This document shows, piece after piece, positions 1 through 64,000 of a DNA stretch of 64,000 nt (its first letter is position 1; every line of letters starts with the position of its first letter). Source of the stretch: Buxus sempervirens (Eukaryota > Streptophyta > Magnoliopsida > Buxales > Buxaceae); the NCBI GenBank assembly GCA_947561395.2, contig OX387182.1, positions 56,319,283-56,383,282 on the forward strand, written 5' to 3'. Made by a program: the position numbers and the translations under genes. The notes under the pieces were generated by a model, which was not told where the DNA came from, did not search any database, and saw only the letters and a list, made by a program, of their open reading frames with translations.

Positions 1-199
1 AACCAGGAACACTGGTATTCAAGAATGAAAAAAGAAAAGGAAGAAAAAAAAAGGGAAACTGTTTTAAGTTTTCATAAATGCATTTGCATGATGGTTGTTT
101 GTGACATACACTTCTGCATCTAAACTCTGCAACTCTTGAGTACATGCAGAATGCAAAACTCAAAAAAACTACTACAATGTGTAACCAAAATTTAGATAT

Positions 200-595
200 T
201 CCACGATAATGAGTCAGTGTTTAGTAGCAAAATTTTCCAAACCCACAAGCTTATATAGATCAAATCTCACACGCAATAGAAATGTCCAGAATGAAATAGG
301 CAGGAACACAAACCAGCTGTGGGTACTTCGCATAGGTGATGTATAATTACATAACTGCCATACAATAGATTTGTGTAAACATGACTTATTGCATATGGAA
401 TGGTAAACCCATTTGTTGAGAGCAATGTTTGAGTCTCCATAACTCAGAACTCTTAAAGATCCAGTTGGCTGACAAAGAGAGAAAAATTCCTCATTAACCA
501 GCAAATCTGTATAATGATGCATGAAAAGCAAATTAGCATGTAAGCATGAGATAAGGGAAAGGGTTACCCATCAGTAGTCTCCAATAAACCTTTCT
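200..595 (-). other. LNK2 3' untranslated region with possible small intron
   Basis: This is the stretch after the LNK2 stop codon. A GT at 567-566 and a well-formed acceptor ending in ATTATACAG at 508-507 could define a 61-bp intron in the 3' UTR. That length is short for a plant intron, so the splicing is uncertain. An open frame continues below it (214-531, minus) but has no domain I recognise. It is best read as UTR. Confidence 0.35.
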
Positions 596-3500
596 TCATT
601 GTGAGGCTTCCACTTCCATAGCTCCAGCATCCTCTTGCTCATTGTTTGAAGCATGTTCAGATGTGTTTATGTAAGGACTGGTTTGAAATAGATTCCCATG
701 CTGGGTCTCAGTTAATGCACAAGGAGTTTTTGATTCTTGATAAGAAGTATCTTGTTTATTAATACAGTTGTTAGGTAAGCATCTCATTGAAAGGTTTTTT
801 GCGTCTGCTGTTTTGTATTCAAAAGGCAGCTTGTCAGAGACAAGTGATTCAGTTGAGTCAACAAGTTTTGCATATGAATCCAAAGGTCTGTGGAAAAGCA
901 AATGAGCAACAGTCCTATCGATAGGGTTGGTCTCTGTCTCTGGATCACGTATTCTGTCATAGCTGCAGCAACATAAGATAACAAAAAATGAAGGCCAGGC
1001 ATATCTCAGAAAATGTTTCAACTGTACAAGCCACAACGTCTGAATCATCAATTTCAGGAAAGCAAATTACTATGATGGAAATTGGAGCATGGATTTCTTA
1101 ATAAAAGAATGAAGTGCACTATGACAGGAACAAAACATTTACAGGGCAAGAATCATATTGAAAAATGATCTTAAAACAAGAACTGAAAGCCAAAACCTGT
1201 GATTTTGGTAGTAAGAGCAAGGGCTCCTGGTACAGTAGGGCAACCTGTACTGCACAATAGTGCTCTGAAAGAGTTGAATTCATGTCTTATTGATATGCCA
1301 TGTACTTGGACCAATCAAAACAAGGTCTGAAACATAGATGGGCAAAATATATATATAGACACACACACACACACACACACAAAATGGTTATGCACTTGGT
1401 TCAAAATATCATTCGGCACAGAATGTATCGTTTATTGTGCACATTGGCACGACACACTGTCTTGTTTCATTTATCTGGCCTTATTGTGAGATAAGGCTCT
1501 CTCTCGAATCGATTGTATCAATTGATACAGTCAATAAGCAACCAAAAAAAAAAAAGAGGGAGGGTAAAACAGAGGTGGAAGAGAGAGGAAAGGGATAGAG
1601 GCGAGAGAAAGAGAGGAAGATAGAGGCAAGAGAGACAAAGAGAGATGGAGGAGAGAGGTGGGGAGAGAAAGGAAAGAGATGAGAGAGAGTGGACGGGCGT
1701 GAGCACTGGAGGTAGGACAATCACCTGGTATAATGTTGCAATTGAATTTGAGGTCCATATCCAAAATGTACAAGGTAAAAAAGTGAGTCATCCTTGTTTT
1801 CAAATTTATTATATGTACAAAGTTTTCAACTTGTTAGTGTACCATACAAAGATTTTGATCCTTCCAAATTTTGCTTTTATTTAATTTTACATCTTGCTTC
1901 TAGTGAGCAAGTGAAAAATTATGACTCTAACTACCATAATATAGTTGACTTAATTCACCTCCTCTTGATCAATTGTCGATGTTGTCCAACTTATGACACC
2001 AAAATATTGCAAGCCTTTGAACTTGGTCATTGCAAGTCAAACTTTTCCCCTTCAAGACCATGCCATGACAATAATTTTTCCGGTCACTTGATCTAGCTTG
2101 TTGATGCATCATCTTAATCTTTATCAATATCATCATCTTTGTAAAACTTTCTTTTGATACAAGAGACATTGTGGATGCTATAAGTTTTTAATAGTTGTTA
2201 AGTGGAACAATTCTTCAAAATTTAATTATGATCATATGGTAAGGTGATGAATAGGGTGATCTTCAAAGAAATATGTATATGGGAGGACTAAAATGTAGTT
2301 GGAGAAAAGGAGTTGCATAAAATATACGGATCTTGTTTTGCTTTATCTTTTTTTTTTCTCCCTTTTAAATAAGTAAAATGAGTGCTTTAATTAAGAACTA
2401 CAAAACGAATGGGATTATATTATAGATATTATGATGTGGGAAAATTAATTTCTATAAGCAGGTTTTTATTCTTCTTAATCCTTGCTTCCCCAATTGGTTG
2501 GGATAAGGCATTTTATTGAGACATTGAGTTTGTCTTTTGTTATTTCATTATCTCCTTCCATGCTAAAGGTGGGACTCTCAAGAAGAAAGAGAGGGAGGTT
2601 TGCAATTGGAGGACTATGGCATGAAGGAGAAAAGAAAAAGGTAAAAGAGAGTAGCATTGCAGTAGAGATGGAAATTTGCTGCGGTGGTATTATGATAGGT
2701 GAGAAGAAAAGAGAGAAGGGGTTATAGGGGAGGAGGCCAAACGTTGGGGTGTGATATTCATGAAAGAGATAGGATGATTAGCAAGTAACAACAATGATGA
2801 GATTATTCTTCCTTCTATTTTCTTGTATAATTATAATATTTAAAAGGTTTACAAATATTTCCCTTATATTCCCTGTATAACTTTAAGATCTAAAAGACAG
2901 ACAAGGGGCGTGACAATTTCCTAAGTAATGGAAAAATATGCATTCTATGTTTTTTAAACATGGGCATCTAGAAAAGGAAGGGTGCAATTCCCTGCATTAG
3001 CTATATTGAAGATATGATAGTGAAGAAAACCAAGGCCCTAGAAAGTGAATAATAAGAGAATAATCACAATGCTCTAATACCAGTTTGACACTAGAAAAGA
3101 TGAAATTGCACTAATCCGTAAGTTGATGTAAGTAAGAAGAGGAAGTCTAAAGCACAAAAGATTATATTGGAATGAATCACCATAAAAAGTAGGTATGATA
3201 AATCACCATAAAAACTACCCCTTAGAGGAAAGAAATTATCAATGGTGCTTCACACAAAAAAAATAATGCACACAAAAAATGTGAAGCAAATTATATCTTA
3301 ATAAAATAAAGTATTAGAATATGAAACGAATAATTAAAATCATAAACCTAATAAACTACTAAAAACATCCATCCTTGATAATAGGTTGAACATGTTAAGA
3401 ATTAAGATGAACAGCCTAGCTGGCACAATGGTGCTAGAAAATTCTTAGTTGGCTAGAATCTAGATATCAATGGGTTTTGTATACATGGGTTGCCCAACAA

Positions 3501-6500
3501 GTGTGCTGCCATGGTTCTTCAATCTGATCTAAATTTGGGCCGAAATCATGGCAGGGATCATGGGTTGCTTTTGCATCAAACCTAACAATAGACTTGATGC
3601 TCTAAAAGAAAACTTCATGTTTTTCACTAAAATATTGTAAAGTTTAAATAATGCTACTCTAATAATATACTCAAGACCTTACATCAAACAAGTATCATTG
3701 ATCAGTTGGTGGGCCCTAGGGATGGCAACGGGTCCAGGTTGGGTTTTGGTGAACCCGAACCTGCCCCTATAGGAGTTTAGGTAATACCAAACCCTAACCC
3801 GCCCCTATCGAGTTGGTAATGGGATGGGCGGGTTTGACACGGTTGGAGTATAGCTTGTGAAAAAAATTAATTTTTGAATAGAAGATATATATTAATAATA
3901 TATTTATTAATAACACATATATATTTTTATATATGATATATAAAAAATAATATTTTAAATATATAAAAAATGATAATTTAATATAAAAAGGTCAGATTCG
4001 GGGTGGGGTGGGTTACCTGTTTAACCCGCCCCATTGCCATCCCTATTGGTGGCAATGAAATTAATGTTTCTTTGAGTGTTGATGAAACCATCTGGGTATA
4101 TGTTGAAATAAAAAGAAGCTTAGATTAACAGGATTCAACGATGTTCAGAACAAAGCATCTTCCCTTAATACAACCACAAATGGTCACTAGTTCAGGAATA
4201 TAGAACATAATAATTGTAGGATAGATTTACTAACCTATTACGACTATCTGTTTCTTCTTTTGCAATTACTTTATTTTCATCCATGCTGCATGTGTTGATG
4301 CTGCTTGTATCACTAGCATTATGTCTCTGCATTGCACTTTGAGCCAATCGAAACAAGCTGTCTCGAATACAAAGCCTTATTCTAATGTCCAACTGCAGAA
4401 AAATTGTATCTTCAGCAGCAAAATAACATCTAATATTGTTCTATCCAGGAGATTATTTGACACAAGTGGCATGTACCTTTCCAATAACGTCTTGAAGTTG
4501 ATCAAGTATTGTTTCCTCCAGAGAATGACCATCAATCACCATGGAGATTGCCTTGGAATTGTGCTGTTCAATGGGTGAATATGGCTCCAGAGATGGAATG
4601 ATGTTTAGGTTCTCTTCAACTTCAATATTAGTTGCCTCTTGATTTTTAGACTGATTTTCTGGTGGAAACGTTTGAGTGACTTGATGACCAAAATGCTGTT
4701 GTTGTTTCTGAATGGCAAGCATGGCCCGCATTTGTTGCCTCCTCCTCAGTTTTTCAATCTTTTCTTTAGGTGTCATGGTCAGAGATTTTGCATGAGCATT
4801 TGATGACTTCTGTAATGGATCCACTTGCTTTGACAGCCTACGAGAAAATTCACAAGCAGAAAGTGTGGATTGATGCTTATCTTGGTCAGGATGCATGTAA
4901 GGCAAAATAGGCATGACTGGATAGAGACTTGAAGGATTCGCACAATCTGAGGGTAAAAGTGATTGTGATGGATGCAGGTATCTTAAGGACTCAGGCCCTC
5001 CTAGTGGCTTTTGTGGACCGAGGACAGAAGATGGAAATGTTTGTAATGTAGAGGTTGAGAACTGATTCCCGATTTGTTGGAACTGATTTGAAACTGAGGA
5101 CCAGTTACCATGCAAATCCTGTAAAAATTTGCTTTCAACTTTTTCTTCTTCTTTCTTCTGAAATTTTAACTGCTTTCTTTGCTTATTCACCTGAACAGGT
5201 AGAAAGACAAGTATCATAACAGTTCATTATTGCAAGCACAAAAAGATGATATAATGATTGCATGCTAACTAATGATTTACAAGGATATTGTTTTTCCTCT
5301 TTTGACAAAAGGTCCCAGTCTGTTATATGCATGACGTCCTAGGTGTTCACCAGGTTATTCTTATCACATAAATACAGATGAAAACGTCTCTTTTGAGATG
5401 ATATAATCACTTAGAGCTCTCATATATGCTACATATAGCCGCAAGGGTGCTACGGTTATGGAGCTCGGAGAACAAGGCTCAAGATTAGTTGTCCCTTTGG
5501 CAGGTTTGCCCACATCCTAGGCCGTACAGACAATTTAAAGAAGATAACCCTAACCATTTGTACATTTATACATGGAAATATCCACCACTACTTTTTCATT
5601 TCTGAATTACCCAATGATGGCTCTTGTTCAATAATTCCAATCGGTATGCAAGTTTTTCTCCAGCTGTTGTAAGGCGGCCTGAACATTAATATGCCTAGAG
5701 AAGTGACTACTTTGTATGAGAGACAAATTCAATTTTGTTGAAGGCACTAACTAGCCAATAAGGCCTTTTTCAGGGACCAAGCAGTACTCAACATGGTAAG
5801 TTAGGACTACTTGTAACAAGGTTTTAGTAATTGTTCCGTTTATACATTAGTTCATATCTTGTAATTTATTAAACATTGCTAATACAATTCAAATACTTAC
5901 TTTAGCTTATTAGGCCATGTTGTAAACTATGATTTGGGGAGATCCACTTGATATCCAAAACCTGAAGTGAGCTATTATTTTCATTGGATCCTAGTAAAAG
6001 ACTATAGTTCTTGAGTAACCAATCATGATTCAAATTTTATACTACTTAGAATTATAAAAATCCAATTAATGATGGCAAACATTAAAAGTCACAGAAATCT
6101 TGACTTAAAAGTATCTAGGATGTCATGCATTTAACATATACTAATATTTATACTGCATATTTGAAGAGCATAATTATAATACATTGCTTGTACAGTTTAC
6201 ACAAAGTTTCAAGTTATTACTCAGAAATTGATTTAAAATATTCTTCTATAATTTAACACATGCATATAACATATACTAATATTTATACTGCATATTTGAA
6301 GAGCATAACTATAGCTCATTGCTTGTACAGTCTACACAAAATTTCAAGTTATTACTCAGAATATTGATTCAGAGTATTCTTGTATAATTTAACATTTATT
6401 CTAAGTGGTATATTGCCTTATTCTTATAAGACTGGTAACATTGCTTTGCATTGTTATCTATTCTGCATTAGTGGTCCCAAGTGTCAAGTAAAAGAGTAAA

Positions 6501-9500
6501 AGTCACAGAAAACTTGACTTAAAATATCTAGGATGTTATGCATATAACATATACTACTACTCTTTTGATGAGAAGTGCTTACAAATAGTTATACTGCATA
6601 CTAGAATTAGAAGAGCATAATTATAACTCATTGCTTGTACTAGCTTACATAAATTTTCAAGTTATTAGTCAAAAATCTTAATCTAAAATATCCTTGTATA
6701 ATTTAAAATTTATTCTAATAGTATTAGACAATATTGCCTTAGTCTTATAAGACTGCTAAAATTGTTTTATATCATTATCTATTTTGCATTAGTGGTCCCA
6801 AGCACCAAGTAAAAGAAGGTTGTATCAGGTTAGCAGCTAACATAAACCTTTTGAGAATCTATTATGACATGAATTCCAAACCATCATTTAGATCTTGCTG
6901 ACAGATTTGAATGGAGGAGCAATGTTTTTGTTGCTTATCCCAACTAACTAGGACAAGAAATTTTGTTTTTGTTTTATATTGGCTTATTAATATTATGATA
7001 CTACAATAAATGCATCAGATATATTTATTTTTGTTTACTATTTGCATAATCTTTATTAACATATTAGTTAATACTTTTATTGCCAATGCTATTGCTATCT
7101 TTATGATTCTAGTCGTTGTAGTTTAAAATAGATAATCTAATTTATAAATTTATTGCCTACAGGAGCACCTAGGCGAGAGCCATCTGTGGACTGATCTTTC
7201 ATGTAACTATTAAAAGACAGCAGCTAATTAAGTGTGATCAAGTTTATTTCAGAAGATAATAATTTGTTGTGGCCATACTGCTGGGCTATCTAACATTTAG
7301 AAGATCTAGATTCATAATCATAGTCTTTTTCTAAATTATTTATATCACAAGTCACGTTACCATTTTTTATGAGTACCTAAAGAGAAGCAAAATCCAATAC
7401 TCAATAGAAAGAAATATTTTTCATTCTTGTTTTCACCAAACATTACAAGCAGAAATATAGGATAATGTGCAGCAATTACTAACATTGAAAATCTAACCTA
7501 CTGGTCAAATGGGATATCAGATGGAAATTTTGCATTAAAATTTTCTTTTTAATAATATTATATTTTGCTTCAATTTGCAAAACTTAGCTGGTGATATTAT
7601 ATCCTGATTATAAAGCAACTTTCACATACTTAAATATTCTTATACTCGTCATGCAGCACAAGAAAAGGCAAAGGTTTTTATTTGAAATCTGGAGCCTATA
7701 AATTGTACAGTTTTGAGAAATGAACATGGCGTGACACATGAAAAGAGAAAAAAACACAACATTGTTTGTAACTTCATTATCTGTTCCAGTACTTTTAGTA
7801 GCAATATTGGAGTTTCTTGCTGATGACTTTTCCATCATACCAAAAGCTGTCTGTTAAAACAGATATGCTAAGTTGTGTGTCTTCTCCATTAAACAGTTTC
7901 TATGAGAAATAAGCAAATAGCATGTTACTGATCATGTCATATTTATGCATCATACCTTCTCTTCGACCGAGGGGTTACTTTTACCTCCGGCATATTCTAG
8001 CTTGACTGAAGAGTAGCATTGCTTTCCAGACACCTCAACCCCATTCACATGTAAATTCTTTAGACCATGTGATGAAGGATCACTTCTTGTCCCACAGATG
8101 GTGCTCAGAGACTTATCTTCATGTGGTACAAATTCTGTTTTCATGTCATAATGCTCAGGCCCATTCCCCAATACTCCTAACCCCAATTGCGGAGAGCCCA
8201 TAGACAATGGAAATGACTTTTCTGGGCTATTAAGTACATCTGAAGAAGATGACCACAATTCATCTGCATTACCAAGACTTTCATGTCCAAATATTGGATC
8301 ATCATTTCTGCAAAATCATCACTTGTGAGGATATTGCGTCAGATATGTTCACCAGCATATAGCCAGAGAAATTATACTATTGTGCATAATCACTTAAATT
8401 ACCAAGTTCCCATGTCAATAAAACAGTAAAATTAAGAATGTTTTAAGGTGTAGGGAGAAACAAATAGGATCATTCATTACCTAAACATTCTATCAAGATC
8501 ATCAAAGCTTCCAATATTAGCCCAACCATATTCAAGAAAATCATCACACTCTTTATCTCCATGCTCATTCTGAAAAATCCCAACATCATTATCTAGTGGT
8601 GACATCTTGCCTGTCAAGAAACAATGGATACTGTAAAAGCGATCCATATGATGTATGAAAACTTAAGGAAAAGAACGAATTTGACAGTTGAAAGTTACTA
8701 TCACCTTCAGTTGAACTGATGCTGGTCAGTCCAGTTAAATCATTAGATTCTTCAGTTCCCATTGGACCCGGATCATTTTTGGAAGCATAACCTTTGCTGC
8801 ATGCAGCATTCGGTGGTAAAGACAAATCATGTGGCCATGGATCAAATGCAGCAGCAGGAAGTCCTTCATTTGAGTGAAAGTGAGAATCACTTTGTCCCTT
8901 ACTACCACTGTAATCATTTATAACCCCCAATGCTTTTGTTTCTGCAGGCTGAACATTATCAATAGCCTGATTCCATAGCTTATTGTTCTGGTTTCTATAG
9001 CTAGCCAAAGGTTTCTGTTCACTTTCATTGGGGTAAGGCACAATGTGGTCATCATTCTCCTTGGCCTCACCCCATATTATATCTGCAAGCTGCAAATAGC
9101 AAATAACAGAAGATAACTAGAATCACCTTAAATGGAGATAATACACAGACAACAAGTAATGATACAAGACTTATCCAACTCCTCAGATGATTGACAAGAA
9201 TATCTCAATAATTCAAATTAATAAAGAAATTATCTTAATAGCGAAAAATAATAAAATTATGCACAAACATGTGAAAGTTACTAAGAGAATGCAGAAAAGA
9301 AGCTGAGATTTCCATGCACGTCAGTCATAATACTAAAGCTTCCAAAATTTTTAACTCCTGGCAAGAAAATGAAAGTTTTACTTGACATGTTTTTATGTTC
9401 TATGAAAATGAAATATGTGATATTCCCTTAAAAAGCTTCCCTTTCTCCTAAACCTCAACTTCACAGGTTTATTGTTCCAATATGACTTTTCATGAATTTC

Positions 9501-12500
9501 CAATGAAAATTCCTTATTTAGAAGTGAAAATGGTTCCAAAAAGTAGAAATTTAAGTCATCTGTACTAATGATTTTTTTTCCTGCTACATCATTTACGCGT
9601 CGTGCCTGCCTGACACATAGCTGCCACACCACATGCACACACGCACCCATCTATTTAGCTCCTTGCAAGTGCGACTGCAACGGGGACCCGCAAGCTGGGC
9701 ATAGCATCAAACTTAAGCAACCAAATGCCTTCAGCAGGAGGTAGGACATTAAGCAAGTCTTGGAGATTATCCTCCCAAGATTTTACCATCATCCCAAATG
9801 GCATCTACCACATAACATGTTGCTACATCTTGCATGTATTCTAGATTGCACCCTTTGTATATTCTTGAGTCAATAAACTGAACTGGCTAGAAGTTCTCCT
9901 CATATTACTTCCCTTCTCTTCACAAAAGCACCTTTTCATACCCTCAGAACTTCCTTCCAAGTTTCCAACATATGAAATGTATCTTCACCACAATTTATAA
10001 ATTTCGCATACCGAATTACTTCTTCCTAAAGCCTCCAACTCTACAGTAAGACTTCCTATTTTTTGGGCTTTCTCATATCTAAGTCTAACCCTTTTGGAAA
10101 ATTCATTGGAAACCTTTATAAATCACAATGACCAAATCCAAAATCTGGGGGTCCTGTCCTTGTAAGAAGTGCATGCTTTCACAAAATGAGAATGGAATTC
10201 TACTAAAATTAGTCCATTCAACATCCCACCTTGTGAATTCTAAGGCACTCTCTTATGAATTTGTTAAATTCAACACTGCCCCCAACCCCACTGACCCAAA
10301 ATAATAATAATAATAAGTGATAGGTTACCCCTCGTGTGGTGTAAGTACGTAATTCTATTTCCATTTATTTTGCTCTCTTTATTAAAAGAAAGCAACTTAC
10401 CCTCTTTCCTCCTTAAATAATGCAAAGATGAAATAAACTTAAAAATCTCTTTCAAGCCTTAACCTTATTTTGTGTGTTTGTAATTCAAGAAAATAAATCA
10501 CCTTGACTAGCTAATAGTTAAATGCTTTCTTATAAAATAGCAAAACACCAATTAATGTATTTAAAATTTGCTTCTAAATCCTTGCAGCAACAACAACATG
10601 CACATGAGGTTAAGGAATTTTTCGGTGTGATATTTTCATGCATTTATTTTGGTTCCAACTTAGTGTTAAATCCAACCACCAGTCAGTTAGTCATAAATTC
10701 TTCAAATGTCTCCCTATATGTTACAAAAATTTACATAAAAGCATCCACACTTGAGCATTATACCTTCCTCAAAGTTGAGGAATATTGGAGACGCTTTTGT
10801 GCTCTATCTCTCATGCCCACTCAGGTGTTCTGGTTATGTACTATAACCAATGTCTTACCACAAGTTATAGAATTTTGGATAAAAGCATCGATTTCGGAGC
10901 ATTCCATCCATGTAGAACTTTTTGATAGTAGCTAAAATTACCTCATCTAGTCTCCTCCCAAGCCAATCTGACTTATTCTTTACCTGAGGGAAATCCAACC
11001 AACTTTGTCCTTTTAGGTATTAAGCTTCTTACAAGAGCTCATTGCTGTCCTTCTCAAATATCATTTTCCCCATCAATCACTTTGGCCACCCTAATAAAAC
11101 ATTAGGGCTCCTTTTGCAGCTGCCAAATAAGAAAATGACTTAAAAGTTGTCGCCATTCTTGGCATCCACCTGAAGCAACCTTCACCATCTCTCTACTCAT
11201 TATGAAGAACTTTCCTAAATTTTCTATAGCACAATACAATTTGCTGGTCAAAAGCTCACCTTTTGTGCACATTTAAGGAAAAATAATATTCACAACTTAT
11301 GATATGCTTAAAAAAAAAATTTCTCAAACGGCCATATGACTATAAGCTAGTACATTTCCTCGACATTCCATAATTTGCATCAAGTGCTAAGAAGTTCGAC
11401 GCACCTCTCCCAGACACCCCCCCTCCTCTTCCAAAAAAAAAAGGCCTAGTGAGTCATTTCTGGGAAGGAGAAGATCTCATTTTACTTGAGGTCAAGCAAG
11501 ATTTCATTGAGGTATTGCCGAAGCACAGCAAAATTTCATTGCTTTAACTGTCTCACACTTGCAAATTACAAGTAGGAGAGATAACCTACCTTCTAAAATG
11601 GGAAGGATGGGGTGAAATTACCCCCATTTATTGACATCTACTCTTGGCTTTTGATTTTCTGTCAAATCTGGATTTATTTGATGAGTTCTCTTCAAATTTG
11701 AAACATAGAAACACCATAGGACTATTTGGCAATATATTTGTAGTTTGAAATTTTTTGGGGGGCACGTGCATTAAAGATAAAACATGTTCTTTTATCCACT
11801 TTATGATTATGAAGGCTCTAATCTAGTTAGAAAACTTGATTTTAATATATATATATATATATAGTGACACCGATCTATCTATGGATGTCATTACTTTAAA
11901 TTTTGCAAAACAAATCAATATCAATAAGTAATTAAGTAATTAAAATATTAAGAGATCTAAAAAAGTATTTTTATGTTTAATTTTGTTAATTACTATGAAT
12001 TTATTACAAATTATATTTTTAATTATGATATTAAATTAAAAATTTTAAATATATAATAAAATTTAAAATTGGGAAAAAAAATAGAAATCAATTTAAAATT
12101 ATAAAAATTTAAAAATAATAAAAGCCAATTCATATAATAGAAGATTATATTTAAATAACGTTTAATGAAAATTGTATAGAATAATAGAAACTAATTTGAA
12201 AATTGAATTTTTTTTTTTAAAAAGACAGTAAAATATACGGAATAAAGGAAACTAATTTTGGGAACGAAATTTGTCATGTACTCAATCTGAATATTATACT
12301 TGAAAAATTAAAAAAACGTTAAATAATTGTAAATGATTATCAAGTATCAATGTCTGGCTATTAGGTATATAATTTTATTTGCAGCATGTAAATTTAAAAG
12401 AATGTTCAAAATTACTAAGTAAAATTTGTAAACATAGGATTAAAAATAATTAATTGATATTGGTGTTACTAAGTTGCTGTATGTTTCACTATTGCATGTT

Positions 12501-15500
12501 GTGTTTGCGATGATAAGTTGAGTATTGTGTCTAGCACGCTAGCAACATGGCATCTAACAGCGGTATTGGGGGTGGTCAGCTTGGTTAGAGGTGGAAATAA
12601 GGGGGAGCCATGAGACCAGATAAAAAGGGGATTGAAAAAAAAAACAAAGCATAACCATTTCTACCAAGTGAATTAAGGTAATGAAGTCTTAGGGTTTGTT
12701 AAATGACCGTTGCACCTAAAAGCTTAAGCTAATAGGTGAAGGCGCAACTACATATTTAAGAGGTCCCAAATATAATATTTCAACACTCCTCTGCATGTGT
12801 GACATCACACGGGAACATACATGGAGATGACAAACACAGGGAATGATGTAAACAAATAAATGCCACGGCAACTTGCCCCCGGGAGTTGAACACAAGACCT
12901 CCCACTCCTAAACCATGTTAAATGACCGTTGCACCTAAAAGCTTAAGCTAATAGGTGAGGGTGCAACTACGTATTTAAGAGGGCCCAATTATAATATTCC
13001 AATAGGATTAAAGGCATATATGGCACATGGGTATTAGTATGTGGTTGATTGTCCATGAGTTACTTTAGAGGTAAAGAGGCAAATGAGAGAGTATTTACAT
13101 GCTAGAGTTACTAATATGCAACAAAGGAGGCAACATCGTGAGGATATTAAACTTAGGCTAGCAAAGCCTATACGATCACCACTCAAGAATCAAGATAGAA
13201 TATTTTGTCAATCACATGGTGTACCCCAATATAATGATGTATTGACTGAGAAAAGAAGACCTAATATCGAAGCAACATTTGAATATCTCTACAGCCTAAG
13301 TATGAAAGGAGGAAGGCTAAGAGATACAGATTTCCTGGGGCTGGAGGTGTAGATCAACATGGGCTGCGATGTTCATACAGCACGAGGATGCCAGACTATT
13401 AGATAGAGCCCTCCTTGTATAGGTCATTAGATTTCAAGTAGAAGAGATTGAAAGACATTTGGAACAAGCGATCAGTGAAAGAGAAGATGGGAAAGTTTAT
13501 TTATAAATTTTATATTCTAGCAAATGCACAAACATCACCCTCATTTAAGAATATGGTTGATGTTATTTAGAAGTTGAGGGTTGGAGAAGTACCCCCTACA
13601 CCCCATGAGTTCATAAGTGTTTACACAGATTGGAAGGAAAGGGAGATAAGAGATTTTATTGCTCGATTGCAGCCTCATTGGAAGCAGTTTAGGAATATAG
13701 TTATATATGATAGTTGGACAAGTCCCACTAGCTATGAGTCATCAACTTCATAGTATACTACAAAGGCAGGACAGTCATCTATGGACGCATTGGACATGAT
13801 TAAAGATGCAAGAAGAAGTGTTGCAATGTTTTGAACCATCTGTCATAAGTGGTTTTGTGTACCCACTTATATGCCATGGGTGCTAAAACCATAATTTGGG
13901 GTTTCATTCTTTTCATACACTGATGTGTAGATCCTATCGTAAGATAGAAATCTATAACTATGACCCTCAGCACGCAATAAACGGGCTCCGACATCACTAT
14001 TAAATCTGTTGCCCTGTCCCCAAATGTATTGGTGTGCGTGAATGATATCCTCTATTCTCATCCTAATATCTATGCAACTTTAAAGGCAACTCGTCCAATC
14101 CTTGCTCGTGAAAAGTGGTTTCAATCCTTGCTTATGCCTCAATATGCTCTCTAAGGCAATGTCATGACAAATCTGGTAATATCTGGTCGAACTTTGTCAC
14201 TACCGCATGCATGTCTCATCTTTGCAATTATATAATTATGATTAAATGTTATGGAAATTGTTCATGCATCCTATAGAATGATAACTTCATTACTCTTCTG
14301 ATCTAACATAAGTGGTTTTGCTGGTTGGTCAATGAGCAGCAATTTGCTTACAAGAAACTGGTTGCTGTGGTGCGTCAATGCCTTTGTGAGAATATCTGCA
14401 ATTTGGAGATCCGTGAGGACAAAAGGAAGGCTAATGACATTGCGATCAAAGACTTGTTGAATATAGTGCCAATCCACTTCTATGTGCTTGGTGCACTCAT
14501 GATAAACATGATTATTGGCAATCTGAATGGCACTAGTATTAATGGCATGTAAGGGAGTGGGATTGTGTTGTGAGAAACCAAGTTCAGAAAAGAGTCCTCG
14601 AAGCCATATTTGGCTTTGAGCAAGCGGCAGACATTGCTCGATATTCAGATTCTATCGAAGATTTGGAAACCACATCTTGTTTCTTAGATTTCCAGGAGAT
14701 AAGTGCATCACCAAGAAACATGCACCATCCTATGGTAGACCGACAGGTATCTGGACATCCCGCATAAGTAGCATCACTATAGCCAACCAAATCAAGTGTA
14801 GTGCTGGTAGGAAAGAACATACCATGTGTAGGGGTCCCTTTGATGTACTGGATAATTATACGGACAGTATCTAAGTGTAGGTGTCTAGGATTCTGCATGA
14901 ACTGGCTGACTTGTTGCACGACAAAGGAGATGTCTAGCCTTGTGATGGTCAAATAGACCAAGCTGCCCACCAGCTTGCAAAATATAGTAGGATCATCTAG
15001 AAGGTCACCTTCATCGCGGGAGTATTTCACATTAAGCTCAAAGGGAGTGTCAGCAGAAGAAGTATCTTGTTGACGAGCATGGTTGATCAAATCAAGGGAA
15101 TACTTATGCTGATTGAGATAGAGCCCCAATGGAGTTGTGGTGGACTTCAAGACCAAGAAAATAGGTTAGGTGGCGAAGGTCCTTCATATGAAAAGACGAT
15201 TAGAGGTTCTATTGCAACCGTTGAATGAGAATAGAGTCAGTACCCGTGATAGCAATGTCATCTACGTATACCAAGAGTAAGACAAGACCAGTTGGAGCCT
15301 TCTTGAGAAACAAAGAGGAGTCATATTGACTTTTCTCAAATAAAAGACCAAGAAGAGTGGTTCGAAACTTGCCAAACCACGTGCAAGGGGCCTGTTTGAG
15401 CCCATAAAGAGATCGCTTCAGCCGGCAAACAAATAATGTCATCTATTACTTTCCCAATCAGGTATTAAACTTTGTGTCTAAGGTTTACTTACAAGAAAAC

Positions 15501-16432
15501 TTCCAATTTCAAGAAAGAAAGAGATGGCAACTAAAAATGCTTTGCCAGGAACTGGGCATCAAAAGGTGCTATCGATATTTCTTCTTCACTTTTATCTATT
15601 TGTTAAACCCTACTCACAAATGATAATATGAGTACAAAAAAGAATAAGAACAGAGGGAGAGGGAAAAAAAAGAAAGAGAGAGAAAAAATGTAAGTGCTAT
15701 CGAACCTTAAAGTGCAAGGTTTTTTTGAAGAAGTTCGTGGGAAGGGGGAGGGGATATTATGCGCATAATTTTATGCACATAATATGAATTTCCTTGGACA
15801 AGTTTATGTGCAATTTTAATGTTGGGGTTTAATACTTTCTTAGAGTCTACAGATATCAAATATGTGTGGCCTATATGTAGGAATGGGGAGTTATGTTGTT
15901 GGATAGTTATTACATAGTGGGAAGTAGTTGTTTTAACACAGTGTCCGTTATCTGTTTATACGGTCATTTAGGAGTCTATGCGTCATGGTTGGAGTTAAGC
16001 CGTAGAAAGAATGCAATGAGAAGGTACAAGGAATTTCTTATCATCTTCTCTGTGAAGATTTATGAGACTGATCCATCTCAAATCAGATTGTCAGAGGCTA
16101 ATATACCTTTATAGAATCAACCTAAGGTAAACACCTAGAAAAATAAATTTCCTTAGATGTATCAGTGATGACCAAAATTCACCGACTCCAATTCAAAAGA
16201 CTCAAAGCATGACCTATCTCGTATAAACCTATTACAAACAATTCTAAAACCATAATTGTGGCAACAATGAACCAAAAAGAAAAACCCAAAAACCAACGTA
16301 GGGCGAATGATTATATCAAAAACCAGATATCTAAGCATCAAACAGTAACGAATTTCAAAAAATTACATTATATTTAAAAAAAAAAAGGGAAAGGAAAGAA
16401 CAATCTACCTCTTCGTCGTTCCAATCAAACAT
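596..16432 (-). CDS. LNK2: LNK2-like night light-inducible and clock-regulated protein, eight coding exons
   Basis: LNK proteins are plant nuclear coactivators that bind RVE/LHY-type MYB factors and link light to the circadian clock. Exons on the minus strand: 16432-16409, 9089-8705, 8610-8481, 8307-7956, 7850 to about 7773 or 7761, 5190-4477, 4392-4235 and 962-596. Phases match at every junction whose donor is resolved, giving about 735-739 aa. Joining exons 1 and 2 yields MFDWNDEE-LADIIWGEA followed by DDHIVPYP, the conserved LNK N-terminus. Exon 3 carries DFLEYGWANIGSFDDLD. Exon 6 has the EKIEKLRRRQQMRAMLAIQK block. Exon 8 has ETNPIDRTVAHLLFHRPLD, the conserved C-terminal region. The donor of exon 5 is ambiguous (GAA|GTTACA or AAT|GTTGTG, both in phase 0). 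The assignment to LNK2 rather than LNK1 is by overall resemblance. No lesion is seen in any exon, so the gene looks intact. Confidence 0.9.
1359..1381. repeat. AC dinucleotide microsatellite
   Basis: An uninterrupted AC run lies in LNK2 intron 7. It is preceded by a short AT run. Confidence 0.9.
1552..1690. repeat. Purine-rich GA tract
   Basis: This is an imperfect GA/GGA-rich low-complexity stretch in LNK2 intron 7. It produces long spurious reading frames on the complementary strand. Confidence 0.7.
3717..4045. mobile_element. hAT-type MITE in LNK2 intron 7
   Basis: The ends are inverted copies of TAGGGATGGCAA (left 3717-3728, right 4034-4045). The interior is GGGT/ACCC-rich near the ends and AT-rich in the centre. 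Flanks TTGGTGGG (3706-3713) and TTGGTGGC (4046-4053) look like an 8-bp target duplication with one mismatch, though three extra C bases lie between the left copy and the inverted repeat. The 8-bp duplication and the TIR fit hAT elements. There is no transposase. Confidence 0.6.
5191..7772 (-). other. LNK2 intron 5 (about 2.6 kb)
   Basis: The intron ends at the acceptor CTGTTCAG (5191). Apart from the tandem repeat at 6060-6830 it is AT-rich, unique-looking sequence without coding signal. Confidence 0.7.
6060..6830. repeat. Three diverged tandem copies of a 200-330 bp unit
   Basis: The sequence CTCATTGCTTGTAC with its neighbour TTTCAAGTTATTA recurs at about 6183, 6318 and 6630. The phrases ATGCATATAACATATACTA and GCATTAGTGGTCCCAAG also recur. 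Copies differ by substitutions and indels. The array sits entirely inside LNK2 intron 5. Confidence 0.65.
12600..13005 (-). repeat. SINE-like repeat with duplicated flank
   Basis: On the minus strand a segment near 12870-12915 contains GTTCAACTCC, close to a tRNA B box, with an A-box-like stretch upstream of it. An 85-bp phrase beginning TTAAATGACCGTTGCACCTA is present twice, at about 12699-12783 and 12916-13000. The pattern fits a tRNA-derived SINE or a related dispersed repeat. Ends and family are not established. Confidence 0.35.
13083..13830 (+). pseudogene. hAT-type (DUF659) transposase relic
   Basis: Several short frames on the plus strand read as pieces of one protein. The frame at 13083-13352 is open. 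Then, in broken frames, 13600-13760 gives HEFISVYTDWKEREIRDF, IVIYDSWTSPTS and INFIVYYKGRTVI. The last two resemble the DUF659 region of plant hAT transposase-like proteins (SDGWTxPxxxxIINFxVYxxGR). Stops interrupt the frame. The BED zinc finger and the dimerisation domain are not visible. It lies inside LNK2 intron 1, in opposite orientation to the gene. Confidence 0.5.
14270..15435 (-). mobile_element. Ty1/Copia pol relic (reverse transcriptase and RNase H)
   Basis: The minus strand encodes the end of a Copia polyprotein in at least three frames. 15432-15209 has CRLKRSLYGLKQAPCTWF and the catalytic YVDD. 15156-14610 has LVGSLVYLTITRLDISFVV and the RNase H core VGYSDATYAGCPDTCRST through SKSSIESEYRAMS. 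14590-14290 has TKHIEVDWHYIQQVFDRN and LQIADILTKAL. Frameshifts occur near 15200 and 14600. Gag, protease and integrase are missing, and no LTR pair is recognised. It has the same orientation as the surrounding LNK2 intron and is clearly dead. Confidence 0.85.
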
Positions 16433-16960
16433 TTCTGCAGAAGAATAAGCAGATCCCTACGCCGAAACCCACTCCAGCCAAGCACTTGCAATCCGACTGG
16501 AACATCGCCAAAATCCGCAGAGATTAACCCAAAATAATCGTTCCGAAAGAGTTCACAATCACTGAAAATATCGATAAGCGCATCAAGTGGACCAATCAAA
16601 CGCGAAGATCAAAGAAACTCAAAAAACACAAAGACTTCAAGCGATTTCGGGTATTTCCCTTCCTACCCTCCCGTTAACAGACCACAGAGTTTTCCAGAGG
16701 GCCGAAGAAAGTGAGGAGAGAGGAGATGACTGACGAGAGCCTGAGGCTGAGAGAGTGCGAAGCTGTCCTACTTGGATGCACGTGGCCGCGTTATTGGTCA
16801 GAATTGCCTTTGGATCCTCTTGCGCCACGTGTAGGGTTAAATCTGAAGTTGTGGCTACGAAGAGACTATCAAATGCTGAAAGGTGATTCGAAGGACATGA
16901 ATTTGGCTGTATTCCGTTTCCGTTTCGAGGTTCATTTGGACTGCATTTCAAGTGCGCCTC
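16405..16960 (-). other. LNK2 5' leader with upstream reading frame
   Basis: This sequence precedes the LNK2 start. An upstream ATG at 16599 opens a 64-codon frame that runs through the LNK2 start codon in another frame and stops at 16405, just inside intron 1. If transcribed unspliced, it would be an overlapping uORF able to reduce LNK2 translation. The transcription start is not known from the sequence. Confidence 0.4.
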
Positions 16961-17065
16961 TGGAGAGTTCTAGCTAGTGGCTGCTATAGTTCACCCCAAA
17001 AAAAAAAAATAGTGGCTGCTATAGGTCGAGTGGTCGCTGCTTGAGACTCCGGCTTGAAGCACGTG
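16779..17065. promoter_or_regulatory. Three CACGTG G-boxes upstream of LNK2
   Basis: Perfect CACGTG palindromes occur at 16779-16784 (in CACGTGGC), 16826-16831 (in CCACGTGT) and 17060-17065 (in CACGTGGT). G-boxes bind PIF, HY5 and other bZIP/bHLH factors, and LNK genes are known to be light- and clock-regulated. Use of these sites by this gene is inference. Confidence 0.5.
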
Positions 17066-17163
17066 GTATCGTACGTCTTATCTACTTAATATTCGTGGCT
17101 CATAAGAGTTGCATTAATCAAGAAAGAAAGAAAAAAAAAAAAAAAAAAGAAGAAAAAAGAAAG

Positions 17164-17541
17164 ATAATTACGGTTTACCCCTTAGGTTTCACACAATCAC
17201 ACTTTTACCTTTAAATTTTTTGAAATATCGGTGACTTACCTTGTTGTTTGTTGTGTTGAATAGGTTTCCTCTTATATAGCTAGGTTTTGACTAATGATGT
17301 GGCAAGAGAAAAAAAAAAAACATAGTTTAGCAACTTTGCTCTTTTAAATGACAAGATTATCTTTGGGTAGATTAAAATAGAAGAGACAAAGTTGTCAATA
17401 TATGTTTTTTTCTTTTGCTACTTCATTGATCAAAAGAAATTGTTAGATTAAACATAACCTGAAGATGGTAAACTGGTATTTTAAAAATCTGAAAGAGGAA
17501 AGTGGGATTGTCTGAAACCTTAGTGGGTAAATTGTGATTAT
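17164..17541. mobile_element. MITE with long terminal inverted repeats
   Basis: The left end (ATAATTACGGTTTACCCCTT and onward) is the inverted complement of the right end (GTGGGTAAATTGTGATTAT). The inverted repeats extend some 60-80 bp with mismatches. No coding capacity. A truncated relative occurs at about 31270-31543. Confidence 0.6.
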
Positions 17542-18651
17542 AAAAGACTCATGAGAGTAGTGGAGGGCATGTGAAAGGCATACGAGTATGTTTATTTTAG
17601 AAATGAATCACAATTAATGTTTTTTATTTTATAAAAAACATCATCAAAGCACTAATGCTAACTTTGAAATTGTCTGCTGTCTTTTACTAGAGTTTGATTG
17701 AGATGCTGCCACGTAAAACATCAAACGGTTGCATACTTTTGAAACTGTATAGCTTTTTTCTTGAAACACGCTAACCATAAGATGCACCATAAATATGGTA
17801 GAGTCCAAATCAAACTGCAAAGACATCTATAGTAAAATAAAGCAGATGATTTCATCCCCTAACGCTACGTTAATGATTTAAAAATAAATTATTGTAATTT
17901 TATATATTTTTCTTTTTAGTAAAGCTAATTTTCCTACACATTTTTCTAGCATTTCAACCTGAAAATGTTCACTCTATGCATGTGTATGTTGATTTACAAA
18001 ACCCAATATATTAAGATCCATACATCATATGTAACCCATGAACTCTTATAAGATTTTCCTTCTAGATTGACTACATTAGCAATTTAGTCATGTGATACTA
18101 TAAAAATTATCTCCACTTATGTTATGTTTGGATACCAAGAAACTGAAAGAAAAAAAATGTAGTAGTATGTAATTATGTATAGAGCGTTTGGGGTATAGTG
18201 AAAAGAAAAAAAGATTTCTATGAGACCCAACATTTAGGAAATGATTTTCATCCAGCTCAAGACAGTAGAAACTGAAAAAAAAAATCTTGTTGTTCTGTTA
18301 TGAGCAATACCCACATTAGTATGCCTCTCATTATAGATAATTTTATATATCTAAAGACAACAGAATTGATTGAGTTTAGATAAACTATCTAGTTTAAATC
18401 TATGGACCAAAATATGCATATCGAACCAAGTGAACCACCTAGTTTGAAGTTTATGGTCAATAGATGTTTGAAAATGATAAAACCCTTCACACGAGATTCC
18501 ACTAGTGAAAATGATCTCTTGTAGTATAACTTAATTATACAAACCTCACTTGTAGTTTTGCAAAATTATTGGTACTTACTTTCAAGCTTAATAATTATGT
18601 TCATATAACTTTTGATTCCTTTGTTTGTACATTCCCTATCTTTCTATCAAA
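17542..18651. other. Intergenic AT-rich sequence
   Basis: No gene, RNA gene or transposon ends are recognisable here. Short frames lack any domain signature. Confidence 0.6.
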
Positions 18652-18849
18652 CTAGGGGACTGTACGCACTATGCATGTAGAAAACAACTGTGGGGCCCAT
18701 TCAGAAAAACACCCATTGTTATTCCATTCAATTTGGTTAGTTATGCTAACGTAGCATAACTAACCTATAATAAAGGGAAAAGCGGAAGGGCGATTTGGGC
18801 ATAAAATATCAGGTTTGAATCCCCCACGTTCTCTTTTTATGAGTATAGA
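18652..18849 (-). mobile_element. Short Helitron-like element
   Basis: On the minus strand the element starts TCTATACTCATAAAAAG at 18849 and ends GTCCCCTAG at 18652. It lies between A (18850) and T (18651), the dinucleotide target expected for Helitrons. A potential hairpin lies near the CTAG end. It is 198 bp, non-autonomous and non-coding. Its sequence resembles the neighbour at 19269-19458. Confidence 0.5.
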
Positions 18850-19268
18850 TGATTATAGCTAAAAATTTTAGCCAAATTTATTGAATATTTACTAGTTTTG
18901 ATTTGCAAGAATTATGATGAATTCTTTATAATTGTTTATAAGCAAGATTTTGCATTCCTTCATACACATGATTTTCTTCTTGTTATTCATAAAAAAAAGA
19001 CGAAATAAAAAAGAAAATATTCATTATCTTCTTATTTATTTGAAGCCCCACTAACCCTCGCCATCCATGGATTGAACCATAAGAAATAATTCTAGCAAAA
19101 AGCTCTTAAAATGTGATTGGAACTCATTCTATTGACCAAACATCAATTTTAGAGTGGAACTCATTTGCTACATGTTAACCAAAGAAAATAAGGTAGCGCA
19201 ACAATTGGCATTTTCATAGAGGGCCAGAGTTTTGTTGAATGCCTAGCGCTATGTAGCTTTTAAATTAA

Positions 19269-19458
19269 CTGGGGGAACTCATGCGCTATGTGCGTAGCAA
19301 AAGAATAAACAAAAAAGCGGGTGGTTAGTTATGATAATAAATGTGGCGTTAACAAATTGGGTGTTAGAGTAAATTTTTTTAAAAAAAAATTTGAAGGCCA
19401 TTTTTGGTATAGAATGCCAGGCCAAAAAGAGGGGGTTGGATTTATATAATAATATAGA
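19269..19458 (-). mobile_element. Second short Helitron-like element
   Basis: On the minus strand it begins TCTATATTATTATATAAATC after an A. It ends GAGTTCCCCCAG before TT, related to the GTCCCCTAG end of the element at 18652. The last bases are CCAG instead of CTAG, so the terminus is slightly degenerate. Length is 190 bp. Shared interior phrases (CATAACTAACCA, CTACG) support a common family. Confidence 0.45.
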
Positions 19459-19506
19459 TTATCATGAATGTAGCATCCTTTTTCAACAGTGAGAAATGAG
19501 GCATCA

Positions 19507-19529
19507 CTCACTCTCTCTCTCTCTCTCTT
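19507..19529. repeat. CT microsatellite
   Basis: A run of CT dinucleotides in intergenic sequence. Confidence 0.85.
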
Positions 19530-20139
19530 AGATATTGTGCCACAAATTAGTCATGTCTTCCTCAAACAACCTTCCAATATCCTAGTATTTTTAAAGGAAT
19601 AACTCGACCTTTTCATACTTTTAGTAAATAATAATAATGATATTATGTATTTCACTTACTACTAAAATGAAAACCTATTGTTCCTCTTCACAAAATCTAT
19701 AAGAAGTATAGGAAAATAATTCCATTGAAATTTGTGTTGAGTTCATAAGAAAATGCAGGTCCATTGGAAAGTAATTTTCCAAAAAAGCTTCATTTTCCAC
19801 TGGGCTTTCAAAGTTTTCTTCTTAAAATGCAAGGAAAGCAATAAGAAGGCAAGAACCGTGTTTTTTTTGTCTTTCTACTATTAATTTCAGATAGAAATCG
19901 TCTGCACTGAATATCCCATGCACTAAGGGATTAGGTTAGCTTCTCTAGAAGTCAACCTGAAAGGTTTCATTTGGATCTTGAGGTCGCCATCCTTATCTTG
20001 CTCCTATTGCCCCATGAGAAGTAACTGATTGGCATAGGCTCCCCCTCTCCCCTATGTGGTCTGTGGTCCCGTCTCGAGTTTTCTTCGTTAGGCTTCTGGT
20101 AGGTGCAAGAAGTCTGTAGTTTGAACCCCTTGTTCCTTT

Positions 20140-20444
20140 CGATCTTTCGTCACTATCTAAAGCTTGCATTAGCGTTGAATGTTACACACCTGATTATTGA
20201 GAGTGATTCAAAGATTATCATGGAGTGCCTGACGGGATATTGTGCCCCTCCCTGGAGAATTGATTACCTCATTGAAGAAGCCAAGCATCTTTGTGGGCTA
20301 TTTGTATTTGTTGAAATTCAAAAAATCTTCCATGAAGCAAATGTCGTTGTGGATCAGCTGGCCAATTTCGCCCTCGACTACTTCCCTTGTTTTTGGTTAA
20401 ATGATGTTTCTGAGATTCCGAGGTGTTTTCGCAGTTTTACATAA
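20140..20444 (+). mobile_element. LINE RNase H domain relic
   Basis: The frame reads LALALNVTHLIIESDSKI, PPWRIDYLIEEAKHL and HEANVVVDQLANFA. This is the second half of the RNase H-like (RVT_3) domain at the end of plant L1-type LINEs: the IESDS segment with its catalytic aspartate and the REAN/AD.LAN helix. The first catalytic Asp segment (DGAS) and the reverse transcriptase are absent. It is a small fragment. Confidence 0.6.
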
Positions 20445-20866
20445 ATAAATAAATAAAAAGAATATCCCATGGTGCATTCAACTTTAAAGAAACATTTCAC
20501 CATGGGGCATTCGGTGTAGACGATTTGCATTTGTTAATTTATACCTTACCAAACACAAACATAAGAAAACGTGGTAAGATATAACTTACAAAGAGATTTG
20601 CAGCCATTCCTACTATTTTAACATTTTAACATTTCAAATAATATCATTATAAGAATTCCTAAATTTTAAATTAAATTTTATTATTATATCTTATTACATA
20701 GTTTAAAATTATTGCCATCTAGTGTTGCACATGCCACCTTCTAATAGAACATAATTTCTCTCTTATTTGTTTATTTTAAAATACATAAAATAATAAACTA
20801 CTTGCAATAATTTACATAGCGATTATTTCCTAATATTTTAGCCTATGTTATGGATGAAAATAACTT

Positions 20867-23356
20867 CACAACAAAAATTTAAGCCTTTACCGGCGGGAAA
20901 AACCGCCGGTAAAGGCATTAAGGCCGCCACTAAAACGTCAGCAACCCGACAGTTATCCGCTGCTGAAAGTCCCGTCGCTGAATCATTGGCGGCGATCTTT
21001 GTGTGACTTTAGCGGCGGTTTTAAGACCGCCACAAATACGTTATGTTTTAAAAAAAAATTTCTTTTCGGTGCGATTAATTTCACCTTCCCGCGTCACCTG
21101 CCCCCTGCCCCACCCCCATTGCCCGTGCCCGCTTGCCCCTGCCCCCTGCTCCCAAACGCCCTCCTACCTCTCTCCACGCAAGCCGGTGTCAAGATTCACC
21201 CTCGAAACAAGATTCTTCAAAAGCTCTGTGCCGACCTTCACCAGGTTTTTGAGGTTCTCCTTAGTCGCCTTATCAGGAGAAGCTTCAGCCCCACTTAATG
21301 TATAAGAAAAGGACCATGCTTATGTTTCGACATAGAGCAGCATCCATAGGGTTCAGTGAGCATTGGATGTCTACCCCATTATTAAATCCACCATGAAGAG
21401 GTGCTTGTTGCTACTGTGGCTGTGGAGCATAAGAAAAGGCAGAGGCATCTGAAGAGAAAACTGCATGTGACAATGAGCTGCTGTGAGGTTGAAGTATCTG
21501 TAATTCTCCAAGGAGACAATAGTACTAGTTCAGTCGAGTTAAAATTGATGGCCACAACATAAAAGTACACAATAAAGTCGCCATCTTCACCAATCAACCT
21601 ATCTCCTTTGAGAGCAGAGCTTCCATGTTAGAGTCCATCTTGGGGCTCAAAGAAGCTAACTTCATAGAAAGAAACTACGAAGAAACAAATGTCGAAGTTC
21701 AGCTTCTTCAACTTAAATTTGCTACTACAATTAAAAATGGCGGTGGGTTACTACGAACTAACCTCGACTTGACGTTGCAATGACTGCACATAATTTATAA
21801 TTTCATCGAGCATCAGCGCTTTCCCAGTTACCTATAATCAAGATTCCATACCAAGTTAAAACTATAGATCTAAAAAACCACAGCAAATATGTGTGAATTT
21901 CAGCCACTTCCAGTAAGGAATCAGAGAGTGAGTGGAGATATCAGCTTCTTTCTCACCAAAAAAGGCCAATATAGATAGCATCCAGATCAAGTAATACTAG
22001 TGACAACCGGTCTAAACTTTTGGGAGAATATCAGATGCCTGAAAAGGGTCCCCTACTTATTAAATAGTACTTCAAGCCAGTTAAAGGGTAGGATCAAAAT
22101 AAACTCGGACCAGAACAAGATGAGAAAAAAAAACAGATTTCGACAAGATCAATCCATGCTCACACAAGCTTCAACATGCCTTGGTAATATTAATGATTGC
22201 AAAATTTAGTCAAAATTTTGTTCCACTCGCGTTGCGTCCTTCGACTGGAATCTCAATTTCCTTCGTCTTCGGTTTGGCGTTTGAATCTGAAAATGAAAGA
22301 TAACCGGCTTGTTCAATAATCCGAATTCCGTATCTGTGAATGCACCCCAAAGGTTTTCAAAAATATTCTACTCCAAAAGAAGCATTTTAACTCCATTTTA
22401 TCTTTCCTCCTCTCTCTAAATTTTTTCTACTGAACATACTCTGTTTTGACAGTTTAGGAAATTTTGAGATACTCATGCTCCATCTAGCCTCAGCAGGCTT
22501 ACTTCGATTGATTGAGCAAAAGCGAGCGATCGAACTCATCTTCATCATATACAGGATCTACTGGTCGTTCCTTACTTAAAACAATAAATCCAGATCTTTC
22601 TTCCGCATTTTCCTTATCAAGAATCGAAACCACACTTCTTCCGGATCTCGAAATCAGATCAAGACGTCGGATCTGTTAAACAAGAATAGGTAGCTCTTGA
22701 TCAGATCAGGACATTGCTGTTAGGTCCTATTATGAATTTTGTTCCTAATAGGAAAAGAAATCATACACTGATACTAGACATTTCAGTGTGTTTGTAATCA
22801 AGATTGGAAAATGAAGCAGAAATTTCAAGATTGAGAAAATCAAAATGTCAATCTGACAAAAGTTCGCCTAGTGCGCCTTTCTTCGCCGGGGCGATCGCTC
22901 GGTAGCTGACTTATAGATCTAAAAAACCTAAAAAACGAAGAAGTTATATTAGACATTCAGAGAGATGAAACTGGAAGAAATAAACCTATAGATCCATGGC
23001 CGACCACTTACTTTCTCCCTGCTTCGTCATCATCCAACACCGCTCCGATTGTCTCGCTCTCACCAAAAGCATCAACAAAATCTGCAAGCGACAGATTTGA
23101 ACTATCATGTTGTCTCTTTGAGCTCCAGAGCCAAAGAGAAACCGAGAGTGCATCATCGAGAAATCAACATCTAGAGAGACAAGGGTAGGGCTTTCTTGCA
23201 AGGAAGAAAAATGGAGGGAGGGAAGGGAGAGACAGAGATTTAGACGAAGAGAGGCAGAATTTATTCCCAAATAATACGGTTTTAGCGGCGGTCACTAAAA
23301 GACCGCTGCTAAAAGTCGCTTATTGTCCGCCACTAAATCGTCAATTTTTAGTAGTG
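20867..23356. mobile_element. Non-autonomous CACTA (CMC/EnSpm-type) transposon, 2.49 kb
   Basis: The left end CACAACAAAAATTTA (20867) and the inverted right end CACTACTAAAAATTGA (23356) match at all but a few positions. Both sides carry the 3-bp target duplication CTT (20864-20866 and 23357-23359), as expected for CACTA elements. Subterminal regions hold repeated and hairpin-forming motifs of the AGCGGCGGTTTT type, including CCGGCGGGAAAAACCGCCGG near 20891. No TNPA/TNPD transposase is visible. Interior frames such as 22986-23270 (minus) and 20999-21305 (plus) match nothing I know. The right end lies 342 bp upstream of the P450 start codon. Confidence 0.85.
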
Positions 23357-23698
23357 CTTGTATAATTAAGTTAAATATGTTTGATCCTCTACTCAAACTT
23401 GTTGAGTCAAGGAAATATTAACAATATAAGTATTAATGGGCACCGGGCAGTTAGGAGATTTGCAATCTTTTAAATTTTCAAGGGGACTGGTCTGTTTTCC
23501 TTTATTATATAATAAAATAAGAAAATTATTAAATTATTATTAAAATTATATATCCAGGAAAATTGGGCTGGGCATCGTCAACATAACGGTTATGGGCTCT
23601 ATACAAGCCCATACCCAGCTCCCATCCAGGCTTTGTTAAAAGTAGACTTAAAAGTAATTAACCGGTTCCTTCTTCGTCTTATCGATAGAGAAGAGATA

Positions 23699-25312
23699 AT
23701 GGTGGAATTGTTCACAGCCACTGCTTACTACTTCACCTTCTTCCTCTCATCCATCCTTCTCTTCATCTCCGTCTTCATCTTCTTCGTCTCTTCTTCTTCT
23801 CGTTCTCGCAACACAACACCATGTCCCTCCTCATACCCTCTAATCGGAAACCTCATCGCCTTCCTCCGAAACCGTCACCGTTTCCACGACTGGATCGCCG
23901 AAATGCTCTCAGAAACCCCGTCAAGCACTCTCGAGGTCCGTGGATTTCTCGGCACCTCCCGCGGCATCTGCACCGCCAATCCCGAGAACGTCGAGCACCT
24001 CCTCCGCTCTAACTTCTCCAACTTCATCAAAGGCTCTCGCTTCCACGACGTCCTCTACGAGCTTCTTGGCGACGGAATCTTCAACGTCGACGGTGACCTG
24101 TGGACGTCCCAACGCAAGATCGCCAGTCATGAATTTAACACCAGATCACTTAAATCGTTCGTGGCTGATACTGTACAGTTCGAAATATCTGATCGCTTGC
24201 TTCCTTTTCTCTCTGATGCCTGTGACCAAGGAGAGGTAATAGATCTGCAGGAGATACTCAAAAGATTCGCATTCGATAACATTTGTAACCTTGCGTTCGG
24301 CGACGATCCGGACTGTTTGAGACTGTATAGCTCAACGAGTTCACCGAGTTCGAGATTCGTTCAAGCGTTCGATGACGCGGTGGAGATCAGTGGATCCAGA
24401 TACATGGCACCGCTGCCGCTGATCTGGAAGATCAAGAGATTTCTCAAAATCGGATCCGAGAAGCGGCTCAAAGAAGCAATACGCATCATCAACGACTACG
24501 CCATGGAGATCATCAGATCTAAAGAAGAAGAGAAACAAAATCATCAGAACTCCAATTCAAGTAAAGATCTGTTATCGAGATTCATGTCGTGCAATCAAAC
24601 TTTCGAATTTCAAGATCGAGAAGACCAGAGGAGGTTCTTGAGAGATATCATCGTAAGCTTCATCTTAGCCGGAAAGGACTCGACTTCGACGGCTCTCACA
24701 TGGTTCTTCTGGCTGATCTCGGCGAATCCTCGATGCGAGCGTCTGATCTGCGACGAATTATCCTCGTCGCCGGCGATCCGGTCGGGGATCTTCGGGTACG
24801 ATGATCTGAAGCCACTGCACTATCTCCATGCGGCAGTATCAGAGTCGCTGCGGCTGTTTCCTCCAGTACCGATCAATTCAAGATTAACAGTTAAGGATGA
24901 TGTGTTGCCCGATGGGACCCACGTGGGGCCAGGATGGTTTGCAGACTATTCAGCTTACGCTATGGGGAGGATGGAGAAGTTGTGGGGCCCGGATTGTAGG
25001 GAGTTTGTTCCGGAGAGGTGGTTGGACGGTGGCGGGGTGTATGTGCCGGCCGATCAGTTTCGGTTTCCGGTGTTTCACTGTGGGCCACGGATTTGTTTGG
25101 GAAGAGACATGGCTTATGTGCAGATGAAGTCGGTCGTGGCGTCCGTTTTGTATAATTATGAGGTTGTGCCTGTTGATTATGGTGGTGGTGATGTTGGCGG
25201 CGGTGGTGGTGGAGGGAGGATGACACAGCCTGGTTATAATTTATCCCTTGTTCTTAAGATGAAGGGAGGATTACGAGTTCGTGTGAGAAAGCGAAGCCAA
25301 AGCAGGCGATGA
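23699..25312 (+). CDS. Cytochrome P450 of the CYP94 family (CYP94C-like)
   Basis: This is a single-exon 537-aa P450 of clan 86. CYP94 enzymes are endoplasmic-reticulum omega-hydroxylases; CYP94B and CYP94C oxidise jasmonoyl-isoleucine and so damp jasmonate signalling. A hydrophobic N-terminal anchor spans residues about 8-33, followed by PCPSSYPLIGN. The I-helix motif AGKDST is at 324-329, ESLR (ExxR) at 382-385, PERW at 438-441 and the haem loop FHCGPRICLG at 459-468 with Cys466. WKIKRFLKIGSEKRLKEAI is typical of CYP94. I chose the ATG at 23699 because the membrane anchor follows it directly; an in-frame ATG at 23633 would add 22 unlikely residues. Near the C-terminus a GGT-rich stretch encodes a run of seven glycines, unusual for the family. 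Subfamily C rather than B or A is by resemblance only. Confidence 0.92.
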   Translation: MVELFTATAYYFTFFLSSILLFISVFIFFVSSSSRSRNTTPCPSSYPLIGNLIAFLRNRHRFHDWIAEMLSETPSSTLEVRGFLGTSRGICTANPENVEHLLRSNFSNFIKGSRFHDVLYELLGDGIFNVDGDLWTSQRKIASHEFNTRSLKSFVADTVQFEISDRLLPFLSDACDQGEVIDLQEILKRFAFDNICNLAFGDDPDCLRLYSSTSSPSSRFVQAFDDAVEISGSRYMAPLPLIWKIKRFLKIGSEKRLKEAIRIINDYAMEIIRSKEEEKQNHQNSNSSKDLLSRFMSCNQTFEFQDREDQRRFLRDIIVSFILAGKDSTSTALTWFFWLISANPRCERLICDELSSSPAIRSGIFGYDDLKPLHYLHAAVSESLRLFPPVPINSRLTVKDDVLPDGTHVGPGWFADYSAYAMGRMEKLWGPDCREFVPERWLDGGGVYVPADQFRFPVFHCGPRICLGRDMAYVQMKSVVASVLYNYEVVPVDYGGGDVGGGGGGGRMTQPGYNLSLVLKMKGGLRVRVRKRSQSRR

Positions 25313-25858
25313 TGCTATATATGATGGGGTTGGTGATGTATAAATGTATAATATAAGACATTCGGGTGATGCGTATGCGGCTCACCATGGGAGAGATATG
25401 ATTGGGTTAATCCAAACCGTCCATTTAACGTGGGACTTCTGGATTAAAACTTTGTTAGGTAAAATAATATATATATATATATAAAATGTTAGATTTGAGA
25501 AAAAGAGAAAAGAAAAAGGGAAAATAATTTACATATCTTCTTGGATAAGGTGAGAAATATAAAGAAAAGAAATTTTTTATTTTGATGATTTTAGATTTTT
25601 GTTTTATAAGATGAGAAATGTATAATAATTTAAGTTGGTAGAGTAAATGAAGTTGCATTTCCTTTAGTGGAGAAATCTTTTATTTTATTACAAGTTGACA
25701 ACTAGTAGGGTGCACGTGATGAGGAACAGTTACAAAACTTACAAAATTCCTTACACTTTTAAATGACACCCCTTTTTATTAATGATTCTTAACGTTTTGA
25801 GGAAATTACACATTACGCTTCGCACACTTCCCAAAGGGTCTTCTCCAGTTATATTTAA
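25313..25858. other. Region downstream of the P450
   Basis: AT-rich sequence with a short AT microsatellite (about 25469-25483). On the minus strand, GTGCACCCTACTAG ends near 25702 and is followed by T. It resembles the Helitron-type terminus at 25859 and may be a second end of the same family. No gene is seen. Confidence 0.4.
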
Positions 25859-26409
25859 CTAGTAGAGTGCACATGTAATACTGCACATATGTAATTCGGA
25901 AGTGGGTGGAATCCGTTTGCGACCATCTAATTTTGCAACCATGTAAGTTTATATCTCCTCCGTTGTACTTGGTCATTCCTGCTAATTAAACCTTGTCAAA
26001 CTGATTGTACACTTACCTCCTTAAAAGACTAATAGCAAAGTGATGGTCCTTACTATAACTGGAACAGTGCCAATTGCGATTCATACCTAATGGAAATTTG
26101 AGGTCAATGGATTGTTTGAATCTCTTGGTTATGCTGGTCAATATAAATCAAAAATTAATTTTCTAATTCATTCATCTATCAACCAAGTGATCCAATATCC
26201 CCAAAAAAGGATTAAAAAAAAATTCCGAGTAGTGGAAACCATTCTACATAGAAAGAGACATCTACTGAAAAACAAAAGGAAAAACAAAACAAAGAACAAT
26301 CTACAAAGGCTGGATGGCAAACTTTTAATGTAAAGAAAACAAATGCTTAACAATTACAGAGACACACTTAAAACAACTTTTCCATGTTAGAAGTATCTCG
26401 AGTCTGCCA

Positions 26410-26537
26410 TTTTCAACTTCCTTTTTGCAAGTCAGCTTGAGAGGGAATCAATACGAAACATCTCTTAACTTGCAAGAGGTTGGCTTCCCCATGTTTCCAT
26501 CTTGTCTCCTGACTTTTTAGAAGTGCTAATGATGCTG
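26410..26537 (-). pseudogene. Orphan exon of unknown gene
   Basis: After a good acceptor (GTGTTTGCAG, 26538) the minus strand reads ASLALLKSQETRWKHGEANL, then about 20 further codons to a TGA near 26411. The composition and acceptor look genuine. It needs one preceding base from an upstream exon that I cannot identify. I do not recognise the family. It lies within the candidate Helitron and may be a captured 3' exon. Confidence 0.3.
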
Positions 26538-26684
26538 CAAACACATTTGCAAGAGATTATATACATGACTTAGCCATCACCATGAAACAAAAGCCGTGGC
26601 ACAAAGTATGGCACTTTGGAACCAAATGCATGAAATTAGATCAAATGAAGCTTAAAATGGATCAGAAAGTATATCTTGAGCACC

Positions 26685-27170
26685 CCTATAACTCATCGTC
26701 ATCAAAGTTATAAAATTCAGCATCTGCAAAAATAAGACATGCATCAAAGAATATTTTTGCATAACTGTTTTCACAAAAGATTAATGGAAAAATGAAATGC
26801 CAATTAACCCTAATTGTAGAACCACGTATTGTCATCCATTTTAAATTTAAAGGCATCTTGAGTGATATTTTTCATCTAAAGCATCAAGCTTAGTTTGGAC
26901 TCTCTAAAATGTATACTTTGGTCAATTGTGTGGGCACAATATTGTGCTTGCAAATCCACTTGTGCGTTCCTGTGTAACAATTAAAGAAATAAGCCACACC
27001 CAATCGAAGATGGCTGATTAGTTAAGGTGCAACCATAATTTAATTAATAAAGAAACCTGTCACTATCATAAAGAATGACAACATCTGCAGTGGCAAGATT
27101 GCAACCAAACATGCACGGTCTCTGGTTCATCTTTCAAGGCAAAGACCTTTCCTTTGCATTGATGGATCCT
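26685..27170 (-). pseudogene. ISWI chromatin remodeler (CHR11/CHR17-type) exon relics
   Basis: Three exon pieces are in ISWI order. About 27160-27057 reads FGCNLATADVVILYDSD, matching helicase motif V/VI flank GINLATADVVILYDSD. 26969-26830 starts after TTACACAG and reads NAQVDLQAQYCAHTIDQ (ancestral WNPQVDLQAQDRAHRIGQ), then after a stop TQDAFKFKMDD. 26723-26685 starts after TTTTTGCAG and reads AEFYNFDDDE. The phase-2 intron splitting the W codon of YDSDW is kept, so this is a genomic copy and not a retrocopy. Decay includes an in-frame stop, an internal deletion between the helicase end and the FKMDD region, an Arg-to-Thr change in RAHRIGQ, and loss of the donor after FKMDD (GT to AT at 26829). 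Confidence 0.75.
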
Positions 27171-27739
27171 TGCAGCTTACCCAACATGTAATGGCAAGGA
27201 GTTATATCGGCCAAGAATAGTAGCAAGAGGTTTTCGAGACAAAGAACACAATTGCATATCGTTTCTCACTTGTATTTGGTATAATGTTGTAGTAATCCCA
27301 CGCTCACATATTCTGCACCTCGTTTGAATAGAGAAAATAGAAATATATGCACACTTAAATCAGACCATCCATAAGGATAGTTCAATTTCTAAACTGAACC
27401 AAACCTTTTGGAACCAAATTTTGATTTGTAGTATACACGTTGGTTTGGTTTTCGGTTTTTTTTTTTAATAAAGACTGAACTGAAGCTGAACAGCTACATA
27501 CAGCTCTCTAAATGCAATGGGGGGATTGCTTAACCCAGCGGGAAGCTGTTGGCGACGAACCATTACCTAACATATGTAACTATTTATGTTACAACGAGCA
27601 TGAAGATTAGAACAGAAATTCCACTGTTACTCAAAAATCCTATGTAGTAGAAGTTGGGGTAATCTTAAGCATCTATCTGGCTTTTATTGAAAGGGCAGCA
27701 ATAAATTCCGTGAACTTTGGTTGTGGTTAAAATTTATTT

Positions 27740-28400
27740 ATCAATGATGATTTCATTTGGTGCTAAGTAATTTCGTAGGTTAACACAACAAAATTTATAA
27801 CAGATGGTTTTATTTGGTGCTAAACAATTTATGAAACTGTTTTTAGATTGTGAATATTGGTTAAGAGTTATTAATGTATTTCTTTGGGATGTAATATTTC
27901 AAAATATCCAATACAAACAAAAAGGACAAATTAAATCTTAGGTTACCTCAACAGACTTTGGTGGTTCTCAGTTATAAAAGTTTTTTTTTTGGGTGTAAAT
28001 TTGGTTGTGTAGCAGTATTTTTTCTTAAGCAATGTCTTAGGTTAACAAAACCAAGTGCATCACAGATGCTTTTATTTGGTGCTAAACAATTAAAGAAACA
28101 GTTCCTAGCTCATGAAAGTTGTTTATGGGTTGTGCTCGGTTGCTGTCGAAATATAAGACCAACAGAACCTTGGTCATATCAAGTCTTAGGTCTTTCACAA
28201 CCAAATTATGTACTCCTCATTTGTCAATTAATCTTTGCTAATTTCTTTTCCATAGCAGTTCATGGTTTGTAAGTAATTTCCTAGATTACCACCACCAAGT
28301 TTATCAAGGATGGTTTCATTTGGTGCTAAACAATTGAGAAAAATCTTCTTAGCATGTGAATGTTGGTTGTGGGATTTTATGATTGTATGTCCTTGAGATT
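27740..28400. repeat. Diverged tandem repeats with TTTGGTGCTAA core
   Basis: The phrase TTTGGTGCTAARYAATTT recurs at about 27756, 27813, 28075 and 28319. Each time it follows GGATGGTTTC-like sequence and precedes GAAA and CTAGCATGTGAA-like sequence. Spacings are 57, 262 and 244 bp. The array lies within the candidate Helitron. Confidence 0.65.
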
Positions 28401-28997
28401 TAGTGGTTTAAAATAACCATTACAATCAAAAGGAACAGAAAAATAAGACGACGGTGCAATATAGAAATAGCGTGAATTGGTACGCTGAGCATAAAAAAGA
28501 ATAGTAGTACAACACTAAGAATGATGTATAAGCAAGGTACAAATTTTGTTAGCTTGATTTTCCAACAATAGCATGACGTGGCACAAAGTAAATAAAAGAG
28601 TTATAAATCTGGTGTACGTGTCCAATATCAATGGTTGATGAGAAGCAAAGGTACTCTCATGTGAGTAGAAGTGAGGAAGGATGAAGGTAAATAAGAAATG
28701 CAGGGGAATTGGGAAAAGTCTTGATAGATGTTCCTCCTAAGCATAGACTTGGCTTTTCAAATAATAACCCATATATATATGTAGTTTAACTGGTGGGTGA
28801 ACACTTGGGTGGGCTATGCATAAAGCGGAAGCGCAATTTTGAATAACCCTCTAGGTTACAAACGTGTCCAAGCCAGTAACTTTGTTTTCAAACTGGATAT
28901 GGAAGTTCACGATATAAAGACAGATGATGAGGGAAGTCGTCATCCTCTTGTTTAAAGTAGAAAGTGGGCTGGCAAATCAAAAGTTTACATGACGGGG

Positions 28998-29430
28998 TGA
29001 TGCACTATTTTCATGGTTGGATTGAAGAGATATTGGTGTGTAACTGAGATCAGTTTGTTGGTGCTGGATCCCAAAGGAATTCATGTATAGGATTTTAAAA
29101 TCTATATTATATATGGGAAAATGAACACATTCTATGACATTGGACTGAAGAGATCACCTCAGGGAGATATGCACTATTGGTGTGGAAATGAGATGGGGTT
29201 GTTGGTGCTGGAATTCCCAGTGTATACATCTATAGAATATTGAAGTCCTATATTGAACAAATGAAATGGAAATTGAACACAATCTATGACTTTGGCCTGA
29301 AGAGATCACATCACGAGGTTATGCACTATTTGGTGTGGAAATGAGATGGGGTTGTTGGTGCTGGAAGCCCAATTGAAGACATGTATAGAATATAAAAATT
29401 CTATATTGAAAAAATGAAAATGTGAGAAAT
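28998..29430. repeat. Tandem repeat of about 150 bp
   Basis: The phrase GAAGAGATCACVTCA with TGCACTATTTGGTGTGGAAA and GGGGTTGTTGGTGCTGGA recurs with starts near 29024, 29148 and 29299 (spacings 124 and 151 bp). The first copy is the most diverged. Confidence 0.7.
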
Positions 29431-29810
29431 GCCAGTGACTTTGGACTGATCAAGGTTTGAAAATTTTAAGGATGCTGTCAATCAAATGCAGCAGTGGGTA
29501 GACATTAGCAATTCAACAAACAGTGGGTAGGTCTTACCAAAAAAACAAACAGTGGGTTGACATTAGCTCCTAATAAAGTTTAAAGAAGGCAGTTTGTGAA
29601 TAAGAAGGACATCCTATATTAAATAAAAGAAAATTTGAGAACCACAGTGACTTTGGACTAATCAAGGCAAGAAAAATTTAAGGATGCTGTCAAACGAATG
29701 CGTCAGATATATTACATATGATATTTTTTAGCATTTCAACCAATAGTGGGTAGACATTAGCTCCTAAAAAACTTTAAAGAAAGCAGTTCGTGCATAAGAA
29801 GAACTGGCTG
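29430..29810. repeat. Two copies of a 200-bp unit
   Basis: The phrase GTGACTTTGGACTRATCAAG followed by TTTAAGGATGCTGTCAA occurs near 29432 and 29647. GTGGGTAGACATTAGCTCCTA and TTTAAAGAARGCAGTTYGTG also recur. This is a separate unit from the neighbouring 150-bp array. Confidence 0.65.
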
Positions 29811-30023
29811 TCTACAAGAATTACAATACACGTGCAGTAATGTGAGTGCATCACATCTATAATTATTCAAAACTTGGGGATTAAGATGTAAAGTTACGGA
29901 TGGGGAGAAGGGGTTGGGGTAGGTGCACGACAGGAATCAAGATGTAGATTAATGAGAAGAAAATAAAATAAAATGAGCAGAATCTGAATATTGATGAAAA
30001 TAAAGCGGGTTGTTGAAGTGTAC

Positions 30024-30212
30024 CTTGAATTTTGAGAAGGAGATGAGACTCTCTTTCCAGCGAGGTGGATTGTCGGAGGTGGAAACAATATTGCCTTGGA
30101 TAAGAACAGGATCAAATGGCTGAATGTGATGCAACTCCTTCGTGTAGGCGATGGTGTCTCGAAAATCGTATGCATTGTGAGAAACCGAAAGCAAAAGGGT
30201 GGATGAATCCAT
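30024..30212 (-). pseudogene. Orphan first exon of unknown gene
   Basis: An ATG at 30212 opens 63 codons ending in KFK at a good donor (CAAG|GTACAC, 30023). The peptide starts MDSSTLLLSVSHNAYDFRD and contains HHIQPFDPVLIQGNIV. No later exon in phase 0 could be identified with confidence. I do not recognise the family. It lies 260 bp inside the 5' end of the candidate Helitron, so a captured first exon is plausible. Confidence 0.35.
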
Positions 30213-30353
30213 GAGAAGGGGAAGTGAGCGGAAGCGGTTTGTAACTGCCGGGATTTTGAATGGAGGTGCTAAGTGGTGGATGAATCCATGGGGGAGGGGA
30301 AGTGAGTGGGAGCAGTTTGTAACTGCCGGGATTTTGAATGGAGGTGCTAAGTT
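30200..30353. repeat. Tandem duplication, 2 x 77 bp
   Basis: Copies 30200-30276 and 30277-30353 both begin TGGATGAATCCATG and end GGAGGTGCTAAGT, with a handful of differences. The duplication takes in the start codon and upstream sequence of the orphan exon at 30024-30212. Confidence 0.8.
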
Positions 30354-30594
30354 TGGATGGGTAAATCCCTGTATTAGTCAAACCTAGACAGCGTAGGAAA
30401 TGTGCATTTTTGGGATACATTGTTTTAGGCACACTTACGGGCGCCTCGCTTTTTATATATATATATAGTAGAGATATAAATATAGATATGGATGTGAAGC
30501 CCGAAATCTATCCAACAGTGTGAGAAATGACATGTTTTCACTTTTCACCTCTTGTATTTGTCATTAACCTACAATCCATAAGGTTTCGAATAAT

Positions 30595-30780
30595 TTTTTG
30601 TTTTTGTTTTTTATTTTGTGTAACCTGAGAACCTACCCTAGGCAGGGCCTCTATTGGACCCACCTTAGTAAACCCCAGGATACATGAGAAGTCTCATGTA
30701 TCATTTTAGTTAGAGAGCACCAACAGGAGGTTTTGAACCCAAGATGTCTGGGTTTACAATTCATCCCAAGGCTTCCAAAT
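30595..30780 (-). mobile_element. tRNA-derived SINE
   Basis: Read on the minus strand it contains CTTGGGTTCAAAACCTCC, a near match to the tRNA B box. Then come a CATGAGACTTCTCATG stem and GGGTCCAATAGAGG, and it ends in an A-rich tail (AAAATAAAAAACAAAAACAA). Possible target duplication AATAAT on both sides. It is non-coding. Confidence 0.55.
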
Positions 30781-31269
30781 AATGTTTGTTGTGCTCGTTA
30801 TGATGTCGTTTCGCTTCGGGTCTATTGTACCATTTTACTGGAATTTTGCATAGCATATTGCTCGTGCTATTGTATTTTTTTGTGTCACGTTGTTGAGAAA
30901 TTTTCAAAAATTTAAACAATAAAAAAAATGAAAAATCCAACACAATGAAACTTGGTCTTATTATTAATTTTTTTTAAATGACATGATAATCAACATAAGC
31001 CAGTTGTCAACCACGAATCTTGTCTTTCCATCTCGTCTTATCAAAAATCATATCATTAGTTACTTTATGTTTATGTAAGTCTTGTTTCTATTAACTCATC
31101 CATTTCTTTTAAGTCATTCTCTTGATCTTTGAGGCCCCTTAAAGTATACATCCTGTCACACCTTCTTATAGGTATACCTCTAGGTTTCTGCTTTACATAT
31201 TTAGACTACCTTAACCTACTTTTCTTAATTTTATCCCTAATGTATGCTATTGCTAACAATAGGTATGTC
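30781..31269. other. Intergenic sequence
   Basis: No coding or transposon signature recognised. Confidence 0.55.
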
Positions 31270-31543
31270 AAACAGGCTAGATAGGGTTGTGACAAGAGAA
31301 AAAAACATTTATTAACAATTTTTCCCGTTTTAAATACCAAGCCTATGCTTTAGTGGGTTAGAATAATAGGGACAAAGTTGTCAAAATATTATTTTTCCTC
31401 TTGCCAACTCATTGGTCAAATCCCTAGAAGGGAGAAACTGTTATACACAACAAATCTTAAGGTGATAAACTAGTATTTCAAAAACCTAAAGCAGCAAAGT
31501 GGATTGTTTGAAACCTCAAAGGGGTAAACTGTAATTATCCCAT
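31270..31543. mobile_element. Truncated MITE related to 17164-17541
   Basis: It shares GGCAAGAG/GACAAGAG, GGGACAAAGTTGTCAA and the right terminal repeat (GGGGTAAACTGTAATTAT) with the MITE at 17164-17541. The left terminal repeat is missing. Confidence 0.5.
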
Positions 31544-31714
31544 TTTAAAATCAAACAAATGTTATGCTACTATGAACATGTGCTTGTGTGCAATTCATAT
31601 ACATGATTCAAATGAAAGATACCATGTAGGGGAGACTCTAGGCCAAAAGCCGTCAAATTGGCCCAAAACAACATTGGTTTGGCTTTAGGTTGATGCCAAT
31701 CCAGACCAAGCTGA

Positions 31715-32110
31715 ACCAATATGCTGCCATGTAGAGCATCTTATCGCTTGATTTTTTTCAAGTGGGCCCCAACAAATCATTAACACCAATGGAAAAACAC
31801 AGTCGTGGGATGCTCCACATGGCAGCATCCCACGGCCATAGTCGTGACCAATGCAATAACGAATTGTAGAAGATTTCAATCCTTGGTAATTGGGGGGTTG
31901 AAATCGTTTACCACAGTGATCCTATGACAAACCTTGCAGCATCCTATGGATGCTATAAGTTTCACATTAAAAAATGTGAAATGTCAGTTGAAATGACATT
32001 TCACATTTTTTAATATGAAAAAAGCAACATCCGTAAAATGCTACACGTGGCAGCATCTATGGTCTACCATAGGATTACTGCGGCAAAGATTTCATCCTGT
32101 GATTGGGATT
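31715..32110. repeat. Foldback cluster of two inverted repeats
   Basis: ATGCTGCCATGTAGAGCATC (about 31720) pairs with GGATGCTCCACATGGCAGCAT (about 31810). A second, longer foldback at 31885-32105 pairs GTTTACCACAGTGATCCTATG with CATAGGATTACTGCGGCAAA. It has an inner stem CACATTAAAAAATGTGAAAT / ATTTCACATTTTTTAATATG. It is probably a MITE-like foldback and is non-coding. Confidence 0.55.
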
Positions 32111-32291
32111 AAAACTGTCTTCCATGTTTGCTTGAATTGGTCTCTGATGTTTCACATCTCAGTGCTAGTGTTTTTTCTCTCATGACCTCAATTAAAAACA
32201 TTTACGAGAACCAAAAAGCATTCACCTTGAAATGTTCCACATGTCAGCATCTAACACTTACATCATGGACCAATTCACACAAACATTGAAA

Positions 32292-32530
32292 ACAATACGA
32301 TTTCTACTCTATTAATCGTCGAAAACGATACGATTTCTACTCTATTAATTTTGCTTGAGGCAACCTAATCCATAAGAATATTTATTGTCTGTGTCAACAA
32401 ATCCAATCTACTTCAACCGCTATTGACATGGGGTGTTCGCTAGTTGACTCTTTTTTTTTTATTGGCGTACGTCAATATTAGGTTATAAATGAGACTCGCC
32501 ATATTAGGTTAGAAATGAGACTCGCCGTTC
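32292..32530. repeat. Two short tandem duplications
   Basis: GATACGATTTCTACTCTATT occurs twice near 32297-32348. TTAGGTTAKAAATGAGACTC occurs twice near 32480-32522. Each is a recent local duplication of about 26-34 bp. Confidence 0.6.
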
Positions 32531-32888
32531 AATGATACTTTAACGGCTGGCAAGTTCATCTATGAAAGCATTTCCTCTGGACTGTTTCAACCACCCCTTC
32601 CCGCTCAAAGTCGCAAGTCTCCATACCTTAAATGTTATACGGAATATACGCAGCTACAAGTACACAGGAGACAACCCCACATCTTGATTGATCAAAACTT
32701 AGACATGTGGGTCCATATGAAGTGTTATTGTGTTAATAATGCCTGCTGCATTGACACCCAGTGAAAATTTCCCCATCCTCTCTAATCTAGGCCACCTAGA
32801 CATGTTCTAAATTTTGTCTTGTTGCAAATTAAGAAACGTCTCTGAAATTTGACGTTAACTTCGGGCTTAAGAGAACAACTGAACAAGG

Positions 32889-32911
32889 CCTCTCTCTCTC
32901 TCTCTCTCTCT
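32889..32911. repeat. CT microsatellite
   Basis: A short CT dinucleotide run about 770 bp upstream of the annexin start codon. Confidence 0.85.
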
Positions 32912-33239
32912 TGCATATCATCATGTATATGCAGTATACAAATTTTATACCTCTGCAATCATCTCTCACTGTCCGATTAACTTTCTCTGCCGATTGGCCA
33001 TATCGACCATCGAATTCAAAAGGGTAGCTAGTTATTAGCCGTCTGATCAATGACATACTTGGTGGTGATCATGCTCGGTTGCTGCTGATCATCCATGTTT
33101 TCAAACCAAGAATTCCCTATAAGCTGGACCGGTTTAACCATCCAAGTAGGATCCATATCAAACCATTCTGAAAGTACGGACCGAACCGGATGGTCAACTT
33201 GCCGGTTCAATTCGGTCTCTTTTTTAAGGAATTGACAAG

Positions 33240-33499
33240 TAGGGTTGCAACTTGGATTTTAACAGAACCGGGTTTGGTTTAAAATCTGTAAACCCAATTA
33301 GTTTTGGTTAAGTTTTAGGTTGATGTCGATTAAACCGAACCAGTATCCAACTGAAAAGTATGCTTTACTGGACTGAACCGAACCTATATATACATATATG
33401 TTCGGTTTTCAGGTTGAAATGATTGGTTTTGGGTTAATAGGAACAAACCTAGTTTGGGTTAATACAAACTCGGACCAGACCGAACCGATGCACCCCTTA
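33240..33499. mobile_element. MITE-like repeat in the annexin promoter
   Basis: The left end TAGGGTTGCAAC and the inverted right end TAAGGGGTGCATC are similar. The interior is rich in AACCGAACC/GGTTTGGTT motifs and a TATATATA stretch. Flanks ATTGACAAG and ATTAGTCAAG resemble an imperfect target duplication. It ends about 180 bp before the annexin start codon and could contribute promoter sequence. Confidence 0.4.
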
Positions 33500-33681
33500 A
33501 TTAGTCAAGAGTCGTCAAGACAATAACTATAGAGTCCGTTAACGTGGATTTTGCGGAGGCGTTATGCCCGAAGAACTTTTGACGTTATAACAAGAGGGAG
33601 AGACAACGAGACACATCTGCAGCCTGCAACTTCCATGTTCCAAAGTTGTAAGCACCTCTAGAGAACTTGAAGCTCTCATCA

Positions 33682-35491
33682 ATGGCGACTCTCATTGCTC
33701 CTGACCAGTTTTTTCCTGCTGAGGATGCAGAGATCCTCAGGAAGGCTTGCCAAGGTTCCTTTTTTTTTTTTTTTTCATTCATCTGTTTTTCTTCCCAGTT
33801 TAGTTTTTCTAATCAAATATATGAAGATCTCATAGTCTTGATCGTCGAGTTGTACTAGATTTTGAGTTCAGTTTAACCCCTTTAAACTTCTGTTTCCTGT
33901 TGTTAGATTCATAACCTCATTTGATTTTGGTTTTGTTGTTCCATGAAAGTATTTTCAGTTGTTTTGAATCATAATTAGTCTTATTTTGCATTTGTTTTTA
34001 TAGTTTTGTCTCTATTTATGCTAATCCAGAGGATTACAATCAAACAATCTTTTTTGTTTTTTGGCAGCCTTGTCAAAAGGGGTTATTTCTGATATATACT
34101 TGGATCATTTTTGTTTATTAGTTGTACTTAATGATTCGTCTAAATAGTTCAAAGTGTGTCGGTGTTTTGAATCATTTGATCAGGATGGGGGACGAATGAA
34201 AAGGAAATTATAAAAGTACTTGGGCATAGAAATGCAGCTCAAAGAAAGCTAATCAGGGAAGCCTATCAGGAGATTTATCATGAGGATCTCATCAAGCGAC
34301 TTGAATCTGAGCTTTCCGGCGACTTTGAGGTCTATACTCGACATTTCAAACATACAATTCCAAACTATAGTACTTAATATATTCATCTCCAAGTATAACA
34401 ATCATCTGAATTCTTGTTCTCAGGCATGATTTATTGTAAGAAATTAACGTTTCTTGCCATTACAGAAAGCGATCTACCGCTGGATACTGGATCCTTCAGA
34501 ACGAGAAGCCGTCTTAGCAAATGTTGCATTGAAGAGAGACATACCTGATTACCAGGTGATTGTTGAAGTTGCATGTATCAATTCTCCTGATGAGCTTTTG
34601 GCCGTGAAGCACGCTTATCAATGGCATTACAAGAGATCCCTGGAAGAAGATGTTGCTTCGAAGACCACCGGCGACATTCGGAAGGTAATCCTTTGATATA
34701 AAAATTTCTACTTACATTGTGTAGTCCCTTTTAAGTGAAATCACTGATGCTGTTGTGTGTCATGGCTTTTGTTTTGTAACAGCTTTTGATTAGCCTACTA
34801 GGCATATATAGATACCATGGTGATGAGATAACTGAGAATCTTGCAAAATCAGAGGCCAGAATTCTTCATGATGCAATCCAAGCAAAGGCCTTTAATGATG
34901 AGGAGATGTTCAGAATCTTAAGTACAAGAAGCAAGAAACAGATTACTGCGACAATCAACCGTTACAGAGATGAGCATGGCACTTCCATCACCAAGGTAAT
35001 GGTTTCTAATTCATGAAAATACTGGATCTAACTAACCCCTTTGTTTTGATTTATGTTGGCACATTGAAACCACATTTTGTAGAGTCTGTTGGGTGATCCG
35101 GCTGACGAGCTCTTAGCAGCGCTGCGCACGGCTATCAGGTGCATCAATGATCCAAATAAGTACTTTGCAAAGGTGGGATGCTGTAAAATTAAGATTCAGA
35201 ATAAGCTTTAGCTTAAAATTTTGGAATCCATTGTTCAACTTTGGTTTGAAAATTCTTCTGAGCTTTGGAGATGTTGTGTTCTAGGTTCTGCGCAACGCGA
35301 CCAATAAGAAGGGGACCGATGAAGATGCGCTGACCCGTGTAATTGTTACGCGAGCAGAGAAGGACTTGATGGAGATCAAGGAGTACTATTACAAGAGGAA
35401 CAGTGTATCTCTTGATCATGCAGTTGCCAAGGGGACTTCAGGGGACTATGAGGACTTTCTCCTTACCCTGCTAGGAAATGGAAAGTATTAG
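33682..35491 (+). CDS. Annexin, RJ4/D8-like, six exons, intact
   Basis: Annexins are calcium-dependent phospholipid-binding proteins acting at the plasma membrane and in stress and secretion. Exons: 33682-33754, 34184-34329, 34466-34684, 34783-34995, 35083-35172 and 35285-35491. All are bounded by GT-AG and in phase, coding 315 aa, the normal family length. It starts [10 protein letters not shown]. The first repeat carries GWGTNE (residues 25-30) and [11 protein letters not shown]. The fourth carries KGTDED (256-261), a type II calcium loop lacking its first glycine, as is common in plants. The C-terminus is [18 protein letters not shown]. Wording such as RWILDPxERxAVLANVA and [17 protein letters not shown] is closest to strawberry RJ4 / annexin D8. 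Residues His122 and His127 replace arginines that are usual in AYQxRYK. Numbering of the annexin subfamily is by resemblance. Confidence 0.95.
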
Positions 35492-36542
35492 CTTAATTTG
35501 AGGCCATATATGCCTATGAGATCCTTCAATCTGAATAAGTCAATCATGCTTTATTTCTAGTGTAGTCTCTAAAGAATGGATGCTTATATAGTAGTGTTAG
35601 GGCAAAGAGCATTTCGATTTTAGGTTTTCTACCAAACTTTGGTGTGGTTATCATACTCTGTTTTTCAGTAATCCCTATCTTTCTCCTCCAGCTGCTATTA
35701 GACGTTCTGTTTGGTGGTGATTCATGGAGTGGTCTTTCAGGCTATCCAACCAATCGATCGTAGGGCGGCTTTTGAGTCATTTATCTGAATTCTTGGATTC
35801 AAACTGAATTTTCTTTGATTTGAAGGACGTAAGTGAAATAGAAAATAGTTTACTTAAGATGAACAAAGCAGCAGAGATGGAGAAATCATAATAGATAGGA
35901 GTAACTTACATTAATGTGCTTGTTGAATGAATTATGTTGCAGGAAGGACAAACGTTTCCAAATTTTTTCCATAACGGAATGGCACACAACAGTGTAATCA
36001 TCATCAACTAGAGTTCATGCTTGTTTAGGGCTAGATCCCCTTTCTTCCTGTTCATAAAGCCATGAAATAGAAAGGGAAATCTTCAAATCTCGTGCATTGG
36101 TCTAAGATGTAGAATTTGGGTTGATATAATAGCTTTAGTTAACCTGATTTTACACTTCCAGTCCTGGCCACTTCAAGAACATAGTTTACTCATTACCCTC
36201 GATGAGATGCACAAAAGCTCATCCAGAAAATTCACAATACAACCAACTCAAAAAAAACTGTAGCAAGGAGTATTATCAACAATCTGATCGCAAATGAAAT
36301 AATAAACCAAAGATGAGCTAGCACAAAAATTTCTTTTCTACAATTAATTAGAATATCTTGCTTTCCTACCCAAAGGTATAGAAAAGAAACAACGTTCTGT
36401 TACAGGAAATTTTTCGGCCAGCTCAAAATGAAACAGAAATGCATCATGAAATGTAAGTCAAGCTCTCAACATGTATTATAGGAAGAGAAATGGAGTCCAC
36501 TATTCATGTTGTTATCTACATGGTTGAGGGTCTAAATTTTGA
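35492..36542. other. Annexin A 3' flank
   Basis: Sequence shared with copy B (about 45990-47084), presumably 3' UTR and spacer. No gene seen. Confidence 0.6.
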
Positions 36543-37831
36543 TCATTTCTTACGAGCAACAGCCACAGCAATCCCACCGGCCAGAAGTCCAACAGCAGTT
36601 GCAGCAATGCTTATTCCAATCACCCCATCTGCAATCCAAAAATAATCCTTAGTGGCAGTCACTGTTTTTGAAAGGGGGTTCAGATGTTTACCACAAGGTG
36701 TCACATTTCCAAAATAAAACCAGGATTTGCAATCTGCCGTAAGGTATGATATGCCTCAAACCTTGAGCAGCATAAACTTGGCCCCAGTAGAATGAAGTTT
36801 GAAACTCAAGCATATGTTTCAAGGCAGTGTAGTGTGCTGATTGGATGGGATATGGAGTGGGGGATATTGTTAGAAATTGGGAGGCTTTGATAAGCTAGGG
36901 AGGCAAGCATGTGTTGTAAGGCAGTGTAGTGTGCTGTCTCATTTTTGTTTGCACTATTGGATGCTTCCCATTTCTCATGGGAAGCTTCTCTTCTCTGTAC
37001 TCTTCTCTTTTCCTACCCTCTTTCCTTTATTTCTCATGGGAAGTTTCCCTTCTCTGTACTTTCCTTTATTCCCTTCTCAACGATTAAAAAAAAAAAAACA
37101 ACTTGAAACTCAAAACACGCTTCTTTTCGTTAAATCAGTAAATTACCAAATGTTTTTCCTATTTACTATAATCTCCAATAACTATATTAAAAACACCTCC
37201 TTTGAATCCAAGGAACTGTGCCTTGTCTCATGCCTCAAGTCTGTCAGAAAATAAATAGAAAAGAAAGAAAACCTTTTTCCTCTTTTGGTTGAGAAATAAA
37301 TAAATAAATGAATAGCTCAAAGATCTGCATTTTCAAGTGTCAAAGCTCCTTTCCCAAAATTAACAAGATTTTGAGCAAATAAAAAAATTTTTTTTTAAAG
37401 GGTCAACCACCATCTACTGCATACCCCAGCACCAATGTTGTCCACTACTTACCATCTCAAAATCACAACTCATCACCCACCATCCAATGCCTACCACCAA
37501 TACATGCAACAACTACCAACCACCACCTTCAACCACTACCACTGGATATCAGCACCACCATCACCATGACTCACTAAACTATGAGATTTTTATTTCATTT
37601 AAATTTTTTGCTTCCAAACAAGTACCATGTTAATCTTTTTCCCTCTTTCTGTTCTCATGGTTTCATCTGATCCAAACAGGTTATCATTATTTAAAAACAT
37701 TAGTGGTATCTTCACAAGTTTTATGAATGAACTGAATTTTTTTTAATTGAAAGAGTATTTTTATTACCTTTTGCAATTCGATCTTCAATTGTCTTCTTCA
37801 GAGTCGGGGCCTGTCTCCAGTCTGGAGCAAT
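36543..37831 (-). pseudogene. FIS1: FIS1 mitochondrial/peroxisomal fission factor, 3' two-exon fragment (copy A)
   Basis: FIS1 is a tail-anchored TPR protein that acts in fission of mitochondria and peroxisomes. Exon 37831-37768 reads IAPDWRQAPTLKKTIEDRIA. Exon 36628-36543 reads DGVIGISIAATAVGLLAGGI, then AVAVARKK and a stop, which is the membrane tail anchor with its basic end. Acceptors (TTTTGTAG, GGATTGCAG) and the donor (AAAAG|GTAATA) are intact and in phase. The upstream exons with the acidic N-terminus and TPR helices are not found before 39129. RQAPT has Pro where the family has Leu. It is therefore a 3' fragment and not a working gene. Confidence 0.8.
36810..37102 (+). mobile_element. 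Poly(A)-tailed retroinsertion in copy A
   Basis: The insert is flanked by the 11-bp duplication TTGAAACTCAA (36799-36809 and 37103-37113) and ends in a run of A. Copy B has no equivalent insert. It contains two partial repeats of AAGGCAGTGTAGTGTGCTG and a CT-rich half with a repeated TTCTCATGGGAAG. It was presumably mobilised by LINE machinery. The source is unknown. Confidence 0.65.
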
Positions 37832-37875
37832 CTACAAAACCAAGTCAATGGTTGATCAATCAAAATGTTTAAAAT

Positions 37876-38280
37876 AAGGGTAAATTACACTTACCTCCCT
37901 TGAGGTATGACATAATTACACTTACCTCTCTTGGGGTTTCTGATATAACACTGACACCCCTTGACGTTTATGTGTGGGTCACATTAACACCCCTCACTAC
38001 ATTTTCCGTATTAAAAAATAAATAACTTTTGAATGTATGACTAAAAATTAATTTTCTAAATTAATTTTTAGTCATACATTCACAAGTTATTTATTTTTTT
38101 AAATTAATTTTTAGTCATACATTCAAAAGTTATTTATTTTTTAATACGGAAAATGTAGTGAGGGGGTGTTAGTGTGACCCACACATAAACGTCAAGGGGT
38201 GTCAGTGTTATATCAGAAATCCCAAGGGAGGTAAGTGTAATTATGTCATACCTCAAGGGAGGTAAGTGTAATTTGCCCTT
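37876..38280. mobile_element. MITE with 50-bp terminal inverted repeats (copy A only)
   Basis: The element begins AAGGGTAAATTACACTTACC and ends with its inverted complement. The inverted repeats run some 50 bp, each including two CACTTACCTC motifs. Target duplication AAAAT (37871-37875 and 38281-38285). Copy B shows the empty site near 50970. The centre is a large palindrome around TTAGTCATACATTCA. It is 405 bp and non-coding. Confidence 0.8.
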
Positions 38281-38583
38281 AAAATAATTGGTGCATTCCA
38301 TTTTTATTTTCTAATAAATTTAAAAATAAGTGAAAGCACCACAACTTTTTGTAACTAAATTAATATATCAGCTACTTTATGAATCTTTTCAGCAAATTAA
38401 CTGGTACTTTCTTCAAGTTTCACATGTCAGCAAGGAATAAAGCAGGTAGATAGTTTAAGAACTGTTTGAAGTAGCTAATATTGGCCCACTCTAGCTGGTT
38501 CATACCAATATCAGAGGAGAAAGGTACAGTCCTAATTAAGGTTGGAGTACAAAAAAGAAAAAAGGAAAATTTGAAGAACACTA

Positions 38584-38688
38584 ATGTCATACCTCAAGGG
38601 AGGTAAGTGTAATTTGCCCTTAAAATAATTGGTGCATTCCATTTTTATTTTCTAATAAATTTAAGAATAACTTTTCACCAAAAAAAAA
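38584..38688 (+). mobile_element. Retroposed copy of adjacent sequence with poly(A) tail
   Basis: About 85 bp nearly identical to 38243-38327 (the right end of the MITE plus its flank) is inserted 340 bp away, ends in an A run, and is flanked by an up to 18-bp duplication ending TTTGAAGAACACTA (copies ending at 38583 and 38706). Copy B has a single TTTGAAGAACACTA with no insert. This is the signature of LINE-type retroposition of an RNA from the neighbouring DNA. Confidence 0.7.
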
Positions 38689-39194
38689 AAAAATTTGAAG
38701 AACACTACGTCTCATCAGTATAGTCTCATCCAGATTGATATGACTTGTCTGGTATGACCAATCTGTGGTGAGCAACATTTTCAGAGTTCAAAACAAATTG
38801 TGTTTCCAAACGTTATTGTATATACTAGTATATAGTTACCAACTAGTTCCTGTATAGTAAAACAGATTAAACACTTTCAAGCTTTAGAACCGAGTACTTT
38901 TGTGGCAATAATCACTTTTTTATATTATTAGGATATTAGGATACTATGTATAGCTCGATCATGACAAAGTAAAAAAGATGGTAAAATTTATATATACAAG
39001 AGAATTTGTCGTCATTTAATTAAAAATCTCTTGAGAAAACAAAGTTAATGATCTTGGATAACATATTGGTGGAAGGATATAGTGGTTTGCCAAACCAAAC
39101 TCAGTTGGCTGACAAGAAAATTCCTTTTTTCTAGATGGGAGAATGGCCTAGCCAATCTAGACCATTCAATTGACAGGGGTCCTTTGGTTTATCT

Positions 39195-39537
39195 AGAGCT
39201 GGAAATGAGATGGGTTGAGCCCCGATTAATGATGGGTTGGAAAAACCCCAAACCGAACCCAACCCGCCAATAAATGGGTTCAACCTGCCAACCCGATTAT
39301 TATTATTATTTTCCCAAAAAATATGATTAGAATAGGGTTGGTGGCTTAATTGGGTCGGGTCATAATAGGGTTGGGTAATCGGGTCGTGTCGGATCACTTT
39401 TTGCCGATTTCTTTTTAATCGGATAACCCGTCGTGTTACTGGGTTATAATCGGGTTGACCCGATTCCGGAACCCAATTAATATACGGGTCAACCCAAACC
39501 TGTTTAAATCGGGTCGGGTCGATTTTTCCCAGCTATA
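39195..39537. mobile_element. hAT-type MITE rich in GGGTCGGGT motifs
   Basis: The ends AGAGCTGGAAA (left) and TTTTTCCCAGCTATA (right) are inverted. The flanks are a perfect 9-bp GGTTTATCT (39186-39194 and 39538-39546). The interior is composed of AACCCG/CGGGTT motifs. It lies just outside the end of copy A. Confidence 0.7.
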
Positions 39538-40026
39538 GGTTTATCTACATAAACAATATTTCAATTTATAAAATGATGAATCCATATTAAAAGAAGCCTA
39601 ATATCAATCAATTTGTTATCTTGAATCAATTATTTATGAATAGGGATATAATGATGAGAATGCAGCATATATATTTAGACGTGGATTGCTTTTTTGGTGT
39701 TATATGGTTAACATATTCTAATTAAACTAGATCGAAAATTCTTAATGACAATCATTAGGCCAGCTACTATGTATAGATCAAAATGTTTGACAATAAAGAA
39801 ATAACACATACATAAGATAAGCATTTCAAAGATGAGGATACTAACAGGAGCGGAGCCAGAAAATCAGCTTAGGAGGGGCAAATAATAAACAAAGCTATAA
39901 AAATTTGGAAGAGAGGTTAATTTTCTTTTAGCATGTTTTGTTCCAAGTGAGGTATCATTATAAAAGGGTGAATTGATTTTTAGTGATATTTTTAAAAATA
40001 ATTAAGATTCAGTCAGCTAATTTTGG

Positions 40027-40492
40027 GATAATTGGATGTTAATGGTAATTTTTCAAGATATTTAAAAACGAGTGTCATTTTACTATTTACCAATTACTAG
40101 TCCCCACATTAGATTTACAGGTCTAATAATATGACTTACAAGACTGTAAATTAGATTTACAAGTTTGCTAAAGAAGTTTATAAGTCTCTAAACTAGATTT
40201 AGAGGTCTACAAATTGTGTTTAAAAGTCCCTGAACTGAATTCTTACAAGTCTACAAAATGGATTTACAAGTCTCATAACATGGTTTGCAAGTCAATAAAA
40301 CGGTTGTTACAAGCATTTAAAGTTGATTTACAAATCTATTAATAGAGTTTACAAATCCCTAAATTGGATTTATAAATCAATAGAATTTATAAGTCCCTAA
40401 CAGATACACATGAAGGGCATTGTAGTCCATGAATAGTAAAATGACATTTGTTTTCAAATATCATGAAAAAATATCACTAATTTCCAGTTATC
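40027..40492. mobile_element. MITE enclosing a degenerate minisatellite
   Basis: Terminal inverted repeats of about 62 bp: GATAATTGGATGTTAATGGT onward, against the complement of the sequence ending CCAGTTATC. Between them at 40105-40400 is a degenerate array of roughly 22-26 bp units built on GATTTACAAGTCTCTAAA. It is non-coding. Confidence 0.6.
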
Positions 40493-40919
40493 TAAGATTT
40501 GGTGATTGACATGTAAACTGAGAACCTTTGAATGCAGCTGTGAGAATAAGTGAAGGGATACTCATTCAAGAATCTAAGAAGTAAGAAGAAGAAGACCAAA
40601 AAAACAACAAGATGGAGTCGATTAAAAGGTATTTTAACTCTCATAATCTAACTGAAGTTAGAGTCTATGACAGATTGAAATAAAGGAACAGTCTAAAAAT
40701 TCATTTTGAAATAATCAAAACTATTGAAATATAAATGTGATGAAAAAACAATAGAAATATGACTTTGAAGAAAATAGGGTTAGAATTTATATCTCCAATC
40801 CCCAGTTATAACCTTAGAGATTATTGTAACTCGTTAAATTCTGAATATAAGCCATTAACTCTAACATGCATTTATTGTTGTCGAAATAATAATACCCAGC
40901 AATATACAATATGTATATG

Positions 40920-41410
40920 TTAGATCTGTTAGTATTAAACTACTGTATTGTAACACATGAACACAGGAGACTTTTTAACGAGGTTCGGTATTAACCTAAT
41001 CCTCGGGACCACGTCCAGATGATGAACAATCCACTAAAGTTAAACAAAATCTTACATACACCAATGTGGACTTACACATACAAAAGACTCCCTCTTTTTT
41101 GTCGCCAATGTGTAGAAGACTCTTCAGTGTATTGTTCAGCGAGCTCCCCTCGACTTAGACAAGATTGAACTCCCTTCAATCTTCTGTGTGCAGCAAGGCT
41201 CCCCCTCGACTTATGCATCCATGATTGAACTCCCTTCAATCATAAGTTGCCTTCTCCCGAAGGCTTCAAGTTCTTCTCCCGAAGAACGATGAGCTTCAAA
41301 TACTTCTGATAAATTTGTTTAATGCTCAAGGAGTTGAGTTTTCTGTCAAACTCACATCAGTATTTATAACCTGAAACATCACTCAACAAAATAGTTAACT
41401 TTTTATCATA
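40920..41410 (-). mobile_element. LTR-like fragment abutting annexin copy B
   Basis: On the minus strand this has a TATAAATAC box near 41370. It ends in sequence of the kind seen in many plant LTR transcripts (AACCTCGTTAAAAAGTCTCC). Inverted GATTGAACTCCCTTCAATC motifs recur. No coding region. It ends exactly where homology to annexin intron 2 begins, so it may mark the duplication breakpoint. Confidence 0.4.
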
Positions 41411-41454
41411 GGCATGATTTTACTGTAATAAATAAAATTTTCTTGCCATTACAG

Positions 41455-42480
41455 AAAGCAATCTACCGCTGGATACTGGATCCTGCAGAACGAGAAGCCG
41501 TCTTAGCAAATGTTGCATTGAAGGGAGACATACCTGATTACCAAGTGATTGTTGAAGTTGCATGTATCAATTCTCCTGATGAGCTTTTGGCCGTGAAGCG
41601 CGCCTATCAATGGCGTTACAAGAGATCCCTGGAAGAAGATGTTGCTTCGAAAACCACCGGCGACATTCGGAAGGTAATCCTTTAGTATAAAAATTTCTGC
41701 TTACAGTGTGTAGTCCTTTTTAAGTGAAATCACTGATGCGGTTGTGTGTCATGGCTTTTGTTTTGTAACAGCTTTTGATTAGCCTACTAGGCATATATAG
41801 ATACCATGGTGATGAGATAACTGAGAATCTTGCAAAATCAGAGGCCAGAATTCTTCATGATGCAATCCAAGCAAAGGCCTTTAATGATGAGGAGATGTTC
41901 AGAATCTTAAGTACAAGGAGCAAGAAACAGATTACTGCGACAATCAACCGTTACAGAGATGAGCATGGCACTTCCATCACCAAGGTAATGGTTTCTAATT
42001 CATGAAAATACTGGATCTAACTAACCCCTTTGTTTTGATTTATGTTGGCACATTGAAACCACATTTTGTAGAGTCTGTTGGGTGATCCGGCTGACGAGCT
42101 CTTAGCAGCGCTGCGCACGGCTATCAGGTGCATCAATGATCCAAATAAGTACTTTGCAAAGGTGGGATGCTGTAAAATTAAGATTCAGAATAAGCTTTAG
42201 CCTTAAAATTTGGAATCCATTGTTCAACTTTGGTTTTAGAATTCTTCTGAGCTTTGGAGATGTTGTGTTCTAGGTTCTGCGCAACGCAACCAATAAGAAG
42301 GGGACCGATGAAGATGCGCTGACCCGTGTAATTGTTACGCGAGCAGAGAAGGACTTGATGGAGATCAAGGAGTACTATTACAAGAGGAACAGTGTATCTC
42401 TTGATCATGCAGTTGCCAAGGGGACTTCAGGGGACTATGAGGACTTTCTCCTTACCCTGCTAGGAAATGGAAAGTATTAG
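41455..42480 (+). pseudogene. Annexin copy B, 5'-truncated (exons 3-6 only)
   Basis: Exons 41455-41673, 41772-41984, 42072-42161 and 42274-42480 are nearly identical to exons 3-6 of annexin A, with open frames and intact splice sites. Exons 1-2, coding residues 1-73 including the first calcium loop, are absent. The upstream sequence is an LTR-like fragment, so no normal start exists. Relative to A it has Ala84, Gly97, Arg122 and Arg127. The two arginines match the usual annexin AYQxRYK. The 3' flank is interrupted 31 bp after the stop by a transposon. Confidence 0.85.
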
Positions 42481-43239
42481 CTTAATTTGAGGCCATATAT
42501 GCCTATGAGATCTGAAAAACAGGGTTTTGACTCTAACAACACCTAGAGGGGGTGAATAGGTGTTGCACAGCGGAATAAAATTTTTCTATCAATTAAAGAC
42601 AAGTCCTTAATTAATAGGCATGAACAAATCCTCAAGGTAATTCCAGAAATCAAATAACTAATCAAAAGCAATTAACAAGCCACCCAAATTGCAAGCAAAT
42701 AATTAAAGCATGTAAAGTAAGACAAAACAAGCAATTTGGTGACGAAGGGAAAACTCTATGAGAACTCTCACTAGAGAAAAACCCTCCGGGCTATGCAGGA
42801 GCCACCTAAAAGATCCAATATGAAAAGAAGACTTACAACCTGTAGTTCAGACGACTCAACATCCCTATGCTAGACTCTGCAACTCACAGACTTGAAAGTA
42901 TCTGAGGAACTCCTCAGATTTGCTCCATAGCAACACTTCAGAACTCTGAAGATCTTCTCACACGATCACCCAAACGAACTCACCTGGTATCCGTAGGAAC
43001 TCCCACGATAAATCTCCCCAACCCGGAACTCCAAGGTAGAGGAAGGAAGAAGAAAAGAAAGGTTTTATGGCTCAAAAGATGAAAACCTAGAAGAAGGGTT
43101 TTCAGAAGAGAAAAGGATATTTAGGGCTTCTAAAACGTAGCTCTCTTAGGTTTAGAAGGTCCCTAATCCTATTTAAAGGTTCCCCAAAAAGTTTGAAGTC
43201 AATCCGAATTGAAACGAGTAAGTTATGTAATTTTTCGGA

Positions 43240-43445
43240 AATTTTGCTGTTTGAACGTTCGAACGCTCAGCAAACGTTGCCCTTTAAAACTTGAACGTTC
43301 GAACGGCCAGAGAACGTTGATCTCACCCTAGTCTTGGGTTTGTCTGCAGAACATGAACGTTCGAACGGCCAGAGAACGTTGGTCAAACGTTGCTCTCCAG
43401 AAATTGAACGTTCAAACGGCCAGAGAACGTTGATCAAACGTTGGG
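43240..43445. repeat. Palindromic AACGTTCGAACG minisatellite
   Basis: Four spaced copies of TGAACGTTCGAACGGCCAGA or close variants followed by AACGTTG. Each contains the palindrome CGTTCGAACG (one has CGTTCAAACG). It lies within the LTR-type insertion. Confidence 0.75.
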
Positions 43446-44044
43446 CATAACTTCTTCAATTTGACTCCGATTTTGATGCCGTTTGAACCATGTGTTAGCA
43501 CCTGATTTTTGCACCCCCAAAATAAAGAAAAATGAAAAGTCAAACTAAAGGTCAAACCCTGAGGGGGTCAAAAATTGACTTTTGATTCAAGTGAATTTGG
43601 CCATCAAACTTCATCTCATTGAAAAGAGCATTTCGACACGATTCTAACGCAACCGAATTTGCTGGAATCGGAGTCCAGATGGAAAAGATATGAGCTGGTC
43701 AAACTTTTGGGGAGCGAACAGTTGACTTTTTGCTCGACCCCAATTCAGCTGCCAAACTTGACCCCAGTGGACAGGTGATTCCGAGCCGATTCCAACGACA
43801 CTAAGTTTGTTGAAATCGGACACCGGATGAAGAAGTTATGAGCAGTTGAAGTTTCAGAAAAACTGCCCATGTGGCAAAAAAGGCAACAAAAATGGAATAA
43901 ACCAATAAAATAAATAAGATAAATGTGTTTAATAATATTTTAATAAAGAGAATCTCGCTTTTTAATAAAATAATCGAAAATCGAATAAAAATCTTGCAAA
44001 AAACCAAATTGAATAAAGGTTTGAAATCCAAACATTTTAAAAAC

Positions 44045-45165
44045 GTGCTGGACCGTATTTGATTTACGGGCAGAGCATGCCCGTATTTCAAATACGGGCA
44101 AGATTCCGGAAGAAAACACGCGTCACCGTACGGAGGGACACGCGTCCCGTACGGCCGAATCTGCGATAATTGCAAATATTCGTTTTTCGCCCGTATTTGA
44201 ATTACGGGCAAGGCACGCCCGTACTTGAAGTACGGGCAAGGCATGCCCGTATTTCAAGTACGGGCACGGAAATTTTGCCTATAAATAGAGAGGCCACCCC
44301 CCTCATTTGGACAAGCCTTCCTCATTGCTGGCTCCCCTCTCCCTCCTGGTGCTTCCCACGGCCAAGTTCTGTCCAGTTGCCACCACCCTACCCAAGCCAA
44401 CCTAATGTCCAAAATACCCTTGCCTCCCCAAAACCATGCCTAAACCTCCAAAAACCTCTTCTTAAACCCAATCTCCTGTCAAATCCCTTTCAAGTTCAAT
44501 TTGTAAAACCTAACGGGACGCGGAAGCGCTGCCGAATTCGCTTGGACTTGGAGGAATCATCATAATCAATTAGACATTGCATTGTAAGTATCCTCATTAA
44601 ATTAAGAGAACTATTAATCATTTTTTTTTCTTCCTTCTTCACTTACTTTTCTTTTATTATCATGCCATGTCTAACACATTTTGGCTGCTGTATGTGATGA
44701 GCATTTGATCCAAATGGTCATTCCTATGGAAAAGAGGGGAGAATAACCAAAGTTATCAAAATAATGATACTCAAACATGATTTGGTTGCAATGTTGAACA
44801 TCTTTCAATACATGATATACCCTGTAATCTCCCCTCTTCCCTTCTGAACGATGGACATGGTTGCTTGAGCAAACAAAAAGAAGAAGGAAGATCATAACCC
44901 CAAAGAAAGTGAAAAGAGAAGGAAGAAGGCCTTTTAGGCCAAATGAAGCCAATTGAAACATCTGGACGAGTTGAAGAAACCCACAGAAACCATTGGAGGT
45001 CCCAGGAAAGCCACGAAACTGATCCAGATTGAAATCGGTAGCAAAAGTGCAAAACAGATTGCGCCCGTAAACTCAGGCCGGTCCAGTCGGGACCGTGTTT
45101 GATTCACGGACAAAGAAGACCGTAAATGATTCACGGGCAGGGCGGTCCGTATAGAAAACACGGTC
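44045..45165. repeat. Recurring hairpin motif GCCCGTA-N6-7-TACGGGC
   Basis: Short inverted repeats built from GCCCGTA and TACGGGC recur at about 44049-44072, 44087-44103, 44189-44209, 44217-44236 and 44245-44266. Degenerate versions (CCGTAAA...TTCACGG) lie near 45063-45165. They lie on both sides of the presumed TATA box of the LTR. Confidence 0.7.
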
Positions 45166-45989
45166 CAATATAAATGTAACTTAAAAAATGTAATTTCTCG
45201 GCCCGGTTGGACCTGATCCGGTCTAAACCATTCTCTTAAACCATTTGGGCTATCTTAAGCCCATTTTTGGACTTTGGGCCTAGATAGGCCCATCAAGATC
45301 CCTTTGGCCCACTTGTGGGGCCCACTTTTGACTGGCCCATACCAGGCCTGTTTTCAGTAAACAGGCTCGGGCCACTTGACCTTTGGCTAATGGGCCAAAT
45401 CCAAGCCCACTAAGCCCATTGCATGTGTAAATGGTTTAATTTAATAAATAACCAAAAAAGGGTTACCCAATAACCCAACTGGGCCCAAGGCCCAACCATG
45501 GCAACCCACGGGTCTTCCAACGGGACCCGGGTCCGACCCACTTCATATAAATAAGAAAGATAAAATTAAAGTAAAAGGGACCCACACCTTCAGAGGGCCC
45601 CGCCAGACTCAACAAGGTAGCATGCTGGTATAGGAAGGGTGAACTTGACTCAAAAAACCAGGGAGACTCGAGGGACCCGTCAAACCGACGGGGCGGGCCG
45701 GTGTGTCTTAGGGCTTCCCCGGACGTAACCGAGGACTTAGCTAGATCTCTAATAAGCCGCAGACCAGACTTAGACCCGGATAGGGCAAAACCGTGTCTGC
45801 CTGCACTCTCAGGCAGTGGCGACTCCGAATGTCCCGAGGCACGCACCAAAGGTGCGCCCGGTGTGCGATCTAGGCCAGGTTTAGGTGCGCACACCATGAC
45901 TTCTTGGACTCAACCTAAACATTCTCAACACACTTAAACACTTTCTATTTGACACTGAATTAAGCCAAACTAAAATATTAAACCTTACA

Positions 45990-47084
45990 AATCCTTCAAT
46001 CTGAATAAGTCAATCATGCTTTATTTCTAGTGTAGTCTCTAAAGAGTGGATGCTTATGTAGTAGTGGTTAGGGCAAAGAGCATTTCGATTTTAAGTTGTG
46101 ATTGCAGTGTCTGTCAAACTTCGCTGTGCTAATTAATCATCCTCTGTTTTTCAATAATCCTTATCTTCCTCATCTAGCTTCTATTAGACATGGATGGTCT
46201 GTTTGGTGATGATTCATAGAAGGGTCTTTCAGGCATTTCAACCAATCGATTAGACCTTGTAGGGTGGTGGCTTTTGAGTCATTTATCTGAATTCCTGAAT
46301 TCTACTGTGATCTTCATTAGTCTTAAATCAAGCAATGCTTGAGGATGCTGATTCCTCAATTTGGAGAATCAATGCCAATCCTGTATTACATAATCAGGAC
46401 CCATTGATATGTTAGTCATCTTTCTTGGCATGACTGATTGTTAGCTTTAAACCGCCTTTGATGCAATGAAACGAGTTTTAAGATAAGTCATCTTTTAAAG
46501 CATGACTGATTGTTGGCTTCGAACTGGATTTTCTTCGGATGGAAGGACGTAGGTCTGTGAAATAGAAAGTAGTGTACTTCAAATGAACATGGCAGCAGAG
46601 ATGGAGAAATCATAATAGATAGGAGTAACTACATTAATGTGTTTTGTGCAGGAAGGGCAAAAGCTGCCAATTTTTTCCATAATGGAATGGCATACAACAG
46701 TAAAATCATCATCAAGTATAATTCATGCTTGTTTAGGGCTAGATCCCCTTTATTCCTCTTCATAAAGCCGTGAAATAGAAGGGGAAATCTTCAAAATGGT
46801 GAATTGGTCTAAAGATGTAGAATTTGGTTTGAAATAATACCTTTAGTTGACATGAATTTTTCACTCCCAGTCCTGGCCAAGAAAGTGATATCTCCTGAAT
46901 CAATTCCAATAACCTGCTTCTTTTCCAGAACATATTTACTGATTCCCCCTCCATCAGATACACGGAAGCTCACCCAGATACCTCAAAAAACTGTAGCAAG
47001 GAGTATTATCGACAATCTTACCACAAATGAAATAATAAATATTGACCCAAATTAATTAGAACATCTTGGTTTCCTACCCAAAAG
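45990..47084. other. Annexin B 3' flank
   Basis: Homologous to 35520-36380 of copy A, with one extra stretch around 46310-46530. No gene seen. Confidence 0.6.
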
Positions 47085-49717
47085 ATTTGGTTTTTCTTCC
47101 AAATGGTGTTCTCTCATTCTTGCATGCATTTCGAATTGTTGGTTCAGCATTCTTATTAATGGTTCCTCATCGGGGTTCTTTAAGTCTTTAACAGGATTGC
47201 GTCAAGGGGATCCTCTTTCTCCCTTGCTGTTTATTATTGCTGAGGAGGTGTTTAGTAGGGGTTTATCTAATCTTGTTATTACTGGGAAGATTGGTCCTTA
47301 TAACGCTGGTAGGAATGGGTTATGTATTTCTCATCTTCTTTATGCGGATGACATATTGGTTTTCATGAGTGGCAAAAGATCTTCTATAAGAAATCTATTG
47401 GACTTCATTGCTCTCTATGAATCGGCTTCAGGTCAGAAAGTTAATTGTTCCAAAAGCTCCTTTTTTGCCCCAAAACATCTCAGTCATGCTCGTTTGGATA
47501 TTTTAGCTAATGCTACTGGATTTTCTCAAGATTTTTTTCCATCACTTTATTTGGGAGTTCCTTTGTTCATTGGTCGTGCTTCATCAAGTCTTTTTGAAGG
47601 TCTTGTTGCTAAGGTTCAGAAGAAAGTTAGTGGTTGGAAGGCAAGGCTTCTCTCTGCTGGAGCTTAGGTCACTTTGTTACAAAGTGTCCTCTCTAGTGTT
47701 CCCATCCATTCTATGGCTTCTATTCCCATTCCGAAGGCTATTATTAAGAGACTGGATTCCATTTTTTCTAATTTCTTTTGGGGTGAAAATTCTGACTGTG
47801 GTCTCAAGAAGCATTGGGTGGCTTGGAATTCTATCTGTCTTCTTAAAGAGGAGGGAGGATTAGGCATAAGAGCCATTCATGAAGTTATGTCTAGTTTGCA
47901 CATTAAAATGGGTTGGAGACTTTTGATCGATCAAGGAATTTGGGCTACATTTATGCGTAACAAGTATTGTAGCAGAGTTCCTTTTCATGAAGCTGATTTT
48001 AGGCAATCCTCTTCTAAGGTTTGGAGGGCTATTATTAAAGTTAAGGAGCATATTATGCATAATATGGGATTTGTTCTTGGTAAAGGTCATATCAGGTTCT
48101 GGAAAGAATTCTGGACACCATTTGGTATTCTGGAAGATTATGTGGATAGTAATCTTATTTCTAATCCTGAGATGAAGGTTTTTGAAGCTTTTGAGGTTAC
48201 TGGTGCTTTGAAGGAGCAGGTCATTATCCCTAATCTTCCTCCTCATATACATACTTTCCTTGAATCCTTGAATTTTGACTTTTGTGAAAACGAAGATCAA
48301 TTGGTTTGGTTTGCAAATCCTAGTGGCATATGTACTGTTAATTCCGCTTGGCAGCATATTAGAACAAGAAATGCGACTTCGGAGTTATTTGCCAATTGCT
48401 GGAAAAATTTTGTCCCTTCTAAAATCTGTGTTTTTCTTTGGGAAGTTCTGAAAGGTGCTGTTCCTACTGATGATTTGGTTAAACGAACATGTATATCTTT
48501 ATGCTCTAAATGTCATTGTTGTACTTCTTCTGCTCAAGAGACTTTGAATCATTTATTTGCTCATGGGGATATTGCTCAAGAGGTTTGGAAAGTTTTTGGG
48601 AATAGGTTTCAGCTCCAGCATCACCCTTTTCACGATGCCAAATCTCGGGTTGGATTTTGGCTTAATCAGTCAAGGCATCTGGATCATTTTAGCATTCTTT
48701 CAAAAGTGGTTCCTCACTTTATTTTATGGGAATTATGGAAAGCTAGATGTAATGCAAGATATGACAACTCTCCAATGATTCTCACTAACATTGTTCTTAA
48801 TGTCAAGAGGTGGCTACAAGAGATTTCTATGATAATCAAGCTTGCTGTTTCTTGCTCCTTTGATAGGGCAATTTGCTTGGAAAGTATGAATATTTTCATG
48901 CCTTCTATTGCTAGAAGACATCACAAGATAGTGAGATGGTATAATTTTAGGGAACATTCTTTTGTTCTTAATACTGATGGAGCCTCTAAAGGTAACCCGG
49001 GAATTAGTGGAGGTGGGGCAGTTATAAGATCCTCCAATGGTGATTTTTTGGTTGGCTATTCAGATTTTTATGGTTATGCTACTAATACCATGGCTGAAAT
49101 CTTGTCGTTAAGAGATGGTCTAAGATTGGTGGACAGCTTGGGCATTCAAGGTATATGCATTGAAAGTGATTCTAAGTTTCTTGTGGACAGCTTCATCAAT
49201 AAAAAAAGGTATCCCCTGGCTATCCCCTGGCAACACCAATTCAGCTGGAGAGAAATTGCTACTAGAATAAACAAATTTAACAGGACTTTCAAGCATGTCT
49301 ATAGGGAAGCAAATTCTGTGGCTGATTCTTTGGCCAATGAAGGTTGTTCTAGACAAGAGAGCCGCACTTTTAATTCTGTCTCTAGTCTTCCTCATGCGGT
49401 TAAAATTGCTCTTTTTGATGATAAAACTTATTTGTATCACTTTAGGAAATAGTTTTGAGCTTTCTCTTTACTGTTTTGCTCCCATTTTGGTTGAGGTGTA
49501 TTTGGTTGAGGTTTGGTGTTCATACCTCTTGCTGGTTTTTACTGTCTTCTTGATTTTTAGTAAGGTAAGGTTGAATGTCCCCCCTATTTGGTGTATTTCT
49601 CTTCTGGCTTTGATTTTAATCTACAGGTCGGGGTCTGCCTCAACCCTCCTCCCTCCGATGGAGTGCCACTAAGGTTTTTCCTCCTTTAGTGGGTTTTTTC
49701 AAAAAAAAAAAAAAAAA
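47085..49717 (+). mobile_element. 5'-truncated L1-type LINE
   Basis: The frame from 47086 enters in the middle of the reverse transcriptase and reads GLRQGDPLSPLLFIIAEEV and the catalytic LLYADDILVF. A TAG at 47665-47667 then interrupts it. The frame resumes at once and continues to 49452 with SNFFWG, KICVFLWEVLKGAVPTDD, a Cys-rich zf-RVT region and a C-terminal RNase H (TDGASKGNPGISGGGAVI, MAEILSLRDGL, IESDSK). A 3' UTR and 17-bp poly(A) follow (49701-49717). The endonuclease and the first part of the reverse transcriptase are missing. No clear target duplication is seen; comparison with copy A suggests a small deletion at the site. Confidence 0.9.
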
Positions 49718-49859
49718 TCGTTCTGTCACAGGAATTTTTTCAGCCAACTCAAAACAAAACAGGAATGCATCATGTAATTGAAGTCAAGCTCTCAACATGT
49801 ATTACAGGAAGAGAAAGGGAGTCCGTTGTTATCTACATGGTTGAGGGTCCAAATTTTGA

Positions 49860-50932
49860 TCATTTCTTACGAGCAAAAGCTGCAGCAATCCCACCGGCCA
49901 GAAGTCCAACAGCAGTTGCAGCAATGCCTATCCCAATCACCCCATCTGCAATCCAAAATAATCATTAGTGACAGTCACTGTTTTTGAAAGGGCGTTCAGA
50001 TGTCTACCACACGTCGTCACATTTTCCAAAATAAAACGACCATGTGCAATCTGCCATAAGGTATATGCCTCAAACCTTGAGCAGCATAAGCTTGCCTCGA
50101 TTAGCATGAAATTTGTAACCTTAAAATAGAAAAGACAAATTGTATGTATCCTGAATGTAGTTTGAAACAATCTGTAATTCAAAACACCTGGGCTCCTTCT
50201 GGTTAAATTAGTAAATTACCATATGTTTTTCCAATTTATTATAATCTCCAATAACTATATTAAAAACACCTCCTTTGAATCCAAGGAAATGTGCCTCGTC
50301 TCATGCCTTGAGTCTGTCTAGATTGAAAGAAAATAAATAGAAAAGAAAAGAAAACATTTTTCCTCTTTCTGGTTGAGAAAAAAAAAAGAGATAAAATAGT
50401 TCAAAGATCTTCATTTTCAATTGTCAAAGCTTCTTTCCCAAAATTAACAAGATTTTGAGCCAAAAAAAAAAAAAAAAAAATCTTTTAAAGGGTCAACCAC
50501 CATCTACTGCATACCCCCAGCACCAATATTGTCCAGTACTTAACATCTCCCCCATGACATACCACAATCACAACTCATCACCCACCATCCAATACCACCA
50601 CCAATAAATGCAACAACCACCACCTTCAACCAATACCACTGGATATCACCCCCACCTTCACCATAACCCACTAAACTATGAGATTTTTATTTCATTTACA
50701 CTTTCTGTTTCCAAACAAGTACCATTTTAATTTCTTTTTCCCTCTTTCTGTTCTCATGGTTTCATCTGATCCAAATGGGTTGTCACTATTTAAAAAAAAA
50801 AATTGGTGGTATCTTCAAGTTTTATGAATGAACTGAATTCTTCAAATTGAAAAGAGTATTTTTATTACCTTTTGCAGTTCGATCTTCAATCGTCTTCTTC
50901 AGAGTCAGGGCCTGTCTCCAGTCTGGAGCAAT
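49860..50932 (-). pseudogene. FIS1: FIS1 3' fragment (copy B)
   Basis: Exon 50932-50869 reads IAPDWRQALTLKKTIEDRTA. Exon 49945-49860 reads DGVIGIGIAATAVGLLAGGI, then AAAFARKK and a stop. Leu in RQALT matches the family, unlike copy A. However, the acceptor before the first exon has changed from TTTTGTAG to TTTTGTAA, and Ile to Thr occurs in EDRTA. As in copy A, the upstream exons are absent. Confidence 0.8.
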
Positions 50933-51669
50933 TTACAAAATCAAGTCAATGTTTGATCAATCAAAATGTTTAAAATATTTATCTCATTCCATTTTTCATT
51001 TCTAATAAATTTAAGAATAAGTGAAAGCATTATAACTTTTTGTACCTAAATTAATATATCAGGTACTTTATGAATCTTGTCAGCAAATTAAATGGTACTT
51101 TCTTCAAGTTTCACATGTCAGCAAGGAATAAAGCAGTTAGATAGTTTAAGAACTGTTTCAAGTAGCTAATATATATTGGCCCAGTCTTGCCGGTTCATAC
51201 CAACATGAAAGGGAAAGGTAGAGTCCTAAGGTTGCATTACAAAAAGGAAAATGAAATTTGAAGAACACTACAGACCATCAGTACAGTCTCATCCAGATTG
51301 GTATGACCAATCTGTAGTGGGCAACATTTTCAGAGTTCAAAACAAGTTGTGTTTCCAAGTGTAACAGTAAATGCTAATACATAGTTACCAATTAGTTCCT
51401 GTACAGTAAAACAGATTAAACATTTTCAAGCTTTAAAACCGAATACTTTTGCGTCAATAATCACTTTTTGTATTATTAGGATACTATATATTGCTTGATC
51501 TTGATTAAGTAAGAATGATGGTAAAATTTATATATACAGGAGAATTTTTCCTCATTTAATTAAGAACCTCGTGAAAAAACAAAGTTGATGATCTCGGAAA
51601 TCTTATGGGGGAAGGATATGCTTATTTCCAAACCAAACTCAGTTGGCTGGCGAGAAAATTCCTTTTTGG

Positions 51670-53687
51670 GGAATAAGGAGCATATCGATGAATTGGGGAT
51701 TCCTAATCCTAAATTACAAAAGGGAGTCCTTTGAATCCACAGATGAAGCTAAGGAAACAGCAACAATTGAGGATCTACGACCCCACACAAATATCAAAAG
51801 GCTCTTTGTTAAATGGTACTATGGTACAACATTCCCAAGCTGGTTGGGTTGTTCGTCCTATGCACAGTTGGAAAACTTAAAACTCATTGCTTGTAGAAGA
51901 TGCCGGTTACTCCCTTCCCTTGGATGTTTACCCTCCCTCAGGTATCTCCTAATTGAGGACTTGTGGGGAGTAAAAATTGTGGGTGCTGAGTTCTATGGAA
52001 GTGTTAAACTGTTTCCATCACTAGAGAAATTGGTATTCAGAGGTATGAGGGATTAGGAAGAATGGCTTGGGATTGAAGAAGAACATGAAGAAGTATTCCC
52101 TCGTCTCTATGAGCTTGTGATATCTAATTGTCCTTGTTGGGAAAATGTATTTCCCCATGTGACAAATTGCATGACAAAGCTTATTGAAACTTATTAAAAA
52201 TTTTGTTAGTTGATTGAATGTAAATGAGAAGTATCAAATGAATGATGAAGGAATAAAATGAAGTTTGTTGAATGTGTGGGTTTAGATTTCTATTAGCAGG
52301 GTTATGTGTAACCTGCTGTAGCTACATAACCAACTGAAATCTCAGACAGTTACAAGAGTCAGTTGAGTTGTTGCAAGGTTGTTAAAGTTTGTTGAGGCAG
52401 TTATCAAGGCTGTTAAAACCTCTGATTTAAAATGAGTCTTGGAGGTTTTTGGAAGCTGATTTTTTTACCAGGAGAACTTGGTGAAGAGTTGGGCTAGAGA
52501 AGATCAGTGAAGAGAGGTTGCTGGAGAGTTCTTGAAGGCTGAGAAAGACTTGAGAACAGCAACATTCCAGATCTGGAGAAGGACTGGAATGGGCAATCTG
52601 ATCTACTACACAGTGTTCGTGTGAAGTTTTGAAGCTGTTGAAAAGTGGGAAGATCAATTCCTTGAAGAAAGAGGTTGTGGAATCAACCTTGAGTGTGAGT
52701 CTCTATAATTGTTGTAGTTTCTTTTAATTCTGAACAATTTGTAAAGATCTTTTCAGCTTAATGCAATGTTTTTAAGGCTTGGTCTTCCTCAAAAAGACCT
52801 GAGGTTTTACCTAGGTGATCTAGGGTTTCCTCGTTAAAAGTGTGTGTCTCTTTACTGTTCTTTTGTTCTTTGCTAGTTTGCTCTTTACTTGTTTTTAGAT
52901 TCCTAGAGAACAGGGACCTGAGATTAGAAATCTCAGTCCTCAACTACGGAAGTTCTCCCACCAATTTGTAATGCTAGAGAAATTGAAAATACAGAATTGT
53001 CCAAAATTTGTTGCACTACCAAGGTGCCTTTTGGTGCTCTATAGATTAGAGGTAAAGAAATGTGATGCGATGGTCTTGAGAAGCGTGGTAGACTCTGATC
53101 CTCCACCACTTAGCTGCTTGATTATTTCTAGAATTTTGATTCTCGAGAATCTATTAATACCTCTTGAAGAAGAAGGAAGGTCATTGTTGGGATACTTAAA
53201 TTCATTGGAAGAATTAGAGATTGAAGAATGTAGTGAGCTTGTGAAGTTGTCGTCAAATGGGGTCGGACGAGGAACGCAATGCCTTGCATCTCTTCGTACT
53301 CTGAGGATATCCCAGTGTCCTCAACTTGTGTGCTTGTCAGATGATGAATATTTGCTACCCTTGCAGTCTCTTACTGATTTGCGGATCAATTCATGTCCAC
53401 GTCTTCACATTCGCAAACTCAATTCCAAGCTTGAATTTGTTTGGATTAGTTCTTGCGGCACATTGAACATTCGGATGATGAACTGCACTTCTCTTAAAGG
53501 ATTAGTAATGTATGACTTGCCAGATTTGGTAAGCATGGAAGGAAAGATAGAGTTTCCTTTGACACTCAAAGACATTTATATCCTGAAGTGCCCCACTTTG
53601 GAGACCTTTCCTGCACAGATGATGCACAATAGTAACAACAGCAAAATGCGGATCTCTAACATCATTTACAACAAGTGGTTCTTCTAG
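51670..53687 (+). pseudogene. NLR (CNL-type) resistance gene, LRR end, disrupted
   Basis: NLR proteins are intracellular immune receptors. The frame begins at the end of duplication copy B and reads LRPHTNIKRLFVKWYYGTTF, PSWLGCSSYAQLENLKLIAC, LLPSLGCLPSLRYLLIEDL and FPSLEKLVFRGM, typical C-terminal leucine-rich repeats of coiled-coil NLRs. A TAG at 52054-52056 replaces the Trp of MRDWEEW. A solo LTR is inserted at 52135-52935. Beyond it the repeats continue in the same frame (LEKLKIQNCPKFVALPRC, LEELEIEECSELVKL, LASLRTLRISQCPQLVCL) to a stop at 53687. No NB-ARC or coiled-coil domain is present in the window. Confidence 0.85.
52135..52935. mobile_element. Solo LTR (801 bp) inside the NLR
   Basis: It begins TGTTGGGAAAATG and ends GATTAGAAATCTCA. 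Flanked by a perfect 5-bp duplication GTCCT (52130-52134 and 52936-52940). TG...CA ends and 5-bp duplications define an LTR retrotransposon. Only one LTR is present, so internal sequence was lost by LTR recombination. A related copy lies at 61483-62309. Confidence 0.9.
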
Positions 53688-54215
53688 TTCTACATGGTTT
53701 CCCTTCCTACTTAAACGGCTTCTCATCTGGTCGTGCAAGAATCTGCTATCCCTACCGGTGGGGATGATCTTGGGCAACAGATTGGATGAAATTCTTGGTA
53801 AATCCAAATTTCTATTAGTGCGTCGACTATGTCTAACTTTTCTTTTAAGCAACATGTGGCTAGAGATATAATAGTTAAATGGATAAGTCAAAATGAATTA
53901 TCTTTATAGAACTATAAAAAAGTAAAAGATTCAATCAAATGATAATCGGAAGTTTAGCACCACATAAGAGTGGTTTTCTCACAATACTCTTAGAAACGAT
54001 GCCTTAAAACTATTTATAAATAAAAAACAAGAATTAATAAAATAAATTTAACTAGTAATGAAAAGGTAGCTTTCAATTCAGGTATGGATAATCAATAAAA
54101 GAATTTTTTATTTAACTATAACTTGATATTTTGTGGATGCAAATTGGAAAACAGAAAAAAGAATAATAGCTTTTAGTTATTATATAGGATCAATCTGGAG
54201 TAAGCATTAATGCGA
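53688..54215. other. Intergenic sequence after the NLR
   Basis: AT-rich and without recognised features. Confidence 0.5.
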
Positions 54216-54219
54216 GGCA

Positions 54220-54570
54220 AAATTTTGTTCAAATCTTTTCATTTTGAAACAGTAAAAATTTTCTTTGAAATCAAAATTTAAAACCATGGCTTCCAATATT
54301 ATCAGTAAAATCACAATGTCCAATTCTACAATTGCCAAATCAAAAAGGATATGAAGAATTATGTTTGTGTTCTTATAGAGTGGCTCTATTTTTTTCATTG
54401 TTGTTATTTGTTAGCTTTTAACAGAAATTCAAGCATCTAATTGGATCCCTGTTGTATTCAATTCTATCTGGTTTTTCATGGCTTTGGGTTGGTCTGACAG
54501 TTCATTAACACTCAGGTTAATCTAAACCTGTATAAAACACAGGGTTTCAGAAGGGTAAACCATAATTCAT
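54220..54570. repeat. Repeat block alpha, copy 1
   Basis: It shares ATTTTCTTTGAAATC, TTAAAACCATGGCTTC and CAGGTTAATCTAAACCTGT with blocks at about 56625-57060 and 63566-64000. It is the most diverged copy. Confidence 0.7.
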
Positions 54571-55074
54571 TTTCTTCAAGGACCATGGTGCCTTGCCTCT
54601 GTTGAGAAGCTAGATAAATCTCTTAAATGAAAAATGGAATTTTCTACTAAACATAAATATAAAAAATTTTTATTTTCAAGTTTAGGTAGAGTAGGATTCT
54701 GTCTCCAAATGGGTTGATCCAATCCAATTGACCCAGCCAAGATATATAGGTTCGATGTAACAGTCCTGTGTTAGGTCGAGCATTTAAATGTCCAATGTGG
54801 GAGGAAAAAAAATGGAGAGTTTTACTCACATAAAGCTATCTAAAAGAGTCCTGAACTCTTTAATATTTTCATGTGTATAAATTCCCCTTTCTTCGCCAAC
54901 CCGACTTTGGTGGGAACTGACTTATAACGATGATTTATAATTTTCCTTCCTCGATCTCCTCTTTATGCTTTTGGAGTTTATTGAGATCCCACTATAGATG
55001 ATGGGTTGCCAAAGGTAGAAATGAGTTGAATTTCATCAACCCCATCCATTTGATAACACAATAATGTTATAACA

Positions 55075-55315
55075 GCAGTTATTAATTATCTTCTCTGGTC
55101 TGGCCTCTACAATTTATATCATGTTACATTGTAGATATCTTAGTTTGAATCGAAAAAACTTGCAGAATTAGTTAAAAAAAGGGAAGTTTTAGAGGATTTT
55201 GCTTTACTTCTATGATAAGCTTGGTATATGGGGATTGCTTAACAAAGAAGAAAATATGTACGGGGCTTTGAAATAAGAGATGCTTCACAGGTGTAAAAGA
55301 AGATTATTTTAGACT
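55075..55315. repeat. Repeat block beta, copy 1
   Basis: It shares GGTCTGGCCTCTACAATTTA, GATAAGCTTGGTATATGGGG and GTGTAAAAGAAGATTATTT with 55645-55900 and, in part, with 58850-58955. Confidence 0.75.
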
Positions 55316-55644
55316 TAAAGATTGAAAGTCTCTGTGATTTGTACGGAATAAAGCAGCCCAAGTGTTCTGTCTCCTGAAGTGATATGTACGAGAAGAATCC
55401 ACGCTCACTTTTGAGCTAGGGTTCTTGAAATCACTACAATAGTGATTTTCACAAAAAAATAATTCTAATTCATGGCCATATCTAATAGCCTTATATATAG
55501 GCTCATGTGTGAACCCTAAGAGTGATTTGCGTGGGACCATCAGGGATATCAATTTTCGACTGTAGGATTAACTTGAAAAACTATTTTTTAACATGGTCCC
55601 GTAAATTCACTTAATTGAATTTTGGGCTTTTACAAAATTGCAAT

Positions 55645-57060
55645 AGTAGTTATTAGTTATCTTCGGTGGTCTGGCCTCTACAATTTATACCACATTACAT
55701 TGTAGATATCTTAGTTTGAAGTGAAGAAACTTGTAGTATGATTCAAAAAAAAAAAATGGAAGTTTTGGAGGATTTTGCTTTAGTTTTATGATAAGCTTGG
55801 TATATGGGGGACGGCATAACAAAGAAAAAAAAATTTATTGGGCATTGAAATAAAAGAAGCTTCGCAGGTGTAAAAGAAGATTATTTCAGACTTAAAGATA
55901 AGTGTGATGGTGATACTGGATTCACTTCTTTCCATAGGACTAAAGGCCTTTGCATCTATTTATCTGGGCTCATTTTGTAAATTCATGCTTGTTCTCTGTG
56001 CAGTTACCATGAATGATTTATGGAAAGAAATGAATAGCATCTTCAGCAAACTAGAGAGAATAGATTGGTACTTGATCCAAGCATAATGTCCGGACATGCT
56101 GCCCCCATTTGTACATCAGTGATGATAAATGCTTTGACCCTGCCTGGAACTGAGACTAAGGATCTAGCGAATTATAGTGTATTGATCTGCCTATGATGCT
56201 GCATTGCCATGTTCCCTTGGGCATTCTCAGACCCAATTAAAGATAAGGTAGGGTTGCTCACACAGTTTTAAAATCTTGTTAGACAAGTAAGCTAGTATGG
56301 AATTTGCAGTCTCGGATGTTAATAATAATTGTTATTAAGAATGGCTACTGTTTTCATAAGATTTGCAGTCTTGGATGTTAATAATAATAATAATTATTTT
56401 AATGGGAACTTGCATTCTGAAATTCAAATGGTTGGAAAGTAGAGACTGGGTGGGAATATACCTTCCTCAACAATTTCTATTTATTTTTTGAAATTTAATC
56501 AAATTTACCTCTATTTTTCTTGCTATATAGAAATAGAAGGCATGAAAATTTACGTCACATTCTTATTTCTCATAATTTGATTTTTTTTTTTAAATATTCT
56601 TACATAAAACTATTACAAAGTGAAATTTCTTTCAAAATTTTTCATTTTGAAACAATAGAAATTTTCTTTGAAATCCACAATTTAAAACCATGGCTTCAAT
56701 TATCAGTGAAATGACATAGTATTCAATTCTGTAACTGCCAAATAATGAAGGATCTGAAAAGTCATGTCTGTGCCCTTATGGTGTACAGTGGCTTTGTTTT
56801 CTTTTATTCTTATTATTCATTAGCTCATCTATTGGATCCTTGTTGTCTGCAACTTCTAATTTGACAGGAATCCATCTGGTTTTACATGGCTTTTGGGTTG
56901 GTATGACATATTTCATTAACACTCAGGTTAATCTAAACCTGTTTAAAACCCTGGGGATGGGGTTTCAGATGGGTTAACCATAAAAATCTGGGGCTTTAGA
57001 ATATAAAATGCACCACCTTTATTGAATCTTCCCCGGTTTAAGCAAAGTTTGGATTGCGTT
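55645..57060. repeat. Duplicated unit, copy 2 (blocks beta, gamma, alpha)
   Basis: This is the fullest copy of the repeated unit. Block beta is followed by gamma (ATACTGGATTCACTTCTTTC, AATGAATAGCATCTTCAG, CCTGCCTGGAACTGA) and alpha. The same order is seen at 58850-59316 joined to 63265-64000, where an LTR element intervenes. No open gene is seen in it. The units flank the DUF247 pseudogene and may be duplicated flanks of such genes. Confidence 0.75.
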
Positions 57061-57545
57061 ATACTGTTGCTCATGTCATGACAACCCAAATCAATTATGA
57101 TACAATTACCTTTCCTACTATCTCTAGTTTTCAATGTTATATCCTTCACATTAAACATATGCAGGGTATCTGAAGACAATTTTTAACTCTTTCCAATATC
57201 CTACCCTTCCTGATCTCCTCTAGAAATGTGATTTAAATGAGAATTATTTTGCAGATAATTATGCAACCTCAAATTGGTTCTTAAACATGGATTCATAGCT
57301 TTAAAATGGTACATTCATTGAAAATAAACAGTTCGTAGTTCCACCACTATTGTGCAGAAAAAAGAAAGGGAAAAAGAAAATCCATTCCTTCAATCAAATC
57401 ATGTAAAAGCTAGAAATTCTTAAGAACAGAAAGAATAATGGTTTCAGAAATGAGGTTGCAATCAGATGAACATGCTCTTTTGGGGGGTGGAAAAGATGGT
57501 AACTTGAACCACCCACCATCATCAATGATTAGTGGCCATCCTTCT
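57061..57545. other. Spacer downstream of the DUF247 pseudogene
   Basis: No feature is recognised apart from the probable 3' UTR of the DUF247 locus. Confidence 0.5.
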
Positions 57546-58848
57546 TTAGAGGGAAGATATGGTCTGGACAGTGCTTAAGACGAGAACAAAGATTCCAGCA
57601 AGAAACGCGATGACTGTCCATGGGGTACTGAAATATTTGTGCAGCCATTCAGTCATCCAGTTTGTGCATTTGTTCTTGTATATCTTCGATCTCAATGCCT
57701 TCTGCTACTTTTGCGTAGGTTAAAGGATGTGGCATCAACCCATTAGCAATCTCATTGAACCACTTGGCCACTTCTTCATCGCTGCCGAGCCAGTTTTGAA
57801 CTATGCCTTCTGATCTAAGCTCCTTCACATCACTTGGAAGATCAATGAGTTTATCCATGAAACAGATGTAAGAGGTAATCCCATAATCATCAGGAGTATC
57901 AGGACATGCTTCATAGGCAATCATGTTCAAGAACCTGGCCTTGCTTGAACCATCAATGATTACTGGAGGGAGCCTCAATGTTCCAGAAATGATGCCTGGT
58001 TTTAAGCTAATGTCATTAATACACGGAGTCTTGCTCTTCTTGAACTTAATACCTGCAGTTTGAAGCTCCTTCACCGATCACCGATCAAAAGGTTTGATCC
58101 CTCAATGTTCGAAAGGTTTGCCCACCGGCACCTACCTGAGGAGAATCAGTAGTTGAACTCCTTCCAAGGAGCTGAGTTCTCACAAGTTCAAGAAGATGAA
58201 GAGGTTCAGCACCTGACTCCTCAGAATCGGACTCTAGGGCCCTAATTCGCAACTTGATAAAAGCCTTAAGGCCCTTAACCATGGCAATCCCTCCATCTTC
58301 AGGAAATTTCAAGCTCATTAGAGCCTGAAGAACTACAAAGGGGAGTTGGTTCTCCAGCAAGATCAAGTCCCTTCCTACAGAGGGAATGTGGTGTAACTTC
58401 ATTTTTATGCCTTCGACATTGTTGTTCATTATGCAATTAATAAAATGCAGAATGAAACAACCATCAAGGAACATCATACGCACGAATTCTTTGTCACTGA
58501 ACTGAGTTGTAGAATCTGCAGTGTAGCACCCTCTTGCATTGCTGGACACTGCTGCAACACTGTTGTAGAAGGCATCAATATAATGTTTTTGTTGCTGCTG
58601 TCTTGCACGAATTGTCGCACAGTTGGAATCTTGATCTTCTCTGTTAGCTGGAGCTCAGGCTTTCCATGGTGGTAAGGACCGATGGAAAATATCATGGGAT
58701 CAAAACAATTGTCCTTGTTGTGGAGATCTCGCAGCATCTTAGGAACCAGCTGTATCTTGGGCTTTGGCTCCTCCCCTCCATCCTGCATTATAGAAATTAA
58801 CCACTCTTTGTCGTTGCTGGTACCGAAACTTGTACTGCCTTTTTTTGT
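57546..58848 (-). pseudogene. DUF247 (UPF0481) family protein, three frame breaks
   Basis: DUF247 (PF03140) proteins are plant membrane-associated proteins, mostly of unknown role; in grasses two act in self-incompatibility. The minus strand reads IQLVPKMLRDLHNKDNCFDP, MIFSIGPYHHGKPEL, then FVRMMFLDGCFILHFI, DLILLENQLPFVVLQAL, LRLPPVIIDGS, RFLNMIAYEACP, and a C-terminal membrane helix FSTPWTVIAFLAGIFVLVLS with stop at 57546. Frame breaks lie near 58585 (before DAFYNSVAAVSSNARGC), at 58072-58085 (a 7-bp tandem duplication CACCGATCACCGAT) and near 57655 (before NWMTEWLHKY). The upstream end runs into repeat block beta, and no proper start codon is evident. Confidence 0.85.
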
Positions 58849-58849
58849 T

Positions 58850-59316
58850 GTAAGCTTGGTATATGGGGGACTGCATAACAAAGAAAAGAATATGTATTGG
58901 GTTTTGAAATAAGAGATGTTTCGCAGGTGTAAAAGAAGATTATTTCAGACTTTCAGATATGTGTGATGGTGATACTGGATTCACTTCCTTCCATAGGACT
59001 AAAGGCCTTTGCATCACTTTATCTGCTCTCATTTCGTAAATTCCTGCTTGTTCTCTCTGTGCAGTGCTAGGAATCATATATGGAAAGAAATGAATAGCAT
59101 CTTCTGCAAACTAGAGAGAATAGATTGGAACTTGATCTAAGGATCCTGCCTGGAACTGAAACTAAGGATCTTATGAATCATATTGTATTGATATTTAATC
59201 TCTACCTATGCTGCTGCATTGCTATGTTCAATTGGGCATCCTCAGACCCAATTAAGAATAAGGTAGGATTGCTCACACAGTTTTAAAATCTTGTTAGACA
59301 AGTAAGCTAGTCTGGA
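58850..59316. repeat. Duplicated unit, copy 3, left part
   Basis: Parts of blocks beta and gamma matching 55780-56310. The unit resumes at 63265 after the LTR insertion. Confidence 0.75.
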
Positions 59317-59321
59317 AAGAG

Positions 59322-62300
59322 TGTAACGCCCCGAATCCGGGTTACGTGAAATAAACCGTAACTCGTATCCCGAGGTGTTAGCTTTCCACACAGGATCGCT
59401 ATCAGAGTGAAGGAAAACATGAATTAAACAATAATATATATACGAAGTCAGCTAAAATCCCCAACTCACCTGAACGAAGCATAAAACCCGCCAGTATCGT
59501 CCTCTCTGAAATCTGAAAACAAAACAAACAGAATGAGATACGACTATCTCAGCAAGTAGCATGTGCATGGTCAAATATATTTAATTTAAATTTTAAAACA
59601 TGCACGATTAAAAACATACCCAACGATTAACCACGATAAATCGATTAATCCGACTAATCCGGCAAAACAATATCAAACCACAAAGTAAGGTGGGACTCGT
59701 GAAATTTGACCACTTTGTAAGGTTAAGTTCTAGCTCCAAAACAGTCCAATCTGAAAACCTCTGCCAAATCTGATACCTCTGTAAACTGATTCCAATATAT
59801 TATCTCTTGGTGGAAATCACAAGACCTCACCCTCTCCAAGGGTGGAAACGGATATCAATCCAGTCTGAGAACCACTGTCGAAAACTGACCTCACCCCCTC
59901 ATGGGGTGGAAACGGAGCTGCTGCAGCACATCCCTCATGGAAGGCCTCTTTATATAAAGGAAACGCATGAAAGGAGGCTAGACTTAAACCAAACAAATTA
60001 GACAGACTTCACTTATAAGCTAGATTATGGATCCATAATGAGCTAAGCCCTAAATAGCTTTAAATTAACCAACCAATGAGACAAATGATTCGATTAAAGT
60101 CAAAAAGTATTCCGTTGCATAAAATGACATATAATCATGTGCGATCAAGCATAACATGGGCTTCTCCAGACCAAACCACTCCCTCATGGAGTTTCAAAAT
60201 ACTTTCTCAAGTAAAACTCAAGAATAAACCAAAGTGCCTTAACAATTTAAACACGAAATCCATTTTATCCAAAACTGTCTAGATTTGCTAAAAACTAAAC
60301 TCATGTCAAATCAAATAATGCTCAAAGTATGTGAGGTCATTTATAATTAACCATATCAAATCCGGTTTCAATTAATCACTAAAGCCATCCCACAATAAAA
60401 TTTTATAGCAACAGGTACCAACAGTGAAAATACTTTACCCTTTAACCAAAAATGAAATCCAGCAATCTTTCAAAGAAAACATTATCAATTACTATTCAAG
60501 ACACAACATAAAACAGAAATTCCAATAATATTAAAATCAGGTCAAGAATTTCTCCAATCAACAAAATTTCTGAGAGCTGAAAAATCAGATTTTCTAAACT
60601 TCTACTAATTATTCCCAATAACTATTTATCCTTATTCTTTAATGTCAACCTAATTCTTGCAGGGTACTACAGCTCTTGATCTTCAATTTATACTTTGGAT
60701 AATTCAGGTCATGCCATATTTTTAGCTAATTCAATGAGTTTAAAAATCCAGTACCATAGAACATTTATCTTAGCTTTAAAATTCAGATTTTTGTTAATAC
60801 TTTACTAAGTCTAAGACCACTTAATCTCTCATCCTTATTGTCAAAAAGAGTTTCTATAGGTTACTAACAGTTCTGAAACTTCCATTTAATTCTTGAATAA
60901 CTCATGTGAAGTAATTAGATAAGCTTGACACAAAAAAATAACTTTAAAGAGTCTTCCCACTATGCTGCAGAAAATTTTCATCATACCTTTGGTATCTTGC
61001 TTCATCACAAATCTCCTAATCTGTATTCTTAATTTAACCTCCATAAGAATCTAATAATTTTAGATGTTGATTTGATCTTAAATAATCTTATTTGAACAAG
61101 TTTAGGAAACTATAACTATAGTTATATGTAAGTAAAAATTCTGTTGCACTTTGCTAAAGAAATTGAACTGTGCGCTGACCTCAGTATGTCAGCAGCCCTT
61201 GGCGCCAGGTTAGCCCACCCAAATGAAATAACTAGTGCTGACCTCCCAAGAGGTCAGCCGCACTCAGCACACCTTGGCGCCAGGCACAACTCTTACAAAA
61301 AAAAAATAGCCGCACTCCTTTGCCACTCCAATTCCTCATCACCCAAAACTGAATTCCTTCATCTTAAACACCTTTAATACCTTACAAAACCTTTAAGTAT
61401 TACATCTGAACACCCGTAGAGTTATTCTAATCAAGATTTATAAGCCTCCAGATCAATCGCTCAACTTATTTTTTTACCTCACTGATGGGAAATATATTTC
61501 CCTAAGTGACAAATTGCATGACAATACTTTGTGCAATATGTTAAAAAAATTCTGTATGTGAAGTGAAGGATAAAATTGTTGGATTGAATGAATGATAAAA
61601 AGGTATAAGTTGAAAATGGTAGGGTGAATGTGGCCTGTGTGTGCTATTGGCAGGGTTAGTTGTAACCTGCTGTAGCTACAGGCACAACTGGATTCTCGGG
61701 CAGTTCTCAGAATCAGTTGGGTTTGTTTCGTGATAGTTAGGTTGTTTTCAAGATTAGTTACAGGTGGTTACAGCAGCTATTAAGGAGTTAATAACTCTTT
61801 ATTTAAAGCTACTTGAAGCAGGAGAGAAGATGGTCTTGTGTGCTGGAAAACTTGGTGAAGAGGAAAACCAGAGGAGACTAAGGAGGAGAGGCTGCTGCAG
61901 TGTTCTGGAGGACTGTGAAAGACCAGAGAACAGGAACATTTCAGATATGGTGAAAGACTGAAATGGGCTGCCTCTTCCATTGTGAAGTGTACGTGTGAAG
62001 ATTTTGAAGTTGTCTGAAAGCATAAAGTTCAAATTGAAGAAAAGGTTGAGGATTCAATCTTTGTAAGTAACTTTTTGGTTGGGAGAAAGTTTCTGTAAAT
62101 TTGAACATAGTTGAAGTGTCTTGTTCATCTTAATACAATGTTTCAGGCTTGTTTTGCCTCAAAGAAACTTGAGGTTTCTTCTTGACATTTGTATAGGTTT
62201 TTGTTGTTAAATAGTATGAGCACTTGTCACTGTTTGTTTTCTGGTATTGTAAATTTGTTCATGATTGTTTAGGATCCAAGAGAACAGGGACATGAGATTA

Positions 62301-63259
62301 GAAATCTCACTCACTCAACTTGTTTCCAACTTGTGACAATTCAGATTTATAAATGTCTGAACTAAATTAAACCCAACAAATCTCTTCTAATATGCTGAGA
62401 ATTTTCCTAATAACACAAATACACCATTTCTGATTTAATCTAAATAAGCCAAAGATGATTCACAGATCAATGTCAACATACGAACATAAATCTGGAATTT
62501 TCTAGATTCTTCAAATCTGGATCCGTGTAAACACAAATCATGCAATCAGGGAAAACTTGAAAAGAGCTACTTGCCTCTTGTTTTCGTCTTCACCAACACA
62601 GCACCTCCTTTGGATGATCCTCACGTCCAGAATCTCCAACAGCCAATCTGAACTGGACGTTTTCTTGCTCCAACAGCAATGGACGACTTCCTCTTTTCTC
62701 CAACAAAACTCTCCACTCTTTCTCAATTCTCAAATTTGAGTTTCATCCGTTTGGCCTTCTCCCAAGTTAAACCGGTTAGAAACGCTTGGAGAGAGAGCTG
62801 TTGAGACGATCAGCAACTTCAACTTCCTTACGTTACAAAACTTTTGATTTTCTCTTATGATCCTATGCAATGCTCCACCACCATATCTCCTACACCAACC
62901 ACTCATCGATACTTGATCAAAATAATACCTTCTCAAACACAATATTACCCATACTATAACTCAATTCTAATAAAATATTCTTAACAATAATTATTTAAGC
63001 TAAACTATATTCTTACATGAAATATACACAAATCAAGATTCTTGAAATTCCCATATTGCCCTTAAATAGTTTCCACCTTAAACCAATAAATAAAAATCTA
63101 ATTAATGTTTCTATTTTTTTAATTAGAACTTCCACCCAGATTCGCCCGAGAATGCCGGTTCGACCGCTCAATCTCTCTTTCTAGACTTTCCCATCAATTA
63201 AATAAATTAGTATTTCCCTAAAACAAATTTTAATATTATTAAAATTTCGGGATTTTACA
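59322..63259. mobile_element. Large LTR-type element (3.9 kb including a nested LTR)
   Basis: It begins TGTAACGCCCCGAATCCGGG and ends TTTCGGGATTTTACA. Flanked by a perfect 5-bp duplication AAGAG (59317-59321 and 63260-63264). TGTAACGCCCCG starts are common in plant Ty3/Gypsy-type LTRs. The terminal phrase occurs once, so this looks like a single very long LTR. Its length is about 3.1 kb after subtracting the nested solo LTR and its 5-bp duplication. No gag/pol frames. A GGCGCCAGG motif occurs twice near 61200-61280. Confidence 0.8.
61483..62309. mobile_element. Nested solo LTR (827 bp), same family as 52135-52935
   Basis: It begins TGATGGGAAATATATTTCCC and ends GATTAGAAATCTCA. Flanked by a perfect 5-bp duplication CTCAC (61478-61482 and 62310-62314). 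It shares GACAAATTGCATGACA and GTAACCTGCTGTAGCTACA with the LTR in the NLR gene. It is inserted inside the larger LTR element, so it is the younger of the two insertions here. Confidence 0.9.
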
Positions 63260-63264
63260 AAGAG

Positions 63265-64000
63265 CAACAAGAATGGCTAGTGTTTTCGTAGGATTTGCAG
63301 TCTTGGATATTAGTAATAAGTACCATTATTTTATTGTGGAACTTGCATTCTGAAATTCAAATGGGTGGAAAGTAGAGACAGGGTGGTTGGGAATATACCT
63401 TCAACAATTTCTATTTATTTCTTTTTCTTTTTTTTAATTTAATAAATTTTACCCCTACTTTTCTTGCTATATAGAAGGCATGAAAAGTTACCTCACAGTG
63501 ATATTTCTCATAACTTGATTTTTTTTGGTAAATATTCTTACAGAAAACTACAAAGTGATCGAAATTTACTTCAAAAGTTTTCATTTTTGAAACAATAGAA
63601 ATTTTCTTTGAAATCCAAAATTTAAAACCATGGCTTCGGTTATCAGTAAAATGACATAGTATTCAATTCTGTAACTGCCAAATAATGAAGGATATGAAAA
63701 GTCATGTCTGTGCCCTTATAGTGTACAGTGGCTTTGTTTTCCTTTATTCTTATTATTCATTAGCTTTTAACAGAAGTTCAAGCATCTAATTGCATCCTTG
63801 TTGTCTGAAACTTCTAATTTGACAGGAATCCATCTGGTTTTACATGGCTTTTGGGTTGGTATGACATATTTCATTAACACAGGTTAATATAAACCTGTTT
63901 AAAACCCTGGGGATGGGGTTTCAGATGGGTTAACCATAAAATTCTGTGGGTTTAGAATATAAAATGAACCACCCTTACTGAATCTTCCCCGGTTTAAGCA
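63265..64000. repeat. Duplicated unit, copy 3, right part (to window end)
   Basis: It matches 56320-57060 closely, including AAAACCCTGGGGATGGGGTT and TCTTCCCCGGTTTAAGCA. It continues beyond the window. Confidence 0.8.

Follow-up and report, generated by a model that had tools for sequence, protein, structure and literature searches.

How did exons of an ISWI chromatin remodeler, with their introns, come to lie inside a segment bounded by apparent Helitron ends? The question is raised by the window, the whole 64,000-nucleotide stretch of Buxus sempervirens DNA analysed here, in which an initial annotation had proposed a minus-strand Helitron starting at 30474, ending at 25859 and carrying captured ISWI exons. 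Overall, that reading is borne out by further copies, a donor match, empty sites, terminus counts and Rep-linked ends, and an identification as a non-autonomous Helitron with an ISWI fragment is strongly supported. Judging from the sequence, we believe it very highly probable that a Helitron took up an ISWI segment by copying and was multiplied, and that the window copy inserted into an older mini-Helitron. The copying and spreading of gene pieces is a well-known habit among plant Helitrons; our literature search found no prior description of Helitron capture of ISWI.

Both minus-strand ends lie at the proposed positions, and they delimit a 4616-bp element (30474 to 25859) of the rolling-circle transposon type:

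25859..30474, minus strand: whole non-autonomous Helitron, 4.6 kb, from copies, termini, empty sites and terminus counts
30439..30474, minus strand: 5' terminus TCTCTACTATATATATATATAAAAAGCGAGGCGCCC, of a subtype common to L019, L022, L025-L028 and the Rep-bearing elements on C21 and C4
25859..25894, minus strand: 3' terminus, a decayed hairpin plus CTAG, from alignment of copies, genome matches and folding

At the 5' junction A(30475) is followed by T(30474)CTCTACTATATATA, and at the 3' junction ...CTCTACTA G(25859) is followed by T(25858), which places the insertion point between A(30475) and T(25858). The termini are of the canonical plant type (5' TC, 3' CTRR) and occur far above chance, with 475 genome matches to the 5' pattern (at most three mismatches) and 208 to the 3' pattern against none for either reversed control. 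Among the first 100 matches listed of each end, 17 same-strand pairs within 20 kb stand in the right order and none in the wrong one; three pairs are on opposite strands. The 3' end could be aligned in 19 of 21 sequences (the window and L009-L028; the stretches fetched for L025 and L026 end before reaching it), reading CTAG in 17 and CTAA in two, with a T directly after all 19 and flanks that otherwise differ. In L025 the base preceding the 5' terminus is T, not A. The short hairpin noted ahead of the 3' end is decayed and weak in the window copy (DNA fold -3.5 kcal/mol, z -0.43), whereas a hand-typed 36-base form, taken as typical for relatives, folds at -7.7 (z -2.22).

A second, similar terminus near 25702 had been considered either as another possible end for this element or as the end of a second one, and the latter holds:

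25702..25858, minus strand: body and 3' end (CCCTACTAG followed by T) of an older mini-Helitron, the target; six uninterrupted relatives, L069-L074
30475..30486, minus strand: first 12 bp (TCTATATTTATA) of the same mini-Helitron, across the insert, from uninterrupted relatives

Because the insertion site lacks the insert at six paralogous loci (L069-L074, from 42 matches), the 25702 terminus is attributed to this target, a mini-Helitron of about 169 bp with its own 5' end, and the idea of another end for the same element is rejected. All six continue across the junction uninterrupted, in keeping with an insertion that separated A from T and duplicated no target bases; the window copy landed twelve bases inside the older mini-Helitron's 5' end.

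ISWI-derived sequence with retained introns occupies 27108-26682, as had been claimed, and aligns with a host ISWI gene on C22:

26917..27108, minus strand: ISWI piece 1, the end of one exon (...NLATADVVILYDSD), an intron and the beginning of the next exon (QVDLQAQ); 85.4% to C22:27779984-27780182
26889..26919, minus strand: ISWI piece 2, 31 bp, donor intron as read by eye; 90.6% to C22:27780237-27780268
26682..26893, minus strand: ISWI piece 3, the end of one exon (DAFKFKMDD), an intron and the beginning of the next exon (AEFYNFDDDE); 86.2% to C22:27780720-27780934

The donor segment, C22:27779984-27780934, is 951 bp long and contains introns; those of its exons that were read are open, and we take the gene to be of the CHR11/CHR17 type. 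The three pieces are the product of one internal capture followed by two internal deletions: a single 951-bp segment was acquired by copying, introns included, and about 54 bp and about 451 bp were subsequently lost. Retained introns, and pieces in the order of the gene, could also be expected of an ordinary segmental or tandem ISWI duplicate decayed to a pseudogene. Yet the donor is represented by 951 bp only, Helitron sequence flanks it on both sides, the element's flanks join into an uninterrupted mini-Helitron, and in eight of the nine further loci with ISWI the captured sequence begins at the identical donor position (27779984); in view of this common breakpoint and of the empty sites we reject ordinary duplication, to which we assign a negligible probability.

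How the segment entered is a separate matter. Read-through past the 3' end could have brought in ISWI and made 25702 a new end, and a second CTAG followed by T does lie 157 bp downstream. The ISWI sequence, however, is internal, ahead of a 3' block that ISWI-less relatives also carry, the 25702 terminus belongs to the separate older mini-Helitron, and the sequence after the 3' ends of other ISWI loci differs, that of L012 adjoining a different mini-Helitron body. We consider this route very unlikely. Because the ISWI piece lies between Helitron-derived blocks, internal capture, probably by repair or template switching, is favoured over end bypass.

These surrounding blocks qualify the proposal that parts of several genes were captured:

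30024..30212, minus strand: exon remnant of the Helitron's own gene (MDSSTLLL...SKFK, then GT); 32 matches, the window included and certain loci counted twice
27334..27461, minus strand: short dispersed repeat, which we call MITE-like; similarity search, query 80-207
27250..27327, minus strand: remnant of an internal exon-like stretch of an autonomous Helitron; matches upstream of Rep matches
27120..27244, minus strand: multicopy 125-bp piece; query about 297-421, nine further loci at 79-91%
25931..26685, minus strand: Helitron 3' block that predates the ISWI capture; wholly or partly in L018-L023 and L056-L060

The upstream orphan exon (30212-30024) is rejected as a captured host gene, for it occurs inside the Rep-linked Helitrons L053, L054 and L055, about 0.6 kb inside the Helitron 5' end and 4.3-4.6 kb upstream of a same-strand Rep match, at 64-65% similarity to the window; a Pfam search with its peptide returned no families. 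Sequence similar to 27250-27327 precedes Rep matches by about 2.2-2.5 kb on C21, C1, C4 (two) and C8, and was read in L075 and L076. The exon-like stretch 26685-25931 is older Helitron 3' sequence, since it is found in the 3' halves of Helitrons without ISWI: no ISWI was found in L018-L023 or L056-L060, and a degenerate 3' end is still visible in L058 and L060. Searches for the source of blocks 27244-27120 and 26685-25931 found none, and Pfam placed none of nine open reading frames from relatives and the 3' block above its curated cut-off, the best being a CAND6/7 N-terminal match in the cousin L015 (E 0.003). Of the several genes proposed, only ISWI is supported here, as the one host gene traced in the element.

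The ISWI capture is common to nine other fetched loci. In a tree of 13 rows a branch with support 100/99 separates the ten rows carrying ISWI from the others, and L010 and L011, on different contigs with different 3' flanks, differ at 11 of 4437 sites. The A-type copies besides the window are L009-L012, and among ISWI-bearing loci the MITE-like repeat is confined to these five, the window included. It is possible, if somewhat short of an even chance, that the 5' half (30474 to about 27340) and the 3' half (27333-25859) came from different Helitron lineages, a reading that supplements the main Helitron explanation and does not exclude it. L013-L015 match only from 27333/27329 onward (L016 has an additional 5' piece), 30459-27518 is common to L024-L028, which lack ISWI, and the B layout is not one group in the tree. 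Against this, L024-L028 are mostly 65-86% like the window and hence old relatives, not parents, the MITE-like repeat coincides with the 27333 boundary, and the relevant tree forks are weak (88/90, and 66/89 for the A-type layout as a single group).

The initial annotation had named as refuting evidence that no other copy shares the 30474 and 25859 ends. The 25859 end is present in all nine other fetched ISWI loci, but the window's exact 5' subtype is otherwise seen only in relatives, some of them with Rep, where a search for ISWI found none. It is absent from every other ISWI-bearing copy with a located 5' end (L009, L010, L014-L016): what is left in L009 and L010 is of the TCTATACTATATTTAAAGGG type, unlike the window, and L014-L016 have another subtype. 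In L011 and L012 the 5' end is missing from the stretch read, and in L013 and L017 it was not located. This difference suggests a swapped terminus, in which the first 40 bp or so of the 5' end would have been replaced later. The subtype mismatch also speaks against one simple family. Three of the 19 aligned 3' ends (the window, L012 and L020) adjoin what was identified by eye as a mini-Helitron body, and additional tandem Helitron ends are present in L069 and L073. From these and the window's roughly 40-bp difference, we tentatively suggest, as a rather doubtful proposition, that members of this family repeatedly use the TA-rich 5' termini of other Helitrons as insertion sites, that tandem ends lead to exchange of 5' termini, and that the ISWI carrier thus took another subfamily's 5' end, and possibly its helper too.

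Elements on C21 and C4 combine a Rep domain with both ends and have the window's 5' subtype. Among the first 72 of 142 Rep matches, nine are followed within 10 kb by a 3' terminus on the same strand and none is preceded by one; one has it on the opposite strand. L052 alone yielded a helicase-like motif on reading, its 3' end being a decayed CTAT, and the Rep matches of L053-L055 contain stops. The Rep-linked 3' ends of L061-L063 resemble the window over 48-54 bp only, that of L064 gave no match to the window at that threshold, and in the first 0.87 kb or so of the C21 element only 21 bp match. The tie between window and Rep-bearing elements consists of termini and weakly similar exons.

The window element is best explained as a non-autonomous Helitron built largely of decayed parts of a family still having Rep-bearing members; its multiplication most likely depended on Rep-helicase acting in trans, with rolling-circle movement presumably effected by the proteins of those relatives. 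Termini, empty sites, donor segment, the breakpoint common to the copies and the corresponding ends of Rep-bearing elements can all be read in the DNA.

Maize Helitrons are reported to capture gene fragments stepwise, zero to nine per element (Dong et al. 2011, PMC3288121), and share with the window element the TC start, CTRR end, 3' hairpin (decayed in the window copy), A-T insertion and captured gene fragments, as well as related elements with different fragment sets and nested Helitrons adding 3' termini; the plant, donor gene and terminus sequences differ, and here one host gene was traced. The wheat Xuan-Feng family (PMC13286980) is likewise non-autonomous, with TC...CTAG ends, a near-3' hairpin of the kind decayed in the window copy, AT insertion and a transposase-bearing relative, but its movement was observed, whereas the window element is known from sequence alone. 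Self-insertion is described for FoHeli elements of Fusarium oxysporum (PMC5148889), whose ends are non-canonical and Helitron2-like, unlike those of our canonical A-T Helitron.

The ISWI-carrying Helitron is a further instance of known plant Helitron behaviour, clean but ordinary. Its value is as a nearly complete, checkable case within one genome, which offers the donor and the breakpoints, copies that have the capture beside copies that lack it, uninterrupted targets and Rep-bearing elements with the same ends, and as a warning for annotation: an exon resembling ISWI in this genome can turn out to be cargo of a transposon.

On the minus strand, the element starts after A(30475) with TCTCTACTATATATA and ends with CTCTACTAG at 25859, followed by T(25858), so that both termini proposed in the initial annotation can be read in the sequence. 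The window copy's hairpin is weak, which counts against a simple story. Across the 676.5-Mb genome, whose gene content is that of a plant, the 3' terminus pattern gave 208 matches (up to two mismatches) and the 5' pattern 475 (up to three), the reversed control giving none in either case. Among the first 100 matches listed for each, 17 terminus pairs within 20 kb shared a strand and were correctly ordered, none was wrongly ordered, and three lay on opposite strands.

A search with the joined flanks returned 42 rows, six of which run through the junction. All six are uninterrupted small elements ending in CTAG before T, and five start with TC after A (L071 is the exception). Because these relatives, which are paralogous rather than orthologous empty sites, span the junction, the element is placed 12 bases inside an older mini-Helitron:

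30486-30475 plus 25858-25702, minus strand: target mini-Helitron, about 169 bp, older, recognised from uninterrupted relatives

The second terminus, near 25702, for which a second element had been one option offered, is thus explained as the end of this insertion target. By eye, the 3' ends of L012 (C19) and L020 (C6) adjoin mini-Helitron bodies similar to the window's, and the window's arrangement, a Helitron 3' end running straight into the 5' part of a second small Helitron, recurs at L012, L020, L069 and L073. Such abutting ends hint at a preference for inserting into other Helitrons at their TA-rich 5' ends. The upstream flank contains a short dispersed repeat (30668-30595), SINE-like by eye, with 33 matching rows in the joined-flank search. 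A long cytochrome P450 open frame (23516-25309; PF00067, E 5.1e-56) lies a few hundred bases from the mini-Helitron; elsewhere in the window are reverse transcriptase and RNase H frames (47056-49449; LINE-type by inference), and leucine-rich-repeat resistance-gene pieces and a DUF247 gene divided between two frames (51592-53684 and 57652-58654).

The genome holds at least 111 matches to the 4616-bp element, and we compared 20 matching regions (L009-L028) with the window. Four are long colinear A-type copies (L009-L012, L012 interrupted); five B-type copies (L013-L017) have the ISWI region and/or 3' part in common with the window, with different middles; L018-L023 carry the 3' block, whole or in part, and L024-L028 the 5' and middle parts, all without ISWI. 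The 3' ends align in 19 of the 21 sequences, window included (the stretches compared for L025 and L026 stop short of it), with differing flanks; 17 read CTAG and two CTAA (L021, L024), followed by T in all 19.

The SLIDE domain (PF09111), a mark of ISWI, matches a single place in the genome, on C22, as two stretches. At 1.7-3.1 kb upstream, on the same strand, lie the donor stretches (27779984-27780182, 27780237-27780268 and 27780720-27780934), which the element's ISWI pieces match at 85-91% in donor order, introns included, bearing out the intron-keeping exons first noted. Short identities (CCAAA, CTAAG-like, TTGGT, GGGGT) are seen by eye at the joins. Donor pieces occur in nine of the 20 regions (L009-L017), eight of which (L009-L016) have the donor start 27779984 in common, L017 holding 60 bp only. 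A tree was built from 13 chosen rows (window, L009-L018, L022, L023), and in it a branch supported at 100/99 separates the ten that bear ISWI from the rest. Relative to the donor, the window copy has diverged by 0.121 (402 sites) and the seven others covered (L009-L014, L016; L015 and L017 left out) by 0.105-0.117. Stops interrupt the window's ISWI-like frames, and a functional ISWI protein is therefore not expected from this copy.

A genome-wide search with the exon at 30212-30024 gave 32 protein matches (window counted, some loci twice); at L053-L055 the exon is found about 0.6 kb in from a Helitron 5' end of TCTATACTATAT type, with a same-strand Rep match 4.3-4.6 kb downstream of it and the peptide MNSYTILLPSSPNIYDF.DDTTY.K(E/K)A... 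Decay or introns could account for the stops in these Rep matches. At five loci (two read), block 27327-27250 has its match in an exon-like stretch lying about 2.2-2.5 kb upstream of Rep. Block 26685-25931 occurs, whole or in part, at loci without ISWI. Recognisable ends are kept in L058 and L060; none was seen within the stretches read at L056, L057 and L059. Since ISWI has Helitron-derived blocks on either side, the arrangement favours internal capture. Directly upstream of ISWI, however, comes a 125-bp piece (27244-27120) that may itself have been captured, in which case one ISWI boundary would be a junction between two captured pieces. In the cousin element L015, positions 1174-1512 are a possible captured CAND6/7-type gene fragment (Pfam E 0.003, which does not reach the curated cut-off).

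Helitron_like_N (PF14214) has 142 genome matches, several in open frames above 1000 aa. Among the first 72 listed, a same-strand 3' terminus lies within 10 kb downstream in nine and upstream in none, with one on the opposite strand. The window's 5' subtype is combined with a Rep domain and the 3' end in a 12.8-kb element on C21 and a 13.2-kb one on C4. L052 (C3) has Rep- and helicase-like motifs in separate open pieces, its 3' end decayed to CTAT. The 3'-end match to the window is 48-54 bp in the Rep-linked loci L061-L063; L064 gave none at the same threshold. Over its first 0.87 kb or so, the C21 element matches the window for 21 bp. The Rep-bearing elements are thus tied to the window element by ends and weak exon similarity, which counts against a simple story.

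So too does the 5' subtype, which is absent from the other A-type copies; GTGTGCCTAAAACAATG, just inside the 5' end, is common to them and the window, and L011 lacks the first ~40 bp. The A-type layout forms one group with support of 66/89 only, a weak grouping that likewise tells against simplicity.

Between L010 (C22) and L011 (C21), 11 of 4437 sites are different and the 3' flanks are unlike, so the ISWI-bearing family has been mobile at a time that is recent compared with its age. The window copy is 0.066-0.078 away from L009-L011. Two more non-autonomous-looking groups (L026-L028; L022 and L023) have members ~96-98% alike over kilobases, so recent movement extends to several Helitron lineages.

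For maize Helitrons, PMC3288121 describes stepwise gene-fragment capture and nesting with extra 3' ends. No report of ISWI capture by a Helitron was found in the literature searched. Gene-capturing Helitrons are a known kind, to which the window element adds an ISWI-carrying example.
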